Shown: in pieces, positions 1 to 64,000 of the stretch | Position numbering within the stretch: position 1 is the first letter of the stretch | Layout of the letters: each line of letters opens with the position of its first letter | NCBI RefSeq assembly: GCF_902806455.1 | Contig: NZ_CADCWQ010000001.1 | Location: forward strand, 620,001-684,000 | DNA: 64,000 nt | Direction: 5' to 3' | Source: Virgibacillus doumboii | GTDB taxonomy: Bacteria > Bacillota > Bacilli > Bacillales > Amphibacillaceae | The notes under the pieces: model-generated | What the model saw: only the letters and a program-made list of their open reading frames with translations | The model's database searches: none | What the model was told of the DNA's origin: nothing | Made by a program: the position numbers and the translations under genes

Positions 1-1
1 A

Positions 2-421
2 ATTGACATGCGGTATGGCGTGTTACTGGAAATAGCCAAACAGGTATACCAGGATAAGCCGGTAGATCTGACAACAGGTCATGTAAATGTTATTTGGCAG
101 GGGGATGCAAGCGAGTATGCTATTCGGTCGCTGCTTCATTGCAGTACGGATCCTTCTATTTTAAATATAACAGGACCGGAAACTGCTTCTGTTCGTTTTC
201 TTGCAGAGGAATTTGGCAGACATTTTAATAAGTCAGTTTCCTTTGTAAACGAGGAGGCGCCGAAAGCAATGCTTAATAACTCGGGAAAAGCACACAAATT
301 ATTTGGATATCCAAGTGTTCCCCTGCAACAAATGATTGAATGGACTGCTGAATGGCTTAAACATGATGGAGAAATTATTGATAAACCAACACATTTCCAG
401 GAAAGACAAGGAGCGTTTTAA
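2..421 (+). CDS. NAD(P)-dependent SDR-type oxidoreductase, C-terminal part (cut by window start)
   Basis: The open frame runs in from the left edge, so only the last 139 or so residues are present and the true start lies outside. The visible part has the look of the C-terminal substrate-binding half of an extended SDR / NAD-dependent epimerase family enzyme: the stretch ILNITGPETASVRFLAEEFG is the usual turn into the helical cap, followed by a K-x-FGYPS segment. The Rossmann nucleotide site would be upstream and cannot be checked. It ends with TAA immediately before the ATG of the DHDPS-family gene, so the two are surely co-transcribed, which suggests a shared sugar-acid or keto-acid pathway. 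The substrate is unknown. Confidence 0.7.
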   Translation: MDMRYGVLLEIAKQVYQDKPVDLTTGHVNVIWQGDASEYAIRSLLHCSTDPSILNITGPETASVRFLAEEFGRHFNKSVSFVNEEAPKAMLNNSGKAHKLFGYPSVPLQQMIEWTAEWLKHDGEIIDKPTHFQERQGAF

Positions 422-1471
422 ATGTTACAACAGGATATTAAAGACTTGCTTTTTGAAGGCACGGTAATCCCTGCACATCCGCTTGCCTTGACAGAGGAAA
501 AGAATTTGGATGAGGCAAGACAACGTGCATTAACGAATTATTATATGGATGCAGGTGCCGGCGGGGTCGCTGTTGGTGTTCATACGACACAATTCGAAAT
601 CAGAAATCCAGAGTTCAACCTCTTTGAAAAGATTTTAAAACTTGCGGCTGAAGAGGTGGACAAAAGAGATTTGGATCATCCTTTTATTAAGATTGCCGGA
701 ATTTGTGGTCCTGCCGAACAGGCAAAACGTGAAGCAGAAATCGCAAGGGATTTAGGATATGATCTCGGTCTCCTCAGCTTCGGCGGACTTAATCATTTGT
801 CAGAAGATGAACTATTGCAGCATTCCAAACAGGTTGCAGAAGTAATACCTATTTTTGGTTTTTACTTGCAGCCTGCAGTTGGTGGAAGGACATTAAGTTT
901 TGAATTTTGGAGGCAATTTGCTGAAATACCAAATGTTCATGCAATTAAAATGGCACCGTTTGACCGCTATAAAACGTTTGATGTTGTCAGAGCAGTTTGT
1001 CATTCCAGCAGAAGTGATCAAATCGCTCTCTATACCGGCAACGACGATAATATAGTTATTGATTTATTAACGACTTATGAAGTAGAAGTTAATGGCAAAA
1101 CAATGAAGAAGGAAATTGTTGGCGGACTTTTAGGCCACTGGGCAGTCTGGACAGAAAAGGCAGTTGAACAATTCAAACGGATTAAACAAACACGCAGGGA
1201 AAATGGTGATTTTTCCAAACTTTTTGCGTTGTCCCATCAAGTAACGGACGCAAATGCCGCCTTTTTTGATGCGGCAAACAGTTTCAGAGGCTGTATTGCT
1301 GGGATCAACGAAGTATTGGCGCGACAAGGACTTTTACAGGGTAACTGGTGCTTGCTTGAAAAAGAAAAATTAAGTCCGGGCCAGGCTGCAGAAATTGATC
1401 GCGTCTATCAATCGTATCCGCATTTAAATGATGATACTTTTGTACAGAAGAACCTTGATAAGTGGCTTTGA
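422..1471 (+). CDS. Dihydrodipicolinate synthase family protein (class I aldolase-type TIM barrel)
   Basis: 349 residues, longer than typical DapA (about 290), as in the divergent DHDPS-family lyases of catabolic operons. The start is an ATG that abuts the previous stop, with AAGGAG seven bases upstream. The segment HAIKMAPFDRYKTFDVV, near residue 180, carries the lysine expected to form the Schiff base (IKMAPF), and GLLSFGGLNHLSEDELL fits a barrel strand and helix. The neighbours are an SDR oxidoreductase, a regulator and a Gfo/Idh/MocA dehydrogenase, so a role as retro-aldolase or dehydratase for a sugar acid is likelier than lysine synthesis. That is inference from context. Confidence 0.8.
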   Translation: MLQQDIKDLLFEGTVIPAHPLALTEEKNLDEARQRALTNYYMDAGAGGVAVGVHTTQFEIRNPEFNLFEKILKLAAEEVDKRDLDHPFIKIAGICGPAEQAKREAEIARDLGYDLGLLSFGGLNHLSEDELLQHSKQVAEVIPIFGFYLQPAVGGRTLSFEFWRQFAEIPNVHAIKMAPFDRYKTFDVVRAVCHSSRSDQIALYTGNDDNIVIDLLTTYEVEVNGKTMKKEIVGGLLGHWAVWTEKAVEQFKRIKQTRRENGDFSKLFALSHQVTDANAAFFDAANSFRGCIAGINEVLARQGLLQGNWCLLEKEKLSPGQAAEIDRVYQSYPHLNDDTFVQKNLDKWL

Positions 1472-1497
1472 CTTATGATGGAAGTGGGATAGAATAA

Positions 1498-1545
1498 AAG
1501 TAAAATGAGGAAACACTTTATTTAATGAGTGTTTCTCTTTTACCT
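1498..1545 (+). terminator. Hairpin with T-rich 3' arm after the DHDPS-family gene
   Basis: AAACACT and AGTGTTT arms around a 10-base loop, extended by AAGTAAAA against TTTTAC, 27 bases after the stop codon. It could end transcription or attenuate into the regulator gene. Confidence 0.5.
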
Positions 1546-1564
1546 ATTAAGGAGATGTTCCTCG

Positions 1565-2872
1565 GTGATCAAAATTGGCATAATTGGACCCACATGGATT
1601 AATGAACGAATTGAACAATCCATTAAACGGTTTCCGAATTTCGAACCAATCTATAAAACTTCTGATAATATTTACGATGCACCAGTTTTTACTGATGAGC
1701 TGAGGGATAAGTGTGACGTGCTTCTGTATTCCGGTTATATACCTTACTCGATTTCAAAGGAACATATTTCCGGAAGGGTCCCTGCACACTTTATTCCAAT
1801 TAAGGGAGCTTCTTTGTATAGGGCATTTTACAAACTTCAAAAGAACCTTGGCTATTTTTCGACCATATCCATCGACACACTATCCCAGCACGAAATTAAT
1901 CACCTCAATTACGAGCTGGATGAGTCGATAACCAGTATTCATTATGATTCCAGACTATCATTGGCCAAAACAGAAGAGATTATAGATTTTCATGAATCGG
2001 AATATAACTTAAATAAAACTGATTGCGCCTTTACCGGACTGAAAATCGTTTCAGAAGCATTAACCGAAAAAGGAATACCTAATCAATGGATTGTTCCTAC
2101 TGAAGAAGATATTATCGTGACATTGGAGCGCGCACTGCTGGCAACAGAACAGCGAAAAAAGCTTGAGTCTCAAATCGTATTTGGCATCGTGTATATCGAG
2201 AATTTTGATCAGTTGAAACGACAAATCACTTCAGAACAGCATATCCAACGGCTCAATTTGGATGTTCAGACAACAATTCTGGATTTTGTTGAAATTTTAG
2301 AGGGCTACTTAACCGTTTTAAATGGAAATGAATATATGTTTGTAACGACCAGAGGAACGTTTGAACGTGTAACACAAGGGTACAAATTTTTTCCGCTCAT
2401 CGCAGACATGAAAAAACAGCAACAGCTGCGTATTTCGGTAGGTATCGGCTTTGGACTTACTGCAAATGGAGCGGGGAATCATGCTCGTATGGCTCTCACC
2501 CAGGCAATTGATTATGGGGGAGGAAAGTGCTTTATTGTAAAAGAAGATCGCAGCGTTATCGGTCCAGTCGAAAATGAAGCACACCTAACCTATCCACTAA
2601 ATATTACAGATAAAGAACTGCTTGAAAAGATGGAAGATACATCCATATCGCCCTATTATCTAAGAAAAATCGTTTCATTTTTAGCCCGCCAGAAAATTGA
2701 CACCTTCACAGCGCAGGAACTAGCTTCATCCCTGGGTGTCACAACAAGAAGCGCCCATCGAATCTTACTGTCCTGGTTGGATGCCAACATTGTTGAAATC
2801 GTAGGAATCGAAAAACTGCAAACTAAAGGACGGCCAAGGCAAGTATATAAAATGCTTTTGAGAGGTGACTGA
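1565..2872 (+). CDS. Transcriptional regulator with GGDEF-like middle domain and C-terminal HTH
   Basis: The start chosen is GTG (protein begins VIKIGIIGPTWIN) because AAGGAG lies 10 bases upstream; an in-frame ATG 36 bases earlier has no ribosome site. 435 residues. The first 180 residues form an alpha/beta region that begins like a Rossmann or periplasmic-binding fold. Residues about 205-335 resemble GGDEF / GTP-cyclohydrolase III-type nucleotidyl cyclase folds (ISVGIGFGLTANGAGNHARM), but no GGDEF signature is present, so catalysis is unlikely. The last 70 residues look like a winged helix (FTAQELASSLGVTTRSAHRI). It is followed after three bases by a dehydrogenase gene and probably controls this catabolic cluster. 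The ligand is unknown. Confidence 0.7.
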   Translation: MIKIGIIGPTWINERIEQSIKRFPNFEPIYKTSDNIYDAPVFTDELRDKCDVLLYSGYIPYSISKEHISGRVPAHFIPIKGASLYRAFYKLQKNLGYFSTISIDTLSQHEINHLNYELDESITSIHYDSRLSLAKTEEIIDFHESEYNLNKTDCAFTGLKIVSEALTEKGIPNQWIVPTEEDIIVTLERALLATEQRKKLESQIVFGIVYIENFDQLKRQITSEQHIQRLNLDVQTTILDFVEILEGYLTVLNGNEYMFVTTRGTFERVTQGYKFFPLIADMKKQQQLRISVGIGFGLTANGAGNHARMALTQAIDYGGGKCFIVKEDRSVIGPVENEAHLTYPLNITDKELLEKMEDTSISPYYLRKIVSFLARQKIDTFTAQELASSLGVTTRSAHRILLSWLDANIVEIVGIEKLQTKGRPRQVYKMLLRGD

Positions 2873-2875
2873 GGA

Positions 2876-3751
2876 ATGACTTTAAAAATAGGAATGATTG
2901 GTCTCGATACTTCCCACGTTGAGATATTTACCAAATTACTTCATGAAAAAAAGTATCATTTTGGAAGTGCAAAAGTAACAATAGGGTGTCCATTCCCTTC
3001 TTATGACCTGGATTTAAGTATAAACAGAGTAGAGGAATATACTTCTATATTGCAAAATGAGTATAGTGTAGAAATTACAGATTCTGTGGAGGGAGTAGCA
3101 GAAAAAGCTGATGCCATCATGATTACTGCAGTAGATGGAAGAACACACCTGGATTTATTTAAAAGAATCGTATCTTACGGAAAACCTGTTTTCATTGATA
3201 AACCTCTGGCAATGTCTGAAAAAGATGCAAAAGAAATCTATTCATTAAGTAAGCGGCATAATTCACCGGTAATGAGTTCTTCCTCATTACGATATGCAAA
3301 ATCACTTCAAACCCAGCTGGCAAAAACATCCGAACAAGCTCAAGGCATATATCTATCAGGACCACTCCCGTTTATTGAAAAAATGCCTTACTATTTCTGG
3401 TATGGAATCCATATGCTTGAAATGCTATTTGCCATTACCGGACCAAATTATAAACAAATTCATGTACACGGAAATGAAAGTTATGACGTAATATCCATCG
3501 AATTTGATGATGGCCGCTTCGGAATAATTCGCGGTGATCATAACTGGCATGGAAAATTTGAGGCTATGCTTCATTATAAAGATCACACTGTTCATTTACC
3601 TGTTTACAAGGATGAGAAGCCTTACTATGCGTGTTTACTTGAGCAGGTAGTTGATTTTTTTGAAACCGGAGTTAACCTTGTTCCGGAAGAAGAGACTTTA
3701 GCGATAATCAGGTTTATTGAGGAGGCTAATCAGAAGCGGATGGTAATATAG
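2876..3751 (+). CDS. Gfo/Idh/MocA family oxidoreductase
   Basis: 291 residues. The N-terminus MTLKIGMIGLDTSHVEIF is a Rossmann dinucleotide-binding start, though the usual GxGxxG is altered to GMIGLDTSH, a variant seen in some family members. The signature lysine sits in GKPVFIDKPLAMS, matching the EKP motif of the family. The C-terminal half gives the beta-sheet substrate domain, shorter than the usual 330-380 residues. The gene starts three bases after the regulator stop, with GAGG just upstream, so it is in the same transcript. The substrate is not evident; a sugar or inositol-like polyol is the family norm. Confidence 0.75.
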   Translation: MTLKIGMIGLDTSHVEIFTKLLHEKKYHFGSAKVTIGCPFPSYDLDLSINRVEEYTSILQNEYSVEITDSVEGVAEKADAIMITAVDGRTHLDLFKRIVSYGKPVFIDKPLAMSEKDAKEIYSLSKRHNSPVMSSSSLRYAKSLQTQLAKTSEQAQGIYLSGPLPFIEKMPYYFWYGIHMLEMLFAITGPNYKQIHVHGNESYDVISIEFDDGRFGIIRGDHNWHGKFEAMLHYKDHTVHLPVYKDEKPYYACLLEQVVDFFETGVNLVPEEETLAIIRFIEEANQKRMVI

Positions 3752-3844
3752 ATCGAAACGAGTGAGTAGCAGCCTGATTGAGTGGGCCGCATAGCAATGC
3801 AAAATATCGAAGAAGCAACATGAAAAATGAGCGTTGTATAGACA

Positions 3845-3975
3845 GGTTGCTGCTCTACGAGTGTGAGTCGCGCGATAAGGTCGGAAGACGCGCAATAACA
3901 GTTGCAAGTCGCGCAATAAGATCTGAGCTTGCGCGGTAATTAGTGTAATATGCGCAATAAGATGAAAATAAAATA
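3845..3975 (+). repeat. 21-base-period CGCGC array A1, upstream of NERD copy 1
   Basis: Five degenerate copies of TCGCGCRATAAG are spaced 20-21 bases apart (core at 3869, 3889, 3910, 3930, 3951). The bases between cores differ from unit to unit. All units read the same way as the NERD gene that follows. Confidence 0.85.
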
Positions 3976-4047
3976 TGAGTATTCCTTCCAAAATGGTTAA
4001 ATTAAATTTTATACACAAATACTTATTCAAAATTATTCAGTTGTGTT

Positions 4048-4079
4048 CAGTAAATTCATATTCCGATATGAATTTACTG
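4048..4079. other. Conserved long hairpin upstream of NERD copy 1
   Basis: Perfect 14-base arms (CAGTAAATTCATAT and its complement) around TCCG, about 85 bases before the start codon. The same hairpin with small changes lies before NERD copy 2 at 20513-20544, so it belongs to the duplicated cassette. It may be a terminator for upstream reads, an operator or an RNA element; there is no T-run. Confidence 0.7.
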
Positions 4080-4164
4080 CTTTAAAAACGAATTTTACCA
4101 ATTTTTCAGATGTGATAATACGGTATATTATAGGCCTAATACGTATATAAAAGGAGAATTGAAC

Positions 4165-5118
4165 ATGATTATAAAAAAACGTGACAAGCCATTGCCGCTG
4201 AAAAAGCTGGATGCAGCGATACCGCGGCTGTCATCCCGATTCCCGCGTTTATCAAAGATGAAAAAAGACGCTGCATCCAGACAAAAGGGGTACGATGGGG
4301 AATTGGAGGTTGATTATTTTTTGGAGTATTTGGCCGGAACACATACGATTATTCAGGATGTTTACTTGCGGGTGAATGGGAAAAATGTGCAAATTGATTC
4401 ACTACTCGCTTCAAAGCATGCTATCCACGTTGTTGACTCGAAAAATCTGAGCGGCACAATTACCTTCGACACAAACCTCAATCAAATGACCCGCAATGAT
4501 GGAAAGGTGGAAGCAGGAAATGATAACCCAATTACCCAAGTAATGAATCAAAAATTCCACCTTCAGAATTGGCTCGCCCAACACAACCTTCCCAACATCC
4601 CTATCCACTCCCTTGTTGCAATTAGTGAACCCTCAACCATCATAAAAGTAATCGGTGACGCGGAGGCAGTAGGGCAGACGGTTGCTCATGGCGCACGAAT
4701 TCCAACTATGATTATGGGAAAAGAACAACAACTAATCGGAGAAAATATAAATGATAGAAAAATAGGTAAAATGGTTTTGAATGCCTGCGGTGTTTTTGAT
4801 TTGGATATCATGGGAGAATTTGGTATTAAACCATCAGATTTGTCTCCCGGAGTCATATGTCCAGCGTGCAATGTGCTGGGTATGAAGCGGGTGTACGATG
4901 GATGGATTTGCAAAAATTGCAGCTGCAAATCACGCAATGCACATCTTAAGGCTATTTCTGATTATCTGCTGTTGATAAAACCATATATAACAAACAAAGA
5001 ATGCATGCGTTGGTTAGGCTTAACATCCCGAAGTACAGCAACAAGGCTGCTGAGGGGCAGTGACTTGATCTATCAAAAAGAATATAAGCGTTGGATTCCA
5101 AAATATGGACTGCGATAA
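4165..5118 (+). CDS. NERD domain-containing protein, copy 1
   Basis: 317 residues from ATG, with AAGGAG eight bases upstream; a TTG two codons earlier is less well placed. Residues about 45-165 are a NERD (nuclease-related) domain: GYDGELEVDYFLEYL, then QIDSLLASKHAIHVVDSKN with the D...D/E-x-K arrangement expected of a PD-(D/E)XK-like core. Residues 230-260 form a four-cysteine zinc ribbon (CPACNVLGMKRVYDGWICKNC), and the last 60 residues look like a small DNA-binding helical domain (KECMRWLGLTSRSTATRLL). A paralogue lies at 20629-21588. Both are flanked by CGCGC arrays and followed by a heptad-repeat gene. Nucleic-acid processing is the family expectation; the target is unknown. Confidence 0.85.
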   Translation: MIIKKRDKPLPLKKLDAAIPRLSSRFPRLSKMKKDAASRQKGYDGELEVDYFLEYLAGTHTIIQDVYLRVNGKNVQIDSLLASKHAIHVVDSKNLSGTITFDTNLNQMTRNDGKVEAGNDNPITQVMNQKFHLQNWLAQHNLPNIPIHSLVAISEPSTIIKVIGDAEAVGQTVAHGARIPTMIMGKEQQLIGENINDRKIGKMVLNACGVFDLDIMGEFGIKPSDLSPGVICPACNVLGMKRVYDGWICKNCSCKSRNAHLKAISDYLLLIKPYITNKECMRWLGLTSRSTATRLLRGSDLIYQKEYKRWIPKYGLR

Positions 5119-5124
5119 GTATTA

Positions 5125-5290
5125 TAGTTCGCGAGGAAACTGTCTTAACTCGCGCGAAATCTGCCTTAATTCGCGCGAAATCCATTTCAATACGCGCAAT
5201 AAGCAGCCGAACTCGCGCAAAATCAACATTAAAACGCGCAATAAAAGCTAAACTCGCGCACCAAACCTCAAACCTCGCACAATAAGCAGG
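5125..5290 (+). repeat. 21-base-period CGCGC array A2, downstream of NERD copy 1
   Basis: Eight units of ACTCGCGCRAAA type with cores at 5130, 5151, 5172, 5193, 5214, 5235, 5255 and 5276. The spacing is 21 bases with one 20. Linker bases are not conserved. Orientation is the same as array A1. Confidence 0.88.
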
Positions 5291-5313
5291 AACACTAATT
5301 CACAAATAATGTT

Positions 5314-5337
5314 GATTTTCGGCGGCAGCCGAAAATC
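5314..5337. other. GATTTTCGGC palindromic hairpin between NERD and coiled-coil genes (copy 1)
   Basis: Ten-base arms with loop GGCA. The equivalent position in copy 2 (21801-21824) is a perfect 24-base palindrome, so the pairing is kept while the loop has changed. It sits between array A2 and the promoter region of the coiled-coil gene; a T-poor terminator or processing site is possible. Confidence 0.7.
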
Positions 5338-5523
5338 TTCCTTCAAATTTAAATTAAATATTGCATAATGTTTTTTACTTAACTATTGTTACGTAATTAG
5401 GAATTAAATATCTGCATTAACTTAAAGTTTTGCCAGACTTATGTTAAATGCCTCTTCAAAAAATCGACATTATCAGCAAGGAATTATGTTATACTTGATA
5501 ATAAATGAAGGGAGGTGAATCAG

Positions 5524-5958
5524 GTGGAAAAAGAAGATAAGATTATCGGGATGCTCGAGTCAATTACTGAAAGAATCGGTGGCATAGACAAGCGTCTTGA
5601 CGGGATGGACAAGCGGTTCGACGGCATAGACAATCGCCTCGACGGAATGGACAAGCGTTTTGACAGCATGGATAAGCGCCTTGATGGAATGGATGGACGG
5701 ATGGACAACTTTGAGCAAAAATTGGAAATGCAAGGTGAAACATTAAAAGAGCATGGACAAATTTTGCGTGCTCTACAGTCCGGACAAGAATACCTAAGAG
5801 CAGAAATCGATGGTATGAAAATTTCAAATGCAAAGGAATTCAGCTCTTTAAATGAGGCGCTGGATGATCATTCCATAAAATTGGAGCTTGTGCGCGAAGA
5901 TACTTGGGCAAACAAAGTCGATATCCATCGTATGAAGACTACAATGGGCATGAAATAA
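5524..5958 (+). CDS. Heptad-repeat coiled-coil protein, copy 1
   Basis: 144 residues from GTG, placed by GGGAGG eight bases upstream; starting here gives the same length and N-terminus (MEKEDKIIGMLES) as copy 2 at 21966. Residues about 18-65 are seven-residue repeats of the form GMDKRFD / GIDNRLD, encoded by near-identical 21-base units. They are followed by a second helical region (EQKLEMQGETLKEHGQIL) and a conserved C-terminus ending TTMGMK. No signal peptide or membrane segment is present. The gene follows the NERD gene after about 400 bases of repeat DNA, and this order is the same in both cassettes, which argues for a shared function. No enzymatic motif is visible; an elongated oligomer is likely. 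Confidence 0.85.
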   Translation: MEKEDKIIGMLESITERIGGIDKRLDGMDKRFDGIDNRLDGMDKRFDSMDKRLDGMDGRMDNFEQKLEMQGETLKEHGQILRALQSGQEYLRAEIDGMKISNAKEFSSLNEALDDHSIKLELVREDTWANKVDIHRMKTTMGMK

Positions 5959-6181
5959 CTACTTCAATACCTACACTAAAAAAGCGCTTCAACAAATTAT
6001 ACTTCTTTTGATGGGGATTTCTATTTCTCCCCATTCCACAACTAGTAGTTGAACGTAACTTACAGCAAAATGTTCAGCATAAAAAGACAGCTGTCGAGCT
6101 ATGGCTACATGGAATTGCTAACCTCCCACAAATGAAATTGAAGGGGACAATTGCGAAAAATATCGGGCTGTGAAGTATTCG

Positions 6182-6216
6182 GAAAAAGCGCATGAATCAC
6201 ACTCATGCGCTTTTTC
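6182..6216. terminator. Strong bidirectional terminator-like hairpin
   Basis: Fourteen-base arms (GAAAAAGCGCATGA against TCATGCGCTTTTTC) with a short loop, A-rich on one side and T-rich on the other. The stretch from 5959 to 6617 holds this hairpin, array A3 and the promoter region of the TPR gene, and no gene that I can support. Confidence 0.75.
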
Positions 6217-6287
6217 ATGGAGGAATTGGAAAAGGTGCGATTTTTGTGTGCAACTGCATATAGCATAGCAGGGTATAAGTGGAGTAA

Positions 6288-6480
6288 ACTCGCGCGACAT
6301 ACCCTCAGACTCGCGCGAAAAAAACAAAACTCGTGCGGCAAGCATCCAAACTCGCGTGATATCAGCTTTAACACGCGCAATAGGCACCTTGACTCACGCG
6401 GTATCAGCTTTAACACGCGCGGCAAGCACCCGAACACGCGCGATAACCAACTTTAAACGCGCAACAGACATTTGACCTCG
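6288..6480 (+). repeat. 21-base-period CGCGC array A3, upstream of the TPR gene
   Basis: Nine units with cores at 6291, 6312, 6332, 6353, 6374, 6395, 6416, 6437 and 6458: eight intervals, seven of 21 bases and one of 20. Consensus is ACWCGCGCRAYA followed by variable sequence. This is the cleanest long phase run in the window together with array A6. Confidence 0.9.
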
Positions 6481-6617
6481 GGATAGATTATCAAAATCTC
6501 GGTAGACAGCCTCAAACACAACAGAGAATCGTCCTGTTATAAATTACAAAGTCGAACTATACTTACACCAAATATCCTAGTACAATAGAACAAGATTTAA
6601 TTCGAGGGGTGACTGAA

Positions 6618-7526
6618 ATGCCGGGTGCGCAAATTAATCCGCAATTGACTCAACAGTTAAATCCATTCATGATCAAGTGCAATAGTTGCGGGCGTAAAGG
6701 GAAGTATGATGTTGGCTTGATGATTTATAATCACAATGAAAAAGTAATGACCGACAATCCCGAGAGTAAAATTCAAACTATAGGGTATTTTCGCTGCAAA
6801 CATTGTAATGATGCAGGTAATTGGGAAATGCCGACACAATTTTTGATGGCTCCCACAGCTGGAATCTTAGCAAAATCTACAGGTGAGATGGATGATAGGT
6901 TTCAAATTGGAGAAAGTCAATTATATGACGGGAGCTGGCATTTATTCAGCTCAGATGGTGAAGTTCATCTTTTAAATCAACTAAAGGAAGATCCAACCAA
7001 TGCCTTTATTTGGAACCGCCTGGGGAATTTATATGACAAGGGAAACCGGCCTGAACTGGCAGCATGTGTCTATGAGCATTCCATAAAAATCAATCCTAAA
7101 CAAATAGAGTCTCACTATACACTTGGGGGATATTTATTTCAAATTGGCGAGTTCAAAAAAGCTGCTTACCATTATAAACAGCTGCTGCTGGGTGCCAGTG
7201 AGTATCCATTAGTGACTCCGGAAAAATTGCGTGAATTGATTGCCATTGGCTTAGTTGATTTATTTCATATTTACCAGTTTTCAAATGGCGAAATCCCATT
7301 CCTGCCTACAAAAGAAGAACTGGAAGCGGCGGGTAAACTGAAAGAAATTCAAAAAAATTATGTTGATATGAAAGTAAACATTATTCCAGATGAAACGGAG
7401 TCATTCTATCCGTTCGCTGAAATGTATATGGGAGCCCAAAAAGAGAAATTACCGCGCAGATTACGCACATTGAAAATTAAAAAGTCAGCAATCAAAAAGA
7501 AGAAAAGATGGAAGAAAAAAAAGTGA
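6618..7526 (+). CDS. Zinc-ribbon/TPR protein with lysine-rich tail
   Basis: 302 residues from ATG; GAGGGG lies eight bases upstream, while a GTG three codons earlier overlaps that site. Cysteine pairs CNSCGRKGKYD and CKHCND (residues about 20-65) form a zinc ribbon. Residues about 130-195 contain two or three TPR-like helical pairs (NAFIWNRLGNLYDKGNRPEL, then a second pair). The last 20 residues are extremely basic (KKSAIKKKKRWKKKK), suggesting binding to nucleic acid or ribosomes. The gene sits between two CGCGC arrays that face each other (A3 forward, A4 reverse). No specific function is known to me for this architecture. Confidence 0.75.
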   Translation: MPGAQINPQLTQQLNPFMIKCNSCGRKGKYDVGLMIYNHNEKVMTDNPESKIQTIGYFRCKHCNDAGNWEMPTQFLMAPTAGILAKSTGEMDDRFQIGESQLYDGSWHLFSSDGEVHLLNQLKEDPTNAFIWNRLGNLYDKGNRPELAACVYEHSIKINPKQIESHYTLGGYLFQIGEFKKAAYHYKQLLLGASEYPLVTPEKLRELIAIGLVDLFHIYQFSNGEIPFLPTKEELEAAGKLKEIQKNYVDMKVNIIPDETESFYPFAEMYMGAQKEKLPRRLRTLKIKKSAIKKKKRWKKKK

Positions 7527-7579
7527 ATTAAGGATGTCGTTGAAAAGTAGTGTGTCGGACTAATTATTGGGTACTAGTT

Positions 7580-7722
7580 GTACGAGTTAAGCTTTTATCG
7601 CGCAAGTTTATGTTAATATTACGCGAGTTCGGACGGTTATTGAGCGAGTTCCGCCTTTATTGCGCGAGTTAATGCTGATACCGCGCGTATCCGGATGCTT
7701 GTAGCGCGAGTTCAGTCTTAAT
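7580..7722 (-). repeat. 21-base-period CGCGC array A4 (inverted)
   Basis: Seven units read TTATTGCGCGAGTT on the plus strand, i.e. the motif is on the minus strand. Reference bases fall at 7583, 7603, 7624, 7645, 7665, 7686 and 7707, so spacing is 20-21. This is the only array in the opposite orientation. Confidence 0.85.
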
Positions 7723-7751
7723 GTAAGGAAAATTTTCGGCTATCCTCTTAC

Positions 7752-7790
7752 TCCAAAAAAACAAAGCGCTCCGGCCACGTCCGGAGCACT
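7752..7790 (-). terminator. Terminator of the LysM-NlpC/P60 gene
   Basis: On the minus strand GTGCTCCGG pairs with CCGGAGCGC over a six-base loop and is followed by a T-run (TTTGTTTTTTT), 10 bases after the stop codon. Confidence 0.85.
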
Positions 7791-7799
7791 TAATCAACA

Positions 7800-8858
7800 T
7801 TAATAAAACCGCTTATACCCATCAAAATGCTTACTCCAATAAGAACTGTCCAAACTCGATATCTGCACTCCATTAGAACTTGCATGGATAAACTGATTAT
7901 CTCCAAGATAGATTCCCATATGGGAGATTCCACGCTTATACGTATTCTCGAAAAATACAAGATCGCCTACTTGCGGTTTGTTTACATAGAATGAGCGGTT
8001 GTAGTAGCCTGAGCTTGATAAGCGGCTTAAGTCCTTGCCTGCCTCAGTATAGGTGTAGTAAATGAATCCGCTGCAGTCGAATCCTTCCGGCGTTTTACCG
8101 CCCCATGCATAGCCGACTCCTTCCAAACTCTTTGAAACACTAATTAACTTCTTAACATTGTAATTGACATCAGCGGCCGGGGCACCGTCACCAGATGAAG
8201 CGGAATCACCGCCAGACGCACTGGAACCGATGTTCAACTTCTGTCCAATCAAAATCAAGTCAGACTTCAATTCGTTCCACTTCTTTAAATCGGCAACGCT
8301 TACACCATTACGGGACGCGATTCCAGACAGTGTGTCACCGGATTTAACTGTGTAGACCTTTGCCGAGGCAACATCCTTATCCGGTAACGGGTTTGTGTTG
8401 GAAGATTCATTGTTGGCATCAGAACCAGTCGATACCCCATCCTTCGATACAACAAACACATTCCCTGGATAAATCAATGTCGAGTTCAAATTATTCCATT
8501 TCATCAAGTCAGATAAAGAAATATTATGCTTTGAGGCGATACTGCTTAATGTATCACCACGCTTAACGATGTATGTAGGTTTACCTTTCGATGGAGATGA
8601 TTTGTTGGTAGATTTAGAATTGGATGTAGTAGTAGATTTTGATGTTTCGATTACCTGATTCGGAAAAATAATGTTGCCCGACAAATCGTTCCATGATTTT
8701 AGCTGACCGACACTGACATTATACTTCTGAGCAATTTTCCACAGTGAGTCACCGCTTTTTACCTTATACGATGCAGCCTCAGTGTCCTCAGCACCAATAA
8801 ATGCTGATGCAATTACAGCGCTTGCCGTTACCGACATGAAGATTTTTTTATTCGCCAT
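7800..8858 (-). CDS. LysM-repeat NlpC/P60 peptidoglycan endopeptidase
   Basis: 352 residues starting MANKKIFMSV. This ATG is 10 bases after AAGGAGGG; an ATG three codons earlier is too close to the site, and longer upstream frames have no support. A signal peptide ends near TEAAS (about residue 30). Three LysM domains follow (YKVKSGDSLWKIAQKYN, YIVKRGDTLSSIASKHN, YTVKSGDTLSGIASRNG), separated by Ser/Thr-rich linkers. The C-terminal about 115 residues are NlpC/P60 with catalytic Cys in GFDCSGF, His in ISHMGIY and His in QFIHASS. It should be secreted, bind glycan and cut gamma-D-Glu-diamino-acid bonds in the stem peptide, as LytE/LytF/CwlS-type proteins do. It is a single-gene unit with its own terminator. 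Confidence 0.93.
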   Translation of the reverse strand: MANKKIFMSVTASAVIASAFIGAEDTEAASYKVKSGDSLWKIAQKYNVSVGQLKSWNDLSGNIIFPNQVIETSKSTTTSNSKSTNKSSPSKGKPTYIVKRGDTLSSIASKHNISLSDLMKWNNLNSTLIYPGNVFVVSKDGVSTGSDANNESSNTNPLPDKDVASAKVYTVKSGDTLSGIASRNGVSVADLKKWNELKSDLILIGQKLNIGSSASGGDSASSGDGAPAADVNYNVKKLISVSKSLEGVGYAWGGKTPEGFDCSGFIYYTYTEAGKDLSRLSSSGYYNRSFYVNKPQVGDLVFFENTYKRGISHMGIYLGDNQFIHASSNGVQISSLDSSYWSKHFDGYKRFY

Positions 8859-9035
8859 TTTTTTCATACCCTCCTTATTTATTATAGTACTTACATTATA
8901 GCATGATTCTACAAATTTTTTAGTAGATTCTTTTTTATTGGCACCATATTCATATTTTGATAAAAAATGTCTTATTGAACGGACGGTAAGTATCAAATAA
9001 AAGGTGATAAAAGTAAAACTTTCCAAACATTTCAT

Positions 9036-9074
9036 AAAAAAACATAAGCCCTATCTCAAAAAAGGGCCTATGTT
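9036..9074 (-). terminator. Terminator of the zinc-ribbon membrane protein operon
   Basis: On the minus strand CATAGGCCC pairs with GGGCTTATG over a 12-base loop and runs into TTTTTTT. It ends the two-gene minus-strand unit 11459-9105. Confidence 0.85.
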
Positions 9075-9104
9075 CATTAAGTGGTTCATTTATAATGATT
9101 TCTT

Positions 9105-9935
9105 TTAAAACATTCCTATCATATTTTCCAAGTCCTCCAACAAGCCTGACATGACAGATCGGACAATGAAAAGATCAACAATAACTATAATTAAAACAGT
9201 TGCCATGCTAAAGTAAATGTTTTGGTCATTCTGACTGACCTTGGTTGCTTTTTCAAAGACAAATAATACCGGGATGAACAATGTTAATAGAATTAAGGAT
9301 ACGCCAAGTAATATTAGTGTCAGTTTCACAGTACCAGCAATTCCTGTTAATACTGCCAACGTATTAATTGCAGTGAACGGAACAACTAAGGAACCAAAAT
9401 TCGTTATTAATGTTTTGGTGTTTTCCTGATTTTTTGCAACCTTGATCATTGCCAGAGCACCTGCAAATGAAACAGCTGCCAGAATGGCTATAAAAAACAC
9501 CAGGCGGGAATTCAATGCGAAAAACGGGATGGATGACCCTGCTCCTGCAACATCACCAAACCCTCCCATTAATGATTTGTATAGGGAATTAGCCAGAAAA
9601 TAAAGACTTAGTGAGAATGTGATTGCATATAAAATTAGCGTTATGAGACCGTTTATAAAATGGTTTTCATTTGTCCTGAAAGCCGTGGTTGGATTCTTTA
9701 ATAGATCTAAAAAATAGGTACCATATTGACTTACACCATTCTTAATTTTTTCAGTTGTTTGTTGTGCTTGCGGTTGTGCTGTCACAGCGGCTGCCGTTTG
9801 CTCATTTGCGTCTGTACCAGTTGGATTTTCCCGGGCAGTGCTGCCGGCATTCTCCATTGATTCAAGCGTTCCTCCACATACACCGCAAAATTTCCCCGAT
9901 TCTTGTTTACTGTTACAGTTTGGACATACTAACAT
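9105..9935 (-). CDS. Zinc-ribbon multi-pass membrane protein
   Basis: 276 residues, ATG preceded by AAGGAGG. A double-CxxC zinc ribbon (CPNCNSKQESGKFCGVCGG) opens the protein, followed by a Gln/Thr-rich linker to about residue 60, and then about five hydrophobic segments from residue 95 to the end (for example GLITLILYAITFSLSLYFL, LTLILLGVSLILLTLFIPVL). The start lies 18 bases after the stop of the TcaA-like gene, so the two are co-transcribed. The zinc ribbon is expected in the cytoplasm. The arrangement is common in Bacillales cell-envelope proteins of unknown role; a partner to the TcaA-like protein is inferred from linkage. Confidence 0.8.
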   Translation of the reverse strand: MLVCPNCNSKQESGKFCGVCGGTLESMENAGSTARENPTGTDANEQTAAAVTAQPQAQQTTEKIKNGVSQYGTYFLDLLKNPTTAFRTNENHFINGLITLILYAITFSLSLYFLANSLYKSLMGGFGDVAGAGSSIPFFALNSRLVFFIAILAAVSFAGALAMIKVAKNQENTKTLITNFGSLVVPFTAINTLAVLTGIAGTVKLTLILLGVSLILLTLFIPVLFVFEKATKVSQNDQNIYFSMATVLIIVIVDLFIVRSVMSGLLEDLENMIGMF

Positions 9936-9953
9936 CTAAATTCCTCCTTGTGA

Positions 9954-11459
9954 TTATTGCTTGTCCCGATTTGTATCGTCATATTCGATTAAGCTGATTT
10001 TATATTCTTCATCCACCATGCTCACTGTGTAAGTCTTTTCTCTGTCATAATCAATTTGTTCATCCTGGTGATTGGTAAATGTAAACTTTTCATTCGTTGT
10101 AACTTTAACCGTTTTATCATCAACTTCTTCCACATCCAACACTTCATTTGATGTGAAATCATAGTTATAATCGGTATCTTTTAAGTCACCAATATATTCT
10201 TTTAATCCATCTTCAGCATCACTGCCTTTTTTCATGAAGGATTCAATCAGACTGAAATCTTTCTGGTTGAGTGCCTTTTCATATGCATCACGAAATGCAA
10301 GCACAGTATCACCGGCGTCAGAACCTGACGTTTCAGATGATGCAACTTGTGATTCTATTGCTTCCCGTATCTCCGTCTGATCGAAAGTAAAAGGGATACC
10401 GCCAAAGAGACGGGAGTCATTCTGTGTAACTGTTTCGGATTTGATGACATCTCCGTTAGGCGCTGTCCATTCTGCATGCATGGTTATGTTACTATCTTCA
10501 GGGAAAGGTCCGAGCGAATCTATTTCCCTCAACTTTAATCCGGTATCTTCCCCATCAACAAATAATACTGCTTCTGACTGGTTCGAACTTAGGGAGTATG
10601 TTCTTCCTCTGAATTCAAGATTCAACTCACCTTCTTCCTTCGTTCGAATCTCGATGGAATCTTCGTAGGTAAATTCGCCATACATATTGCTGGCTATTCC
10701 ATTGATTTCATATGTACCAGGATAGAGTGAAAATTCTATTGGTGCGTCGGCATTGATGGTTTTTGATGCGTCGCCAATCCTAACTTCGGTCTTATCCATT
10801 GTTGTGTTCAAAGTGAGTGTGGCTGGCTCCGCTGACAGTTTATAAGTTGTATATAAGCCAAATAAGTGCTCCTGCGGCTGTACTGTAAACAGCGGGTTGC
10901 CATCAATATTACGGATATTGCCTGTTAGTGGGTCCTCCGCCTGAATGATTTCATTGTATTGCCTTTTAGCAGATTCCCATTCATATTCCTTAATGTATTG
11001 GAAATACTCCTGTTTGTTCAACAAAGCTTCATTGTCAAAATCTATGTATCCCATAAACTCGTTCACATTTCCGGATGCAATAGCCTGGTCCATTGCTTTC
11101 AAATCTTTCATCGGGTCAAAATAGGATGATAAACCTAAATGTACCCCGAATAGAAGAACAAATAAAGAAGCTGCGGATGCTATTATGATTTTTGTGCTTT
11201 TTTTCATAGGCTTGCGGTTTGTTGCTGCTGCAGCTTGTTTTACAGAAGACCGTGTTTGTTCTTGCTGTCCGGATGGCACCTGATTGTTTGAAGGCTGTTC
11301 AGTCGCTGAATTTTCAGCATGTGTTTCATTGAGATGTGATGGTTCATTTGGTGACTGTTCGCTTTGTGACTGATCAAGCAAAACCTGTTTTGCACCACAA
11401 TTTATACAAAATTGATGATGTACCTTTAAAGGATTGCCGCATTCTGTACAATAGTTCAT
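9954..11459 (-). CDS. Zinc-ribbon TcaA/YvbJ-like membrane-anchored protein
   Basis: 501 residues starting MNYCTECGNPL; this ATG has GAAGGGAG eight bases upstream. CTECG...FCINCGAKQ is the zinc ribbon. A low-complexity Gln/Ser/Asn linker runs to about residue 85, followed by one membrane segment (KIIIASAASLFVLLFGVHLG, about residues 88-108) and a large extracytoplasmic part. That part contains a beta-rich PEGA-like stretch (PGTYEINGIASNMYGEFTYE) and a C-terminal NTF2-like domain (about 390-500). The architecture matches the TcaA/YvbJ family, where TcaA is linked to glycopeptide response in staphylococci. A second member lies at 51147-52562. The role in the envelope is inferred. Confidence 0.82.
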   Translation of the reverse strand: MNYCTECGNPLKVHHQFCINCGAKQVLLDQSQSEQSPNEPSHLNETHAENSATEQPSNNQVPSGQQEQTRSSVKQAAAATNRKPMKKSTKIIIASAASLFVLLFGVHLGLSSYFDPMKDLKAMDQAIASGNVNEFMGYIDFDNEALLNKQEYFQYIKEYEWESAKRQYNEIIQAEDPLTGNIRNIDGNPLFTVQPQEHLFGLYTTYKLSAEPATLTLNTTMDKTEVRIGDASKTINADAPIEFSLYPGTYEINGIASNMYGEFTYEDSIEIRTKEEGELNLEFRGRTYSLSSNQSEAVLFVDGEDTGLKLREIDSLGPFPEDSNITMHAEWTAPNGDVIKSETVTQNDSRLFGGIPFTFDQTEIREAIESQVASSETSGSDAGDTVLAFRDAYEKALNQKDFSLIESFMKKGSDAEDGLKEYIGDLKDTDYNYDFTSNEVLDVEEVDDKTVKVTTNEKFTFTNHQDEQIDYDREKTYTVSMVDEEYKISLIEYDDTNRDKQ

Positions 11460-11511
11460 TTTGTCGCTCCCTTCACATGATAAAAGTAGTAGTCCAAAAG
11501 ACTTAACCAAT

Positions 11512-11973
11512 TTAGTATTATAGCAAATTTTGTAAAAATTTAAAGGTTTTTCGGGAAAAATATCACATATAAGGTAAAATACAGTAGCAAAGGCTAGTAA
11601 GTTTACTAATCTTACCTTTTTTACTTTGCTGTCACTTTAAAAAGTAATCCCAAAAATGGTTACGACTAAGCTGGCAGTTGTTATAATTATTATTAGGTAC
11701 TTTTACCGTTTAATATTAAAGTTCTTAGGGTATGTATGATATAGTTCTATTTATACATATTTTGGAAGCTATGAATCTGCTGGTAATCAGCTGCAATTGT
11801 AAATTATGTGAAGCGTTCCTACCTAGTGTTATTATGATTATTTTAACTATTGTATACGATTTTGAATTTTTCTGGCGTAACCTTATGAAAGGGGTTACAT
11901 ATTCTTGAATAGGTTTCCATGTATTATATAAGATAAAAATACTGTTATTTGGAATTATAAAGGGGCTGTTGCT
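11512..11973. other. 460-base gene-free stretch
   Basis: AT-rich DNA between the divergent TcaA-like gene and the response regulator. It must hold both promoters. I see no repeat element, no convincing RNA gene and no frame with a ribosome site. A weak GTAAG...CTTAC dyad lies around 11600. Confidence 0.5.
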
Positions 11974-12630
11974 TTGATAAAAGTTATGCTTGTGGAAGAC
12001 CAGCGTTTGTTTCGCGAAGGAGTCGAAGCAATAATTAAAAATACGGATGATATTCAGGTGACAGGAACGGCTCAATGTGGCCGGTCAGCCATAGAAATGC
12101 TGAAGCAGCAACAACCGGATGTTGTTTTAATGGATATTCATATGCCTGAGATGGATGGGATTAAGACTACGGTCCATATAAAGGAAAATCACCCGGGGGT
12201 AAAAGTGGTGATGTTAACATCAATGGCCGATGAAGAACTCGTTATTCGCGGAATCAATGTTGGTGCGGATGGATTTTTACTCAAGGATCTATACGCAGAG
12301 AGACTGATTCAATCAATACGAGATGCAGCAAGAGGTCAACCCGTATTATCAGGAGAGGTTGCCCAGATTCTCGTTGATAAAATAAGAGAATTAACATTGG
12401 ATGATAAACAAATATTAAGTAAAAGACTTGAGAACCGAGGAATCAACTTAACAGTAAGAGAATTGGACATTATCTATTTATTCATGGACGGGCATTCCAA
12501 TAAAAAAATTGCTCAAAAGTTATTTCTGGGAGAGGGGACGATAAAGAATTACATAAGTGAAATTTACAGCAAACTAAATATCCACAAACGACATAAAGCG
12601 ATTGAATATTTGAAAAATCTGCTTAAATAG
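11974..12630 (+). CDS. NarL/FixJ-type response regulator without an adjacent kinase
   Basis: 218 residues from TTG with AAGGGG about eight bases upstream. It has a complete receiver: acidic pair VEDQ (residues 7-9), phospho-accepting Asp in VVLMDIHMPEMDG (about 54), Thr/Ser in VVMLTSM and Lys in FLLKD. The C-terminal LuxR/GerE helix-turn-helix includes LTVRELDIIYLFMDGHSNKK and GTIKNYISEIYSKL. No histidine kinase gene lies next to it; the next gene is a second LuxR-type protein with a degenerate receiver. The DegU/LiaR-like family usually controls envelope stress or exoenzymes, but no target can be read from the sequence. Confidence 0.9.
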   Translation: MIKVMLVEDQRLFREGVEAIIKNTDDIQVTGTAQCGRSAIEMLKQQQPDVVLMDIHMPEMDGIKTTVHIKENHPGVKVVMLTSMADEELVIRGINVGADGFLLKDLYAERLIQSIRDAARGQPVLSGEVAQILVDKIRELTLDDKQILSKRLENRGINLTVRELDIIYLFMDGHSNKKIAQKLFLGEGTIKNYISEIYSKLNIHKRHKAIEYLKNLLK

Positions 12631-12763
12631 TATTTAGACGGAATTTATTACTTATTTTTCCAAAAGTCACTAAAAAGATGACTATGCCTTTAGTATGATG
12701 GGAACTGTCACAGGATATCGAAAAATGTCGGAATCGAAATATACTCGATAGGCGGGAACCATC

Positions 12764-13438
12764 ATGATAACAGTTAGCTGTTTAAGTAATGAGGGAATGG
12801 ACCAGTCATTAATGGATGCTATCAACGAAGAACCAGCATTTCACTTGATAATGGATATGATTCATACCAGATATGCATCAGATGACATAAACTTGACCAA
12901 GCCGGATATTTTATTGCTGGACATTGATGGAATACATAAGTCAGAAATAGTACATACCGTACATGTAACAAAGAAAACCCATCCGGAAATTAAAATCATC
13001 GCTGCTACTTCATCAAAAGAAGAATCCTACTTACTGCAAATACTCGAAAGCGACATAGACAGTTTGCTGGAGAAATCCCAAGAGCTGGACAAATACATAA
13101 GTAAAGCAATATATGCGGTTTTGGAAGATCAATATATTGTTCCAAATCATATCAAACAGATGTTGGTTAAACGCATCATCGCAATGAAAAAGACAAGTTT
13201 TGAATCATTTACAACCAGTATCCAGGAAAGTGAACTTGCATTAACCTATAAAGAAATACAAGTCGCCTACTTCATGCGACTTGGAATAAGAAACTATGAA
13301 ATTGCACAGAAACTTCAATTAACAAGGAACGCTGTGAAGTTTCATGTTAGTAATATTTATAAGAAGACAGGGTGTAGGAAGCGGCGGGAGGTTACTGGGT
13401 TGTTGGATGGGATAGTTGGGGTAAATGAGGGAGTTTAA
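12764..13438 (+). CDS. LuxR-type regulator with degenerate receiver domain
   Basis: 224 residues. The C-terminal HTH is clear (LTYKEIQVAYFMRLGIRNYE, then NAVKFHVSNIYKKTGC). The N-terminal 120 residues align in outline with a receiver: ILLLDIDGIHKSE contains the Asp position. The acidic pair expected after strand 1 is replaced by SCLSNEG, and the conserved Lys region is DSLLEKS. This points to a phosphorylation-independent or atypical receiver. It follows the intact response regulator by 130 bases on the same strand, with a weak AGGCGG site before ATG. The two may act as a pair. Function is unknown. Confidence 0.75.
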   Translation: MITVSCLSNEGMDQSLMDAINEEPAFHLIMDMIHTRYASDDINLTKPDILLLDIDGIHKSEIVHTVHVTKKTHPEIKIIAATSSKEESYLLQILESDIDSLLEKSQELDKYISKAIYAVLEDQYIVPNHIKQMLVKRIIAMKKTSFESFTTSIQESELALTYKEIQVAYFMRLGIRNYEIAQKLQLTRNAVKFHVSNIYKKTGCRKRREVTGLLDGIVGVNEGV

Positions 13439-13521
13439 TAAAATTATGTAAGTACAAAATACAAGCTCAATTTTTATGTGGATATACTTTCGTTTACCCT
13501 TATAAAGTTAGGGTGATTTAA

Positions 13522-14235
13522 ATGTCAACTGGCCGACAGATACCGTTACCTTTAAAAAGAGAATTAAGACAGGAAGGTGTATTTGGCTGTGTTTTATGTG
13601 GAAGCCCAATAATTGAATATCATCACATAATACCTTTTCACCAAATAAAATCACACAATAGAGAGGAAATGGTAATTCTTTGCCCGGAGCACCACCATAG
13701 AGCAGATTGTGGTGAAATACCAAAAGATATACTATATAACGCAAAAAACCAACCGTTTAATAGAAATGTAGAACACATTTCTAAAGACTTCTTCTTACGG
13801 GATTATAATTCATTGAAGTTAAAGGTTGGTTCTAATATTTATATTAGAACACCAATATTGCTGGAAGTTGACGGTCATCCATTAATTACAATAGGAATGG
13901 AAGAAAATAAAGCTCTGCTGAATGCGAAGTTCTATAACCGACAAAACAAATTGCTTGCTGAAATTGTTGATAATGAATGGTTTGCATATAAAAACGAAGA
14001 ATTATGGGATATGCAATATTCTCCCGGACGTTTAAAGATTAATAGGGGAATGGGAAATATTTCTCTTGAATTCACTATTAATGAAGACCTTGTAGAGTTA
14101 AGAGGAAACATGTATTACAATGGTTATAAAATAGAGTTGCATCCTTCAAAAACTATTCTGGGAGATAGCAATATAATGTCCAATTGCACAATTGCAGATT
14201 GTGGGAAAGGCATTGTGATTACATCCACTCATTGA
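13522..14235 (+). CDS. HNH endonuclease-type protein
   Basis: 237 residues; ATG preceded by AGGGTGA. Residues 17-65 carry an HNH zinc-nuclease signature: CVLCG, then EYHHIIPF with the paired histidines, and CPEHHHRAD closing the metal site. The remaining 170 residues are beta-rich with no family I recognise (ILLEVDGHPLITIGMEE and onwards). Base composition is AT-richer than the neighbours, and the gene stands alone between unrelated units, consistent with an acquired gene. It could be a restriction-type or repair nuclease; the partner is not visible. Confidence 0.75.
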   Translation: MSTGRQIPLPLKRELRQEGVFGCVLCGSPIIEYHHIIPFHQIKSHNREEMVILCPEHHHRADCGEIPKDILYNAKNQPFNRNVEHISKDFFLRDYNSLKLKVGSNIYIRTPILLEVDGHPLITIGMEENKALLNAKFYNRQNKLLAEIVDNEWFAYKNEELWDMQYSPGRLKINRGMGNISLEFTINEDLVELRGNMYYNGYKIELHPSKTILGDSNIMSNCTIADCGKGIVITSTH

Positions 14236-14677
14236 TTGTGTAATTTGATCCACAATCACTTTACACCATTTTTAAATATCCCAAGAAAAGGGGTAATGGC
14301 TAGTGACTGTAAAGGAAATTGCTGAGCAGGAAGGAGAGCGATCAGAATGAAACTCCTAAAATCCAGCAAAATGATCTTTTCAGAATTTGTTTAATTCTTA
14401 TTTGGGCCGTGATTTAGTTGCGTCAGCAATTTTGATTTCAAAAAATTTTTAGCGCTTTTGTTTGTTTGTCAGCAATTCCATTAAAAAAGAAAACCGCTTT
14501 CTCTGCTTCTACATCTCACCTTTCCGGAATAAAGTAAAAATGGAGAATTTCCTGCTGCTGAAAAATGATTAATATGAATATTGAAACTTTATATGCTTTG
14601 TCATCGTATTGTTATATATAGGTCCATTTACATAGTTTGATGGATTGGATTCATATTTTACAAGGGAGCGGATTTTT
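14236..14677. other. 440-base gene-free stretch before the flotillin gene
   Basis: AT-rich, without a supported reading frame or repeat family member. It should contain the flotillin promoter; TTGTTATATATAGG near 14610-14625 offers a -10-like sequence, but I cannot assign the -35 with confidence. Confidence 0.4.
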
Positions 14678-16174
14678 TTGTTTCAAGATGCACTATTTTT
14701 AATGATTTTGGCCATTATCGGGGTGGTGGCCATTGTTGGGGGAGCGATTGCATTTATTATTTTCAGGCTCCGGTATAAAACAGCAAGCTCCAATGAGGCG
14801 CTTATCGTAACCGGGCCGAAGCTTGGTGATCCGGAAAAGGAGCGGAACGTCTTCCAGGATGAAAATGGGCGGTCGGTTAAAATCATACGTGGCGGCGGTT
14901 ATCGTCTACGCATGTTCCAGACTGCTACGCCGATTGATTTGACTTCGTTCCAGCTGCAGGTTGATTCCGAAAAAGCGTACACCAAAGAGGGTATTCCGGT
15001 ACGCGTGGTCAGTACGGCTGTCATCAGTATCGGCAGTGAGCTTGAGATTATGGCCAATTTTGCTGAAAAATTCCTCGGTAAAGAGCAGGGTGAACGGGAA
15101 TCAGAATTAAGGGATGTCTTAAATGGTCACCTGCGTGCGATTATTGCCTCGCTTTCTATTGAAAAGATCTATAACGATTTTAAAGAAGTCAATACACAGG
15201 TAAAAAAGATTGCCGAGGCGGACCTGAAAGGCATGGGTTTTGAGATTACATCATTTGCTTTGAATGATGTGGAAGATGTTGACGTCGAGAACGGGTACAT
15301 TGATGCACTGGGCCGCCCGCATATTGCTGAAGTACAGAAGCTGGCGAACCAGGCAGAGTCTGACGCGGAAAAAGAAACACGGATTTATCAGGCGCAAAAC
15401 GACCAGGAGGCACAGGATGAAGAAAACCGCCGCCAGACAGCTGTTGCGCAGTCCAAAAAAGAAAAAGACATTAAGGAAGCCGAATTCCAGAAAGAAACAA
15501 ACCGTGCCAGAGCAAACGCTGAACAGGCCGGTGAACTGGAACGGCAAAAGCTTGCCCAGCAGGTGAAAGATGAAGAATTAAAGGTCGAATATATCGAGAA
15601 ACAGCGTGCGGTTGAATTGGAGGAGGAAGAAAATAAACGCCGCCGCTCAATCGCCGATGCGGAAGCCTATAAAACGACGAAAGCAGCTGAAGCAGATGCG
15701 GAGAAAGAGCGTATCAAAGGTGAATCCGAAGCAGAAGTTATCCGCCAGCGCGGTATTGCTGAAGCCGAGTCAAAAGAGCGCATGGCTGAGGCTATGGAAA
15801 AATACGGTGAGGCAGCGATTGTGGAAATGCTGATCAATGTCCTGCCTGAGTACGCAGAGAAAGTGTCAGCACCAATTTCTCAGATTCAGGATATGAAAGT
15901 GATCGATATGGGCGGCAGTGATTCTAAGGGCGGATCGTCGAAAGTCGCCAATAATGTGACCTCAACAATGCTCAGCATTCAGGAATCATTGAAGGAAACG
16001 ACAGGCATGGATTTGAAGGCGATGCTTGAGAGCTATGTATCCCGCGGAAACGCCGATCATTTTGGTGCCCAGAAGCAAAAACATTACCAGGAGGCATCGG
16101 CAACTAAGAGTTCTGATGAGTCTGAATCCGCGGCAGATGTGGAGGATGACCGGGAACCAGCTGACAGTGAGTGA
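14678..16174 (+). CDS. floT: Flotillin family protein
   Basis: 498 residues from TTG, chosen because AAGGGAG lies about 10 bases upstream; an in-frame TTG 33 bases earlier precedes that site. An N-terminal membrane hairpin segment (LMILAIIGVVAIVGGAIAF) is followed by the SPFH/band 7 domain (SNEALIVTGPKLGD, IIRGGGYRLRMFQ). From about residue 190 comes a long Ala/Glu/Lys-rich coiled coil. The C-terminal EAMEKYGEAAIVEMLINVLP and the following segment match Bacillus FloT/YuaG. Flotillins scaffold functional membrane microdomains. In B. subtilis floT is co-transcribed with an NfeD-type protein, which is absent here; the gene ends at a terminator. Confidence 0.93.
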   Translation: MFQDALFLMILAIIGVVAIVGGAIAFIIFRLRYKTASSNEALIVTGPKLGDPEKERNVFQDENGRSVKIIRGGGYRLRMFQTATPIDLTSFQLQVDSEKAYTKEGIPVRVVSTAVISIGSELEIMANFAEKFLGKEQGERESELRDVLNGHLRAIIASLSIEKIYNDFKEVNTQVKKIAEADLKGMGFEITSFALNDVEDVDVENGYIDALGRPHIAEVQKLANQAESDAEKETRIYQAQNDQEAQDEENRRQTAVAQSKKEKDIKEAEFQKETNRARANAEQAGELERQKLAQQVKDEELKVEYIEKQRAVELEEEENKRRRSIADAEAYKTTKAAEADAEKERIKGESEAEVIRQRGIAEAESKERMAEAMEKYGEAAIVEMLINVLPEYAEKVSAPISQIQDMKVIDMGGSDSKGGSSKVANNVTSTMLSIQESLKETTGMDLKAMLESYVSRGNADHFGAQKQKHYQEASATKSSDESESAADVEDDREPADSE

Positions 16175-16186
16175 GAAGAAGGAAGG

Positions 16187-16231
16187 AAAAAACAGCGGCC
16201 GCTATCCTTTATTTTGGATGCGGCCGCTGTT
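16187..16231. terminator. Convergent terminator between flotillin and binding-protein genes
   Basis: Twelve-base perfect arms (AACAGCGGCCGC and its complement) around a 17-base loop. T-rich sequence follows on the minus strand, so it best serves the minus-strand binding protein; the stem can also stop reads from floT. Confidence 0.88.
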
Positions 16232-16237
16232 GTAACA

Positions 16238-17143
16238 CTATTTTTCTAACCATTTATTAACTTTATCCTGATTTTCTTTAACCCAATCTTTTGCTAATTC
16301 TTCAGGTTCTTTTTCTTCTGAATTGAGCCCGATTTGCCATTTCTCGACCATATCCAGTGTCAGTTTCATATTGGAAAACAGTGTATACGCTGTAGGTGAT
16401 TTTTCTTTTAAATCCTTAGTAACACCAATTTGCACATCATCCAATTTCCAAACATTTTTGGGATCTTCCAAAAATTTAATATCAAAATTCTTAAACATTG
16501 GATGGGGGCGCCAAGCGTTAAAAACAACGCCTTCTTTGTTATTAGTTGCTTTCTTTACCTGAGCAAGCATTGGGGCGGTGCTGCTGTTTTTAATTTCAAA
16601 ATTATCCATATTATAAGCTTCGACCATTTTCTTGGTGGTTTTTGCCATACCGCTTCCTGGGTCGATTGCATACACTTTCCCATCAAATTTATCACGATAT
16701 TTTTTCAGATCCGGAATAGAATTGACATCTTCCATGTACGTTGGGACGGCTACACCAAGCGGCATTTCTGAATAAAGCGTGCCCGCAACTTCAAAATCCC
16801 CTTCATATTTTTCTAAATAGGAACTATGCAGGTTGGGTGACCAGATATCAATAAATGCATCAATACCCTCATCGGCCAACGCTTGATATAATATGCCAAC
16901 CTGACCCTCTTTAATTTCCACTTCATAACCTTCCTGCTCCAGTATTTCCTTGGAAAGATAAGCCGGAACCGTTGCATAATCGTATGGGTCCAATCCGATT
17001 GTTATGCTTGTTTGTTCGTCTTCATTCTGCTTTTCCTGATTGCTGTTATCTTCCTTCTCGTTCCCGTTGCATGCAGATAAAACTAAGATAAGTGCCAGAC
17101 TTAACAAACCTAGTTTTACAGTAAAATTAGCTGATTTAATAAT
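16238..17143 (-). CDS. Glycine betaine/choline-type ABC substrate-binding lipoprotein
   Basis: About 301 residues. The lipoprotein signal is plain (LLSLALILVLSACNGNEKED, Cys about residue 30), followed by the OpuAC fold: SITIGLDPYDYATVPAYLSK, and the late GVVFNAWRPHPMFKNFDIKF with aromatic cage residues typical of quaternary-amine binding. The start is unclear: no ATG/GTG/TTG is in position. AAAGGA (17155-17160) is followed at 11 bases by ATT ATT. Longer frames run through the TCGGGAGA repeats and past a good promoter, so they are rejected. No permease or ATPase gene is adjacent. A homologue lies at 33918. Confidence 0.85.
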   Translation of the reverse strand: MIKSANFTVKLGLLSLALILVLSACNGNEKEDNSNQEKQNEDEQTSITIGLDPYDYATVPAYLSKEILEQEGYEVEIKEGQVGILYQALADEGIDAFIDIWSPNLHSSYLEKYEGDFEVAGTLYSEMPLGVAVPTYMEDVNSIPDLKKYRDKFDGKVYAIDPGSGMAKTTKKMVEAYNMDNFEIKNSSTAPMLAQVKKATNNKEGVVFNAWRPHPMFKNFDIKFLEDPKNVWKLDDVQIGVTKDLKEKSPTAYTLFSNMKLTLDMVEKWQIGLNSEEKEPEELAKDWVKENQDKVNKWLEK

Positions 17144-17193
17144 TTCGCCTACTTTCCTTTTTTTTAGTGCAGTCAATTGCGCACATACGTTGT

Positions 17194-17221
17194 ATAATAA
17201 CACATTTAGTCGTTCGGTCAA
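17194..17221 (-). promoter_or_regulatory. Sigma-A-type promoter for the binding-protein gene
   Basis: On the minus strand TTGACC (17221-17216) and TATTAT (17199-17194) are 16 bases apart. The start of transcription would fall near 17187, downstream of every longer candidate start codon of the lipoprotein gene. Confidence 0.65.
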
Positions 17222-17269
17222 AATGCTGAAGTCAGGCGTTACACTGAAGTGTGATTGGAGGTAAGCTGC

Positions 17270-17372
17270 AAAGTCGGGAGAGCGCAGCACGAAGTCGGGA
17301 GAGAGGACCGCAAACTCGGGAGAGAGCACCATAAAGTCGGGGGAGAACACCACAATAGCGGGAGACGCCCCC
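17270..17372 (+). repeat. 21-base-period TCGGGAGA array B1
   Basis: TCGGG occurs at 17274, 17295, 17316 and 17337, exactly 21 bases apart, with a fifth imperfect unit (AGCGGGAGA) in phase. Consensus is AARTCGGGAGAG plus nine variable bases. In the reading frame of the adjacent lipoprotein gene it spells a false heptad peptide (VLSPDFA). Confidence 0.88.
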
Positions 17373-17379
17373 CGCTATC

Positions 17380-17772
17380 TCATTCCGTCAGCAAGGGGTA
17401 CACGCCTTCCTCATTATGTGTTTCAGTTCCGGTGAGAGGAGGGTTAAATACACATACCATGCGCAGTTGTGTTCGTGCATGGAGTCTGTGTTTGTCATGA
17501 TCATTTAAAAGATACATCGTTCCTGGTTTGATTTGATAGACGTCACCAGTTTCCACCGCTTCTATTTCTCCTTCCCCTTCAATGCAGTAAACCGCTTCTA
17601 TATGGTTTTTATACCAAAAATAATTATCTGTTCCTGCTTTGATGATAGTGTCATTCAAACTGAAACCAACCTTTTCTTTACTTAAAATAAATCTGCGGCT
17701 AATCCAGTTTTCAGCAGATGTTTCATCTTTTGTTCCTGCTATATCTTCAAGTGATTTTACAATCATTTTCAT
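17380..17772 (-). CDS. ectC: Ectoine synthase, solitary
   Basis: 130 residues, the normal EctC length. Cupin landmarks are all present: AENWISRRFILSKEKVGFSL, the metal/substrate strand WYKNHIEAVYCIEGEGEIE, IKPGTMYLLNDHDKHRL, and the C-terminal MVCVFNPPLTGTE...GVYPLL. EctC closes N-gamma-acetyl-diaminobutyrate into the compatible solute ectoine. No ectA, ectB or ask gene lies beside it. Instead it starts 37 bases after the stop of an amino-acid-type ABC ATPase gene on the same strand, so it is probably co-transcribed with that transporter. GGGGG precedes ATG by six bases; a second ATG two codons later (MIVKSLED) is an alternative. Confidence 0.92.
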   Translation of the reverse strand: MKMIVKSLEDIAGTKDETSAENWISRRFILSKEKVGFSLNDTIIKAGTDNYFWYKNHIEAVYCIEGEGEIEAVETGDVYQIKPGTMYLLNDHDKHRLHARTQLRMVCVFNPPLTGTETHNEEGVYPLLTE

Positions 17773-17809
17773 TCATTCCCCCTCATTTTATTCGTAAAAA
17801 AGTACTTTC

Positions 17810-18532
17810 CTATAAAATTTTACTTAAGAAAGATTGTGTGCGGGGGTCTTGGGGGTCTTCAAAGATTTGCAATGGTTTGCCTTCTTCCATAATAATGCCT
17901 TCATCCATAAATAATACGCGGTGCCCTACTTCTTTGGCGAAACCCATCTCATGTGTGACGACAACCATTGTCATTCCTTCCTGTGCAAGATCCTTCATTA
18001 CCTCCAGCACATCCCCTACCAATTCAGGGTCAAGAGCAGATGTTGGCTCATCAAACAGCATCACTTTGGGTTCCATGGCAAGTGATCGGGCAATTGCTAC
18101 ACGTTGTTTCTGCCCTCCGGAAAGACTGTCTGGATATTTATCCGCTTTATCGGACAACCCCACTTTGTCAAGAAGGGTAAGGGCACTTTCATTAGCTTCG
18201 TTTTCCGAAAGGTTCTTTACTTTTATTGGGCCTAGTGTGATATTTTCCAAAACCGTTTTGTGCGGGAATAAATTAAAATGCTGAAAAACCATACCCACCT
18301 GCGAACGGACCTCGTTAATGTTGACGTTGGGATCTGTTAATCGTTCCCCGTCAATTGTGACTTCTCCTTCTGTTATATCTTCAAGCAGGTTCAGACACCG
18401 AAGAAACGTACTTTTGCCAGATCCGGATGGGCCGATTACACAGACAACTTCGCTTTTATCCACAGTTGTATCTATCCCTTTTAACACTTCTAAGTCACCG
18501 AACGATTTATGCAAATTTTTTACTGTAATCAT
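17810..18532 (-). CDS. Polar amino acid ABC transporter ATPase (GlnQ/TcyC type)
   Basis: 240 residues with all ABC motifs: Walker [10 protein letters not shown] (residues 33-41), Q-loop [10 protein letters not shown], signature [16 protein letters not shown], Walker [14 protein letters not shown] and the H-loop VVTHEM. The strong similarity in layout to GlnQ-type ATPases assigns it to the polar amino acid uptake family. It overlaps the end of the permease gene by one base (the order on the minus strand is binding protein, permease, ATPase, ectC). The substrate is not readable from the ATPase; the linkage to ectC makes an ectoine-related or diamino-acid substrate worth considering. Confidence 0.93.
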
Positions 18533-19197
18533 TAGACATCCAGCTTCCTTTCCAGTCTATTCAAATAAAGTGCTGTTGGCACAGTGATACATAAGTAAAG
18601 CAGGCAAACCATAACCAGTGTTTCAAAGATTTCAAATGTTGCATTGTAGTATTCCCGTGCCATGAATACGATATCGTGGACTACAATCACCGAAAATACG
18701 GATGTATCCTTTAAGCTGATAATAAATTGGTTGCCAAGCGGTGGAATCATTCGTTTAAATGCTTGCGGCCAAATAATGTAACGCATTGTTTGGCGTTCAG
18801 TTAGCCCCATCGACCTTCCTGCTTCATGTTGTCCTTTATCAATCGAATAGACCGCCCCGCGAACAATTTCAGCAATATACGCCCCGGCATTAACGGCAAT
18901 CGCAATGACACCCGCAGTAAAAGAAGTTATGTTTAAACCGATTAAATCTTCAGATATACCGAAATAAAGAAATAGTGCCTGTGCCAGTATAGGCGTCCCG
19001 CGAACAATTTCAACATATACCGACCAAAACCCTCTGATCAACTTGTTTTTGGCGAGTTTTCCCAAACCAGCTAACGCTCCGATTATCATTCCAAAGATAA
19101 GGCCAATAACTGTTATAGCAACTGTTATCTTCAGGCCGTCTAATAAGAAAGGTAAACTTTGAATATATGCTGAGTCCCAAAAAGTAGTATATAGCAT
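18532..19197 (-). CDS. Polar amino acid ABC transporter permease
   Basis: 221 residues with five hydrophobic segments. The signature [20 protein letters not shown] contains the EAA loop that contacts the ATPase, and [20 protein letters not shown] is the conserved region of HisM/GlnP-type permeases. A single permease gene suggests a homodimeric channel. It lies between the binding-protein gene (65 bases upstream, separated by a stable hairpin) and the ATPase gene. Confidence 0.92.
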
Positions 19198-19223
19198 TTT
19201 ATATCGCTCCCCTTAATAAAGCA

Positions 19224-19249
19224 GCGTAACAAGCTGTCACTTGTTACGC
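19224..19249 (-). promoter_or_regulatory. Intercistronic hairpin between binding-protein and permease genes
   Basis: Perfect 10-base arms (GCGTAACAAG and complement) around a six-base loop, with no T-run. Such hairpins after a binding-protein gene usually protect its mRNA 3' end or reduce read-through, so that the binding protein is made in excess over the membrane parts. Confidence 0.7.
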
Positions 19250-19262
19250 CTGATTCAGTTGA

Positions 19263-20042
19263 TTATTCCAATTCCGGTGGTTCCGTTCCAAACCACTTAT
19301 TATAGATTTCAGCATATGTTCCATTTTCCTTCACTGCAGCTAAGCCTTCATTAACAGAATCGACAAGGTCTGATCCTTCCGGCATTGCAATACCATATGG
19401 CTGGCCTTCCAATACTTTGCCTACTGTTTTTAGTTCATCCTGAGCATTTTCCTTAATATAATATTTAACGTTTGGCAGATCATATAAAACAGCATCAAGA
19501 CGTCCTTTTTTCAAGTCCTCATATGCCGTAACAATCTGTGGATACGCCTGAACCTCAGCGTCTGTATTTGCTTTTAAGTACTCATTACTTGTCGAACCCT
19601 GACGTGATCCAACTTTTATTCCATCAACGTCCTCGATTGATTCAATATCTGAATCAACAGGAACCGCAAGTATTAAACCGGAATCATAGTATTTTTCCGA
19701 GAAGTCAATGAACTCATCACGCTCCTCCGTAATAGAAATACCCGCAATACCGATATCATTCTTCCCTGTTCGCATGGATGCAAGCAATCCATCAAATGCC
19801 ATCGTTTCAAATTCTACATTAAAGCCTTGTTCTTCAGCTATAGCCCGCATTAAGTCAATGTCAAACCCTTCCATTTCGCCAGTATCCGGGTTCTTCCACT
19901 CAAATGGCTGAAAATTTGCGTCTGTAGCAACCGAATAAGTTTCTCCCTCTCCACTTCCACTGCCGCTGTTACTTGACCCGCAAGCAGCAAGTAATCCGAT
20001 GGAAATAATGGCAATAAATATAAGCTTTATTTTCTTGTCCAC
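19263..20042 (-). CDS. Polar amino acid ABC transporter substrate-binding lipoprotein
   Basis: 259 residues. The lipoprotein signal ends at LLAACGSSN (Cys about residue 21). A type II periplasmic-binding fold (SBP_bac_3) follows: YSVATDANFQPFEWKNPDTG, FDIDLMRAIAEEQGFNVEFE, DIGIAGISITEERDEFIDFS and GRLDAVLYDLPNVKYYI. These are the hallmarks of glutamine/cystine/basic amino acid binding proteins. It is the first gene of the operon that continues through permease, ATPase and ectC. Confidence 0.92.
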   Translation of the reverse strand: MDKKIKLIFIAIISIGLLAACGSSNSGSGSGEGETYSVATDANFQPFEWKNPDTGEMEGFDIDLMRAIAEEQGFNVEFETMAFDGLLASMRTGKNDIGIAGISITEERDEFIDFSEKYYDSGLILAVPVDSDIESIEDVDGIKVGSRQGSTSNEYLKANTDAEVQAYPQIVTAYEDLKKGRLDAVLYDLPNVKYYIKENAQDELKTVGKVLEGQPYGIAMPEGSDLVDSVNEGLAAVKENGTYAEIYNKWFGTEPPELE

Positions 20043-20171
20043 CTCTTACATTCCTCCTTTGTTATATTCTTAGTCACCCGAAACAACAGCTTCAAATCAC
20101 CTCTTTTAGACATCCTATGTGCCTGTCCGAATATTATGATGATTATTTGGGTGAAGTGTTTGGGATTTGGA

Positions 20172-20450
20172 TGGGATGAGTCGCGCGATAAGTGGGCAGG
20201 TCGCGGACTCGCGCGACGAGGAGGTCAGGACGCGCGATAAAGGAGAGGACTCGCGCGACGGGAAGGTCAAGTCGCGCAATAAGGAGAGAACTCGCGCGAC
20301 GGGGAGTGCAGGTCGCGCAATAAGGAGAGAACTCGCGCGATGGGGAGTGCAGGTCGCGCAATAAAGAGAGAACTCGCGCGACGGGAAGGTCAAGTTGCGC
20401 AATAACAGAAGGATCGCGCGCGGTAATCAGTCTAATACGTGCAAAAAAAG
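20172..20450 (+). repeat. 21-base-period CGCGC array A5, upstream of NERD copy 2
   Basis: About twelve units. The central part is arranged as 41-base pairs in which GTCGCGCAATAAGGAGAGAA alternates with CTCGCGCGACGGGGAGTGCA, so adjacent units have two alternating linkers. This is more homogenised than the other arrays, as expected of recent tandem growth. GC is high for this genome. Confidence 0.88.
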
Positions 20451-20512
20451 ATGCAACCCGGTAAAATACTAAAATTCAATTTTAAACCTATTCAATAATT
20501 CTCAGTCGCGCT

Positions 20513-20544
20513 TAGTAAATTCATATTTCAATACGAATTTACTG
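20513..20544. other. Conserved long hairpin upstream of NERD copy 2
   Basis: Counterpart of 4048-4079. The arms AGTAAATTCATAT and ATACGAATTTACT still pair with one G-U, and the loop has changed. Its position relative to the start codon is the same as in copy 1. Confidence 0.7.
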
Positions 20545-20628
20545 CGTCAAAAATAAATTTTATCAATTTTTCAGATGTAATATTTCAGTATATTATAGGC
20601 TTAATACGTATAAGGGGGAGAAGTAAAT

Positions 20629-21588
20629 ATGATTATAAAAAAACGTGACAAGCCGCTGCCACTGAAAAAGCTGGAAGCGGCAATACCGCGGCTGTCACCC
20701 CGGTTTCCGCGTTTATCAAAGATGAAAAAAGACGCTGAATCCAGACAAAAGGGGTACGATGGGGAATTGGAAGTTGATTATTTTTTGGAGTATTTGGCCG
20801 GAACACATACGATTATTCAGGATGTTTACTTGCGGGTGAATGGGAAAAATGTGCAAGTTGACTCACTTCTCGCTTCCAAGCATGCTATCCACATTGTTGA
20901 CTCGAAAAACCTTAGCGGCACGATTACCTTCGACACACACCTCAATCAAATGATCCGCAACGATGGAAAAGCGGAAGCAGGAAATGATAATCCAATCACA
21001 CAAGTAAAGAATCAAAAATTCCACCTTCAGAATTGGTTCACCCAAAATAATCTTCCAAACATCCCTATCTTTCCCTTTGTTGCAATCAGTGAATCCTCAA
21101 CCATCATAAAAGCGATCGGTGACGCACAGGCAGTAGGTAAAATGGTTGCTCATGGGGCTCGAATTCCAACTATGATTATGGAAGAAGAACAACAACTGGA
21201 TGGCTTGAAAAATATACATGATAGACAGATAGGTAAAATGATTTTGAATGCCTGCGGTGAATTTGATCTGGATATTATGAAAGATTTTGGTATCAAATCA
21301 TCAGACCTGTCTCCCGGGGTCATTTGTCCGGCGTGCAATATGCTGGGGATGGAGCGGGTGTACGATGGATGGATATGTAAAAAATGTACCTGCAAATCGC
21401 GCAACGCACATCTTAAGGCTATTTCAGATTACCTACTGTTGATAAATCCATATATTACTAATAAAGAATGCATGCGCTGGCTGTGCTTAACATCCCGAAG
21501 TACAGCAACAAGGCTGTTAAGGAATAGTGGCTTGATTTATCAAAAAGAGCGCAAACGTTGGGTTTCAAAATATGCACGTCGACTATAG
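20629..21588 (+). CDS. NERD domain-containing protein, copy 2
   Basis: 319 residues, ATG with AAGGGGGAG upstream. It is collinear with copy 1 (4165-5118) over its whole length, with scattered substitutions and two extra residues in the region DGLKNIHDRQ. The NERD core (GYDGELEVDYFLEYL; VDSLLASKHAIHIVDSKN), the zinc ribbon CPACNMLGMERVYDGWICKKC and the C-terminal helical domain are intact, so both copies look functional. Synonymous as well as amino-acid changes are spread over the gene, so the duplication is not recent. It is flanked by arrays A5 and A6. Confidence 0.85.
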   Translation: MIIKKRDKPLPLKKLEAAIPRLSPRFPRLSKMKKDAESRQKGYDGELEVDYFLEYLAGTHTIIQDVYLRVNGKNVQVDSLLASKHAIHIVDSKNLSGTITFDTHLNQMIRNDGKAEAGNDNPITQVKNQKFHLQNWFTQNNLPNIPIFPFVAISESSTIIKAIGDAQAVGKMVAHGARIPTMIMEEEQQLDGLKNIHDRQIGKMILNACGEFDLDIMKDFGIKSSDLSPGVICPACNMLGMERVYDGWICKKCTCKSRNAHLKAISDYLLLINPYITNKECMRWLCLTSRSTATRLLRNSGLIYQKERKRWVSKYARRL

Positions 21589-21765
21589 GTCGCGCGATAA
21601 TTGTCTGTACTCGCGCCACAAAAGCTAAACTCGCGCAATAGTTATCCGGACACGCGCAATATTGGCTTTAACTCGCGCGATAAACATCCAAACACGCGCG
21701 TCATCCGACTCAGCTCGCGCGACGTACAAGGTAACTCGCGCAATAACCACCCCAACTCGAACAAC
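21589..21765 (+). repeat. 21-base-period CGCGC array A6, downstream of NERD copy 2
   Basis: Eight consecutive units of exactly 21 bases begin at 21589, 21610, 21631, 21652, 21673, 21694, 21715 and 21736, with a decayed ninth. Units begin ACWCGCGCRAYAA-like. The first unit begins one base after the NERD stop codon. Confidence 0.92.
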
Positions 21766-21800
21766 AATATTCCATCCCACACTATCTCATCAATAATGTT

Positions 21801-21824
21801 GATTTTCGGCAGCTGCCGAAAATC
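21801..21824. other. 24-base perfect palindrome between NERD and coiled-coil genes (copy 2)
   Basis: GATTTTCGGCAG followed by its exact reverse complement. It is homologous to the hairpin at 5314-5337. The sequence then passes through a conserved promoter-like region (ATCGACATTATCAGCA, also found before copy 1) into the coiled-coil gene. Confidence 0.75.
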
Positions 21825-21965
21825 TTCCTTCTATAATTCTAAAAATATAGCAGGATGTTTTATTACAGACATTGAATCTTGAATTATACATATGTCATAT
21901 AAAAATCGACATTATCAGCAGGGAAATATGTTATACTAAATAAAAGATGAAGGGAGGTGAATTAA

Positions 21966-22400
21966 TTGGAAAAAGAAGATAAGATTATTGGGATGCTGGA
22001 GTCAATTAATGGAAGGCTAGACGGCATGGACCAGCGCTTTGATGGCATAGACAAACGCTTAGATGGAATGGACCAGCGCTTCGACGGCATAGACCATCGC
22101 TTAGATAGAATGGACCAGCGCTTTGATGGAATGGACAAGCGGATGGATGGTTTTGAGCAAAAATTGGAATTGCAAGGGGAAACATTAAAAGAGCATGGAC
22201 AGATTTTGCGTGCTTTACAGTCCGGTCAAGAGTACTTAACAGCAGAAATCGATGGAATGAAAATTGCAAATACGAAAGAATTCAGTGCCTTAAAAGGTGC
22301 GCTGGATGACCATTCTGTAAAATTGGAGCTTGTGCGAGACGACACTTGGGCAAACAAGGTTGATATTCATCGTATTAAGACTACAATGGGCATGAAATAA
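21966..22400 (+). CDS. Heptad-repeat coiled-coil protein, copy 2
   Basis: 144 residues from TTG with GGGAGG eight bases upstream, the same length as copy 1 at 5524. Seven-residue repeats of the form GMDQRFD / GIDKRLD run over residues about 12-62. The C-terminal half (EQKLELQGETLKEHGQILRA through DIHRIKTTMGMK) is nearly identical to copy 1. Changes fall mainly in the surface positions of the heptads (K to Q or H), which could alter self-assembly or partner choice between the two copies. Function is unknown. Confidence 0.83.
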   Translation: MEKEDKIIGMLESINGRLDGMDQRFDGIDKRLDGMDQRFDGIDHRLDRMDQRFDGMDKRMDGFEQKLELQGETLKEHGQILRALQSGQEYLTAEIDGMKIANTKEFSALKGALDDHSVKLELVRDDTWANKVDIHRIKTTMGMK

Positions 22401-22716
22401 CTGCTACATTACCTACACTAAAAAATGCTTCAACAAATTGAACTTCATTTGGGGAGGATCTTTCTTTCTCATCTATCTTCTGGACCAAATATTGTATCAA
22501 TAGCAGCTGCTGGTCTTTACGAAAATCCCATTTTTTCACTCAAGATTTTACATTCCTGCCTTATTGAACAAACATTTAGAACAATGATGTTTAAATGAGG
22601 GAATGATTTAAATTGTCAAATTAACACGCTGTAGATTCAACAATTCAACCTTATCTCTTCGCCCAGAACCATAAAGATTACGTACATGGAAATCAAAAAC
22701 CGGTAAACAAAAAGGG

Positions 22717-22790
22717 GGACCAGAGGGACAGGCACCCTGGTCCAGTATTAAGAGGACTGATTGAACCGGTGAACCTGTCTCTCTAGTTCC
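22717..22790. repeat. GGACCAGAGGGACAGG palindromic element, copy 1
   Basis: 74 bases. The left end GGACCAGAGGGACAGG is nearly the reverse complement of the right end CCTGTCTCTCTAGTTCC; an internal ACCCTGGTCC / GGTTCAAT-type dyad is decayed here. Related copies lie at 28980 and 29824. The rest of 22401-22840 holds no supported gene. Confidence 0.8.
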
Positions 22791-22840
22791 AGGTATCGGT
22801 TTAGAGTTATTGCACACAATAACTGCTGAGGTGATAACAG

Positions 22841-22969
22841 GTGGCAACCAATAAGAATAAGAAGGATCAGGCTAACGAAAACAGACTTTATAATCCGGAT
22901 GCCAAGTATTATGAGAAAAAAGGTCAGTCTGATGCTCCGAGTCAGCCGAACAGTAACAAGAAAAATTAA
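22841..22969 (+). CDS. Small hydrophilic protein (42 residues)
   Basis: GTG start with GAGGTGA eight bases upstream; the protein begins MATNKNKKDQANENRL and ends QPNSNKKN. It is rich in Asn, Lys, Gln and Tyr and has no hydrophobic segment. A strong terminator follows 18 bases after the stop, which supports a real transcription unit. The composition is like small acid-soluble or spore-associated peptides of bacilli, but I do not recognise a family. Confidence 0.6.
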   Translation: MATNKNKKDQANENRLYNPDAKYYEKKGQSDAPSQPNSNKKN

Positions 22970-22986
22970 CCGCCAGGAAACCTGAA

Positions 22987-23026
22987 ATGACTGCCATTTT
23001 GTCCATCAATTGGCAGTCATTTTTTA
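22987..23026 (+). terminator. Terminator after the 42-residue protein gene
   Basis: ATGACTGCC and GGCAGTCAT arms with a 16-base loop and a run of six T. Confidence 0.85.
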
Positions 23027-23152
23027 CTTGGAGAAAGCAGAGGGTATTTAGTTTATACGTACTAAGTTTCTGCTCAGATACCGGAACGCTTTGTGAAAAT
23101 ATCATAATTCATTTATCATAAACATAATAAGTTGTGAATTGGGGATAGGAGT

Positions 23153-23551
23153 ATGGTTTCAAAGGATGTGCGGTGGCGGCAGCGATTTGAAAACTTTGAG
23201 CGTTCATTTAAACTGTTGGAAAAATATGCTAATTCCAATATTGAAAACGAGTTGGAGCGTGCTGGTATTATTCAATTTTTCAAAATGACATTTGAATTAT
23301 CCTGGAAGCTGCAAAAAGATTATTTGGAGGTGCAGGGCTATATAATTAAAAGCCCAAGGGACGCAATCAAATTAGCGTATCAGGCGGATTTGATCAAAGA
23401 TGTACACGTATGGATGGATGCTCTTGCCAAACGAAATTTGACTACGCATACTTATGATGAGGAAATGGCTAAACAATTTGTTGACGAAATAACTGGTACA
23501 TATTTACCTGTCATAAAACATTTGCACGAAAGATTGTTAAAGGAGTATTAG
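23153..23551 (+). CDS. hepT: HepT-like (HI0074 family) toxin subunit
   Basis: 132 residues, all helical. It matches the nucleotidyltransferase substrate-binding (HI0074/HEPN) family: RFENFERSFKLLEKY, GIIQFFKMTFELSWKLQKDY and SPRDAIKLAYQADLI. RNLTTHTY gives the R-x4-H motif of HEPN ribonucleases. In the type VII HepT/MntA systems HepT is an RNase and MntA silences it by adding AMP to a tyrosine near this motif; THTY offers such a tyrosine. The partner gene begins two bases after the stop. Identity as a working toxin is inferred from the pair. Confidence 0.82.
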   Translation: MVSKDVRWRQRFENFERSFKLLEKYANSNIENELERAGIIQFFKMTFELSWKLQKDYLEVQGYIIKSPRDAIKLAYQADLIKDVHVWMDALAKRNLTTHTYDEEMAKQFVDEITGTYLPVIKHLHERLLKEY

Positions 23552-23553
23552 AC

Positions 23554-23862
23554 ATGTATGGTTTGTTGGAAAAAGATATGAAGCTGATCACTGAGGCGAT
23601 AAAAAATATCGATGAAATTGAAAATGCTTTTCTTTTTGGAAGCAGGGCATTAGGAAATTATAAAAAAGGTTCGGATGTTGATCTTGCAATCAGCGGGAGT
23701 AAAGTGACAGCGAATACGGTGGCAAAAGTAAGCGAAACCCTAAATGAAGAACTGCCGTTACCATACTTTTTTGATGTCCTCCATTATGACAAGCTGACAA
23801 ATGAAAAGCTGACAGAACATATCGACTGTCACGGGGCGGAAATTTTTAGCAGGAATGAGTGA
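23554..23862 (+). CDS. mntA: MntA-like nucleotidyltransferase antitoxin
   Basis: 102 residues, the minimal nucleotidyltransferase (MNT) size. The motif AFLFGSRALGNYKKGSDVDL is the GSx9-10DxD catalytic signature that binds metal and ATP, and a third acidic residue is expected in the PYFFDVLHYD strand. It starts two bases after hepT, so they form one operon. By analogy with HepT/MntA pairs it should AMPylate the HEPN partner. Homologous pairs also occur in genomes with no demonstrated toxicity. Confidence 0.82.
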   Translation: MYGLLEKDMKLITEAIKNIDEIENAFLFGSRALGNYKKGSDVDLAISGSKVTANTVAKVSETLNEELPLPYFFDVLHYDKLTNEKLTEHIDCHGAEIFSRNE

Positions 23863-24114
23863 ATTGTCAGATAATAGTTGGGGTATTGGAGTCAACCCCT
23901 ATAACGCTAAGTATCTGGAAAATATTTCGTATAGGGTTTCCGACGGGTGTCCATTTGTTGGCCGGTACCGCGTTTCTTTTCATGTTAAATGTGATTGCAT
24001 TGCATATCATTCCCTTGCTATTTCCCTAAGTGATAGGCATTCATCCAAAAGTGGTTTTGGGCAGTCTAATTGTCCGATCCAAGTTTGGGATGGGACAATG
24101 AGACTCTTCCTCTT

Positions 24115-24471
24115 TTAATCCGCACGAAGCCATTCTTTTGCTGCTTCCAGTTCTTCCAGTTGATACTGGGCTATTTCCACTCCCGGTATGAGCTTTTCAA
24201 CTTTTTCGTTAAGTCCCACAAACGTTTCATCCGCTACAATGGCGCTTTTCTTTATGCTTTTCAGATGGGTAACAATTTTCCATCCTTGCAGCATTGCTTT
24301 TGGCGTGTTGCCGTCAATGTTCTTGAAAACAAACAGGATGTTGAGAGGTTCTTCCTGAAGTTTCTTAGCCTTTAAAGCTTCCTCGAATGTTTGCAAGTCA
24401 TCCTGTGTCGCGGTTCCCTCAGTCGTCACTTCCAAAATCTCACCCTGGTTCTCGCCTGTTATTTCCAGCAT
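24115..24471 (-). CDS. SpoIIAA-like STAS domain protein
   Basis: 118 residues from MLEITGENQG; GAAAGGA lies eight bases upstream, while an ATG three codons earlier is too near that site. The fold looks like SpoIIAA/STAS (SEC14-like DUF3478 group): LNILFVFKNIDGNTPKAML, then IVTHLKSIKKSAIVADETFV and a final helix ELEAAKEWLRAD. These small proteins are membrane-stress or lipid-binding candidates rather than anti-anti-sigma factors, since no serine-phosphorylation motif is evident. It is convergent with the mntA gene, and 23863-24114 between them holds nothing I can support. Confidence 0.75.
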   Translation of the reverse strand: MLEITGENQGEILEVTTEGTATQDDLQTFEEALKAKKLQEEPLNILFVFKNIDGNTPKAMLQGWKIVTHLKSIKKSAIVADETFVGLNEKVEKLIPGVEIAQYQLEELEAAKEWLRAD

Positions 24472-24613
24472 CTTTCTCATCCTTTCATTTTTACCTTTGT
24501 ATACAGTGTTTCACTCTAAATATGAAATCAAACATGGATAGGCGGGGGTGTGTTTGTTCCTCTGACTGTATTACTCAAAGCAGGAATGATTTTTTCCAGC
24601 TAGCCATGCACCC

Positions 24614-24790
24614 CCTTCACTAATACAATCGAATCCAATCCAAAAAAAAGTGGCATTGTCTGTATAATTTATTTTTAATACGGAAAATCAGTTATATTTG
24701 CAGGGTTTATTGCCCATTTTGAAAAAATTTATAAAAATATTTTTTTCCATGCCACCAAAACCCAACTTCAAACGATTATAGTAATGAGGA
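24614..24790. mobile_element. MITE-like element with inverted ends, long form
   Basis: The left end CCTTCACTAATACAATCGAA is matched by an inverted right end (AACGATTATAGTAATGAGGA), and inside AGTGGCATTG faces CCATGCCACC. The shorter element at 60607-60709 has the same ends and the same inner GTGGCA/TGCCAC dyad. No coding capacity. 24490-25030 otherwise holds a partial 29824-type repeat and the promoter of the next gene. Confidence 0.65.
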
Positions 24791-24907
24791 GAGTATTTCT
24801 CATAAATAGAAACAAGATGGATACAGGCATGGCTGAAAACAAGTTTACATTCCAGGAAGTTTTCAAACAAAATGAGCGAAGGATTCAATACTATATCCAT
24901 AGATTGG

Positions 24908-24946
24908 ATGTGGACCGGGGAACCTGTCCCTCTGGACCATTGCTGG
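24908..24946. repeat. Half copy of the GGACCAGAGGGACAGG element
   Basis: GTGGACCGGGGAACCTGTCCCTCTGGACC corresponds to the right half of the 72-74-base elements at 28980 and 29824; the left half is missing. Confidence 0.65.
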
Positions 24947-24988
24947 GTCAAAGGTTTGCATGAAACTTATCGGTTGGATATGATTAAA

Positions 24989-25005
24989 TTAGCTAAATTA
25001 GCTAA
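24989..25005. promoter_or_regulatory. Tandem TTAGCTAA palindromes upstream of the Phd-Uma2 gene
   Basis: Two perfect 8-base palindromes, TTAGCTAA, with one A between them, 26 bases before the ATG. Phd/YefM-type antitoxins bind such paired small palindromes to repress their own promoter, so this is a candidate operator. Confidence 0.5.
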
Positions 25006-25030
25006 TATTAATGATGGCAGGTGAAGCAAT

Positions 25031-25771
25031 ATGATTGTCAGTACAACCGAGGTGCAGAATAATTTTGGAAAGTATTTAATGATTGCGGCTAAAGAGGAAG
25101 TTATCGTTACCCGCAACGGTATTGAGGTTGCGAGATTGCAGGGGGTGGAAAGGGATTCTGAGGCAACGTATCAGGAAAGCACCGCGCGCGAAAAGTCTTT
25201 GCCTTATCATGTGAAACCAAAGAAGGCGACGTATGAGAAGTTTCTGGAATTAACCCGTAATGAGGAAACCCGATATGAATATATTGACGGCGAGATTTAT
25301 TTGCTGGCTTCACCAAGGACAGGTCATCAGTATGCTGTTGGAACGTTGTTTGGCCTTTTATTTAATTATTTTCAAGACAGTCCATGCACTCCGTTTACAG
25401 CACCCTTTGATATTCATCTCAAGCGACCGAATGATGATACTCCCTGTGTTGTGCAGCCAGACTTAATGGTTATTTGCGATTTGGATGATCATTTAAATGA
25501 CCAGGATTATTATACCGGGGTTCCGTCTCTCGTGGTTGAAGTGTTATCAGAAAGTACACAGGGCAAGGACCTGGTCAAGAAGCTGGACCTTTATATGGAA
25601 TGCGGCGTCCAGGAATATTGGGTTGTTGATCCATCTGAAAAGAAAGCAATCATTTACCATTTTCAAGATCATAAAATCAAACAAACCACCATGTGCAAAC
25701 CACCCGAAATTGCGCAATCCTTTCTTTTTGAAGGACTTTCTGTAGAACTTGAAGGTATATTTTTGTCATAG
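25031..25771 (+). CDS. Phd/YefM antitoxin domain fused to Uma2-type (DUF820) nuclease domain
   Basis: 246 residues. Residues 1-40 (IVSTTEVQNNFGKYLMIAAK, then EEVIVTRNGIEVARL) match the DNA-binding half of Phd/YefM antitoxins. Residues about 62-245 are a Uma2 domain of the PD-(D/E)XK superfamily: RYEYIDGEIYLLASPRTGHQ, VVQPDLMVICDL, SLVVEVLSES with the catalytic E/V-E pattern, and KLDLYMECGVQEYWVVDP. AGGTGA precedes ATG. A self-regulating gene that carries DNA-binding and putative nuclease parts in one chain is suggested. A Uma2 protein without the antitoxin part lies at 29166. 25772-26062 downstream has no supported gene. Confidence 0.82.
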   Translation: MIVSTTEVQNNFGKYLMIAAKEEVIVTRNGIEVARLQGVERDSEATYQESTAREKSLPYHVKPKKATYEKFLELTRNEETRYEYIDGEIYLLASPRTGHQYAVGTLFGLLFNYFQDSPCTPFTAPFDIHLKRPNDDTPCVVQPDLMVICDLDDHLNDQDYYTGVPSLVVEVLSESTQGKDLVKKLDLYMECGVQEYWVVDPSEKKAIIYHFQDHKIKQTTMCKPPEIAQSFLFEGLSVELEGIFLS

Positions 25772-26062
25772 GAAACTGGTTCAGACCTCCATTCCGCAAT
25801 GTGTTAATGACTGGTCCTCCCAGATGTGGGAAGAGCTTATCAGTGGGTGGAATCAATTATGAAAGGAAAAGAATATTATGATGTTTTATGGGAAGAAAAG
25901 TCTGAAAAGCACTTGATTTACTTTAACCTCAACTATCTCAACGTATTCCTTCCTATTTTATTCAGTGGAGTTTTATTAACTAAAAAAGTTTTAAAGCCAA
26001 TGAGTTTAATTATGTTTATGATAAAATAATTAGAACAAATAAAAAATGAAAGGAGAAGCAAT

Positions 26063-26353
26063 ATGTTAGATAAGAACGATACGAATGTTCGGCTGCCTAA
26101 TGAAATCATTCAAATACTTGATAAGAGTGTCAACGGAAAAAACATTGATGAAAAAGTACGGTTATCACTAGTTATTGGTATGTTCGTTGATGGAACCGTC
26201 ACACTGGAACGTGCAGCTAAACTTGCAGGAATGCCTTTGGTAAACTTTATAGATGTCCTTCGCAACAAAAAAATTCCATGGATGGAATATACCCCGGAAC
26301 ATATTAAAGATGACGAAACGGCTATCCAAAAATATAAGGATGGGTCGGAATAA
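26063..26353 (+). CDS. UPF0175 family antitoxin
   Basis: 96 residues; AAAGGAGAA precedes ATG. VRLPNEIIQILDKSVNGKNI, then LVIGMFVDGTVTLERAAKLA and GMPLVNFIDVLRNKKIPW give the small HTH-like fold of UPF0175 proteins, which are found paired with DUF3368 PIN-type proteins. The stop codon abuts the ATG of that partner here. Confidence 0.82.
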   Translation: MLDKNDTNVRLPNEIIQILDKSVNGKNIDEKVRLSLVIGMFVDGTVTLERAAKLAGMPLVNFIDVLRNKKIPWMEYTPEHIKDDETAIQKYKDGSE

Positions 26354-26857
26354 ATGAGAACAATTATTACAAACACAAGCCCTGTTATTGCATTATCCAT
26401 GATTGAAAAATTATCAATATTATGGGAGTTATTTGATAAAGTGTATGTTCCAGAAGCGGTTTTTAAGGAATTAACATCCAGTTTTGACGAAAATGATTTT
26501 GGAAGAAGAGAGATCGTTGAAGCTGTGAATGATGAAAAGATAATCCTGTATTCTGTGAAAGATAAGGAACTTGTGGCACGAATGTATGCAAAACTTCATT
26601 TTGGAGAGCTGGAAACAATTATAGGTGGAAAAGAATTAGATGCAAGTTTTGTTTTAATAGACGAAAGAGCGGCAAGAAATATGGCAAAAAACTTTTTCCT
26701 CACGCCTATTGGCACCCTGGGCATTCTTCGTTTGGCAAAGTCACAAAAGAAAATCGATAGGGTTAAGCCTTATCTGGATTTCCTTATTGCTAATGATTAC
26801 AGAATTGGAAAGCCATTGTACAAACAAATTCTTATGCAAGAGAATGAATGGGAATAA
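26354..26857 (+). CDS. DUF3368 PIN-like toxin
   Basis: 167 residues. IITNTSPVIALSMIEKLSIL provides the first acidic/Asn strand of the PIN fold (here Asn-Thr-Ser-Pro rather than Asp), HFGELETIIGGKELDASFVL the Glu region, and LIDERAARNMAKNF the Asp-Glu metal site. TPIGTLGILRLAKSQKKI is typical of DUF3368. It follows the UPF0175 gene without a gap. The family is treated as the ribonuclease half of a toxin-antitoxin pair; activity is inferred. Confidence 0.82.
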   Translation: MRTIITNTSPVIALSMIEKLSILWELFDKVYVPEAVFKELTSSFDENDFGRREIVEAVNDEKIILYSVKDKELVARMYAKLHFGELETIIGGKELDASFVLIDERAARNMAKNFFLTPIGTLGILRLAKSQKKIDRVKPYLDFLIANDYRIGKPLYKQILMQENEWE

Positions 26858-26914
26858 CAACTGTGAATGTTCTCCTTACTCGGAAATAGGGTTTAGCCAC
26901 CCACAATAAATTGA

Positions 26915-27130
26915 TTAAAATAAATGTAATATTATACATTCACTGTAAGGGTTAAAGGGTTCCAGTTTATTTTTTACTGCTCTTTTCAAATCTGTCAAAT
27001 CTTCATCAATTTCAATCCCAACAATAAACTTTAATTCATAAAAATCGCAGACTGCAGTAATCTTGTCAATTTTTCTTTGAGAGTTGGTTTTAACGATGAC
27101 AGGACGTTCTTCTGTACCTAATTTTGGCAT
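26915..27130 (-). CDS. Small protein resembling the N-terminal part of SEC-C (PBPRA1643-type) proteins
   Basis: 71 residues from MPKLGTEERPVIVKTNSQRK, with AAAGGAGAA upstream of the ATG. The LGTEERPVIVKTNSQRKIDK start and the following ICDFYELKFIVGIEIDE-type strand resemble the conserved N-terminal module of SWIM/SEC-C-associated proteins. No cysteine-rich SEC-C tail follows, so it is a short form or a remnant. It is transcribed opposite to the TA pair. The end FNPYSECIILHLF may be run-on past a lost domain. Confidence 0.6.
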   Translation of the reverse strand: MPKLGTEERPVIVKTNSQRKIDKITAVCDFYELKFIVGIEIDEDLTDLKRAVKNKLEPFNPYSECIILHLF

Positions 27131-27280
27131 AGAGGTTTCTCCTTTATGTTTAATCTCTCTCTTTTCGATGATACATGAATATTCAGGATTTTGTCCACTG
27201 TAGGAAATTGAACGAAAAGACATCTCGCAAATCAGATGGACTTTTGATAGATTTTAAAATAGAAGGGAGTTTGGATTGGG

Positions 27281-28969
27281 ATGGCAAGACTAAGCTATAA
27301 AATCTTTATGAATGAAGTGCGGCAGCGGCTGGCTGGGTTTTCGGCAGAGGAGCTCCGAAGTCTGATTATGGAGTGGGCAGCTGCAGAACACCCGGATAAG
27401 CGGCTGGATTTTTTGAATAAATTGAAACTGAACAAACAGGACGAGCTGGCTGGCGTTGACGCGGATGCGCTGCTGAATGAGATTGAGGCTTTTGCTGAGG
27501 CTGTGGAAGAGGGTGCCTATGTTGATGGGTACGGATGGGATGCAGACTTGTTGGAAGAACGCGATTTTGGTGATGAGAGTTGGGCAGGGGAAATGGACAG
27601 CTTTTTCCTGGGGGCCAGAAACCTGCTTCGGGAAGGACATCATGATACTGCAGAAAAAGCGTACAGAAAATTGTTTGCCGTATTGGAATTGGGGGAGGAA
27701 CCGGGGTATCTTCCGGGGGATTTGAATAGCAACAACATGCTGGAAGTTGATCTTCGTGAACATATTTCGCTTTTTTTCAGGTCGGTTTATTTGAACGCTG
27801 AAGCAAGTGATCGGGTACATTTGTTATATGAAGCGATGAATGAACTAGGATTTCTGGTTTTACCGAAGATTACCCTTACAGATGTCAGTGATTCATTGGA
27901 TGCTTCATTGCCGGACTTTCATGATTTTTTGGCAGATTGGATTGAATGTTTAAAGGAAAAGCCGCCTTCCCATGTTAACCAGTTACTTCGGGAAGCAGTT
28001 TTTCTTGAAGGGGGCATTCCTGCCATCACGGATTTTGCGAGAACCTATGCGGACAAATTCCCAGAAGCATATTTGAACTGGATTTCAGCTTTGGAAAGGG
28101 AAGGTGATAGGGAATCCGTCCTTCAAGTTGTAATAGAGGGATTGGAAAAAATTCCGGGTAATTTTACAGTAAGAGCGGAGATAGCGGAAAAGTTGACAGG
28201 AATTGGCGGTAAACTCCACGATAATTTGTTGAAATTAAAAGGCCTAAGGGAAAGTTTTCATTCCAATCCTTCCCTGAAATATTTAATGGATCTTTATATT
28301 TTGGCGGAAGAAGAAAATTGCTTGGATGAGGTCAGAGATGAAGCGGAAAAAAGAATGAACGAATTAAGGGATGAGGGGAGCACACGTGGTGATATATTCA
28401 TATTTACAGACGAGAGACATGCCGTGATGAATGAAGGGGAATATATTCTCGCGCTTATTTTAGGCGGAAGATATGAGAAAGTATTTGACATGTGTCAGGG
28501 AAAGGGTGCTCTGGGATGGAGTTACAGCACGCATCCTAAACCGGTTATGCTCACCTTTTTGATGGATGTGTTGTCCAAGGGTGATAATTATTCAAACGTT
28601 CTCGAAGGTCAGTGGCGATATGCTCTATCCCGAGGGGTTTTTGGCATGCAGGAAACAGATATGGATAAGTACCATCAAATCCTGAATCGGGTAAAAAATA
28701 ACATCCATCTAACAGAAGATCAGGATGAATTTTACTTAACATGGTGCAGAAATGAAACCGGGCGCAGGATAGATGCTATTGTGAGCAATAAACATCGGAG
28801 AAGTTATCATAAAGCAGCGAAAGTGTTGGTCGCAATGGCTGAAACAATGGTTAACCGGGGAAATAAACAGGAAGGACATGCTCTGGTAGAGAAATATCGC
28901 ATCAAATATTCAAGGTATTCAGCTTTTAGAAGAGAAATAGCTGAAGCATTGGAGACATCCGGGTTATGA
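27281..28969 (+). CDS. Large alpha-helical repeat protein of unknown function
   Basis: 562 residues, soluble and mainly helical, with no signal peptide. The acidic N-terminus (LAGVDADALLNEIEAFAEAV) is followed by TPR-like pairs (FFLGARNLLREGHHDTAEKA, YLNWISALEREGDRESVLQV) and a C-terminal helical region with NRGNKQEGHALVEKYRIKYS. Proteins of this shape often accompany SWIM or SEC-C zinc-finger proteins, and the adjacent divergent gene resembles part of such a protein; this is only suggestive. The gene is a single unit followed by a palindromic repeat. I do not recognise a named family. Confidence 0.6.
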   Translation: MARLSYKIFMNEVRQRLAGFSAEELRSLIMEWAAAEHPDKRLDFLNKLKLNKQDELAGVDADALLNEIEAFAEAVEEGAYVDGYGWDADLLEERDFGDESWAGEMDSFFLGARNLLREGHHDTAEKAYRKLFAVLELGEEPGYLPGDLNSNNMLEVDLREHISLFFRSVYLNAEASDRVHLLYEAMNELGFLVLPKITLTDVSDSLDASLPDFHDFLADWIECLKEKPPSHVNQLLREAVFLEGGIPAITDFARTYADKFPEAYLNWISALEREGDRESVLQVVIEGLEKIPGNFTVRAEIAEKLTGIGGKLHDNLLKLKGLRESFHSNPSLKYLMDLYILAEEENCLDEVRDEAEKRMNELRDEGSTRGDIFIFTDERHAVMNEGEYILALILGGRYEKVFDMCQGKGALGWSYSTHPKPVMLTFLMDVLSKGDNYSNVLEGQWRYALSRGVFGMQETDMDKYHQILNRVKNNIHLTEDQDEFYLTWCRNETGRRIDAIVSNKHRRSYHKAAKVLVAMAETMVNRGNKQEGHALVEKYRIKYSRYSAFRREIAEALETSGL

Positions 28970-28979
28970 GGCGGTAGAA

Positions 28980-29053
28980 GGACCAGATGGACAGGCACCC
29001 TGGTCCAGCATGAAGAGGCCTGGTTGGACCGGTGAACCTGTCCCTCTGGTTCC
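28980..29053. repeat. GGACCAGAGGGACAGG palindromic element, copy 2
   Basis: 74 bases, well conserved. The outer arms GGACCAGATGGACAGG and CCTGTCCCTCTGGTTCC pair, and inner CCTGGTCC / GGACCGG arms pair again, giving a long folded-back structure. It lies 11 bases after a stop codon. Confidence 0.85.
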
Positions 29054-29165
29054 CTAAAAACTATATGTGAACAACCAGTACTTTAATAAATAACATCTTA
29101 TTTTTACAATATAATTTCTTTTTTTGTTTGGATTGATTATAATTGTAACAAGGAAGGTGTTTTAG

Positions 29166-29726
29166 ATGGGTTTATTGAATGTAAAGCATAGCACCTATGA
29201 AGCGTTCGAGAAATCAAGGGAAGAAACAGATGAAATATTGGAGTATATTGATGGCGTCATTTATATGTCCCCATCCCCAAGTATAAAGCATCAAAAAATT
29301 TCCTCTTATTTGCACGGAGAACTTTACAAATCACTCAATGGGAAGGATTGCAACGTATTTTCCGCCCCTACTGATGTGTTATTTGATAATACGGATGATG
29401 ATGCTAAGAAAAAGGTTGTTCCGGATTTATTTGTTACTTGTGATTCAGATAATTTTACAGAGAATGAATTAGTTGGGCCTCCTGAGTTTATTATAGAAAT
29501 TGTGAGTCCTTCAAGCAGATCACATGATATGGTTACGAAATTGAATCTTTATATGAACAATGGCGTCAAAGAATATTGGATTGTTGACCCCATAAAGAAT
29601 CACATAATGATATATGTCAAGGATCACAATAACGAAGTGCAATTTGATTTGATTAATATTGGCACCGTGGCTGTTTCCAAGATCATTGAGTCTTTTCAAA
29701 TCAACTTGAATAGACTTTTTGGTTAA
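29166..29726 (+). CDS. Uma2 family (DUF820) endonuclease-like protein
   Basis: 186 residues, AAGGAGG-like site before ATG (AAGGAAGG). It has the PD-(D/E)XK-type core of the Uma2/DUF820 family: EILEYIDGVIYMSPSPSIKH, VVPDLFVTCDSDNF, EFIIEIVSPSSRSHDMVTKL and YMNNGVKEYWIVDPIKNHIM. It lacks the antitoxin-like N-terminal part present in the relative at 25031. Many bacilli and cyanobacteria carry several such genes near mobile DNA. The biological role is unsettled. It is framed by two copies of the 74-base palindromic element. Confidence 0.85.
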   Translation: MGLLNVKHSTYEAFEKSREETDEILEYIDGVIYMSPSPSIKHQKISSYLHGELYKSLNGKDCNVFSAPTDVLFDNTDDDAKKKVVPDLFVTCDSDNFTENELVGPPEFIIEIVSPSSRSHDMVTKLNLYMNNGVKEYWIVDPIKNHIMIYVKDHNNEVQFDLINIGTVAVSKIIESFQINLNRLFG

Positions 29727-29823
29727 GGTGACTGCCACCCACTATATTATGTCCAATTATGTAAATAACATTGTTGCCTATGGGCTGCTGGTTTGCTGGA
29801 ACTGGCGGTTTTTTATTTTATAA

Positions 29824-29895
29824 GGACCAGAGGGACAGGGACCCCGGTCCAGTATTTAGAGGCCTGATTGGACCGGTGAACCTGTCCCTCTGGTT
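29824..29895. repeat. GGACCAGAGGGACAGG palindromic element, copy 3
   Basis: 72 bases, about 100 bases after the Uma2 stop and just before the carnitine regulator promoter. The arms GGACCAGAGGGACAGG and CCTGTCCCTCTGGTTC pair almost perfectly. Confidence 0.85.
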
Positions 29896-29909
29896 CGGAA
29901 ATTTAATGA

Positions 29910-29938
29910 TTGAATATATACCGTCTGGATAGTATGGT
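29910..29938 (+). promoter_or_regulatory. Promoter of the TetR gene with operator in the spacer
   Basis: TTGAAT (29910-29915) and TATGGT (29933-29938) are 17 bases apart. The spacer is filled by ACCGTCTGGATAGT (29920-29933), a diverged copy of the palindrome found twice before the BKACE gene. Binding there would block polymerase, which implies autoregulation. Confidence 0.7.
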
Positions 29939-29976
29939 AATAGATATATGGAGTCTATTAATAAGAAGGTGAAGAG

Positions 29977-30519
29977 ATGGGTAGAAGTTCAAGAAAAATG
30001 GAAATTCTCAATGCTGCATCAAAGATTGTCAGTGAACAGGGGATATTTAATTTGACGCTGGATGCTGTGGCGAAAGAGGCTGGTATCAGTAAAGGCGGTT
30101 TGCTTTATCATTTTCCGTCCAAAGAAGCAATGGTCGAGGGAATGGTGCAACATCTGACAAGCAATTACAGGGAAAAAATAGCTCATAACGTGAGCATTGA
30201 TTCCAATGATAAAGGTAAATGGACACGTTCGTATGTGGATGTCACATTTAACCAGGTCTATCAGAATAAAGACATGAACTCCGGTTTGCTGGCAGCTAAG
30301 GCAGTTAATGCCGCATTGCTCGATCCCATTCGTCATCTTTATTCTGAATGGCAGGAAGAAATTGAGAACGATGGGCTTGATCCGATAAAAGCAACCATTA
30401 TTCGGTTGGCGACAGACGGGATGTGGCTTGCAGAACTATTTGATATTTATCATATTGGGGATGAAAAGAAAGAAGCGGTTTATCGAAAGCTGATTGATTG
30501 GGCTAATACAGACGATTAA
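29977..30519 (+). CDS. TetR/AcrR family regulator of carnitine catabolism
   Basis: 180 residues. The N-terminal HTH is typical: EILNAASKIVSEQGIFNLTL, then VAKEAGISKGGLLYHFPSKE. The ligand domain is the divergent C-terminal 120 residues, of the type found in YsiA/FadR-like and carnitine-linked TetR proteins. AGAAGG lies before ATG. The same 14-base palindrome occurs in its own promoter and in the promoter of the downstream BKACE-dehydrogenase unit, so a role as local repressor is well supported by layout. The inducer could be carnitine, 3-dehydrocarnitine or a CoA ester, which cannot be told from sequence. Confidence 0.88.
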   Translation: MGRSSRKMEILNAASKIVSEQGIFNLTLDAVAKEAGISKGGLLYHFPSKEAMVEGMVQHLTSNYREKIAHNVSIDSNDKGKWTRSYVDVTFNQVYQNKDMNSGLLAAKAVNAALLDPIRHLYSEWQEEIENDGLDPIKATIIRLATDGMWLAELFDIYHIGDEKKEAVYRKLIDWANTDD

Positions 30520-30551
30520 AGGATAAAAAACACCGTCATAGGAGAGGTTAA

Positions 30552-30583
30552 AAAATACCATCAAAGGGGATGGTATTTTTTTT
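30552..30583 (+). terminator. Terminator of the TetR gene
   Basis: AAATACCATC pairs with GATGGTATTT over a short loop and ends in eight T, 33 bases after the stop codon. Confidence 0.88.
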
Positions 30584-30665
30584 ACGTTTAAACGTCCGGT
30601 TTTGTAAACATGCTCGTTTAAACACGGTCATGGATAAAGGTTTATATGATTTCTTCAAAAAGAGG

Positions 30666-30722
30666 TTGAATATTTACCGTCCGGATGGTATAGTATCAAA
30701 TATAGTTAACCGTCCGGATGGT
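30666..30722 (+). promoter_or_regulatory. Promoter and double operator of the carnitine operon
   Basis: TTGAAT (30666-30671), a 17-base spacer and TATAGT (30689-30694) form a sigma-A promoter. The palindrome ACCGTCCGGATGGT occupies the spacer (30676-30689) and recurs at 30709-30722, 33 bases on, i.e. three helical turns. Two operators on one face suit cooperative TetR dimers. Confidence 0.82.
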
Positions 30723-30768
30723 ACAGTTAAAATAAGAGATGTTAAATGTTACGAAGGGAGACTAACCA

Positions 30769-31647
30769 ATGAGCCAAAAAGTTATGTTAACAGCAGCTGT
30801 TACAGGTGCAGGAGACACGACCAGTAAAAGCCCGCATGTTCCGGTTACGCCTAAGGAGATTGCTGAGGCGGCTATTGCATCAGCCAAAGCTGGGGCAACG
30901 GTAGCCCATGTTCATGCTCGCGACCCGGAAACAGGTGGTATCAGTCATCATGTTGACCACTACCGTGAAATTGTTGACCGAATCAGAGAATCCGAAACAG
31001 ATGTCATCATCAATATTACTTCAGGCGGCGGGGGAGATTTTATCCCGAGTTTAAATACACCGGCAGCTGGAGGAGACGGTACGGACATACAAACGCCGGA
31101 AGAACGACATGAGCCGGTAGGAGAACTGCTTCCCGAGATGTGCACACTTGATTGTGGCAGCACGAATTTCGGCAATATGATTTACATGAGTCCGACTGAC
31201 TGGTTGAGAGAGCAGGCAAAACTGGTTCAGAACAGCGGGGTGAAACCTGAACTGGAGTGTTTTGATACGGGACATCTCCGTTTTGCCAATCAATTGGTCC
31301 AGGAAGGTCTGATCGAGGGGGATCCGATGTTTCAATTTTGCCTGGGAATCCCGTGGGGAGCTGCGGCGGATGTCGAGACAATCCTTTATTTGAAAAATCG
31401 ATTGCCGGAAAATGCACATTGGTCAGCATTTGGTATCGGACGATTGCAACTGCCAATTGCAGCCCAGACAGCTATGCTTGGCGGCAACATCCGTGTGGGG
31501 CTGGAAGATAACTTATATTTGAAAAAAGGCGTGCTTGCACGGAATGATCAGCTTGTTGAAAAAGCAGTGAAGATGGTGCATGAACATAATATTGACATCA
31601 TGACACCGGAAGAAGCACGAAAGCAATATGACTTGCGAACACCTTAA
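30769..31647 (+). CDS. BKACE family beta-keto acid cleavage enzyme (3-dehydrocarnitine:acetyl-CoA)
   Basis: 292 residues, GGGAG before ATG. BKACE (formerly DUF849) features: VMLTAAVTGAGDTTSKSPHV start, VTPKEIAEAAIASAKAGATV, and the zinc site AHVHARDPETGG, with ECFDTGHLRFANQLV later. The family condenses a beta-keto acid with acetyl-CoA to give acetoacetate and a new acyl-CoA. Followed by a carnitine-dehydrogenase-type gene 13 bases downstream and later a hotdog thioesterase, the expected reaction is 3-dehydrocarnitine plus acetyl-CoA to betainyl-CoA plus acetoacetate (the CdhC step). Substrate assignment rests on context. Confidence 0.88.
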   Translation: MSQKVMLTAAVTGAGDTTSKSPHVPVTPKEIAEAAIASAKAGATVAHVHARDPETGGISHHVDHYREIVDRIRESETDVIINITSGGGGDFIPSLNTPAAGGDGTDIQTPEERHEPVGELLPEMCTLDCGSTNFGNMIYMSPTDWLREQAKLVQNSGVKPELECFDTGHLRFANQLVQEGLIEGDPMFQFCLGIPWGAAADVETILYLKNRLPENAHWSAFGIGRLQLPIAAQTAMLGGNIRVGLEDNLYLKKGVLARNDQLVEKAVKMVHEHNIDIMTPEEARKQYDLRTP

Positions 31648-31660
31648 GGAGGAAACAACA

Positions 31661-32626
31661 ATGCAGCAAAATAAACAAGAGATGAAAGTGGCCGTCGTCG
31701 GGACCGGTGTTATTGGGAATGGCTGGATCACCCGCTTTTTGGCACAAGGCTATCATGTGACGGCATTTGATCCGGCAGAAGGTGCTGAAGCGCGTACACG
31801 TCAAAGCGTTAGCCGTGCATGGGAATCCGTTGAGAAGTTGGGTGTTGCCGAGGGTGCTTCACTTGACCGGTTAACATTTGTACCCACTATCGAAGAAGCA
31901 GTTAAAGATGCCTATTTGATTCAGGAAAATGTCCCTGAACGCGAGGATTTGAAGAAGAGTGTTTTGGGATCAATCGATAGGTATGCTGAGCCGGATGCGA
32001 TTATCGGTTCCAGTACGTCAGGTATTAAGCCAAGTATACTGCAGGAAGACCTGTTGCATCCTGAACGTTTTATGGTGGCACATCCATTTAATCCGGTTCA
32101 CATTCTGCCGCTTGTGGAGCTTGTCGGAGGACAATCCACAGAACAAACTGTAATTAAACAGGCGGCTGCATTCTATGAATCAATTCAAATGAAGCCATTG
32201 GTTGTACAGCAGGAGATTGAAGGGCATATTGCAGATCGTTTAATGGAAGCACTTTGGCGCGAAGCTTTACATTTAGTTAATGATGGCATTGCGACGACGG
32301 AAGAAGTAGATGCCGCCATTATTTATGGTGCCGGTTTGCGCTGGGCACAAATGGGGCCTTTTCTGACTTTTCATCTGGCAGGCGGCGAACAAGGAATGCG
32401 CCACATGCTGAAACAATTTGGTCCAGCGTTGAAACTGCCATGGACGAAGCTGGAAGCACCTGAACTAACGGATGAATTGAAAGAAAAAGTGGTTGAAGGC
32501 TGTGAAAATCACGCCGGGGACAAGACTGTTGCTGAACTCGAAGATAAACGTGATGAGTTTTTAGTGAAGCTTCTTGATCTGGTTGAAGAATATTGGCCTG
32601 AATCAAAAAGTCTTATAAAAAACTAA
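31661..32626 (+). CDS. L-carnitine 3-dehydrogenase
   Basis: 321 residues from ATG with AAGGAGG seven bases upstream; an in-frame start 33 bases earlier overlaps the previous gene. The Rossmann motif is VAVVGTGVIGNGWITRFLAQ, and the 3-hydroxyacyl-CoA dehydrogenase-type active site is FMVAHPFNPVHILPLVELVG with the catalytic His. The C-terminal helical domain (GIATTEEVDAAIIYGAGLRW) matches L-carnitine dehydrogenases. It should oxidise L-carnitine to 3-dehydrocarnitine with NAD+. It shares a transcript with the BKACE gene upstream. In some bacteria this enzyme is fused to the thioesterase; here they are separate genes. Confidence 0.9.
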   Translation: MQQNKQEMKVAVVGTGVIGNGWITRFLAQGYHVTAFDPAEGAEARTRQSVSRAWESVEKLGVAEGASLDRLTFVPTIEEAVKDAYLIQENVPEREDLKKSVLGSIDRYAEPDAIIGSSTSGIKPSILQEDLLHPERFMVAHPFNPVHILPLVELVGGQSTEQTVIKQAAAFYESIQMKPLVVQQEIEGHIADRLMEALWREALHLVNDGIATTEEVDAAIIYGAGLRWAQMGPFLTFHLAGGEQGMRHMLKQFGPALKLPWTKLEAPELTDELKEKVVEGCENHAGDKTVAELEDKRDEFLVKLLDLVEEYWPESKSLIKN

Positions 32627-32669
32627 GGCTGTTTTCTAAACAAATTGTTGCTTTTTACGTAAAAGATAT

Positions 32670-33270
32670 AGACTGCGAACTAGACGAGTGTTATAACACG
32701 ACTAGGAAATATACTGTGATACTTGTCGTGTTCCAATTTTTTCAGCCAGGAGTGCAACATCGCTGAAAAAATTTCCGACACTTCAAGCACAAGAGGGATG
32801 CTCGGCGAAAAGCGGATTGATTTAGGCTTAAAATCCTCGTGAGGAACCGCTCTATCGGGGAAAACGATCCCGATTTGGCTTTGAAATCCTCGTGAGGAAC
32901 CGCTCTATCGGGGAAAACGATCCCGATTTGGCTTTAAAATCCTCGTGAGGAACGGTCTATCGGGGAAAAGAATCCCGATTTGGCCTTAAAATAGTCGATA
33001 GAACCGCTCTCTCGATGAAAAGGAGACCAGTTTTGGCTGTCATAGTTTTATTCTGCTATAGTTTCCCCAAACTAATGTAAGAGGGGAATTTTCTTAGCAT
33101 GATTGCATAAACACATTTTGAAATAATCATATAAAAGGTGTGCCCAAATAAATGATGAAAATCCCTTTAACATAGTGCCTTTAAGAATCCAAGCCAAACT
33201 GAGCTGGGAATGCGAGCAAATTCCGGCTGCGGGATAAGAGGGACTAATAATCAAAATTAGTTCGCAGTTT
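32670..33270. other. Gene-free 600-base segment bounded by inverted GACTGCGAACTA ends
   Basis: AGACTGCGAACTA at 32670-32682 is matched by TAGTTCGCAGTTT at 33258-33270 in inverted order. Just inside the left end is a palindrome centred on GTGTTATAACAC (about 32687-32698), and the middle is filled by 53-base tandem repeats. No open frame of substance. It splits the carnitine genes and looks like a non-autonomous insertion. Confidence 0.55.
32800..33035 (+). repeat. 53-base tandem repeat array C1
   Basis: Units starting AAATCCTCGTGAGGAACCGC begin at 32831, 32884 and 32937 (53-base steps); decayed units precede and follow. Each holds TATCGGGGAAAACGATCCCG, itself a dyad. Related 52-base units lie at 44339-44495. 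Confidence 0.85.
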
Positions 33271-33344
33271 AAGTCTACTGTGTTAAATAACTAGAAACCA
33301 TATTTACAAAAAGAGCTAAAAACTAAAAAAGAGGGTGTGTGAAC

Positions 33345-33815
33345 ATGTCCAACCAGTCGTTCCATTATCAGAGCTATGTTCACCGTGACTGGGTTGATTA
33401 TAACGGTCACATGAATGATGCGGCATATGCAACCGTGTTCAGCTTGGCTGTCGATCACTTGATGGATCATATCGGCCTGAATGCAGAAGCCCGCAGCCAT
33501 TATGCATATACAATTTTTACACTGGAAAACCATATTTGTTATTTGCAGGAGGCTCATCAGGACGAGGAACTAAGTGTTTCTATGCAATTGCTGGATGCTG
33601 ATGCTAAACGGCTGCATGTACTTTTTATGATGAAAAATAATGAAAATCAATTGCTGGCCACAAGTGAACAGATGCTGATGGGCATGGATACAGAAGATGG
33701 AAGGCCGGCACCGTTTCCGGAAAGAGTTGCCTCTGAAGTTGAGGCGATCTGGAATGGGCATAAACATTTGGCACAGCCTGAACAAGCGGGCAGAAGGATT
33801 GGGATAAAAAGATAA
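33345..33815 (+). CDS. Betainyl-CoA thioesterase-type hotdog protein
   Basis: 156 residues from ATG with GAGGG about eight bases upstream. It is a 4-hydroxybenzoyl-CoA-thioesterase-like hotdog fold: VHRDWVDYNGHMNDAAYATV contains the conserved D-x-x-G-H-(M/V)-N active-site loop, followed by ENHICYLQEAHQDEELSVSM and RLHVLFMMKNNENQLLATSE. In the carnitine pathway CdhB hydrolyses betainyl-CoA to glycine betaine and CoA. The gene is in the right place and order, though separated from the dehydrogenase gene by 720 bases of repeat DNA. The product would be a compatible solute. Confidence 0.85.
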   Translation: MSNQSFHYQSYVHRDWVDYNGHMNDAAYATVFSLAVDHLMDHIGLNAEARSHYAYTIFTLENHICYLQEAHQDEELSVSMQLLDADAKRLHVLFMMKNNENQLLATSEQMLMGMDTEDGRPAPFPERVASEVEAIWNGHKHLAQPEQAGRRIGIKR

Positions 33816-33917
33816 TTTTTTGCTGTGCGGGCCGAGAAGGTTGTCAACTGCAGTTTTTTTATCAATGAATGAATTTGAAAAGAGCGTGCTTACAAAACAT
33901 GTTAGGAGAGATTTAAA

Positions 33918-34802
33918 ATGAAGAAAACATTATTTGTTTTAATAATAATTTTAGTATCAATGGTCATGTACGGCTGCTCATCAAACGGTGATTCAGAAGA
34001 TACGGGTGATGGGGAGAAACCAACGTTAACGTTTGGCGTCACAAACTGGACAAGTACCGTTCCGCCAACGAAAATCGCTGCTAAAATTCTGGAAAACATG
34101 GGATATAAAGTTGAAGAAATAAATGCTGATGCCGGAAGTGTTTATACTGGTATGTCAACTGGCGACATTGATATATTTATGGATTCGTGGTTTCCGGCAC
34201 AAAGACAATATATAGAAAAGTATTCTGATTCCATTGAAAGTATTTCGGTCAGTTATGATAATGCAAACTCAGGAATGGTTGTCCCTAAGTATATGGAGGA
34301 TATTAACGACGTTGCCGATTTAAAAGGCAAAGAGGGTATAGTAAATAAGGAAATGTTTGCCATTGGTGAAGGTGATCCGGCCATGCAGGATATGAAAAAA
34401 GTTATCGAATTTTATAACCTGGACATTAAAATGATCAATTCATCAGAAGCCGCAATGCTGGCAGCTGCACAAGCAAAAATGGACGAGGAAAAGCCTGTTT
34501 TGTTTTATGGCTGGCGCCCGCATTCGATGTTTGATAAATTCGATTTAAAAATACTGTCAAATAAAGAAGTAGCAGAAGAGAAAGGTTTGTTTGATACAAG
34601 TTCAGTCAATATAATTGCTAATAAAGGGTTAGAAGAAAAAGCACCAGAGGCATATACGTTTTTAAGCAACTGGAGTATATCCATTAAAGATATGGAAAAA
34701 ATGATTGCCGAAATCGACAGTGGCAAGGATCCGGACAAAGTCACACAAGCGTGGATTGATAACAATCAGGATAAGATTGAGAAAATGAAAAATGGAAAAT
34801 AA
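33918..34802 (+). CDS. Glycine betaine/carnitine-type ABC substrate-binding lipoprotein
   Basis: 294 residues. The signal LVSMVMYGCSSNGDSEDTG ends at the lipobox Cys (about residue 18). OpuAC-type features: LTFGVTNWTSTVPPTKIAAK, IDIFMDSWFPAQRQYIEKYS and PVLFYGWRPHSMFDKFDLKI, with Trp residues placed for a quaternary-ammonium cage. It lies in the carnitine locus without permease or ATPase genes, as for CaiX-type carnitine binding proteins that share a core transporter. It is similar in layout to the protein at 16238. Confidence 0.88.
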   Translation: MKKTLFVLIIILVSMVMYGCSSNGDSEDTGDGEKPTLTFGVTNWTSTVPPTKIAAKILENMGYKVEEINADAGSVYTGMSTGDIDIFMDSWFPAQRQYIEKYSDSIESISVSYDNANSGMVVPKYMEDINDVADLKGKEGIVNKEMFAIGEGDPAMQDMKKVIEFYNLDIKMINSSEAAMLAAAQAKMDEEKPVLFYGWRPHSMFDKFDLKILSNKEVAEEKGLFDTSSVNIIANKGLEEKAPEAYTFLSNWSISIKDMEKMIAEIDSGKDPDKVTQAWIDNNQDKIEKMKNGK

Positions 34803-34858
34803 GAAGTGGTTACGTGTTGCTTTTTCCAATTTTCTATATGCGTAATTCAGTAGAAACA

Positions 34859-34891
34859 TGACGGTCAGGTATTTTGCCTGATCGTCAGTTT
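34859..34891 (+). terminator. Terminator-like hairpin after the binding-protein gene
   Basis: TGACGGTCAGG pairs with CCTGATCGTCA (one G-U) over a six-base loop; the following T-run is short (GTTTA). Confidence 0.55.
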
Positions 34892-34989
34892 AATGAAGCG
34901 AGTCTTAACACGGGATAACGTAATCCCGGCATTAAAATGTTTGCGAACGATCAATGAATTAGACACTGACAAGAAAGGATCATGTAATT

Positions 34990-36690
34990 ATGAAAACAGC
35001 TAACGATCCAATTATGTGGAACGAACTCATCGAGGGAACGGAAGTCAAGGGATTAGCACAGAATCATCTATTTGCCGCTCCCGATAACGCTCAAGATCCT
35101 TCAGCGGAATTTGAAGGAACGTTGAAAATTGAGGGTGCACACATGGGGATGAACCCAGAGCTCAGCACGGATAAAGTACACGGCAAAGAAATTACCTTTT
35201 TTCCAGACGTGTCTTTGGATTTTTTTACCGTAGATGATAAATATCTGGTTCCCGTAACGCAGGATGTCATCCCGAATGGCACGTTGGAGAACACAAGAAG
35301 CTACTGGGATATCATTGTCCAGCCGGGTCGTGTTTGGAATAACGGTGACCAGGATAACGGCTGGAATCGTGCGTCATTTCCATTTTCTCTCGTCAATCGC
35401 TTAGAAGGGGAAACGCATATGGGAATTGCTATGTTCCTTTATAAAGAAGATAAAGTTTCACATGTTCGATTTCAAATCGTTGCCCAGACAGGTCCCTTCG
35501 ATGTAGCGGGCTACTTCAACGCCTGGGGAGTTACGAAAGCATCGTATGAGCCCAACGGAATAGATAACCTGGAGTATCACAAAGCTGTTTATCGCCGCCA
35601 TCTCGAAAGCCGTTTTCCAACCGCACCACTCGATGAATTAAAACAAATGGTCGGGGACAAAAATTTAGCGGCGTTTAATGGGGCAAAAGACACAGCGGAG
35701 GAAAAAAACGTTCTCCAGACTGCGCTGTTTTACGACGGGGTGCTGTATCGCTCGCCTTGTCATTTCGCTGGTGGTCCATTTCCATACAGCGATGAAATTC
35801 GTTATGGTGTTTGGTCCGTGACAAAAACAGCGATGATGAACGTGGCAATGCTGCGTTTAGCTGAGAAGTACGGGCGCGGCCTGCTTGATGAGAAGATCGC
35901 TGACTATATCCAACTGCCGGATACGCAACAAGAGTGGGAGGATGTCACATACCTGGATATGGCTAACATGGCTTCAGGACGCGGTGCCACCGCTGACGAA
36001 CCAACATGCTATTTGTGTGATTATCACAGGTGGTATTTAGCACCGTCGGAGAATGTAAAAGTTGCAGAAGCAGTCGATTACCCGCTGGTTTGGGAGCCTG
36101 GAACGAAGTATAATTATCGGGATCAAGACGCATTCCTTCTTGGCGTTGCCCTTGAAAAGTACCTTCAGCATAAAGAGGGTAAGGAAGCGACTTTGGACAA
36201 GCTGCTCAAGGAAGAAGTGTACGAACCAATCGGCATTTATTGGGGACCGGTAAATCATACAATTGAGGAGAACGGCTCATCCGGTTGTCCCAGACTGGAT
36301 TTCGGTTATCATGCCACACTGGATGAATTGACTAAAATCGCGTTGCTCTATGAAAAACATGGCAGCTGGAATGGCAACCAGATACTGCATCGCGAGTTGG
36401 TGGACAGCATATTGCCAAAAGAAAAACCGCCTGCTTTAGCCGTTTCTAAGGAGGAGAATAATGAGTTTGGGCCAAAATACTATGCCATGAACTGGCACAT
36501 TGAGCCTTATCGCTCACGAGAAGGACACGAGCTCTATCTGCCAAACATGAAGGGGTATGGTGGTAATCTTGTTACACTTATGCCAGGACAAATAGTCGCG
36601 CTGCGAATGGCAAACAAGTTAACAGCTTCAGATTCGGATGAGTTTGATTCTACGGTTCCTCAGGCAAGAGTGTGGGAGGAGCTGGTTTAG
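34990..36690 (+). CDS. Serine hydrolase of the beta-lactamase / penicillin-binding class C family with N-terminal extension
   Basis: 566 residues, AAAGGA before ATG, no signal peptide, so cytoplasmic. The C-terminal 320 residues carry the class C/esterase core: YGVWSVTKTAMMNVAMLRLA with the SxxK nucleophile (Ser about 279), and WEPGTKYNYRDQDAFLLGVA as the Y-x-N-type motif. The first 230 residues are an extra domain (NDPIMWNELIEGTEVKGLAQ; YWDIIVQPGRVWNNGDQDNG) not found in ordinary beta-lactamases. Placed directly after the carnitine binding protein, it may hydrolyse an ester or amide of a carnitine-like compound. That is inference; peptide or ester substrates are equally possible. Confidence 0.75.
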   Translation: MKTANDPIMWNELIEGTEVKGLAQNHLFAAPDNAQDPSAEFEGTLKIEGAHMGMNPELSTDKVHGKEITFFPDVSLDFFTVDDKYLVPVTQDVIPNGTLENTRSYWDIIVQPGRVWNNGDQDNGWNRASFPFSLVNRLEGETHMGIAMFLYKEDKVSHVRFQIVAQTGPFDVAGYFNAWGVTKASYEPNGIDNLEYHKAVYRRHLESRFPTAPLDELKQMVGDKNLAAFNGAKDTAEEKNVLQTALFYDGVLYRSPCHFAGGPFPYSDEIRYGVWSVTKTAMMNVAMLRLAEKYGRGLLDEKIADYIQLPDTQQEWEDVTYLDMANMASGRGATADEPTCYLCDYHRWYLAPSENVKVAEAVDYPLVWEPGTKYNYRDQDAFLLGVALEKYLQHKEGKEATLDKLLKEEVYEPIGIYWGPVNHTIEENGSSGCPRLDFGYHATLDELTKIALLYEKHGSWNGNQILHRELVDSILPKEKPPALAVSKEENNEFGPKYYAMNWHIEPYRSREGHELYLPNMKGYGGNLVTLMPGQIVALRMANKLTASDSDEFDSTVPQARVWEELV

Positions 36691-36705
36691 GAGAGTGTCT
36701 TCCGG

Positions 36706-36780
36706 GGGTGCCTGTCTTCCGGGGGTGCCTGTTTCCGGGGGGTGCCTGTCACTTCCCGGTTTTTGTCGAATCATGTCGTA
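36706..36780 (+). repeat. GGTGCCTGTCAC element D1 with two extra heads
   Basis: Full copy at 36741 (GGTGCCTGTCAC, then CCCGGTTTTTGTCGAAT), preceded by two partial GGTGCCTGT heads at 36707 and 36724. It starts just after the serine hydrolase stop. Confidence 0.85.
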
Positions 36781-36867
36781 TGAGGATGTAAATGTAAAAT
36801 AAATAGAACTTCTATTCAGGTTGAAGTGAGCAAGCGGCATTTGATGGAGCGAGTGAGATTCCAAAGT

Positions 36868-36910
36868 GATCGAAGTCGGGAGACAGCAGAGCGAACTTGG
36901 GAGTGTTGGT
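36868..36910 (+). repeat. TCGGGAGA array B2 (two units)
   Basis: AAGTCGGGAGACAGCAGAGCG followed in 21-base phase by AACTTGGGAGTG. Same family as 17270-17372. Confidence 0.7.
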
Positions 36911-37054
36911 TCTACAACAAAGTGTCAGTCTATCATGAGATTGAGAGCGTTTGAATTACAGTAAAAGTGGCAAAGGTTCTGCCCCTCTACAGTTCTTATG
37001 ATAAAATGGTGATTATACACGTGTAAAAAATTGTTGGAACTAAGAGGAGGCATA

Positions 37055-37609
37055 ATGTTGAAATTAGTTGGCGTATCAGGAACATTGGCTGGAAATAAGA
37101 CTTCTCAAGCTGTTTATGATGTACTGGAAGCTGCTGATCTGATGGATACATCGGTGAAGACTGAACTAATAGATTTAAGGGATTATGAACTTTCATTTGC
37201 TGACGGATCCCCGCTTGCTTATTTTGATGATGACACCTGGCCGGTTGCCGATAAAATCTTGTCTGCAGACTGCTTAGTGTTTGGTACACCGATTTATCAA
37301 GCTTCTATCTCCGGGGTATTGAAAAATCTGCTGGATCATCTCCCGGAATATGCGTTTAAAAATAAAGTTACCGGCATTGTCGCAACAGGTTTGTCCGAGA
37401 AACATTTTCTTGTAACGGAGTATCAGCTGAAACCAGTCCTTTCTTATTTTAAAGGGCTGATTCCTTCAGAAAATGTTTTTGTTCAGAATGATTGCTTCGA
37501 TTTGGAAAGTGGAGAAATTATCGATAAAGTCGTTGCGAAACGGCTGCGGAGTCTTGCTGAGGAAATTTTGTTTCTGCAGGGGAGTATTAATGAGCGGATG
37601 AAGCGGTGA
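37055..37609 (+). CDS. NAD(P)H-dependent FMN reductase family protein
   Basis: 184 residues from ATG with AGAGGAGG upstream. Flavodoxin-like fold: LVGVSGTLAGNKTSQAVYDV gives the GSxR-like FMN phosphate loop (here SGTLAGNK), LVFGTPIYQASISGVLKNLL is the second flavin loop (TPxYxxSxxGxLK), and IVATGLSEKHFLVTEYQLKP closes the domain. SsuE/MsuE- and azoreductase-type proteins share this pattern. It has its own promoter region and a terminator-like hairpin at 37708, so it is not clearly part of the carnitine or sugar locus. The electron acceptor is unknown. Confidence 0.85.
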   Translation: MLKLVGVSGTLAGNKTSQAVYDVLEAADLMDTSVKTELIDLRDYELSFADGSPLAYFDDDTWPVADKILSADCLVFGTPIYQASISGVLKNLLDHLPEYAFKNKVTGIVATGLSEKHFLVTEYQLKPVLSYFKGLIPSENVFVQNDCFDLESGEIIDKVVAKRLRSLAEEILFLQGSINERMKR

Positions 37610-37707
37610 AGGGCTAATGGGTAACTGGGGATCAAATCAGAAAAAGGATTAAGATTATATTTATATTGGGGTAGTTTTTTTGCTAATTCTATAATAGTAT
37701 TCGAGAT

Positions 37708-37740
37708 GACCAGCGCGGGCAATGCGCTGGTCTATTGTGT
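37708..37740 (+). terminator. Terminator-like hairpin after the FMN reductase gene
   Basis: GACCAGCGC and GCGCTGGTC pair perfectly over seven bases and are followed by a loose T-rich tail (TATTGTGTTTTAT). Confidence 0.65.
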
Positions 37741-37908
37741 TTTATAAAAGAAAATAGACTCTCTTAACTGGGACTTTGTGAACTGCCCCGTTTCCCATAT
37801 AGTAAAGGTTTTTTACAAGATTACCTGACAAGTTTTTTATCAAACCAGTTCTATTCATCCAATAAGAGGAATAAGTTTCTTAAAAACAAGAGATATTTTT
37901 CAGATTTA

Positions 37909-37923
37909 TTGAAAGCGCTTTTA
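37909..37923 (+). promoter_or_regulatory. cre-like site upstream of the sugar operon
   Basis: TTGAAAGCGCTTTTA matches the CcpA site consensus WTGNAANCGNWNNCW with one mismatch, about 110 bases before the binding-protein start. It suggests carbon catabolite control. Confidence 0.6.
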
Positions 37924-37960
37924 TAACCAGCCGGTTTAATGGAAGGCATGCTTTTTGGTG

Positions 37961-37980
37961 TTAAAGGTACGTACCTTTAA
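37961..37980. promoter_or_regulatory. 20-base perfect palindrome, probable GntR operator
   Basis: TTAAAGGTACGTACCTTTAA lies 40 bases before the ATG of the sugar binding-protein gene. Its GTACGTAC centre resembles operators of GntR-type DNA-binding domains such as AraR. The GntR/UTRA gene at 43569 in the same operon is the obvious candidate ligand. Confidence 0.72.
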
Positions 37981-38020
37981 GAATTTATTATTACAAATAG
38001 TAAGAGGAGGTTATCAGTTC

Positions 38021-39283
38021 ATGAAGAAGTGGCTGGCTTGTTTGGTGTTATTGGGGATGGTTTTTGCGACAGCTTGTGCAGGTAACTCAAGTCAGGAAGA
38101 ACAGGATAGTGGTGATTCGTCATCAGCGTCTGAAGCAACCGAAATTAGTTTCATTCATTGGAGGGGTGAGGACAAGGAGGTTTTTGAAGATATCATTGGG
38201 CAATTTGAAGAAGAAAATCCGGACATAACTGTTGAGATGAATATTTACCCTTCCGAGCAGTATCAGTCAAATGCTCAGCAATTGCTGCGTGATGGATCTG
38301 TTGGTGATGTGTTTACCTCGTTTCCGGGATCGCAATTTGAGGCTATGAAGGAAGCGGATTTGTTCACCGATTTATCGAATGAAGATTTCGTGAGTAAATT
38401 TTCAGAAGGGTCCATTGGTATTGGTCAGGCTGATGGTAAACAATTGGCCATCCCGTATCAGCTGGTGTTCAATATGCCGGTTTACAACAAGGGAATGTTT
38501 GAAGAATTGGGACTTGAGGTTCCGAAAAGCTGGTCAGAATACCAGGAGATGGCAGCTACATTGATTGAAAATGATATTGTTCCTGTTGCTTTTCCGGGTG
38601 CTGATATCGGACCGAACCAAACGATGAACAGTATGATGATGAACAACTCGGAAGAAGGCGTTTTTAAGAAACTTGAAAGTGGTGAAGAGTCACTGACAAA
38701 TGATTGGTGGGTCAAAACATTAAAGGATTTTGAGTATTTCAATGAGAATGGCTACTTCCAGGAAAATGCGTTAGGAACGAATCAGGACTCTGCCATGCAA
38801 ATGGTTGCCGATGAGGAAGCTGCAATGCTGGCCACTGGGTCCTATCATATGGCTAGTTTAAAGGATTTGAATCCGGATCTTAAATTGGGCCTATTGCCGC
38901 CAATTACGGTTCCGGAAAGTGAAGCGGAGTTCGAAGGTATCCATACGGCAACATTTATGCTCGCCATAAACAAAAAGTCCGAAAAGAAGGAAGCAGCGAG
39001 GAAGTTTATCGACTTTTTGAGTGAACCGGAGATTGCTTCCCAGTATGCCAATGGAACGGGACAGCACTTAACCGTAAAAGATGTGGAATATGAATCAGAG
39101 GAACTGAAAAATACGGCTCATTGGATCACGGATAAAAATACACGATTCCAGCCAAGGTATTTCATCACAGAGGCTGCCGTGGAGGATGCTGTGCTTGGTT
39201 CAATCGAAAACGTATTAGGTGGTGCGTCACCGGAAGATGCAGCTGCAGAGGCGCAGCAGATTGTTGAAGAAAATATCGAGTAA
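38021..39283 (+). CDS. Sugar ABC transporter substrate-binding lipoprotein
   Basis: 420 residues from ATG with AGAGGAGG upstream. The lipoprotein signal is WLACLVLLGMVFATACAGNS (Cys about 22). It is an SBP_bac_1 (family 1) protein: ISFIHWRGEDKEVFEDIIGQ, DVFTSFPGSQFEAMKEADLF, QLAIPYQLVFNMPVYNKGMF and AMLATGSYHMASL. These are typical of oligo- or monosaccharide binders of the CUT1 class. It is the first gene of an operon with two permeases, an isomerase, a PFK-like kinase and a GntR regulator. There is no ATPase gene, so a shared MsmX-type ATPase is expected. Confidence 0.92.
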   Translation: MKKWLACLVLLGMVFATACAGNSSQEEQDSGDSSSASEATEISFIHWRGEDKEVFEDIIGQFEEENPDITVEMNIYPSEQYQSNAQQLLRDGSVGDVFTSFPGSQFEAMKEADLFTDLSNEDFVSKFSEGSIGIGQADGKQLAIPYQLVFNMPVYNKGMFEELGLEVPKSWSEYQEMAATLIENDIVPVAFPGADIGPNQTMNSMMMNNSEEGVFKKLESGEESLTNDWWVKTLKDFEYFNENGYFQENALGTNQDSAMQMVADEEAAMLATGSYHMASLKDLNPDLKLGLLPPITVPESEAEFEGIHTATFMLAINKKSEKKEAARKFIDFLSEPEIASQYANGTGQHLTVKDVEYESEELKNTAHWITDKNTRFQPRYFITEAAVEDAVLGSIENVLGGASPEDAAAEAQQIVEENIE

Positions 39284-39333
39284 ATGACACACAGGGCTTG
39301 CATATAAAAGTAATCTCGTGAAGGATTGATTTC

Positions 39334-40209
39334 ATGAAAATTTCGAAGGCGATATATCTGTTTTTTATCCCGGGTCTAATCCTGTATTCGTTATTCTTTT
39401 TGTATCCGACAGTTAGTGCATTATTTTATTCGTTTACTAATTGGGATGGAATAAGTGCTGATTTCAATTTCGTCGGATTAGCAAATTACGAACGGGCAGT
39501 TACGGGTGACAGCATCTTCATGAAGTCTGTCGGAAATAATTTAGAGTTTATGGTATTTGTAGCCATCTTTCAAACCCTGGTTGCTTTGATATTCGCCGTA
39601 TTTCTGGTTAAAAATACAAAAGTGAATTACTTTCTGCGAGCCTTGTTTTTCTTTCCAACCATTTTATCATCCGTGTCAGTTGCTTTTATATGGGCGTTTG
39701 TTTATGACCCGAATTTGGGGATTTTAAACCAATTATTGAACCTTTTCGGACTTGAATTTTTGACACAGAATTGGCTTGGAAACAGTGATATTGCGATTTA
39801 CTCGTTGGCCGTTACACAAGTCTGGTTCCACGCGGGGCAGATGCTGATCATCTTTGTGGCAGGGCTGCATGCCATTCCGGAAGATTTATATGAAGCAGCC
39901 AAAATGGAGGGGGCTTCCAGATGGCAGCTATTCCGAAAAATAACCTGGCCATTGTTGGCGCCTTCAGCAACGATTGTTATCGCATATACAACGATACAGT
40001 CGTTTCAGGCCTTTGATTTAGTCTTTGCTTTGACAGGCGGCGGGCCGAATTATTCGACAGAAATTATCTCCACTTATATTTATACCGTTGCTTTCAGAAG
40101 CTATGATTTTGGGTACGCATCAGCTATTTCGGTCATCTTTATGTGTATTATTGCGCTTATTACGTACATTCAGTTTAAGGTGTTGCGTTCCAACCGGATA
40201 TCTTACTAG
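39334..40209 (+). CDS. Sugar ABC transporter permease (MalF/UgpA type)
   Basis: 291 residues, AAGGA upstream of ATG. Six hydrophobic segments, starting with YLFFIPGLILYSLFFLYPTV, and the EAA loop YEAAKMEGASRWQLFRKITW with WPLLAPSATIVI after it. CUT1 inner-membrane subunit, partner of the next gene. Confidence 0.93.
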   Translation: MKISKAIYLFFIPGLILYSLFFLYPTVSALFYSFTNWDGISADFNFVGLANYERAVTGDSIFMKSVGNNLEFMVFVAIFQTLVALIFAVFLVKNTKVNYFLRALFFFPTILSSVSVAFIWAFVYDPNLGILNQLLNLFGLEFLTQNWLGNSDIAIYSLAVTQVWFHAGQMLIIFVAGLHAIPEDLYEAAKMEGASRWQLFRKITWPLLAPSATIVIAYTTIQSFQAFDLVFALTGGGPNYSTEIISTYIYTVAFRSYDFGYASAISVIFMCIIALITYIQFKVLRSNRISY

Positions 40210-40220
40210 GAGAGGGGGCA

Positions 40221-41036
40221 ATGAGCTTGTTTTTTAGAAAGTCTGCGGTATTTATCTATGCCATTTTGATACTGGTGCCGCTTATTATGGTCGTTTTGAC
40301 ATCGATGAAAACATTGGAGCAGACGTTTGATAACCCGTTGGGAATACCGGCGGAAGGCCTCATTATCGATAACTTTATCAACTTATTTCAGGAACAGACG
40401 ATGGCAGGCTATTTTTTGAATAGTACAGTTGTAACCCTTTCTTCTGTAACGCTTACCTTATTTTTCGCTGCCATGATTGCTTTTGGTATCACACGGCTGA
40501 ATAACTGGAAAGGGAATGGACTTTTCGCCTTGTTTACGGTTGGTATGATGGTTCCGCCCCAGGTAAATATGGTTCCGTTATATTCACTCGTGTTGGATTT
40601 AGGATTAACAAACAGCTTGCTGGGGCTGATTTTAGTTAATATTGCTTCCACATTGCCTGTTGGTGTCTTTATTCTGACAGGATTTATGAAGACACTGCCA
40701 AAAGAACTGTTTGAAGCATCGACCATTGATGGTGCCGGCAACTGGCGGATTTTTTCAAAAGTGGTTGTTCCATTATCATTGCCTTCCCTTTCGGCCACCG
40801 CCATCTTTTTGTTTGTGATGCATTGGAATGACTTGTTGTATCCATTGCTGTTTATTACAGATAATGCATATAAGACACTGCCGCTTGCATTACTGGACTT
40901 TCAGGGGCAGTATTTCACGAATTACCCGATGTTGTTTACAGGAGTCCTGATTGCATCTGTTCCAATGGTCATTATGTATATCTTTTTACAGCGCTATTTT
41001 GTTACAGGCATGACATCAGGCATGGTCAAGGGCTAA
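40221..41036 (+). CDS. Sugar ABC transporter permease (MalG/UgpE type)
   Basis: 271 residues, AGGAGAGGGGG before ATG. Six membrane segments; the EAA loop is FEASTIDGAGNWRIFSKVVV, and the C-terminus YFVTGMTSGMVKG is characteristic of the second CUT1 permease. It begins 11 bases after the first permease. Confidence 0.93.
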   Translation: MSLFFRKSAVFIYAILILVPLIMVVLTSMKTLEQTFDNPLGIPAEGLIIDNFINLFQEQTMAGYFLNSTVVTLSSVTLTLFFAAMIAFGITRLNNWKGNGLFALFTVGMMVPPQVNMVPLYSLVLDLGLTNSLLGLILVNIASTLPVGVFILTGFMKTLPKELFEASTIDGAGNWRIFSKVVVPLSLPSLSATAIFLFVMHWNDLLYPLLFITDNAYKTLPLALLDFQGQYFTNYPMLFTGVLIASVPMVIMYIFLQRYFVTGMTSGMVKG

Positions 41037-41057
41037 ATTTTGAAAGGAAGTGATCAC

Positions 41058-42398
41058 TTGGGAAAAATACTATACCTGCCAATCGGGAGAAAAACGTTTG
41101 ACATGGAAACCGGGGAGAAAGAGCGGGAAAAAAGTTCAGCCCTTTTGCATGAATTGACCGATAAGCTGATCGAACCGGAAAGCACCATTACAGCTCCCGG
41201 TGCATTGCAAAAATTTCTTCAGGAAGTAAATACGGATGAGGTTGCCGTTACGATCTATCAAAGCATCACGTTTGCTGATGGTCAATTTATCAGGATGCTG
41301 CTGGATCATGTCTCCTCTCCTGTAATCGTATGGTCCATAAGAGAACCAGCTGTTGGTGAACGATTGCGGCTTAACTCGCTGACAGGCGGAAATAGCACAT
41401 GTCACGTCCTGAAAAGTGATCACCATCCGTATACATTTGTGTTTGGGAATTCAGAGGAAACACAGGTTCAGCAAAAAATAAAACAACAACTTAATATACA
41501 ATCGTTGATTAACCGGCTGAAAAATTTCAACATTGGCGTCCTGGGTGACCACCAGCCAGGGTTTTATTTTTCAGGAACAGATGAAAAGCAGCTTAAAGAT
41601 CAATTTGGCATTGATGTGATCCGGATGGATTTACAGGAGGCGTTCGATAAAAGCAAAGAAATGGCTGAGGAAAAGTGGGAAAAAGAAGTCAGCCGTGCCA
41701 AAGAGCAAGTTATCGGTTTAAATGCTACCGATGAAACAGTTAAACGATTTGCGCAGTTTTCAGCTTTTGTGAGGGAGGAAATAGATCGGCAACATATTTC
41801 TGCATTGTCCATTCGCTGCTGGCCGGAATTTTTTAATGAGCTGGGGGCTGCTGCATGTTCGACGTTGTCCCAATTCACGGAGGATGGGGTTGTTTCTTCC
41901 TGCGAATCAGATATTCACGGAGCTATTACCATGTTTATTTTGCAGGAATTGTCCGGGGGAGAGGCGCCGTATCTTGGAGATATGGTTCATGTTAATGAAT
42001 CCAGTAACGCTGTGGTTTATTGGCACTGTGGAGCTGGAGCATATTCGTTGGCGCATCCGGATCAGGGGGCTAAGCCTGGAGTCCATCCAAACCGGGGACT
42101 TGGCTTCACGATGGAGTTCGGACTTAAACCCGGAAAAGTGACGATTTTTCGTGTCGGATATACCCCGGAAGGTTACAGACTGCTTGTTATGCGGGGGCAG
42201 GCACTTGATACCCCACAACGTTTTAATGGAACATCGGTCGAGGTTGAACTGGAAACGAATGTGACGGAAACCCTTTACAGTCTAATGGATGAAGGGTTTG
42301 AACCTCATTACGGTCTGGTTTATGCAGATGTTGTCAGTGATTTAATTGAATTAGGTAAACAGCTGCAATTACCAGTATCTGTGTACACGATGGATTGA
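41058..42398 (+). CDS. L-fucose/arabinose isomerase-fold sugar isomerase
   Basis: 446 residues from TTG, with AAAGGAAG about eight bases upstream. The central and C-terminal regions match the fucose isomerase family: LSIRCWPEFFNELGAAACST, then VVSSCESDIHGAITMFILQE, whose Glu and Asp are the expected metal ligands, and FTMEFGLKPGKVTIFRVGYT near the end. It is shorter than FucI (about 590), as in related sugar and sulfosugar isomerases. Between a sugar transporter and a PFK-family kinase it should turn an imported aldose into a ketose that the kinase phosphorylates. The sugar is unknown. Confidence 0.82.
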   Translation: MGKILYLPIGRKTFDMETGEKEREKSSALLHELTDKLIEPESTITAPGALQKFLQEVNTDEVAVTIYQSITFADGQFIRMLLDHVSSPVIVWSIREPAVGERLRLNSLTGGNSTCHVLKSDHHPYTFVFGNSEETQVQQKIKQQLNIQSLINRLKNFNIGVLGDHQPGFYFSGTDEKQLKDQFGIDVIRMDLQEAFDKSKEMAEEKWEKEVSRAKEQVIGLNATDETVKRFAQFSAFVREEIDRQHISALSIRCWPEFFNELGAAACSTLSQFTEDGVVSSCESDIHGAITMFILQELSGGEAPYLGDMVHVNESSNAVVYWHCGAGAYSLAHPDQGAKPGVHPNRGLGFTMEFGLKPGKVTIFRVGYTPEGYRLLVMRGQALDTPQRFNGTSVEVELETNVTETLYSLMDEGFEPHYGLVYADVVSDLIELGKQLQLPVSVYTMD

Positions 42399-42415
42399 AG
42401 GGAGCTAAGGAATCA

Positions 42416-43564
42416 ATGAAGCATATCGCCATTGGGCAAGCTGGAGGCCCGACAGCAGTTATTAACGCTACGTTGGCGGCTTTTGTCCGTGAGATAAATA
42501 AGGAGCACTCCCTTACATTCATTATGAACGGCTTTGAAGGGTTAGCTAAAAAAAAGTTTCTGAAAGCTGATGACAACGTGATTGAAAATCTATTGGCACA
42601 TGAAAAAGTGCCCGGTGCAGCACTGGGTGCCGGCCGTTATACATTAAGTGAGGAAGAAATAATCCAATCTGTCCGGACACTCCGGGATCTTAAGATTGAT
42701 ACACTTGTATTCATTGGCGGGAACGGAACGATGGAGGCACTGGACAAAATAAAAGATGAAGCCCACCGTCAGCGTTATCAGCTGCAACTAATAGGTCTGC
42801 CCAAAACGGTTGATAATGACTTGCCGGGAACAGATCATTCACCGGGTTTTGGCAGTGCTGCCAGATATGTGGCACAAGCAGCCAGGGATATGGGGCGTGA
42901 TCTCTTGGCGATGAATAATTTTGAAAACGTACGGATTATTGAAACAATGGGCAGAAACGCCGGCTGGCTGGCCGCAGCTTCCGGCTTTCTCAAGGAATTT
43001 GAACACGATGGCCCCCATTTTATCGCATTGCCTGAGGAGCCATTAAGGCCTGAGGTTTTATTTCATCATATTAAAAAAGCAATTCGGGATTATGGAATTG
43101 CGCTGATTGTTGTAAGTGAAGGGGTATGCTGGGAGAAAGGAAGTCAGGTAGAGAGAGATCGCGTAAATGGTCACTCCGTTTTGGGAGGGATATCGAAGGA
43201 GATTGAACATAAGGTTAGTGAAAAAATGAATGTCATGGTGCGTGCTGAGTTGTTGGGAATGAATCAAAGAAGCTGCTCTCATTCCGTTTCAGCAACCGAT
43301 TATACCGAAGCCATTCAAGTCGGCAGTGTGGGAGCGAGCTTGCTTAGAGAGGGTGTGACAGATGTAATGGTATCACTTCAGCGTTCTGAAGGCGTTTCAT
43401 ACGAGACATTGTTTACGCCAGTATCCCTGAAGACGGTTGTCCAAAGCGGGGAAAGAAAACTGCCTTCCAGATTTCTTAATGACCAGGGAGCGTTCAATGA
43501 ATGGCTGCGCCCGCTGATTGGGAACGATTTTACTCCTTATCCGCCACCATTGCAAAGGAGATAA
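42416..43564 (+). CDS. 6-phosphofructokinase family kinase, second-type (PPi/ATP group)
   Basis: 382 residues from ATG with CTAAGGA upstream. IAIGQAGGPTAVINATLAAF and FIGGNGTMEALDKI form the phosphoryl-donor site; LPKTVDNDLPGTDHSPGFGS is the sugar site with the catalytic Asp; IIETMGRNAGWLAAASGF closes it. The GGNG sequence has Gly where PPi-dependent enzymes have Asp, pointing to ATP, whereas the Lys in PKTVDND is usual in PPi-dependent and group III enzymes. A house-keeping role is unlikely in this operon, so it probably phosphorylates the ketose made by the isomerase. No aldolase gene is nearby. Confidence 0.85.
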   Translation: MKHIAIGQAGGPTAVINATLAAFVREINKEHSLTFIMNGFEGLAKKKFLKADDNVIENLLAHEKVPGAALGAGRYTLSEEEIIQSVRTLRDLKIDTLVFIGGNGTMEALDKIKDEAHRQRYQLQLIGLPKTVDNDLPGTDHSPGFGSAARYVAQAARDMGRDLLAMNNFENVRIIETMGRNAGWLAAASGFLKEFEHDGPHFIALPEEPLRPEVLFHHIKKAIRDYGIALIVVSEGVCWEKGSQVERDRVNGHSVLGGISKEIEHKVSEKMNVMVRAELLGMNQRSCSHSVSATDYTEAIQVGSVGASLLREGVTDVMVSLQRSEGVSYETLFTPVSLKTVVQSGERKLPSRFLNDQGAFNEWLRPLIGNDFTPYPPPLQRR

Positions 43565-43568
43565 GTCG

Positions 43569-44303
43569 ATGTCTTCACAAAAATTGGATCACAACGCAAA
43601 TAAAGCATTATACCTTCAAATTAAGGATGTATTAGTTAAACGCATCCAGGATGGCGTGTGGGGAGAGCATTCACTGATCCCGACCGAACGGGAGTTGATG
43701 AAAGAATTTGATGTGAGCCGAACGACAATCAGGCAGGCAATTTCCATTCTTGTACAAACCGGATTACTGGAAAAAACACAGGGAAGAGGCACGATTGTTA
43801 AGCCTCAAAAACTAGTAGGAAGTTTAGGCCGTCTAAAAGGATTTGCTGAGGAGGTAGTTGAAAAAGGTCAACTTCCTCAATCAAAACTTATACGAGCAGA
43901 ATTTCGTAAGCGGCTGTTTACAGAAAAATCAATGCTGGATGTTAATGAAGATGAATCTATTCTTCTGATAGAACGAATCCGTTTTGCTGATGATAAGCCA
44001 ATTGCTTTGGAGCGAACTTGCTGGCCAAATGAAATTGGACGTATTTTAATGCAATACGACCTGAACGCAGCAAGGTATTATGAAATTTTAGAGAACAACA
44101 ATATTTATCTTCATAAGGCAAGCGAAGAAATTCATGCCATTAATGCAACGCAGGACGAGGCAGATTTACTGGGTATAAGGCCCGGTGAGGCGCTGCTGGA
44201 AATGACTCGTTTAAGTTTTGGTATGAATAACCACCCGATTGAATATACGAAAACAAAATATCGCAGTGATCAGTATCATTATGATATTGAGCTGAACAGA
44301 TAA
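43569..44303 (+). CDS. GntR/HutC family regulator (UTRA domain)
   Basis: 244 residues from ATG with AAAGGAG seven bases upstream; it starts four bases after the kinase stop. The N-terminal winged helix is YLQIKDVLVKRIQDGVWGEH, ERELMKEFDVSRTTIRQAIS, GLLEKTQGRGTIVKP. The C-terminal UTRA domain is LGRLKGFAEEVVEKGQLPQS to PIEYTKTKYRSDQYHYDIEL. It is the natural candidate for the 20-base palindrome at 37961, and the effector would be the sugar or its phosphate. Confidence 0.92.
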   Translation: MSSQKLDHNANKALYLQIKDVLVKRIQDGVWGEHSLIPTERELMKEFDVSRTTIRQAISILVQTGLLEKTQGRGTIVKPQKLVGSLGRLKGFAEEVVEKGQLPQSKLIRAEFRKRLFTEKSMLDVNEDESILLIERIRFADDKPIALERTCWPNEIGRILMQYDLNAARYYEILENNNIYLHKASEEIHAINATQDEADLLGIRPGEALLEMTRLSFGMNNHPIEYTKTKYRSDQYHYDIELNR

Positions 44304-44338
44304 ATTGATGTTTTTAAATTTATGCAGAAACTAGGCTT

Positions 44339-44495
44339 GAAATCATTGTGAGGAAGGCTGTCTTGATGAAAAGGAGGCCGGTTTATGGTTGAAATCATCG
44401 AGAGGAGCGCTTTCACGATGGAACGGAGGTTGAATTGGGGATGAAATCATTGAGAGAAGTGCTGTCTTGGCGACAAAGAATCGGAAAGTGAGGAT
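44339..44495 (+). repeat. 52-base tandem repeat array C2
   Basis: Units beginning GAAATCAT start at 44339, 44391 and 44443 (52-base steps). They share GAAATCATTGTGAGGA and later CTTGATGAAAAGGAGGCCGG with the 53-base units at 32800-33035 but are more diverged. The rest of 44304-44593 has no gene. Confidence 0.8.
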
Positions 44496-44593
44496 ATAAA
44501 ACGATGAACCTTTAATCCAAAGTCAACTTGGGTAGTGTATATCCAACCTAAATATATGATTGTTGAGTGTCTTGAATTAAGGAGGTGTCTGAA

Positions 44594-45802
44594 GTGAGTG
44601 AAGCAAAAAACAATTTTTATACCGGTTTTTTTAAGTCAGACCATTTAGCAGAGGAGGATAAGTATTTATTTTCAAAATCATCCCCCAAGTATAAATTTAA
44701 TGTAATTGGTACGGGTATAATCGGCCAGGAGCACATAAGGGTTACAATGCTGGAGGGGCGGGCGACAATCAATGGTATATTTGATGTTAATGAAAACAGT
44801 ATAGAAAATACATGTCAGTTTTTTCGGCAGGAGTATCCGGATGATGAATTGAAAGTTTATGATTCGCTGGAAAATGCCTGTCAGGATCCAGAAGTTGATG
44901 GGCTGATTATTTGTACCCCAAATTTTACACATATTGACATTGTTAAAGAGGCTGTCAAGTCAGGAAAACATATTTTACTGGAAAAGCCGATGGCAACAAC
45001 ATTAAAGGATGCTTGGGAGATAAAAGAGATAGCAAAAGACTATGATTCTATTTTTCAAATTGGTCTTCAATACAGGCATAAACCTATTTACACGGAAGCC
45101 ATTCACGAAGTGCTGGAAAGAAAAGCCGCAGGAAACATCAAAAATATAAGCATTGCAGAACATCGTGTGCCTTTTTTAGATAAAGTGAATCAGTGGAATA
45201 AATTTTACGAATACTCCGGGGGGACGCTGGTTGAAAAATGCTGTCACTACTTTGATCTATTAAACTTGCTTGCACAATCGAGGCCGAAAGAAGTGTATTC
45301 AACAGGCAGCATGGATGTCAATTTCACCGATTTTAACTATGAAGGCAACAAGTCGGACATAATCGACAATGCGATGGTCACGGTAAATTACGAGAATGGC
45401 ATCAAAACCCATTTTCACCTTTGCATGTTTGCACCTATGTTTTATGAAGAAATAACGATTTGCGGTGACGGTGGCAGACTGAAAGCGTACGAAAAAGAGG
45501 ATTTTTTACCTTTAAACGGTAACAGTACGTATTTGGAAGTGTTAAGCGGTGAAAACGGAACAGCAAAAACAGCAAGCCCCTGCTACCCGAAAGTTATTCA
45601 GGAAAGTGGCCATAGCGGTGCCACGTATTATGAACACAAGTATTTTATCGATAATATAGAGGGAAATAATAAGGCTACAGCCACAGTGGAAGAAGGTTTT
45701 TGGTCAATTGTTGTCGGGGAAGCTGCTGAACGTTCCATTAAAACTGGTGGGGTAATCAATGTGAAGGATATGCTGGAACAGGATATTTTTTCTAAAATAT
45801 GA
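44594..45802 (+). CDS. Gfo/Idh/MocA family dehydrogenase
   Basis: 402 residues from GTG (MSEAKNNFYTG) with AAGGAGG eight bases upstream; a GTG three codons earlier sits on that site. An unusual 30-residue leader precedes the Rossmann motif YKFNVIGTGIIGQEHIRVTM. The lysine motif is HILLEKPMATTLKDAWEI, and VEKCCHYFDLLNLLAQSRPK provides the substrate-domain His/Asp. At 402 residues it is longer than the average and resembles inositol- or amino-sugar-type dehydrogenases. It follows the GntR gene after 290 bases of repeat DNA and is followed by a PLP enzyme. Confidence 0.85.
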   Translation: MSEAKNNFYTGFFKSDHLAEEDKYLFSKSSPKYKFNVIGTGIIGQEHIRVTMLEGRATINGIFDVNENSIENTCQFFRQEYPDDELKVYDSLENACQDPEVDGLIICTPNFTHIDIVKEAVKSGKHILLEKPMATTLKDAWEIKEIAKDYDSIFQIGLQYRHKPIYTEAIHEVLERKAAGNIKNISIAEHRVPFLDKVNQWNKFYEYSGGTLVEKCCHYFDLLNLLAQSRPKEVYSTGSMDVNFTDFNYEGNKSDIIDNAMVTVNYENGIKTHFHLCMFAPMFYEEITICGDGGRLKAYEKEDFLPLNGNSTYLEVLSGENGTAKTASPCYPKVIQESGHSGATYYEHKYFIDNIEGNNKATATVEEGFWSIVVGEAAERSIKTGGVINVKDMLEQDIFSKI

Positions 45803-45829
45803 CCGTTTATGCAGATGGGAGTGAATCGT

Positions 45830-47035
45830 TTGAGGTACAGTTATGTTTCGCATCTTTATTGTCCGAAATGCGGGAATACATTTGGAACCAGTGAACAGCA
45901 TCAACTATGCACTTGTGGTTCACCGTTATTGGTGGCCTATGACTTGGACGAAATGAAAAAGAATGTAGCCCCCGAGGAATGGGGAACAAGGGAACCTACT
46001 TTATGGCGGTATCATGAATTACTTCCGGTTGAAGAGGAACATCATGTCGTTTCACTGGGAGAAGGTATGACCCCGCTAATTCCGATGCGCGAACTTGGAA
46101 ATGATATGTCCATTGGTAACCTGTACATGAAGGATGAGGCACTGATCCCGACAGGTACGTTTAAGGCGAGAGGGGCAGCTGTTGGGGTTTCAAAGGCAAA
46201 AGAAGTCGGCGTTAAGGAACTGGCAATGCCAACAAATGGAAACGCTGGTGCAGCATGGGGGTTATATGCTGCCAGGGCTGGTATAATAGCTACCATTGTG
46301 ATGCCGGCAGATGCGCCCAAAATTACCCGGAATGAAGTCGCTCTATCTGGAGCCAACCTTTATTTAGTGAATGGACTCATTAGTGATGCCGGAAAAATTG
46401 TAGGAAAAGCGGTCATGGATTATAACCTTTACGATGCATCCACATTGAAGGAGCCTTATCGGATTGAAGGAAAGAAAACGATGGGGCTGGAAATTGCTGA
46501 ACAGCTTAATTGGAAAATGCCTGATGTCATTTTATATCCGACTGGCGGTGGTGTCGGTCTGATTGGAATTTATAAGGCGCTGAATGAATTAAAGGAACTG
46601 GGCTGGGTCAAGGGAAAGCTACCACGATTAGTAGCTGTTCAATCAACAGGATGTGCACCTATTGTCAAGGCATGGGAGGAAGGGAAGCGTGAATCCGAGT
46701 TTTGGAATGATTCTGAAACACTTGCTTTCGGTATCAATGTCCCGAAAGCATTGGGAGATTTTCTAGTGTTAGATGCTATTTATAATACCGATGGCTGTGC
46801 GATTGCCATTGATGACGAATCGATGCTTCGGGAACAGGAGAAAGTAGCTAACATGGAAGGAAGCTTTATTTGTCCAGAAGGCGCCGCCGCATTTGCAGCC
46901 ATTCGCAGATTAAGAGAGAACGGATGGATTGGACGGAATGAAACTGTAGTTGCTTTGAATACGGGAGCTGGAATCAAGTATCCGGATACGGTTCGTGTGA
47001 GTGCTGAGATGTTGGGGAAGGGGGATAGGGTTTGA
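45830..47035 (+). CDS. Threonine synthase-like PLP enzyme
   Basis: 401 residues from TTG with GGGAG eight bases upstream, giving MRYSYVSHLYCPKCGNTF; a GTG three codons earlier is possible. An N-terminal zinc ribbon (CPKCGNTFGTSEQHQLCTCG) precedes the fold type II PLP domain: LYMKDEALIPTGTFKARGAA holds the PLP lysine, MPTNGNAGAAWGLYAARAGI the SxxN-like loop, and LYPTGGGVGLIGI the phosphate loop. It resembles ThrC paralogues rather than house-keeping ThrC, and thrB/hom are not beside it. Linked to a Gfo/Idh/MocA gene 27 bases upstream, it may act as a lyase on a related hydroxy-amino acid. That is inference. Confidence 0.82.
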   Translation: MRYSYVSHLYCPKCGNTFGTSEQHQLCTCGSPLLVAYDLDEMKKNVAPEEWGTREPTLWRYHELLPVEEEHHVVSLGEGMTPLIPMRELGNDMSIGNLYMKDEALIPTGTFKARGAAVGVSKAKEVGVKELAMPTNGNAGAAWGLYAARAGIIATIVMPADAPKITRNEVALSGANLYLVNGLISDAGKIVGKAVMDYNLYDASTLKEPYRIEGKKTMGLEIAEQLNWKMPDVILYPTGGGVGLIGIYKALNELKELGWVKGKLPRLVAVQSTGCAPIVKAWEEGKRESEFWNDSETLAFGINVPKALGDFLVLDAIYNTDGCAIAIDDESMLREQEKVANMEGSFICPEGAAAFAAIRRLRENGWIGRNETVVALNTGAGIKYPDTVRVSAEMLGKGDRV

Positions 47036-47050
47036 TAGGGTGCCGGGATA

Positions 47051-47092
47051 GGGTGCCTGTCACTTCCTGGTTTTTGTCGTATTTTGTCGAAT
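47051..47092 (+). repeat. GGTGCCTGTCAC element D2
   Basis: GGTGCCTGTCACTTCCTGG, then TTTTGTCGTATTTTGTCGAA; a partial inverted head (GGCAGGCACCC) lies at about 47135-47145. Confidence 0.8.
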
Positions 47093-47148
47093 GCATGAAT
47101 AGGAATTACACCACTGCTGCTTTAATCCGGCGGAGGCAGGCACCCACA

Positions 47149-47183
47149 AATAATCCCGGCGATATTAGCTAGGGATTATTTTG
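47149..47183. terminator. Terminator between convergent PLP-enzyme and SIS genes
   Basis: AATAATCCC pairs with GGGATTATT over a 14-base loop; T-rich on the plus side and A-rich on the other, so it can serve both genes. Confidence 0.75.
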
Positions 47184-47193
47184 CCTGCTATAT

Positions 47194-47910
47194 TTACATA
47201 TGCTTAATTCTTCCTTTGTACATATCATACAATTCATCGTTATTATATCCATCGATATTTTGGCTTGTGAAGATTGGTAGTTTAGCTCCGTTATCTGCTG
47301 CAATTTTCATTCCTTCCGTTACAGCGGTATGTAATAGGGCCATCCCTGATATTGTCGATGCAGCTCCAGTTTGAATTCCGCAAACTTCAAATAACCCATC
47401 GCCGGAAGGGACGCAATTGTCCATTACAATATCACCGAACTCATATAATTTTTTCGAACTGCTATGTCTGCTGGGATATTTTTTACTCTGCGCCAATGAG
47501 GTCAGAACAATTACTGTATGTTCTTCCTTTTTGGCCCGCATTGCAAATTCGATTGGCAGCGCATTTCTGCCGGAATTCGAAATCACAATAACTAGGTCCC
47601 CATCGGCTATTGTTTGTTCTTCCCATAAAATATCCGCAATTCCGCTTACTCGTTCCAGTTTACTGCTTCTAATAGCACCATCGGCAGTAAGGACCGTCGA
47701 ATCAAGTATTGCATTGATATTAGCTAATCCTCCAGCACGGATAAACAGCTCCAATCCAATCATATGCGAGTGGCCGGTCCCCAGAACATGAATGATTTTG
47801 TCGTCAATTATGGCTTTCCCAACTAATTGAGCGACCTGTTCTAAGCTCTCCTTATTCACGCGTTCTACTTGATCCATTTGCTCTTTTATTTTACCTATGT
47901 ACGTAAACAT
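47194..47910 (-). CDS. SIS domain protein (UPF0309 family)
   Basis: 238 residues, AGGAGGAC before ATG. A single sugar-isomerase (SIS) domain: IIHVLGTGHSHMIGLELFIR, GDLVIVISNSGRNALPIEFA with the Ser/Asn phosphosugar loop, and HTVIVLTSLAQSKKYPSRHS. UPF0309 proteins are putative phosphosugar isomerases or sensors. It is transcribed toward the sugar operon but not part of it. A partial inverted GGTGCCTGTC-like repeat (GGTGGCAGGCACC at about 47969) lies upstream. Confidence 0.88.
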   Translation of the reverse strand: MFTYIGKIKEQMDQVERVNKESLEQVAQLVGKAIIDDKIIHVLGTGHSHMIGLELFIRAGGLANINAILDSTVLTADGAIRSSKLERVSGIADILWEEQTIADGDLVIVISNSGRNALPIEFAMRAKKEEHTVIVLTSLAQSKKYPSRHSSSKKLYEFGDIVMDNCVPSGDGLFEVCGIQTGAASTISGMALLHTAVTEGMKIAADNGAKLPIFTSQNIDGYNNDELYDMYKGRIKHM

Positions 47911-48067
47911 GCTAGTCCTCCTATCTATTATCTTATTTCTACCTTACCATGTTTTCCGATTGTATTGGGTGGCAGGCACCCAAAAAAGAAAGCCTCCTAA
48001 CTGGACAACCGTATATGGAACCGATACAGTAATTGAGTAGCAAACAGCGGATTTGGAGTGACAAAGT

Positions 48068-49003
48068 TTGGAGCATATTTTCAGGAAAAAATGGGTGGTC
48101 GTTTGTACGGCAATATTTTGTTCGATTTTGTGGGGGAGTGCTTTTCCGGTATTAAAGGTGAGTTATGATGAATTGCAGATGGCACAGGACGATACTATCG
48201 CGAAAATTGTATTTGCCGGGATGCGCTTTTTGTTGGCCGGGTTAATCATTCTTGTGGCGTTGTTTATTTTCAGCAGGAAAAGACTGCGCGTTTCGGGTAA
48301 ACAGTTTTTATTTCTTATTATTTTCGGGATTATTCAAACAGCATTACAATATTATTTTTTCTACAATGGTCTTGCCCGGGTATCCGGAATGCAGGGGGCG
48401 ATCCTGATTTCGAGCGGAACATTCTTTACCATTGTAATAGCTCACTTTTTTTACAGTGATGACCGCTTATCAGCCAAAAAAGTGTTTGGGCTGATTGCCG
48501 GTTTTGCCGGAATTGTTGCAGCTAATTGGGGCCAGGATTTCCAGTTGAGTTTCCGATTGACTGCGGAAGGGTTTATGTTGCTAGCTGCGCTTACAAGTTC
48601 AATTGGAACAATCATGGCCAAAGAGCTTGCGGTGGGGATTCACCCATATACATTGACCGGCTGGCAACTAACTATTGGGGCAAGCCTTATGTTGTTGATT
48701 GGTGTCCCGCAATTGAGTGACGATGCGATAACCTTTACACCGCTTGGCTGGGGATTGCTTCTCTACGCTGCGTTCCTGTCAACAACGGCATTTGCATTAT
48801 GGTATTCGATATTGAAGTTCAACAAGGCCGGGGAGATTAGTATGTTCAAGTTCATTACACCGGTATCCGGGGTTATTTTGTCAGCGATGTTTATTCCAGG
48901 TGAAAAGTTGACGCTGAAAATCATGGGAGCTCTGGCGCTGGTAGCAGTTGGGATTATTACGGTGAATTATAGTGGTGGTAGAATCGGGAAGATGCGGGGT
49001 TGA
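48068..49003 (+). CDS. EamA (DMT) family transporter
   Basis: 311 residues from TTG; TTGGAG lies about nine bases upstream. Ten hydrophobic segments in two EamA repeats: WVVVCTAIFCSILWGSAFPV and FMLLAALTSSIGTIMAKELA begin the two halves, and AFLSTTAFALWYSILKFNKA is the typical end of the second. Drug/metabolite exporters of this type move amino acids, purines or other small metabolites outward. Substrate unknown; single gene. Confidence 0.88.
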   Translation: MEHIFRKKWVVVCTAIFCSILWGSAFPVLKVSYDELQMAQDDTIAKIVFAGMRFLLAGLIILVALFIFSRKRLRVSGKQFLFLIIFGIIQTALQYYFFYNGLARVSGMQGAILISSGTFFTIVIAHFFYSDDRLSAKKVFGLIAGFAGIVAANWGQDFQLSFRLTAEGFMLLAALTSSIGTIMAKELAVGIHPYTLTGWQLTIGASLMLLIGVPQLSDDAITFTPLGWGLLLYAAFLSTTAFALWYSILKFNKAGEISMFKFITPVSGVILSAMFIPGEKLTLKIMGALALVAVGIITVNYSGGRIGKMRG

Positions 49004-49004
49004 A

Positions 49005-49088
49005 GGTGCCTGTCACTTCCCGGTTTTTGTCAAATATCGTTGTGAACGTGCCTGTCACCACCCGAAACTTCCCGAATATTGTCGAATG
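49005..49088 (+). repeat. GGTGCCTGTCAC elements D3 and D4 in tandem
   Basis: Two copies, at 49005 (CACTTCCCGG type) and 49048 (CACCACCCG type, with an extra AACTTCCCG), directly after the EamA stop codon. Confidence 0.85.
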
Positions 49089-49184
49089 AGTTCCCTATCC
49101 CCTCGAAAACTCTTCCTAATGATTTTAATTTTCAAAAATTATGATAAAATTGCTTTAACATTAAAATTATGGAGGGGTTATTAA

Positions 49185-49940
49185 ATGGCAAATTCTTTTC
49201 CTGTAATGAAAGAGGCAGTGGAGTTTTATTTTCCGGGAAACAAAACAGGGGTGCTTGTTATTCACGGGTTTACCGGAACGACACAAAGTATGTATTACCT
49301 TGGCGAGCAATTGGCGGAAGAAGGGTTCACTGTATTTGGCCCGCGATTGACAGGACACGGGACAACGCCGGAAGATATGGAAAATGCCTCTTATCAGGAT
49401 TGGATTCAAACGGTTGAAAAAGGATTGGATAAATTAAAGGCAACTTGTGAAGCTATATTTGTGGCCGGACTGTCTATGGGTGGAACGTTAACCCTTTATT
49501 TGGCAGAAAACCATCCTGAGATAAAAGGGGTCATGCCAATCAATGCGGCAACCCATATGCCCGAATTGATTGCGAACTATGATTCGCTGAAAAATACGGA
49601 AACGCGGTTTGTGAAGGGTATTGGGTCCGATATTAAGCAGGAAGGTGTCGTGGAACTGGCCTATGAGCAGACACCGGTGAAGTCGATGCAGGAATTGATA
49701 AAGCTGTCGGAAATGGTGAGGGAAAATCTTTCCAATGTAAGTGCCCCTGCCATGATTTTTTCTTCCACTGAAGATCACGTTGTTCCACCGGAGAATTCAC
49801 GGGAAATCTATGAATCAATCGCTTCAGATGTCCGGGATTTTATCGTGCTTGATAACAGCTATCATGTCGCAACGCTGGACGCTGATAAAGAATTGATTGC
49901 CAAGAAGTGTAAAGCGTTTATCGGGGAGAGGTTGAAGTGA
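49185..49940 (+). CDS. Alpha/beta hydrolase, Est30-like carboxylesterase
   Basis: 251 residues, GGAGGGG before ATG. Oxyanion loop VLVIHGFTGTTQSMYYL, nucleophile elbow FVAGLSMGGTLTLYLA (Ser about residue 93), Asp in SSTEDHVVPPEN and His in LDNSYHVATLD. This is the pattern of Bacillus monoacylglycerol lipase / Est30 carboxylesterases. It is followed 27 bases later by an MBL-fold gene in the same direction. Confidence 0.92.
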   Translation: MANSFPVMKEAVEFYFPGNKTGVLVIHGFTGTTQSMYYLGEQLAEEGFTVFGPRLTGHGTTPEDMENASYQDWIQTVEKGLDKLKATCEAIFVAGLSMGGTLTLYLAENHPEIKGVMPINAATHMPELIANYDSLKNTETRFVKGIGSDIKQEGVVELAYEQTPVKSMQELIKLSEMVRENLSNVSAPAMIFSSTEDHVVPPENSREIYESIASDVRDFIVLDNSYHVATLDADKELIAKKCKAFIGERLK

Positions 49941-49967
49941 TATGCTTTGGACGGGGGTGATGGAATT

Positions 49968-50906
49968 TTGCTTGAAAAATACGGCTTAAAACGTGTGACA
50001 CTTGATTTGCCATTCCGGCTTGACCATGTAAACTGCTTTCTGGCAGAAGGTGAGCACGGCTGGACAGCCATCGATGCAGGCCTGCATAACGAACAGACCG
50101 TTAAACGATGGGAGAAGGAATTGAACGGGAAAAATGTGACCGACATTATCGTGACGCACTACCATCCGGATCATTTCGGATATGTCGGAGGGATACAGGC
50201 GGAACATCATGCCAGAGTTTCCATGTCGGAAATTGATTATGAAGCTGCACTTAACGCATGGAACCGGGATTTTTTGGATGAGCTTTCGCAAAACTATTTG
50301 CTGGCGGGCATTCCTGAAAACTACGCCGAAAAGATGTTGAACAACACCAGGGAGTTTGTCCCGCTCGTGACACCGTACCCGAAAGTGAACCATTTTTTGC
50401 AGGATGGTGAGGTAATCCCGATTGGCAAGTATGACTATGAAGTAATTGCAACACCAGGGCATTCAGACGGTCTGGTCACTTTTTATAATAAGGAAAGAGA
50501 TGTGCTCCTTTCGACAGACCATATTTTGCCGAAAATCACGCCGAATATTTCGTATTGGTTTCACGGCGATCCGAATCCATTGGCACGTTATCTGGAGTCA
50601 CTGGACAAAATTAAAAAACTGGATGCTGATTTCGTTATCCCTTCTCACGGAGAGCCTTTTCATGGAGCAAACAATCGGATTGAGGAGATTAAAGTCCATC
50701 ATGACGACCGGCTGGAGCAGACGTTGGATTCAATCGGCAGCGGAAGTACGGTGTATCAGGTATGTCAAAAATTATTTCGGAAAGAGCTCTCTGTTCATGA
50801 GTTGCGTTTTGCGGTTGGTGAAACGTTGGCCCATTTGGAATATTTGCGGTATGAGGGAGAGTGTAAAAGGGAAGTTCGTGGTGGTGAGTATTGGTATAGT
50901 TTGTGA
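49968..50906 (+). CDS. MBL-fold metallohydrolase
   Basis: 312 residues from TTG (MLEKYGLKRVTLDLPF), with GGGGG about 10 bases upstream; a longer frame begins seven codons before and lacks a site. The metal signature is VTHYHPDHFGYVGG (HxHxDH), with later ligands in ATPGHSDGLVTFYNK and STDHILPKI. A C-terminal helical domain (LFRKELSVHELRFAVGETLA) is like that of YqjP/LACTB2-type hydrolases. The likely substrate is a thioester or lactone. Probably co-transcribed with the esterase gene. Confidence 0.9.
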   Translation: MLEKYGLKRVTLDLPFRLDHVNCFLAEGEHGWTAIDAGLHNEQTVKRWEKELNGKNVTDIIVTHYHPDHFGYVGGIQAEHHARVSMSEIDYEAALNAWNRDFLDELSQNYLLAGIPENYAEKMLNNTREFVPLVTPYPKVNHFLQDGEVIPIGKYDYEVIATPGHSDGLVTFYNKERDVLLSTDHILPKITPNISYWFHGDPNPLARYLESLDKIKKLDADFVIPSHGEPFHGANNRIEEIKVHHDDRLEQTLDSIGSGSTVYQVCQKLFRKELSVHELRFAVGETLAHLEYLRYEGECKREVRGGEYWYSL

Positions 50907-50907
50907 G

Positions 50908-50940
50908 GGTGCCTGTCACCACCCGGGTTTTGTCGAATAA
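50908..50940 (+). repeat. GGTGCCTGTCAC element D5
   Basis: GGTGCCTGTCACCACCCGGG then TTTTGTCGAATAA, beginning two bases after the MBL stop codon. Confidence 0.85.
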
Positions 50941-50950
50941 TATTTGCTGA

Positions 50951-50995
50951 GGCTGCACATTTAGTTGTTTAAACGGACTATTTGTGCAGTTTTTG
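50951..50995 (+). terminator. Terminator of the esterase/MBL unit
   Basis: CTGCACA pairs with TGTGCAG around a 23-base loop that itself contains a TTTAAAC dyad; TTTTTG follows. The same structure recurs at 57581-57630. Confidence 0.75.
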
Positions 50996-51018
50996 TTGGG
51001 GTGGTGCCTTGTTGGAGT

Positions 51019-51050
51019 GGTGCCTGTCACCGCCCGAATTTTGTCGATTA
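51019..51050 (+). repeat. GGTGCCTGTCAC element D6
   Basis: GGTGCCTGTCACCGCCCG then AATTTTGTCGATTAAT; a partial head (GGTGCCTTG) at 51003 precedes it. Confidence 0.8.
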
Positions 51051-51146
51051 ATCGGTGTGGAGATTCGGGCCAAAAGTACTAGGAAAATTGTGGTAACATT
51101 AATAGTTGGAGATGATTATTGAATTTTTCGTTTTGGGGGAGTCTTT

Positions 51147-52562
51147 ATGAATAATTGTAAAACATGTGGTGCGGAGTTAAAACAGGGGCAAAATTTTTGC
51201 GGGGAGTGTGGTGCCGAGGTTAGCTGGCAGCCTGATAAGGGGCCAAAAAAACAGTCCTTTCAATTTAATAGGAAAACACTCATCCTTTCAGGGATTGCTG
51301 CTGCAATCATAGTATTTTTGATTGGCGGTTATATGATTGGGTCATCATTGACCGGTAAAGATAAAGCTGTCAAGGCTTTTACCGATGCATTGGAGAACCA
51401 AGATAAAGCGGCAGTATTGGAATCAATCACCACTGAGGAGTCAGATTGGAAGATTAGTAAAAAGGACATTGAAGGTTTTTTTACATATTTGAAGGAAAAT
51501 CCGGAGACAAAAAAGACGCTTATTGCGAACATTCGTCAGCAATCGGAAACGGATGCAAAGGCTGAGTCTGACAGTGATTTTGAGCTGAGTGGATTGTTTA
51601 CATTAAAGAAGGCCGGAAAAAAGTGGCTACTGTTTGATAATTACAAATTTGCAGTGACTCCATTTCATTTGGAAGCAGAGACAAATTATGAAGGAACAAA
51701 AATTAGTGTTAACGGAGAAGAAGCTGCTGTCAGCAAATCTACCGAGGAGCCGGTGGAGATTGGCCCGCTTTTTCCGGGGACACACACGGTGAAAGCTGTT
51801 TGGCAGGGTGAGTATGCACAGTTGGAAAAAGAAACAACGGTGACCTTGATTGATCAGGAAGAACCTGTGAGCGAAGTCGACTTTGATCTGGATGGCCAAA
51901 TGATTCATCTGGACTCCAATTTCGAGGATGCTGCTGTGTATATTGACGGGGAAAAGACGGATCTTACAGTCGGTGACGTAGATGAACTGGGTCCGTTTTC
52001 GTCGGATAGTGACATTGCCATTCATGCCGAAAAAGCATTTCCATGGGGGACGGTGAAGAGTGATGAGGTGCCTGTATCTGATGGAAGTTACCTTGATTTA
52101 GACATCAGCCCGTTTACCGATGAAATGAAACAAGGCCTTATTGATCAGGTAAATGAATATGCAGTTACCTGGGCTGAGGCCTATAAACAAATGGATGCCT
52201 CGAAGCTAGAAGGATTGGTTACGGACAGTTTTCTGAAAGGTATAGAGGAAGATATCCAGGAAATGAAGGATGATGGCCGGCGCTGGAAAGGAAAGGCTGT
52301 TAAGAACGAAATTGACATGGACAGTTTCAATGTTGGAACAAATGATCAAGGAAAATCCACCGTTGAGATTAATCTGATGATGTATTGGGATTCGACTTAT
52401 TATGATGAGGGAAATAAAGAGAAGGCCGAAACCGAAGAAGATAAAGACCTGCTCGGAATTATTTTGGTTTATGACGAGGAAAAAAAGCAATGGTTCATCA
52501 ATGATGAGGAAGGCATGATGTTTTATATGGCGGGTGAGATGAAGACGTTTGAGCTGGATTAG
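51147..52562 (+). CDS. Zinc-ribbon TcaA/YvbJ-like membrane-anchored protein, second paralogue
   Basis: 471 residues; GGGGGAG before ATG. Zinc ribbon CKTCGAELKQGQNFCGECGA, a short linker, one membrane segment (TLILSGIAAAIIVFLIGGYM, about residues 47-67), then an extracytoplasmic region. That region contains PEGA-like repeats (PLFPGTHTVKAVWQGEYAQL) and a C-terminal NTF2-like domain. The architecture is the same as the protein at 9954-11459 but there is no partner membrane gene. Probable envelope-associated protein; function inferred only from family resemblance. Confidence 0.82.
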   Translation: MNNCKTCGAELKQGQNFCGECGAEVSWQPDKGPKKQSFQFNRKTLILSGIAAAIIVFLIGGYMIGSSLTGKDKAVKAFTDALENQDKAAVLESITTEESDWKISKKDIEGFFTYLKENPETKKTLIANIRQQSETDAKAESDSDFELSGLFTLKKAGKKWLLFDNYKFAVTPFHLEAETNYEGTKISVNGEEAAVSKSTEEPVEIGPLFPGTHTVKAVWQGEYAQLEKETTVTLIDQEEPVSEVDFDLDGQMIHLDSNFEDAAVYIDGEKTDLTVGDVDELGPFSSDSDIAIHAEKAFPWGTVKSDEVPVSDGSYLDLDISPFTDEMKQGLIDQVNEYAVTWAEAYKQMDASKLEGLVTDSFLKGIEEDIQEMKDDGRRWKGKAVKNEIDMDSFNVGTNDQGKSTVEINLMMYWDSTYYDEGNKEKAETEEDKDLLGIILVYDEEKKQWFINDEEGMMFYMAGEMKTFELD

Positions 52563-52575
52563 AGGGACTCCAGGG

Positions 52576-52612
52576 GGTGCCTGTCACCACCCGGGTTTTG
52601 TCGTATTATGTC
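52576..52612 (+). repeat. GGTGCCTGTCAC element D7
   Basis: GGTGCCTGTCACCACCCGGG, TTTTGTCGTATTATGTCGAA, starting 14 bases after the preceding stop codon. Confidence 0.85.
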
Positions 52613-52623
52613 GAAAGTTATGG

Positions 52624-52656
52624 ACTGTCACTGTTATGGTGGCAGTTTTTTTATGT
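52624..52656 (+). terminator. Terminator of the TcaA-like gene
   Basis: ACTGTCAC and GGTGGCAGT arms (with wobble) over a six-base loop, then TTTTTTT. Confidence 0.75.
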
Positions 52657-52748
52657 TAAGCATTTATTTCTATAGTCAATCTTGAAAACCACCTAAAAAA
52701 ACTGTATACAATCCGCAATTAGGAAGAACATAAAAGAAAAGCATAAAG

Positions 52749-52886
52749 GTGGTTATCAGAAAGGCACGGCAAAATAAGTTTTCCCGGAACCAGCGAAGGG
52801 TTGCTCAACAAGTAAAATATGCGCAAAATGATATGCAGGTCAGGCAAACATATAAAGCCGCTTTAAAGTCCGAACGGGAACACTAA
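52749..52886 (+). CDS. Small basic protein (45 residues)
   Basis: GTG start; the protein begins MVIRKARQNKFSRNQRRVAQ and ends YKAALKSEREH. It is rich in Arg, Lys and Gln with one amphipathic helix. The ribosome site is weak (AAGAAAAG), which is the main doubt. A strong terminator 27 bases after the stop and a well-kept reading frame support it. I know no family. Confidence 0.45.
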   Translation: MVIRKARQNKFSRNQRRVAQQVKYAQNDMQVRQTYKAALKSEREH

Positions 52887-52910
52887 GTGCATTGAAATAA
52901 GAAATGCCAA

Positions 52911-52948
52911 ACCCCCTCACCAAAGTATTAAGTGAGGGGTTTTGTTTA
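52911..52948 (+). terminator. Strong terminator after the 45-residue protein gene
   Basis: CCCCTCAC and GTGAGGGG pair over 11 bases, followed by TTTTGTTTATT. Confidence 0.88.
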
Positions 52949-53193
52949 TTGTTATGTGAGATGCTATACATGGATGGGTGCCATCACCAAAGCTATTTAT
53001 ATAGTACTTGTACTCCCAATGTATAATTGCTTGTTCGTTGGTTGGACGTAAGTATATTCTTTATATTTTTGGGAAGATTGTAGTTTATGTGTATTGGTAA
53101 ACTCTTTGCAAATATAACTTGAACCTTGCCGTGGGAGTTAATGAAGATTGTGGGACGGGCCCTGTCTCTGCGTCCTGAAATAGGAGGATTTGG

Positions 53194-53595
53194 ATGTTTT
53201 CTTTTCGAGGTGATGCACATAAATTATTTCTGATTTTAAAGAATGAAAAGGATATCAATTTCAATAAGGATATTAGGGAAGCTGCTGAAATAAAATCTTT
53301 TTATAAATCCCTTGAAAGTGAAACACTTCGATTAATTTATTACCGAATGGTGAAGGAACAAAATGGAACAGGTATCATTCCAATTTATGTCACGGCTATT
53401 CCCTGGCTATTATTTCTATTCTCAGACAAGGTTCAGGAACTTTTGTTTAAGAATGGTATTCTGGTTTGGCTGATTTTTATTACGATATATCTGATGCTGT
53501 TAACGGTGAGCTCCTTTTTTCATTTTAAAGAAAAAGCATGGTCCGCGTTACATATTGAGATAATTAAAGATGTTTTGGAAGAGAGGGATGGGTAG
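53194..53595 (+). CDS. Small membrane protein of unknown function
   Basis: 133 residues, TAGGAGG before ATG. The N-terminal 55 residues are charged and helical (NFNKDIREAAEIKSFYKSLE). Two membrane segments follow (IIPIYVTAIPWLLFLF and ILVWLIFITIYLMLLTVSSF), and a short cytoplasmic tail ends VLEERDG. No recognised domain. It stands alone, with a repeat element after it. Confidence 0.65.
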   Translation: MFSFRGDAHKLFLILKNEKDINFNKDIREAAEIKSFYKSLESETLRLIYYRMVKEQNGTGIIPIYVTAIPWLLFLFSDKVQELLFKNGILVWLIFITIYLMLLTVSSFFHFKEKAWSALHIEIIKDVLEERDG

Positions 53596-53622
53596 ATAGG
53601 AGGGTGTCTGTGGAAAGGTGCA

Positions 53623-53656
53623 GGTGCCTGTCACTTCCCGGATTTTGTCGAATAAA
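53623..53656 (+). repeat. GGTGCCTGTCAC element D8
   Basis: GGTGCCTGTCACTTCCCGGA then TTTTGTCGAATAAAAT, preceded by a partial head GGTGTCTGT at 53603. Confidence 0.85.
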
Positions 53657-53703
53657 ATGGGAAAGGGATTCACCTTTGATGTCAGCTTTTTAGCACTCCA
53701 AAT

Positions 53704-53744
53704 AAAAAGACCAACTTATATATCATTTTAAGGTGGTCTTTATG
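53704..53744. terminator. Terminator between convergent membrane-protein and HD-GYP genes
   Basis: AAAAGACCAACTT pairs with AAGGTGGTCTTT; on the minus strand it runs into TTTTTATTT, five bases after the HD-GYP stop. Confidence 0.8.
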
Positions 53745-53748
53745 CTAA

Positions 53749-54393
53749 TTATAAAATATCTGCCGGATTTTCTATTTCTTTATATATTTTTTCCATGAAT
53801 GTTGAATTATAGGTATCATACCAGGAATCAGGAATTTCTAATTCAATCAACAATTGAATAAAAGTTTCTACCAAATTACCATCAAACTGAATCCAGGAAC
53901 ATCTTCTTAATTCTTCAAATGCCTCATGATAGGACATTTTGGTTAGCTTGTAGTTCCGTATATCATAAGTCATCGTATCGAAAGAATCGCATATTCGAAT
54001 AATTCGGCCTTGGACAGAAATTTGTTCGTCCATCAATCGGCGTGGGTATCCGGTTCCTTTCCAATCTTCATGATGATCCCTGATGAATTCTGCAGCACGA
54101 GTTCTTCCAAGCTCTTTTCGAATAATGGTATTTCCAATGTGGGAATGACTTTCAACAATCGTTTTTTCCATGGTAGTCAGCTTACCTGGTTTTAATAAAA
54201 TTTCTTTTGCAATACCTATTTTGCCTATGTCATGCAAAAATGCTGCAACCCTTAAATCATCATCATAACAACCGATTTTTTTGGCCAGGATTGATGATAA
54301 ATACATAACACGTAAAGAGTGATGTCTAAACATTTGTAATACTTCATTGTCCTGAGCAATATTCTCAAAAAGGGATTCTGGAGTGCGTTTCAT
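53749..54393 (-). CDS. HD-GYP domain phosphodiesterase, stand-alone
   Basis: 214 residues, AGGAGGAG before ATG. RHHSLRVMYLSSILAKKIGC, then AAFLHDIGKIGIAKEILLKP carry the first metal His-Asp; VESHSHIGNTIIRKELGR and FIRDHHEDWKGTGYPRRL follow, with the GYP motif present as GTGYP. The family hydrolyses cyclic dinucleotides (often c-di-GMP) or related signals. No receiver or sensor domain is attached, so input must come from a partner or expression level. Single gene. Confidence 0.9.
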   Translation of the reverse strand: MKRTPESLFENIAQDNEVLQMFRHHSLRVMYLSSILAKKIGCYDDDLRVAAFLHDIGKIGIAKEILLKPGKLTTMEKTIVESHSHIGNTIIRKELGRTRAAEFIRDHHEDWKGTGYPRRLMDEQISVQGRIIRICDSFDTMTYDIRNYKLTKMSYHEAFEELRRCSWIQFDGNLVETFIQLLIELEIPDSWYDTYNSTFMEKIYKEIENPADIL

Positions 54394-54459
54394 ACTATTT
54401 CTCCTCCTGCAATCTTTTTATTAGGTTGGATTATATCAGAGTTTAGTGAAATTTGGTAG

Positions 54460-54488
54460 GGTGCCTGTCACCACCCGAGTTTTGTCGA
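54460..54488 (+). repeat. GGTGCCTGTCAC element D9
   Basis: GGTGCCTGTCACCACCCGAG then TTTTGTCGAAAA, in the divergent region between the HD-GYP and acyl-CoA ligase genes. Confidence 0.85.
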
Positions 54489-54579
54489 AAATCCTCATCG
54501 GCAAAATTTCCAAATTTTATCAAGTTCCTGGACTGAGATTCATATTATTTAATAATTTTAAAAATTTAGTCCTTTCCCC

Positions 54580-54625
54580 TTGTAAGTCAAAAGTCGGTAA
54601 TATATCATTGTTGTAAGCGCTAACA
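54580..54625 (+). promoter_or_regulatory. Promoter plus perfect cre site for the acyl-CoA ligase gene
   Basis: TTGTAA (54580-54585), 17 bases, TATCAT (54603-54608), then TTGTAAGCGCTAACAA at 54610-54625, which contains a full match to the CcpA consensus. The site covers the likely transcription start, a position where CcpA represses. Confidence 0.75.
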
Positions 54626-54682
54626 ATGACAAACTCATTTGAAAGGTTAGAACATATTCAAAATAAAAAGGAGTTGGTTCAA

Positions 54683-56275
54683 TTGTTTTCTGCATTAACA
54701 CCATTGGACTGGAAGCGAAGGGCAGTGAAATACTACCCAGAAAAAACTGCTGTAATTGATGGTGAAAAAGAGTTTACGTATAAGGAATTTGGCAAGCGGA
54801 CAGACCGGCTTTCTGTAGCCCTGAATGAGGCGGGTATACGGGAGGGTGATCACGTTGCAGTGATGCTTCCGAATACACATTATATGCTGGAGTGCTTTTA
54901 TGGAATTTGCCAGATTGGTGCTGCAATGGTTCCGTTAAATTATCGTCTGCAGGCGGGGGATTTGGAGTACATCATTAATCACAGTGATGCGAAAATGCTG
55001 ATTGTTGATGAGGAGTTCACTGGTCCGATTGAGGAGATCGTGGATAGCCTTTCATTGGAACAGATTGTTGTTGTATCGGTTCCGGGACAGTCGACGTCGT
55101 TAAATGGTGTGGATTATGAAGCTTTTCTTCAACATACTCCGGAAGATAAAAAACCTCCGGAAGTTGAAATAGACGAAAATCAACTGCTGACTATAAATTA
55201 TACAAGCGGAACGACATCAAAGCCAAAAGGGGTGATGTTGACCCATCGAGGTAATTATATCAATGCGGCAAACTTTATGTTTCACCTTGGTGTTAGTCAT
55301 GATGATGTTTATCTTCATACATTGCCGATGTTTCATGCGAATGGATGGGGTGGAGTTTGGGCCATTACGGCGACAGGAGGTACCCATGTATGCCTGCGCA
55401 AGGTAGACCCGCCGCTGATACTTGATTTATTTGAAAGTAAAAAAATCTCACTGTTGTGTGGTGCCCCAACAGTCGTTAATATGCTTATCAATGATGAGAA
55501 AGCCAAAGAAACAAATATCAAGACGAGCCCGCGTATGGCAACAGCAGGTGCACCACCGGCGGCTGCTCTGATTAATAATGCCCAGCAAATCCTGGGCCTG
55601 AATATGATTCATGTATATGGACTGACAGAAACTTCCCCATTTATTTTGTATTGTGAGTGGAAAAAAGAGTTCGATTCAAAAACAGCCGATGAACAGGCAA
55701 CAATAAAGGCCAGACAAGGAATTGAGTTAGCTTTTAACGGGGAAACCAAAGTCATTCATCCGGATGGTGAAGAAGTCGCCTGGGATGGTGAAGAGCTAGG
55801 CGAAATTATTACCCGTGGAAATGTTGTGATGGAAGGGTATTACAAAGATGAAGAAAAGACTGCAGCTGCAATTAAGGATGGATGGTTTTATACCGGTGAT
55901 CTGGCAGTTACTTATCCGGACGGGTTTATTGAAATCAGAGACCGTGCCAAGGATTTAATTATTTCCGGCGGTGAAAACATTTCCTCGACAGAAGTTGAAG
56001 GTGTGTTATTTAAGCATCCGGATATAATGGAAGCAGCTGTTATTGCAATTCCGGATGAAAAATGGGGAGAGGTTCCCAAGGCAGTTGTTGTGCTGCATCC
56101 AAATACGAATGTTACCGGGGAAGATATAATAGCATACTGCCGGGATAATATGGCGCACTTTAAAGCACCAAAGGCAGTAGAATTCGTGGAGGCTTTACCA
56201 AAAACAGCGACAGGAAAAATGCAAAAATATCGCTTGAGAGAGATGCACTGGGAAGGGCCGAAGAAAGTGAACTAG
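54683..56275 (+). CDS. Fatty-acyl-CoA ligase (AMP-forming)
   Basis: 530 residues from TTG (MFSALTPLDWKRRA), chosen because AAGGAG is nine bases upstream; an ATG 57 bases earlier has no ribosome site and lies beside the cre at the presumed transcript start. ANL superfamily motifs: LLTINYTSGTTSKPKGVMLT (AMP loop), HVYGLTETSP, GWFYTGDLAVTYPDGFIEIR and the acetylating lysine region KTATGKMQKYRL. It resembles medium/long-chain acyl-CoA synthetases of Bacillus (YngI/LcfB type). A family III CoA transferase gene follows, so both may serve catabolism of a branched or unusual acid under glucose control. Confidence 0.9.
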   Translation: MFSALTPLDWKRRAVKYYPEKTAVIDGEKEFTYKEFGKRTDRLSVALNEAGIREGDHVAVMLPNTHYMLECFYGICQIGAAMVPLNYRLQAGDLEYIINHSDAKMLIVDEEFTGPIEEIVDSLSLEQIVVVSVPGQSTSLNGVDYEAFLQHTPEDKKPPEVEIDENQLLTINYTSGTTSKPKGVMLTHRGNYINAANFMFHLGVSHDDVYLHTLPMFHANGWGGVWAITATGGTHVCLRKVDPPLILDLFESKKISLLCGAPTVVNMLINDEKAKETNIKTSPRMATAGAPPAAALINNAQQILGLNMIHVYGLTETSPFILYCEWKKEFDSKTADEQATIKARQGIELAFNGETKVIHPDGEEVAWDGEELGEIITRGNVVMEGYYKDEEKTAAAIKDGWFYTGDLAVTYPDGFIEIRDRAKDLIISGGENISSTEVEGVLFKHPDIMEAAVIAIPDEKWGEVPKAVVVLHPNTNVTGEDIIAYCRDNMAHFKAPKAVEFVEALPKTATGKMQKYRLREMHWEGPKKVN

Positions 56276-56303
56276 GGGTTTGGGAGGTGGCAGAAGGTTT
56301 AGC

Positions 56304-56336
56304 GGTGCCTGTCACCACCCGAATTTTGTCGAATAC
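56304..56336 (+). repeat. GGTGCCTGTCAC element D10
   Basis: GGTGCCTGTCACCACCCGAA then TTTTGTCGAATAC, 29 bases after the ligase stop; it lies between two genes that may form one unit. Confidence 0.85.
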
Positions 56337-56390
56337 TATTCCCGGGGAGTTGTCCGATGCTCTCCGGGTTTTGCTGAATTAAAAGGGGGG

Positions 56391-57515
56391 ATGGATTTGC
56401 CGCTGCAATCAATTCGTGTTCTTGATTTAACCCGTTTGTTGCCGGGTCCTTACTGTACTATGCTGCTGGCGGATTTCGGCGCGGAGGTTATTAAAATTGA
56501 AGATCCAAATACCGGTGATTACGCAAGAATCTATGAACCGAAGCTTGACGAGGACAGCGCTCTTTTCCATTCGCTCAACCGGAACAAAAAAAGTGTCAGT
56601 ATAAATTTGAAATCTAAAGAAGGAAAGGAAGACTTTCTTCGCTTGGCTGAAAGTGCCGATGTGGTTGTTGAATCGTTTCGTCCGGGTGTGATGGAGCGGC
56701 TTGGCCTGGGTTACGAGACTTTGAAAAACATAAACCTCGGACTTATTTATTGTGCTGTTACAGGTTACGGACAAACCGGACCATATGCAAACAGACCTGG
56801 CCATGATATCAATTATCTGAGTTATGCGGGATTGCTGAATTTAATGGGTGAAAAGAAAAGTAGTCCGGTAATTCCGGCAACACAAATTGCTGATATCGGC
56901 GGGGGTGCATTCCCGGCTGCAGTGGGCATCTTGCTTGCTTTGTTCGAAAGAGAAAAATCCGGAGAGGGGCAATTTGTTGATGTTTCCATGATGGATGGAG
57001 TTGTTTCCTGGTTGCAAACCGTTCTTCCTGGTTACTTATCAGCCAATGCTGTTCCAAAACGTGGTGAGCAAATGCTTGATGGCGGAAGGGCATGCTATGC
57101 AATCTATGAAACGAAAGATGCACGCTATCTATCTGTGGGTGCTTTGGAACCAAAGTTTTGGGCGAAATTTTGCAGTGTTATAGAAAGAGATGATTTTATC
57201 CCGTTGCTCGAAGCGCCATTACAAGAACAATATCGCCTGAAATATGAAATCCAAACAATTATATCCGGAAAAACACTATCAGAATGGCTCGAATTATTTT
57301 CTGATATAGAAGCTTGTGTGTCACCGGTATTAAATTTTGAAGAGGTTATTAAGGATCCACAGGTTTTAGCGCGTGAGATGATTAAAACTGTGAATCATTC
57401 AACAATGGGTCCGCTAAAACAAATTGGAACCCCCATCAAATTATCCAGAACTCCCGGTGAAATTCGCAGAGAGGCTCCGAAATTGGGAGAGAGTACTGAT
57501 GATTTGTTGGGGTAG
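56391..57515 (+). CDS. CaiB/BaiF family (family III) CoA transferase, alpha-methylacyl-CoA racemase-like
   Basis: 374 residues from ATG; AAAAGGGGGG is directly adjacent, so the TTG two codons on (MPLQSIRVLDL) may be the real start. RVLDLTRLLPGPYCTMLLAD, FGAEVIKIEDPNTGDYAR and YGQTGPYANRPGHDINYLSY match the family; the Asp in GHDINY and the preceding His region correspond to the racemase/CoA-transferase active site. The C-terminal lobe includes MLDGGRACYAIYETKDARYL. The sequence is closer in feel to alpha-methylacyl-CoA racemases than to carnitine CoA transferase CaiB. It follows the acyl-CoA ligase. Confidence 0.87.
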   Translation: MDLPLQSIRVLDLTRLLPGPYCTMLLADFGAEVIKIEDPNTGDYARIYEPKLDEDSALFHSLNRNKKSVSINLKSKEGKEDFLRLAESADVVVESFRPGVMERLGLGYETLKNINLGLIYCAVTGYGQTGPYANRPGHDINYLSYAGLLNLMGEKKSSPVIPATQIADIGGGAFPAAVGILLALFEREKSGEGQFVDVSMMDGVVSWLQTVLPGYLSANAVPKRGEQMLDGGRACYAIYETKDARYLSVGALEPKFWAKFCSVIERDDFIPLLEAPLQEQYRLKYEIQTIISGKTLSEWLELFSDIEACVSPVLNFEEVIKDPQVLAREMIKTVNHSTMGPLKQIGTPIKLSRTPGEIRREAPKLGESTDDLLG

Positions 57516-57527
57516 AAGGTTGTTTTA

Positions 57528-57571
57528 GGTGCCTGTCACTTCCCGAAAACACTCGAATTTTGTCGAATAAA
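57528..57571 (+). repeat. GGTGCCTGTCAC element D11
   Basis: GGTGCCTGTCACTTCCCGAA, an extra AACACTCG, then AATTTTGTCGAATAAA, 13 bases after the CoA transferase stop. Confidence 0.85.
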
Positions 57572-57580
57572 ATTTACAGA

Positions 57581-57630
57581 AACTGCACATTTAGTTTTTT
57601 AAACTGACTATTGTGCAGTTTTTGCTTTTT
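57581..57630 (+). terminator. Terminator after the CoA transferase gene
   Basis: ACTGCACA and TGTGCAGT arms with a loop containing TTTTTTAAA, then TTTTTGCTTTTT. Homologous to 50951-50995, so it may travel with the repeat element before it. Confidence 0.78.
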
Positions 57631-57778
57631 ACTTGAATTATGGGTGCTTAAAATAGATTTTTAAACATGAATATGTCATTTAAACTTGATTTCCGCTCAT
57701 CACTGCTCGATTGTCCTTTGTAAAGGATTAGGATATTGTTATAGTAACTATCTTGTTTTGAAGGGAGTGATTAGGCAA

Positions 57779-58333
57779 ATGGGAAGGAAAAGGCGAATGT
57801 GGATTCCGGATTACTATTACCATGTTGTTTGCCGGGGTAACCGCCGGGATGCCCTTTTTAAAGATGACGGTGATTTTAAAACATTCCTCTTCATACTTCA
57901 GACGGTTAACAAGAAAACCCCTTTTGAACTGTCCTCTTATTGTTTGATGACCAACCACTATCACCTGCAAATGCGCTCCAGGGAACAACCGATTTCTAAA
58001 GTGATGTCCCTCTTAAATAAGCGATATGCCGATTACTACAATACAAAGAACGGTCTTACTGGTCACGTATTTGAGAAACGATATTTTGATAAGATCATAA
58101 ATACTGAACTAAGCATGCTTGAGGTCAGTCGTTATATCCATTTGAATCCGTTTGCTGCAGGCATGGTGACAAGACCGGAAGATTATCGATGGAGCAGCTA
58201 CCGCTATTACTTGCACACTTCCAGGGCTCCTATGCTGAACATGGAAGTTGTACTTGGGTGTTTTTCTGGTAATGGGGAAGAGAAACGGAGGAAGTATAGG
58301 GAGTATGTAGTAGAAGAAATGAAGGTGAAATGA
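57779..58333 (+). CDS. REP-associated tyrosine transposase (RAYT, Y1 family)
   Basis: 184 residues from ATG (MGRKRRMWIPDYYYHVVCRG); AAGGGAG lies 12 bases upstream, and an in-frame GTG four codons earlier is too near it. It is an IS200/IS605-like Y1 nuclease: CLMTNHYHLQMRS holds the HUH metal pair, and LLNKRYADYYNTKNGLTGHV holds the candidate nucleophile tyrosine. FEKRYFDKIINTELSMLEVS and SRYIHLNPFAAGMV are typical RAYT segments. No insertion-sequence ends flank it, as expected of a domesticated RAYT. Twelve copies of a short hairpin repeat lie within 23 kb, mostly upstream. Confidence 0.9.
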   Translation: MGRKRRMWIPDYYYHVVCRGNRRDALFKDDGDFKTFLFILQTVNKKTPFELSSYCLMTNHYHLQMRSREQPISKVMSLLNKRYADYYNTKNGLTGHVFEKRYFDKIINTELSMLEVSRYIHLNPFAAGMVTRPEDYRWSSYRYYLHTSRAPMLNMEVVLGCFSGNGEEKRRKYREYVVEEMKVK

Positions 58334-58494
58334 ATTATATATATGTAATCGGCACCTGGAAGGAGATTGGGAATTGAATCCGGAGGCAAAAAGAAATTGG
58401 ACTTTTTGAACTTATTGACACTAACAGGTCAAACGCTGTAATTAAAATACATTAAAAGTTCGTGGTTTCTAGTTACGTTTATCATGACGCGATC

Positions 58495-58523
58495 CGAAAA
58501 ACAACCTTTGTGGTTGTTTTTCG
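58495..58523. terminator. Terminator-like hairpin 160 bases after the RAYT gene
   Basis: CGAAAAACAACC pairs with GGTTGTTTTTCG over five bases. 58334-58718 holds this, the palindrome at 58611 and no gene that I can support. Confidence 0.75.
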
Positions 58524-58610
58524 TTTACCTACATGTTTTTATGGTAATAACATATACTAAAAATTACATTACGTAATCCACAGCAATAAAGCTGTGTCTG
58601 TAATGACGCA

Positions 58611-58637
58611 GGAGGCCTATGCAATGCATAGGCCTCC
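58611..58637. other. Near-perfect 27-base palindrome
   Basis: GGAGGCCTATGCA, one A, then its exact reverse complement. A smaller CACAGC/GCTGTG hairpin lies 15 bases before it (58580-58596). No T-run follows. It could be part of a structured RNA or a mobile-element end. Confidence 0.65.
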
Positions 58638-58718
58638 GTTCTATATGGAAAGGTTCAATTTGTTGCAAGTGTAATAGGTCTTATATTCATTCTAGCAACC
58701 AGTATTCAATGAGGTGGA

Positions 58719-59036
58719 TTAGTCAGCATATAAACTCCACAATCGTTGATAAAGTTCATTTTCCAGATCTTTTTCATTAAACATATCCAGCTCTTGTTTT
58801 GCCCTGAAAACCAAATATTCATCATTATCGTAATTAAACGTCTTCCATATTTCCTGGTTCTTTTTATGAAATTCATGGATTAATTCCGTTAATTCGTCGT
58901 ATGGTAAGTGTCCTGTCTTCCATTGTTTAAACTGTTCGTAAAGGGGTTCCAGTTCTTTTTCAGTCAAATATTTATGATAAAGACTCAAAATTTCACGATC
59001 ACGTTTCCGTTCTGCTTTTGTCTTTTTTATGTTCAT
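58719..59036 (-). CDS. Conserved-looking hypothetical protein, helical and charged
   Basis: 105 residues from MNIKKTKAERKRDREILSLY with AAAGGAGG upstream. Highly charged and helical throughout (YLTEKELEPLYEQFKQWKTG, LTELIHEFHKKNQEIWKTFN), no membrane segment and no cysteines. It lies 28 bases after the stop of another small gene, so they form a pair. Function unknown. Confidence 0.65.
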   Translation of the reverse strand: MNIKKTKAERKRDREILSLYHKYLTEKELEPLYEQFKQWKTGHLPYDELTELIHEFHKKNQEIWKTFNYDNDEYLVFRAKQELDMFNEKDLENELYQRLWSLYAD

Positions 59037-59064
59037 TATGGATAGCCTCCTTTCAGTTTCAGTA

Positions 59065-59433
59065 TCATTCATTTTCGTCCAGTTCTTCCCAAGTTATACC
59101 ATACGGAGCGCCACCTGGTGTATATCCGGCAATATATGCGAATGTTTCGTTACTTTCCTCATCCTCTGTTTCATTATGTTGTAATCCAACATTTCGCTGA
59201 TTCAGATGTATGCTCTCTTGCAGTTGTTTCTTGTACGAAGGTTTGATAGGATATCCAAGTATTTCTAATTCTTTAACAGCACAAAGTTTGTCCACACCAA
59301 AATGCTTACTGTAACCTTTGACAAGATGTTTACCTTCATACTTTGGTATCCAGTGTTTGGCTGCGTCCAATCTTGAAGAACGGTTCAACCGTTTATGGCG
59401 TGGTGTGTTCGACCTGTTTCTTCGTTTAGCCAT
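59065..59433 (-). CDS. Basic hypothetical protein of the MAKRRNRSN type
   Basis: 122 residues, GAAGGG before ATG. The N-terminus MAKRRNRSNTPRHKRLNRSS is very basic and likely binds nucleic acid; residues about 22-65 (RLDAAKHWIPKYEGKHLVKG, YSKHFGVDKLCAVKELEILG) look like a compact helical domain. The C-terminus is acidic (YIAGYTPGGAPYGITWEELD). I believe similar proteins occur in other bacilli but cannot name a function. Upstream gene of the pair with 58719-59036. Confidence 0.68.
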   Translation of the reverse strand: MAKRRNRSNTPRHKRLNRSSRLDAAKHWIPKYEGKHLVKGYSKHFGVDKLCAVKELEILGYPIKPSYKKQLQESIHLNQRNVGLQHNETEDEESNETFAYIAGYTPGGAPYGITWEELDENE

Positions 59434-59459
59434 CTGCAACCCTTCTTTTTTTAGTTTCC

Positions 59460-59490
59460 GGTGCCTGTCACCACCCGAATTTTGTCGATG
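59460..59490 (+). repeat. GGTGCCTGTCAC element D12
   Basis: GGTGCCTGTCACCACCCGAA then TTTTGTCGATG, upstream of the minus-strand pair; last copy on the right side of the cluster. Confidence 0.85.
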
Positions 59491-59562
59491 TGCACGGACG
59501 GAATTTTGTGAGTATAACCCAAGCATTAATTCTGTTTTTATTCATCTTGTAGAATTACTTAA

Positions 59563-60516
59563 TCATTTCTCTGGAAATAGCTCTGCTAACCTCCGTAAAT
59601 CCACATTACCACCTGAGATGACACATGCTATTTTCTTGTCTCTTACGCCCAATTTATCAAACATCACAGCGGCCACTGCCACAGCGCTTGATGGCTCAAT
59701 TAGTTGCTTCATTCTTTCGAGAACAAAAAATAGTGCATGCTGGATCTCATTTTCACTTACTAAAACTAGGTCATCCAAGTATTTTTGCACGATTGGGAAT
59801 GTCATGTCACCGGGTTGACTTGTTCGTAACCCATCAGCAATTGTCCTTGTACCGGGAATTGATGTTATCATCCCGTTTTCAAGTGAGAGGAATGTATCAT
59901 GAGCTATTTCCGGTTCGACTCCAATCACTTTAACGTGCGGCTTCGTTTGTTTAATAGCAGTTAAAATACCGGAAATTAGACCTCCGCCACCAACTGGAAC
60001 AACCACGATATCCACATCATCTATTTCCTTCAATATCTCGAGTCCTACGGTGCCTTGCCCGGCTATAATATAAGGATCATCATATGGAGGAATAAATACA
60101 CCTTTCTTTTCCGCTGCCAGTTCCTTAGCTTTGGGTATTCTTTCAGCGGAGGTTGTTCCGCATTTTTTAATTTTTCCATTGTATGCTTGAATGGCTTTCA
60201 TTTTACTTACAGATGCATCTTCAGGCACAACAATTGTCGCTGGAATCCCGAACGTATTTGCAATATAAGCAACGGCCTGCCCGTGATTTCCTGATGAAGC
60301 AGCAGTCACATAAGTTGCCCCTTCTTTAACAACCTGTTTTACCTTATTCGTTGCCCCTCTTATTTTAAAGGATCCCGTTTTCTGTAAATGTTCACTTTTT
60401 AAAAAGATCTTGTTTCCGCAAATAGAAGAAAGCTCTGTAGAACTCAGGATTGGCGTATCATTGATAATGTCAGAGATTTGTTCATCTGCATGTTGGATAT
60501 TTTTTAATGTAATCAT
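59563..60516 (-). CDS. Threonine ammonia-lyase (dehydratase), short catabolic-type
   Basis: 317 residues from MITLKNIQHADEQI; AAAGGAG lies eight bases upstream. Fold type II PLP enzyme: LKSEHLQKTGSFKIRGATNK with the PLP lysine, YVTAASSGNHGQAVAYIANT, VVVPVGGGGLISGILTAIKQ and the C-terminal ISGGNVDLRRLAEL. There is no ACT-like regulatory domain, so it is not feedback-controlled IlvA but the TdcB/serine-racemase-like short form. It turns threonine (or serine) into 2-oxo acid and ammonia. Single gene, no local pathway. Confidence 0.9.
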   Translation of the reverse strand: MITLKNIQHADEQISDIINDTPILSSTELSSICGNKIFLKSEHLQKTGSFKIRGATNKVKQVVKEGATYVTAASSGNHGQAVAYIANTFGIPATIVVPEDASVSKMKAIQAYNGKIKKCGTTSAERIPKAKELAAEKKGVFIPPYDDPYIIAGQGTVGLEILKEIDDVDIVVVPVGGGGLISGILTAIKQTKPHVKVIGVEPEIAHDTFLSLENGMITSIPGTRTIADGLRTSQPGDMTFPIVQKYLDDLVLVSENEIQHALFFVLERMKQLIEPSSAVAVAAVMFDKLGVRDKKIACVISGGNVDLRRLAELFPEK

Positions 60517-60606
60517 GTAATAACTCCTTTGTTCAGGAATTTTAAAAATATTTTTCACTGTTAGTATAGTTTAACATGTCATTTTCTGCTAAAGCAGAAA
60601 ATACAT

Positions 60607-60709
60607 CCTTCACTAATACTATCGTTTCAGAGATCGAAAAAGTGGCAGGAAATTTTATTTATTTTCCATGCCACTTTTCTTATGTGAGGTTCGATTGTAA
60701 TAGTGAAGG
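60607..60709. mobile_element. MITE-like element with inverted ends, short form
   Basis: 103 bases. CCTTCACTAATACTATCG at the left end matches CGATTGTAATAGTGAAGG at the right in inverted order, and AAAAGTGGCAGGAAA pairs with TTTCCATGCCACTTTT inside, so the whole folds into one long hairpin. Ends and core match the 177-base element at 24614. Confidence 0.75.
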
Positions 60710-61005
60710 GGATGACGGAAAAACTGGATTCGATATGGAGCCGAAAGAACCCCGGTTGACAGGCAACTTAAGCTTAAACCCTAGAAAAAGCTCGAATATA
60801 AACGAATAGACTATATCTGAGGTTACTGATTGATACAAAACAATGGTAGTCTTTTAATGTTTCTAAGCCGGCTGTTCAGTCAGTCGGTGCAGTGATAAAC
60901 CGATTTTTCAGGTAGCAGTTTGGAATAGAATTTTTTAAGAATGGACAACTGCAAACTGTTCTCCAAATTAGTATCGTTTCGGTTGGGTTTGGAAAGGAGA
61001 TTAAC

Positions 61006-61704
61006 ATGAGAAGCAGAACTGACATGTTTCGCAAGCGGTAAAGCAAACGTAATTTAATCCTAAACGCGCTAATCATAGTGATCTTTGCTCTTATATTAAT
61101 TGTTGGAGCAAACATTGTATTTGGCGGTAACAATACTGCTGAAGACGAGCAGAACAGCAATGCGGATGGCAGCGGTAATAACAATCAGGAAGAAGTTACA
61201 ATCACTGATGATGAAAATAACGAGAAGCAATCTGATTCAACAACTTCCAATGAGAAAGACAGCGGCGGCCAGGGTGAAGGTGAATCAGGAAAGAATGAAA
61301 ACGCGATTGACCGCCTGGAAGTTGAAGAAAGTGATGAATCTGAAAATGACGAAAACAACGATGACACAGAGAATGACCAACGTGATAATGAATCCAATAA
61401 GGACGAAGAAGGCCCGAATCCAGATAAGGTTGGCGAACCTATCGGCACTTCCCAGACCGGTGAGCATACATCCAGCTATGAAAGAGGTTCAGTCGACTGG
61501 AATGAAAAAATAAAAGCGATTAAAATGGCAACAGGACTGGATGATGGCATGACGCTTTGGCGGCTGGAAAATGGCGGCGGTCCGCAGAAAGCGGTCGGCA
61601 AAGTCAGTCCTGAAGGTGTTCAGGATTGGATGTATGTTGTCAATCTCCAATGGGTTGATCAAAAAGGCTGGAAAGTGACAAGTGTTGACAGACAAAGCCG
61701 GTAA
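61006..61704 (+). pseudogene. YrrS-like (DUF1510) protein gene interrupted by an early in-frame TAA
   Basis: AAAGGAG, eight bases before the ATG at 61006, opens MRSRTDMFRKR; then TAA (61039-61041) interrupts the frame, which continues as SKRNLILNALIIVIFALILI (the expected membrane anchor). An acidic Asn/Glu/Asp-rich linker and the DUF1510-like C-terminal domain DWNEKIKAIKMATGLDDGMT follow, through VDQKGWKVTSVDRQSR. Without the stop the protein would be 232 residues with normal YrrS layout. A CAA or CAG to TAA change explains it. Restart at GTG 61078 would lack the basic tail and any ribosome site. The rest of the frame is intact, so the stop is recent, suppressed or a sequencing error. Confidence 0.72.
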
Positions 61705-61938
61705 CAGGATTATAAAATGAAGTACAGAAGTCGTATCGCTGATGAGGTGATGCGGCTTATTTTTGTGATCTGAACAGTATGGTAATGCTTAGAACTCATC
61801 GTATTGCGCGAGGATTGAGAAGTGATTTATATAGTGCGGACGTATGTTTTTTTACATTGGAAGGTTCCGATTGCCGAAATTTCGTGTGACATGTAAGATG
61901 GTGAGTAGATTCTGTTACGGAGAAAGGAGGCAGGTGAG

Positions 61939-63351
61939 ATGGCACAGGCAAAGCTGACGCACATGCAACGGCGGTTAATTGTAGCGATAGCATTATCGGC
62001 TGCTTTTTTATCTGTATTGACTCAATTTTTGCTCATTACGGCTTTTCCTAAAATCATGAATGAGTTTGATATTAACTCAACAGAAGTTCAATGGCTGACA
62101 ACGAGCTATATGTTAACCATCGCTGTACTGATCCCGGTAACAGCTTATTTTATCGATAAATTTAAAACACGGTCGTTAATGATGAGTGCGATGCTTTTGT
62201 TTTTTGCAGGTACTGCCATCTGCCTGTTTGCGCCCTCGTTTCCTGTTCTGATAGCGGGACGTGTTATTCAGGGAATGGGTTCAGGCATTATGATTCCGTT
62301 AATGCAGACACTGTTGTTTCTAATGTATCCAAGGGAAAAAAGAGGATATGCGATGGGGATTGCCGGGCTGGTGATTAACGTTGCGCCAGCGGTTGGACCG
62401 CCGATTTCCGGTATTATCATTAACTATTTCGAATGGCGTTCATTATTTTTGCTAACCCTGCCGATTGCAGCAATTATTATCGTTTGTATATTCCTGTTTA
62501 TGCGAAATATTGCGAAGCAGCGAAATACAGAGATTGACTTTTTATCCATTATTCTGTCCACGATTGGTTTTGGAGGCTTACTTTATGGTTTCACTAAAGT
62601 ACAGGAAGGTGCAATTACAGCTGATGTGACAGTTACTGTTCTGATAGTGAGTGCTCTGGCGCTGGGGTTATTCGTATTCCGGCAGTTCCGGCTGCCAACA
62701 CCAATTCTCGAACTTCGTGTGCTCAAAGTGCCTGTTTTTGCGCTGATTTCTTTTGTGTCCATTTTATCGTTCAGTTTACTTATATCCACCGAAACTATTT
62801 TGCCGATGTATGTGCAAAACGCTCAGCAATTCTCGGCGTTTTATGGCGGGCTGATTGTGATGCCCGGCGCCCTGACCCTCGCTGTTATGTCGCTTTTGGC
62901 AGGGAGGTTATTTGATAAATACGGTGGCAAAATAATCGCGATTATCGGATTTGTGCTGTTATGTTTCAGCACACTTGGATTTTATCTGATTTTGGGACTT
63001 GATACGCCGTTTGTTGTGACGATGGTCCTGTTCATGGTTGCCATGGGTGGTGTGGCATTGATTAATATGCCGATTATGACTGCCGGTATTAATGCATTGC
63101 CCGATAAACTGATTCCCCACGGAACTGCAGTGATCAATACGGCGCGCCAGTTCGGGGGCTCACTGGGGCTGACGTTTATTATTTCCTTTATCAGCAGAGC
63201 CGGTTCAGGGAATGAGGTAGTTGTAGACCCCGCCAACTATTTGACTGGTGTAAAAAATGCCTTTCTGGTTGCATTTTTGTTTGCTGTGACAGGATTATTC
63301 CTTTCGTTCTTTTTAAAAAGGCAGAGAGAGACTGCTGAGAGTGGCGGGTGA
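61939..63351 (+). CDS. MFS multidrug exporter (DHA2 type)
   Basis: 470 residues, AAAGGAGGCAGGTGAG before ATG. At least 12, probably 14 hydrophobic segments. ITAFPKIMNEFDINSTEVQW is the first-helix signature of DHA2 drug:H+ antiporters, and VIQGMGSGIMIPLMQTLLFL and VINVAPAVGPPISGIIINYF (motif C) support export. The loop between the first helices is reduced. The last 20 residues are cytoplasmic (KRQRETAESGG). No TetR or MarR regulator gene is adjacent within the window. Confidence 0.92.
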   Translation: MAQAKLTHMQRRLIVAIALSAAFLSVLTQFLLITAFPKIMNEFDINSTEVQWLTTSYMLTIAVLIPVTAYFIDKFKTRSLMMSAMLLFFAGTAICLFAPSFPVLIAGRVIQGMGSGIMIPLMQTLLFLMYPREKRGYAMGIAGLVINVAPAVGPPISGIIINYFEWRSLFLLTLPIAAIIIVCIFLFMRNIAKQRNTEIDFLSIILSTIGFGGLLYGFTKVQEGAITADVTVTVLIVSALALGLFVFRQFRLPTPILELRVLKVPVFALISFVSILSFSLLISTETILPMYVQNAQQFSAFYGGLIVMPGALTLAVMSLLAGRLFDKYGGKIIAIIGFVLLCFSTLGFYLILGLDTPFVVTMVLFMVAMGGVALINMPIMTAGINALPDKLIPHGTAVINTARQFGGSLGLTFIISFISRAGSGNEVVVDPANYLTGVKNAFLVAFLFAVTGLFLSFFLKRQRETAESGG

Positions 63352-63367
63352 GATAAGAGTGCATGCG

Positions 63368-63412
63368 AACCCGGGAGAGAGCCACGGAAAGTCGGGAGAG
63401 AATGTGTTTACT
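63368..63412 (+). repeat. TCGGGAGA array B3 (two units)
   Basis: GAACCCGGGAGAGAGCCACG and AAAGTCGGGAGAGAATGTG, 21 bases apart, between the MFS and HAD genes. Confidence 0.72.
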
Positions 63413-63447
63413 AAATAGGATTCAATAAACCAAGAGAGGAAGTTACT

Positions 63448-64000
63448 ATGACACAAAGTATAATATTTTTTGACCTTGATAATACATTGCTTGATTCGGA
63501 AAAAGAAGTACCGCTTTCAGCTAAACGGGCGATTCAGGCGCTTCAAAATGAGGGTCACATTGTTGCAATTGCAACTGGCCGGACGCCATTTGCGTTCAAA
63601 CATGTTCTGGGCGAACTGAACATTAATACATATGTATCACTTAATGGACAATATGTGGTTTATCAGGGCGAAGTGGTTTATAAAAACCCGCTGAACACAG
63701 ATGCGTTGGAGAAGTTGACTGATTTTGCTATGAAGCGGGATCATCCAGTGGTTTATATTGACCATGAGGACTGGCGGTCAAATAAGGAAAATGACGAGTC
63801 TGTAACAAATGCGATTGGTACATTGAAAATCCCGCAAGATTTGACATATGATCCGGAATATTATATCGGCCGTGACATTTATCAGGCACTGCTTTTTTGC
63901 ACGGATGGGGAAGAATCGGTTTACGAAAAGCGGTTCAATGAATTTGATCTTATCCGCTGGCATCCGGCTTCGGTTGATGTATTGCCACGCGGCGGTTCAA
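63448..64000 (+). CDS. HAD superfamily (Cof-type) phosphatase, cut by window end
   Basis: 184 residues visible; ATG with GAGAGGA upstream, and the frame runs off the right edge. Motif I is IIFFDLDNTLLDSEKEVPLS (nucleophile Asp 9 and Asp 11) and motif II is VAIATGRTPFAFK, followed by the C2-type cap of Cof proteins (NTYVSLNGQYVVYQGEVVYK). The last visible residues VDVLPRGGS lead into the motif III region. Phosphosugar or flavin nucleotide phosphatase activity is the family norm. Confidence 0.88.
   Translation, partial: MTQSIIFFDLDNTLLDSEKEVPLSAKRAIQALQNEGHIVAIATGRTPFAFKHVLGELNINTYVSLNGQYVVYQGEVVYKNPLNTDALEKLTDFAMKRDHPVVYIDHEDWRSNKENDESVTNAIGTLKIPQDLTYDPEYYIGRDIYQALLFCTDGEESVYEKRFNEFDLIRWHPASVDVLPRGGS

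Follow-up and report, generated by a model that had tools for sequence, protein, structure and literature searches.

NERD genes that lie beside arrays of their own motif in relatives of Bacillus point to an undescribed protein-plus-repeat genetic system. In our estimate the probability is roughly 0.6 that this is a genetic system of two parts: (i) a protein composed of a NERD domain, which is nuclease-like of the PD-(D/E)xK type, a predicted zinc ribbon and a predicted C-terminal winged helix; (ii) the private repeat arrays of that protein, which would consist of a core of ~10-13 bp every 20-21 bp in proteins of class A and of a 52-bp unit in class B. The arrays adjoin the gene on its upstream side, its downstream side or both, and also lie at dispersed intergenic sites.

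In the window (the whole stretch analysed, 64,000 nucleotides of the Virgibacillus doumboii genome), ACTCGCGCRAYAA with up to two mismatches was matched 40 times, compared with a mean of 3.1 and a maximum of 10 in 100 dinucleotide shuffles. A PWM scan placed 48 motif units in six arrays, and all 42 steps between neighbouring units were 20 or 21 bases. This agrees with the ~49 copies at such steps described in an earlier reading of the letters alone (the sequence-only reading), whose core positions in array A3 were exact on re-scanning. A few degenerate edge units could raise the total above 48; a degenerate unit precedes array A2, from ~5127, and one further motif lies at 20179, beside array A5. 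The earlier placement of all six arrays within 2.5 kb of a NERD gene is correct when measured to the gene, whereas array A4 is 3.0 kb from the NERD domain. The window also contains arrays with other repeats; for the one with the core AAAGTCGGGAGAGAGC, a NERD partner was looked for and none was found.

Coordinates of repeat arrays, NERD genes and coiled-coil genes in the window
Feature	Position	Strand	Description
Array A1	3866-3960	+	5 units; ~205 bp before NERD copy 1
NERD copy 1 (P0002)	4165-5118	+	317 aa, class A; NERD nuclease-like domain, predicted zinc ribbon and C-terminal winged helix
Array A2	5148-5285	+	7 units; 30 bp past NERD copy 1 stop
Heptad-repeat coiled-coil gene (P0001)	5524-5958	+	neighbour of NERD copy 1
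Array A3	6288-6467	+	9 units
Array A4	7595-7711	-	6 units; opposite strand, between convergent genes
21-bp array, core AAAGTCGGGAGAGAGC	17255-17377	+	nearest NERD gene 3 kb away
Array A5	20207-20447	+	12 units; upstream of NERD copy 2
NERD copy 2 (P0003)	20629-21588	+	319 aa, 86% identical to copy 1
Array A6	21588-21767	+	9 units; begins at NERD copy 2 stop
Second coiled-coil gene	21966-22400	+	78% identical to P0001
52-53-bp array	32800-33029		9 phased 8-mers common with array beside class B NERD gene, C1:386 kb
52-bp array	44327-44480		0 phased 8-mers common with either class B NERD array

The core of arrays A1-A6, designated F1, occurs in ~22 arrays of the Virgibacillus genome. For 21 arrays in this genome, the single steps measured 20 or 21 bases in 138 of 140 cases and, with one unit taken per array, core positions 1-12 carried 0.6-1.9 bits (except position 11, with 0.19) versus ≤0.33 bits in the linkers. 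The 21-base spacing and the lack of linker conservation claimed for the window thus extend to the other copies, and the step, interpreted as two helical turns, is constant across unrelated linkers, loci and genera. The same genome harbors further array families, absent from the earlier reading, with different cores and nearly equal period. Genomes carry several NERD paralogues, each with a different core, and the cores beside the NERD genes of this genome (F1, F2, F3, F5 and two 52-bp families) reappear at dispersed sites; the relation between gene and array is therefore cognate, not local. Thirteen of the 19 F1 arrays on the main contig are >6 kb from any NERD domain, so nearness to NERD genes, proposed from the window, is not general and was rejected as a full account of the F1 arrays. 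Half of the condition named earlier as refuting, arrays found genome-wide with no link to NERD/coiled-coil genes, is thereby observed: the arrays do occur genome-wide, and the link to NERD genes persists. One F1 array on C2 (L047) runs opposite to both of its neighbour genes, which is a point against the two-part system.

Runs of identical units, or perfect tandem copies, are present within some arrays and indicate recent local duplication. They would suit plain minisatellites that arise by replication slippage and lie next to NERD genes without functional significance, but this explanation is highly improbable and already contradicted. One core recurs in arrays with unrelated linkers; the periods in non-coding DNA, in an evenly spaced 400-kb sample of the genome, were 20-21, 52, their multiples and few others (low-threshold TRF output was left out of the counts as too permissive); and, as shown below, the arrays are associated with the gene against controls, with a period that differs by protein class. 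The unrelated linkers of dispersed F1 arrays, which have the same core, likewise make plain copy-and-paste of an array unlikely.

The association between NERD genes and arrays depends on the class of the protein, with gene starts and classes assigned automatically. The following counts cover 600 bases around the gene and rest on relaxed filters. Among class A loci picked by NERD score, or by NERD match and ORF length, 44/48 had 20/21-base arrays in a motif-blind search; the window was excluded from this set, as were loci drawn in part from genomes known for CGCGC arrays, and inclusion of the window's own locus, L028, gives 45/49. For all class A loci the count was 79/86, compared with 0/30 for GNAT acetyltransferase control genes (motif-blind), in support of the earlier proposal that arrays and NERD gene belong together, and with 4/61 for other NERD types (motif-blind). 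L141 was dropped because it had no ORF, and L028 and L263 as duplicates; L257 was dropped as well in the final count. Training of the class A profile used 49 proteins, some beside arrays and some not; among the remaining class A proteins, 33/37 had an array. All class B loci had 52-bp arrays (12/12) and none had 20/21-base arrays (0/12); since 8 proteins selected for their 52-bp arrays served to train the class B profile, the independent test comprises four proteins, with counts of 4/4 and 0/4, respectively. The split between the classes is imperfect because L240, one of the seven class A loci with no detectable 20/21 array, has 52-bp arrays and two class A loci were counted with 52-bp repeats.

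Under strict filters, with 1.5 kb on each side, arrays were found at 26/40 length-picked NERD loci (20 with 20-22-bp and 6 with 52-bp repeats), a set for which the ORF-length criterion was fixed after arrays had been seen with longer NERD proteins and which includes G060, near which an array was known beforehand; the corresponding counts were 2/27 for other NERD types and 3/30 for GNAT genes. Chains of exact 7-mers were present at 18/40 loci for a step of 20-21 and at 0/40 for steps of 14-15, 16-17, 18-19, 22-23 and 24-25, while steps of 19-22 gave 5/30 GNAT loci. Genes of the P0002 clade were found in 12/15 genomes with F1 arrays versus 5/45 without (Fisher 1.5e-6, descent ignored), leaving three genomes with arrays and no such gene and five with the gene and no such arrays. 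In 19 other genomes found through CGCGC arrays, a NERD gene adjoined such an array in nine and did not in ten. Presence is patchy among genera and sites.

The core varies from gene to gene, and related proteins have more similar cores. Of 28 loci with arrays on two sides, six were dropped for having no phased 6-mer on one side; among the remaining 22, the two sides had a core in common in direct orientation at 16, equally in both directions (palindromic) at three, and none in common at three, with no locus more inverted. A common core was found in 40 of 462 cross-locus pairs. The fraction of locus pairs with a common core 6-mer rose with protein identity, from 4-8% below 50% identity to 21/98 at 50-60% and 33/69 from 60%. 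The pairing of NERD with the coiled-coil gene, by contrast, which the sequence-only reading had joined to the arrays, failed and was rejected: tblastn, with duplicates removed and flanks of 1.5 to several kb, detected the coiled-coil gene at 1/14 distinct P0002-clade NERD loci outside this genome (L285, 48% identity). The coiled-coil gene is probably outside the system.

P0002 matched NERD (PF08378) with 69.4 bits, against a curated cut-off of 22.1, and contained no other Pfam family above cut-off. Two class B proteins matched with 51.7 and 50.5 bits, again with no other Pfam family reported, and NERD was matched in all 22 rows of one class A alignment (alignment A4). The putative catalytic columns G-E (GE), Q-x-D (QID) and E-x-K (EVKN) are conserved in most of the 49 class A proteins, P0002 having D-x-K in place of the usual E-x-K. 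A C-terminal zinc ribbon and winged helix were predicted for P0002 (pLDDT 86) from the last 92 residues, the full-length model (pLDDT 38.9) being set aside. In Foldseek the best folds for this model were winged-helix regulators (top E-value 0.026), the BREX regulator BrxR being the nearest, and a PDB sequence profile search gave no match below E 0.19. Taken together with the co-variation of protein and core, the predicted winged helix makes it very probable that the protein binds its own arrays. A defence or toxin-like role, in which the arrays restrain the nuclease or mark self DNA and the target is array-free phage or plasmid DNA, would draw on the BrxR-like fold of the model and on the occurrence of NERD domains in defence proteins, including PglW and MAD6. 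These two family matches of P0002 are weak and cover the NERD region alone, and we regard such a role as improbable. P0002 had no match in plasmid or phage collections.

Arrays are often found 3' of a gene in sense orientation, as expected of a terminator or a stabilising 3' structure in the transcript. F1 arrays, the core of which is partly palindromic, have a small folding advantage over shuffled sequences (mean z -1.8), but the scores are near zero for F2 (0.19), F3 (-0.28) and F5 (-0.03), with ≤8 arrays each and both strands considered, and the cores of these three families are not palindromic. Moreover, one F1 array sits between purN and purH, which are on the same strand. A plain terminator or RNA element was rejected on the folding scores of three of the four families, leaving a transcript-level element very unlikely. 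The earlier exclusion of REP hairpins is upheld for the arrays as a class.

An alternative with more in its favor, though still unlikely, is a host function: the NERD protein would be a regulator or nucleoid protein whose fold perhaps serves binding only, and the arrays its operators or anchoring sites. It would control itself at its own gene and serve organisation or strand marking elsewhere. Self-control fits the position of the arrays, mostly 80-250 bp before the NERD gene and/or directly behind it, and the constant core and step with drifting linkers, as well as the predicted BrxR-like winged helix, are consistent with such a duty. The arrays are oriented along replication (39/43, compared with 474/628 genes; binomial 0.011), which fits the two-part system as well, and the purN-purH gap contains arrays in ~9/12 species even though the core differs. 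On the other hand, presence is patchy, the several paralogues per genome, each with its own core, suggest lineage-by-lineage expansion and not one fixed duty, and the putative catalytic residues are largely conserved in class A. Against the two-part system, a match between the purN-purH core and the species' own NERD gene was weak and was set aside: an 8-mer was common to the array and the flanks of the P0002-clade gene in 3/8 species, compared with 8/56 cross pairs.

Among known repeat systems, CRISPR arrays require repeats longer than ~20 bp and unique spacers of similar length. Here the core is 13 bp and the linker 7-8 bp, with linkers often identical within an array, and the exclusion of CRISPR made earlier is upheld. 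In plasmid iterons and ParR/parC centromeres, a DNA-binding protein sits in register on direct repeats of ~20 bp. They occupy a single plasmid locus, whereas the present arrays occupy dozens of chromosomal sites with variable linkers and go with a nuclease-like protein. An iteron or ParR centromere would be linked to a gene for plasmid replication or partition; the array neighbours here are chromosomal NERD and other genes, and P0002 had no plasmid match, so this class was discarded. STAR elements of Staphylococcus, a GC-rich motif in intergenic arrays with variable spacers, resemble the present arrays in being a repeated intergenic motif of this kind, and are not known to have a cognate gene or a 21-bp step.

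The closest likeness is to REPtrons (RAYT/TnpA-REP; PMC2817692, PMC8266576). There, too, each repeat family has a single gene with copies of that repeat on its flanks, further repeats are dispersed in intergenic DNA, and protein and repeat co-vary. Gene presence correlates there with repeat abundance and here with repeat presence only (12/15 versus 5/45 genomes). REPtrons encode an HUH tyrosine transposase, which the NERD protein lacks, NERD being the sole Pfam family above cut-off in P0002; their flanking repeats are inverted, in contrast to 16/22 direct, 3 undecidable, 3 without common core and 0 inverted here; and their repeats are palindromic hairpins, unlike the direct, helically phased arrays of this study, non-palindromic outside F1. 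The NERD protein most likely binds its own arrays and helps to make or spread them, as RAYT does with REPs.

From these observations we infer a sequence of binding, cutting and spreading. The winged helix would bind the core, with neighbouring protein units aligned along almost the same side of the double helix; nicks at a fixed distance would come from the nuclease domain; and repair or replication slippage would duplicate units and seed arrays elsewhere. A bias of this duplication towards good-core units would hold core and step fixed and leave the linkers free to drift. That the protein causes the growth or spread of arrays is an evenly balanced proposition. It is slightly more doubtful that each paralogue has its own DNA address, at which its nuclease domain builds and renews arrays using the replication fork, in two-turn steps (class A) or five-turn steps (class B), as an undescribed bacterial repeat-making class; if so, genomes would gain strand-oriented landing sites specific to each protein.

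The two-part system, if true, would supply NERD, a domain that is widespread but unsettled in function, with a partner and a probable substrate, and would explain a large share of the non-coding tandem repeats in the sample from this genome. The 82 class A loci that remain without duplicates would form a large natural set of protein-core pairs for deriving and testing a recognition code. A literature search, with most subscription journals outside its coverage, returned no paper linking NERD genes with repeats. According to the available text of PMC9040797, NERD function is, to its authors' knowledge, without experimental study, which conflicts with the statement in the available text of PMC12567373, citing a 2004 domain paper, that the pXO1 NERD was shown to have nuclease activity. 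In that part of PMC9040797 arrays go unmentioned for SmdA, a membrane-anchored cell-morphology protein that shares the NERD domain with P0002 and is without several conserved NERD residues.

The six arrays that the sequence-only reading had described in the window are real and comprise 48 units, with all 42 steps measuring 20 or 21 bases. Searching with their core, ACTCGCGCRAYAA, at up to two mismatches gave 40 matches vs a shuffle mean of 3.1. The information in the arrays lies in positions 1–12, and the linker is near random when arrays are compared. The combination of NERD gene, coiled-coil gene and arrays occurs twice in the window; the two NERD copies are 86% identical and the coiled-coil copies 78%, and the units of the two array sets are strongly different.

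The same reading had suggested that the arrays and the NERD/coiled-coil gene pair may be one system, but the arrays are spread over the 3.91-Mb genome, in which the window occupies C1:620001-684000. The genus is Virgibacillus: G009 and G010, both listed in it, encode NERD proteins identical to those of V. subterraneus and V. litoralis. A three-unit model gave 54 matches genome-wide, and its fetched sites plus one more at 1202 kb make 22 arrays of this family (F1), of which the window contains six; each has 3–13 units, mostly 6–10. In the refined set, 13 of the 19 arrays on contig C1 lie more than 6 kb from all 11 NERD domains, and the arrays are therefore not local to the cassette. When 401 kb of the genome, a sample that took in places picked for arrays, were scanned for repeat lags without any motif, 34 clusters appeared at lags 20–21 and at most three at every other lag below 40. 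An evenly stepped 400-kb sample gave non-coding arrays at lags 20 (four), 21 (three) and 52 (six), plus multiples of 20–21; the other four arrays had lags of 10, 27, 46 and 51, one each. Candidates with a 52-bp period, close to five helical turns, number 20 in 0.8 Mb, some of them marginal. Partial palindromy is seen in the F1 core alone, so hairpins are not what unites the families. No NERD partner was found for the arrays with core AAAGTCGGGAGAGAGC, which may be the relic of a family akin to F1.

Array families and other features of the window and of fetched loci (L numbers; G000, the window's genome; A6, the array behind NERD copy 2)
Feature	Sequence	Step (bases)	Position or locus
NERD, coiled-coil and arrays			window 4-7 kb and 20-22 kb
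F1 arrays	ACTCGCGCRAYAA	20/21	
F2 arrays	GCCGAAGTTCACAA	21; 11/60 steps scored as 22	
F3 arrays	ATATCAACCCGAGAA	20 in 40/41	
F5 arrays	AATTTATCAGGAGAAG	20 in 13/13	
Further families, 52-bp period		52	window 32800-33029, 44327-44480; L034, L035, L038, L039, L048, L087, L089, L090, L096, L097, L100
Possible relic arrays	AAAGTCGGGAGAGAGC	21	window 17255-17377; L040 137-194; L041 around 8280
Inverted repeat	TGTTGATTTTCGGC...GCCGAAAATCTTCC		window about 5307-5337; behind array A6; L039, L043, L123, L124
Inverted repeat	GTTTTGCACC...GGTGCAAAAC		L034, L039, L043
Split NERD gene			G000:C1:1032755-1033689 (L049)

The association of arrays with NERD genes holds well beyond the window. Twenty loci fetched on a NERD match alone and scanned for periodicity without a motif were mostly flanked by 20–22-base arrays, with cores mostly unlike, and this held in other bacterial families of the order as well. 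Among 40 longer NERD genes, one each from 40 genomes of the order, strict filters over 1.5 kb per side found 20–22-base arrays at 20 loci and 52-base arrays at a further six, vs 2/27 for other NERD types and 3/30 for acetyltransferase controls. Exact 7-mer chains had a step of 20–21 at 18 of these 40 loci and one of five neighbouring step pairs at none; chains at 26–27 (6/40) and 30–31 (3/40) correspond to doubled steps of 52 and 60.

The NERD proteins were sorted into classes by their C-terminal profile. Under relaxed filters and 600 bases per side, 20/21-base arrays accompany 79 of 86 class A loci (44 of 48 in loci chosen by NERD match, or NERD and length, the window excluded), and either array type was found at 4/61 loci of other NERD types and 0/30 acetyltransferase genes; matches at control lags were rare. 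Class B had 52-base arrays at 12/12 loci and 20/21-base arrays at 0/12, figures that are circular apart from the 4/4 proteins outside the training set, because eight of the 12 had been picked out by their 52-base arrays; for class A, 33 of 37 proteins outside the training set had arrays. In the window's genome, arrays adjoin nine of the 11 NERD genes (F1 at two, F3 and F5 at one each, F2 forms at three, 52-base at two), and the two without, at 2330 and 2359 kb, belong to other NERD types. The nine include a broken gene at 1033 kb, split in two pieces next to an F5 array of near-identical units. Phased 6-mers lay on either side of the gene at 22 loci: at 16 of them the two sides share the core in direct orientation, three are undecidable, three have no core in common and none is inverted.

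Core and protein also go together, as core sharing becomes more frequent with higher protein identity between loci: a common core was found in 4–8% of locus pairs below 50% identity, 21/98 at 50–60% and 33/69 from 60%. Across one set of 60 genomes, which are not independent in their descent, a gene of the clade of P0002 (NERD copy 1 of the window), scored at 250 bits or more, was present in 12/15 genomes with F1 arrays vs 5/45 without. G003, the sole member of the genus with no F1 match, is without the clade gene too, but G004, where the gene is likewise missing, has six F1 matches. A CGCGC-triplet search picked out 19 other genomes. Coordinates place a NERD domain no more than 700 bases from a CGCGC array in six of these (G031, G060, G103, G124, G297 and G358), reading of loci added three (G249, G150 and G262), and ten have no NERD gene beside such an array. 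In two of the six, G297 and G358, the control pattern read backward is about equally frequent, owing to their repeat sequence. The two class B genes of the window's genome have unlike 52-base cores; phased 8-mers of the array beside each gene recur in four other arrays of the genome, which ties several 52-bp-period arrays to these genes, and no array matches both.

Class A proteins are about 320 residues long and consist of an N-terminal conserved stretch, a NERD domain in which G-E, Q-I-D and E-V-K-N are mostly kept, a zinc ribbon and, at the C terminus, a winged helix-turn-helix. The last 92 residues of P0002 were modelled by AlphaFold2 with a pLDDT of 86, and the best Foldseek matches were mostly winged-helix regulators such as BrxR, CapW, IclR, MarR and LexA, with probabilities up to 0.99 but no E-value under 0.026. 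The class A profile was also compared with 149 genomes of the phylum, almost all of them from outside the order. Apart from the window's genome, where scores reach 398 bits, no match extends past position 246 of 323 or attains 97 bits; full-length class A was therefore unseen outside the order in this sample.

Arrays and NERD gene follow the pattern of a protein that has repeats of its own. REPtrons are of this kind: their RAYT genes are flanked by the cognate REPs, evolve together with these and correlate with REP number (PMC2817692, PMC8266576). Enzyme, repeat form and flanking orientation all differ, so the NERD system is not itself a REPtron. Most likely, the winged helix would bind the arrays and a putative nuclease activity would drive their growth and seeding; the main rival is a host role, with arrays acting as operators or nucleoid sites. 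We found no published account of such a NERD protein binding or cutting arrays. The SmdA paper states that NERD function had not been studied experimentally (PMC9040797), and a 2025 paper gives the nuclease activity of the pXO1 NERD as shown, with the 2004 domain paper as its source (PMC12567373).

F1 arrays occupy intergenic gaps, and in tandem gaps of C1 all 11 are oriented with the genes. Arrays of four families follow the direction of replication in 39/43 cases vs 474/628 genes, a count that leaves out two arrays on contig C2 because GC skew there is unclear; one C2 array is oriented against both neighbour genes. In convergent and divergent gaps, 12/15 are oriented with replication. In about 8/12 genomes of the genus, F1-like arrays occupy the purN-purH gap; their cores take other forms, and one of these arrays has only two units. 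G004 has an F2-like array, G003 a single unit and G002 none, and in G008 the gap is 20 bp. One site thus carries different cores in different species, and may be either a tolerant landing site or a site of needed function.

Two inverted repeats (Table) were also observed, a short one recurrent near arrays and NERD genes and another directly before F1 arrays. In one genus (L066-L069, G046), F1-like arrays are frequently head-to-head pairs about 15 bp apart, and loci L064 and L065 (G005) carry very long arrays that reach 40 units and have ACTCGTGCGAG and ACTTGAGCGAG among their cores.
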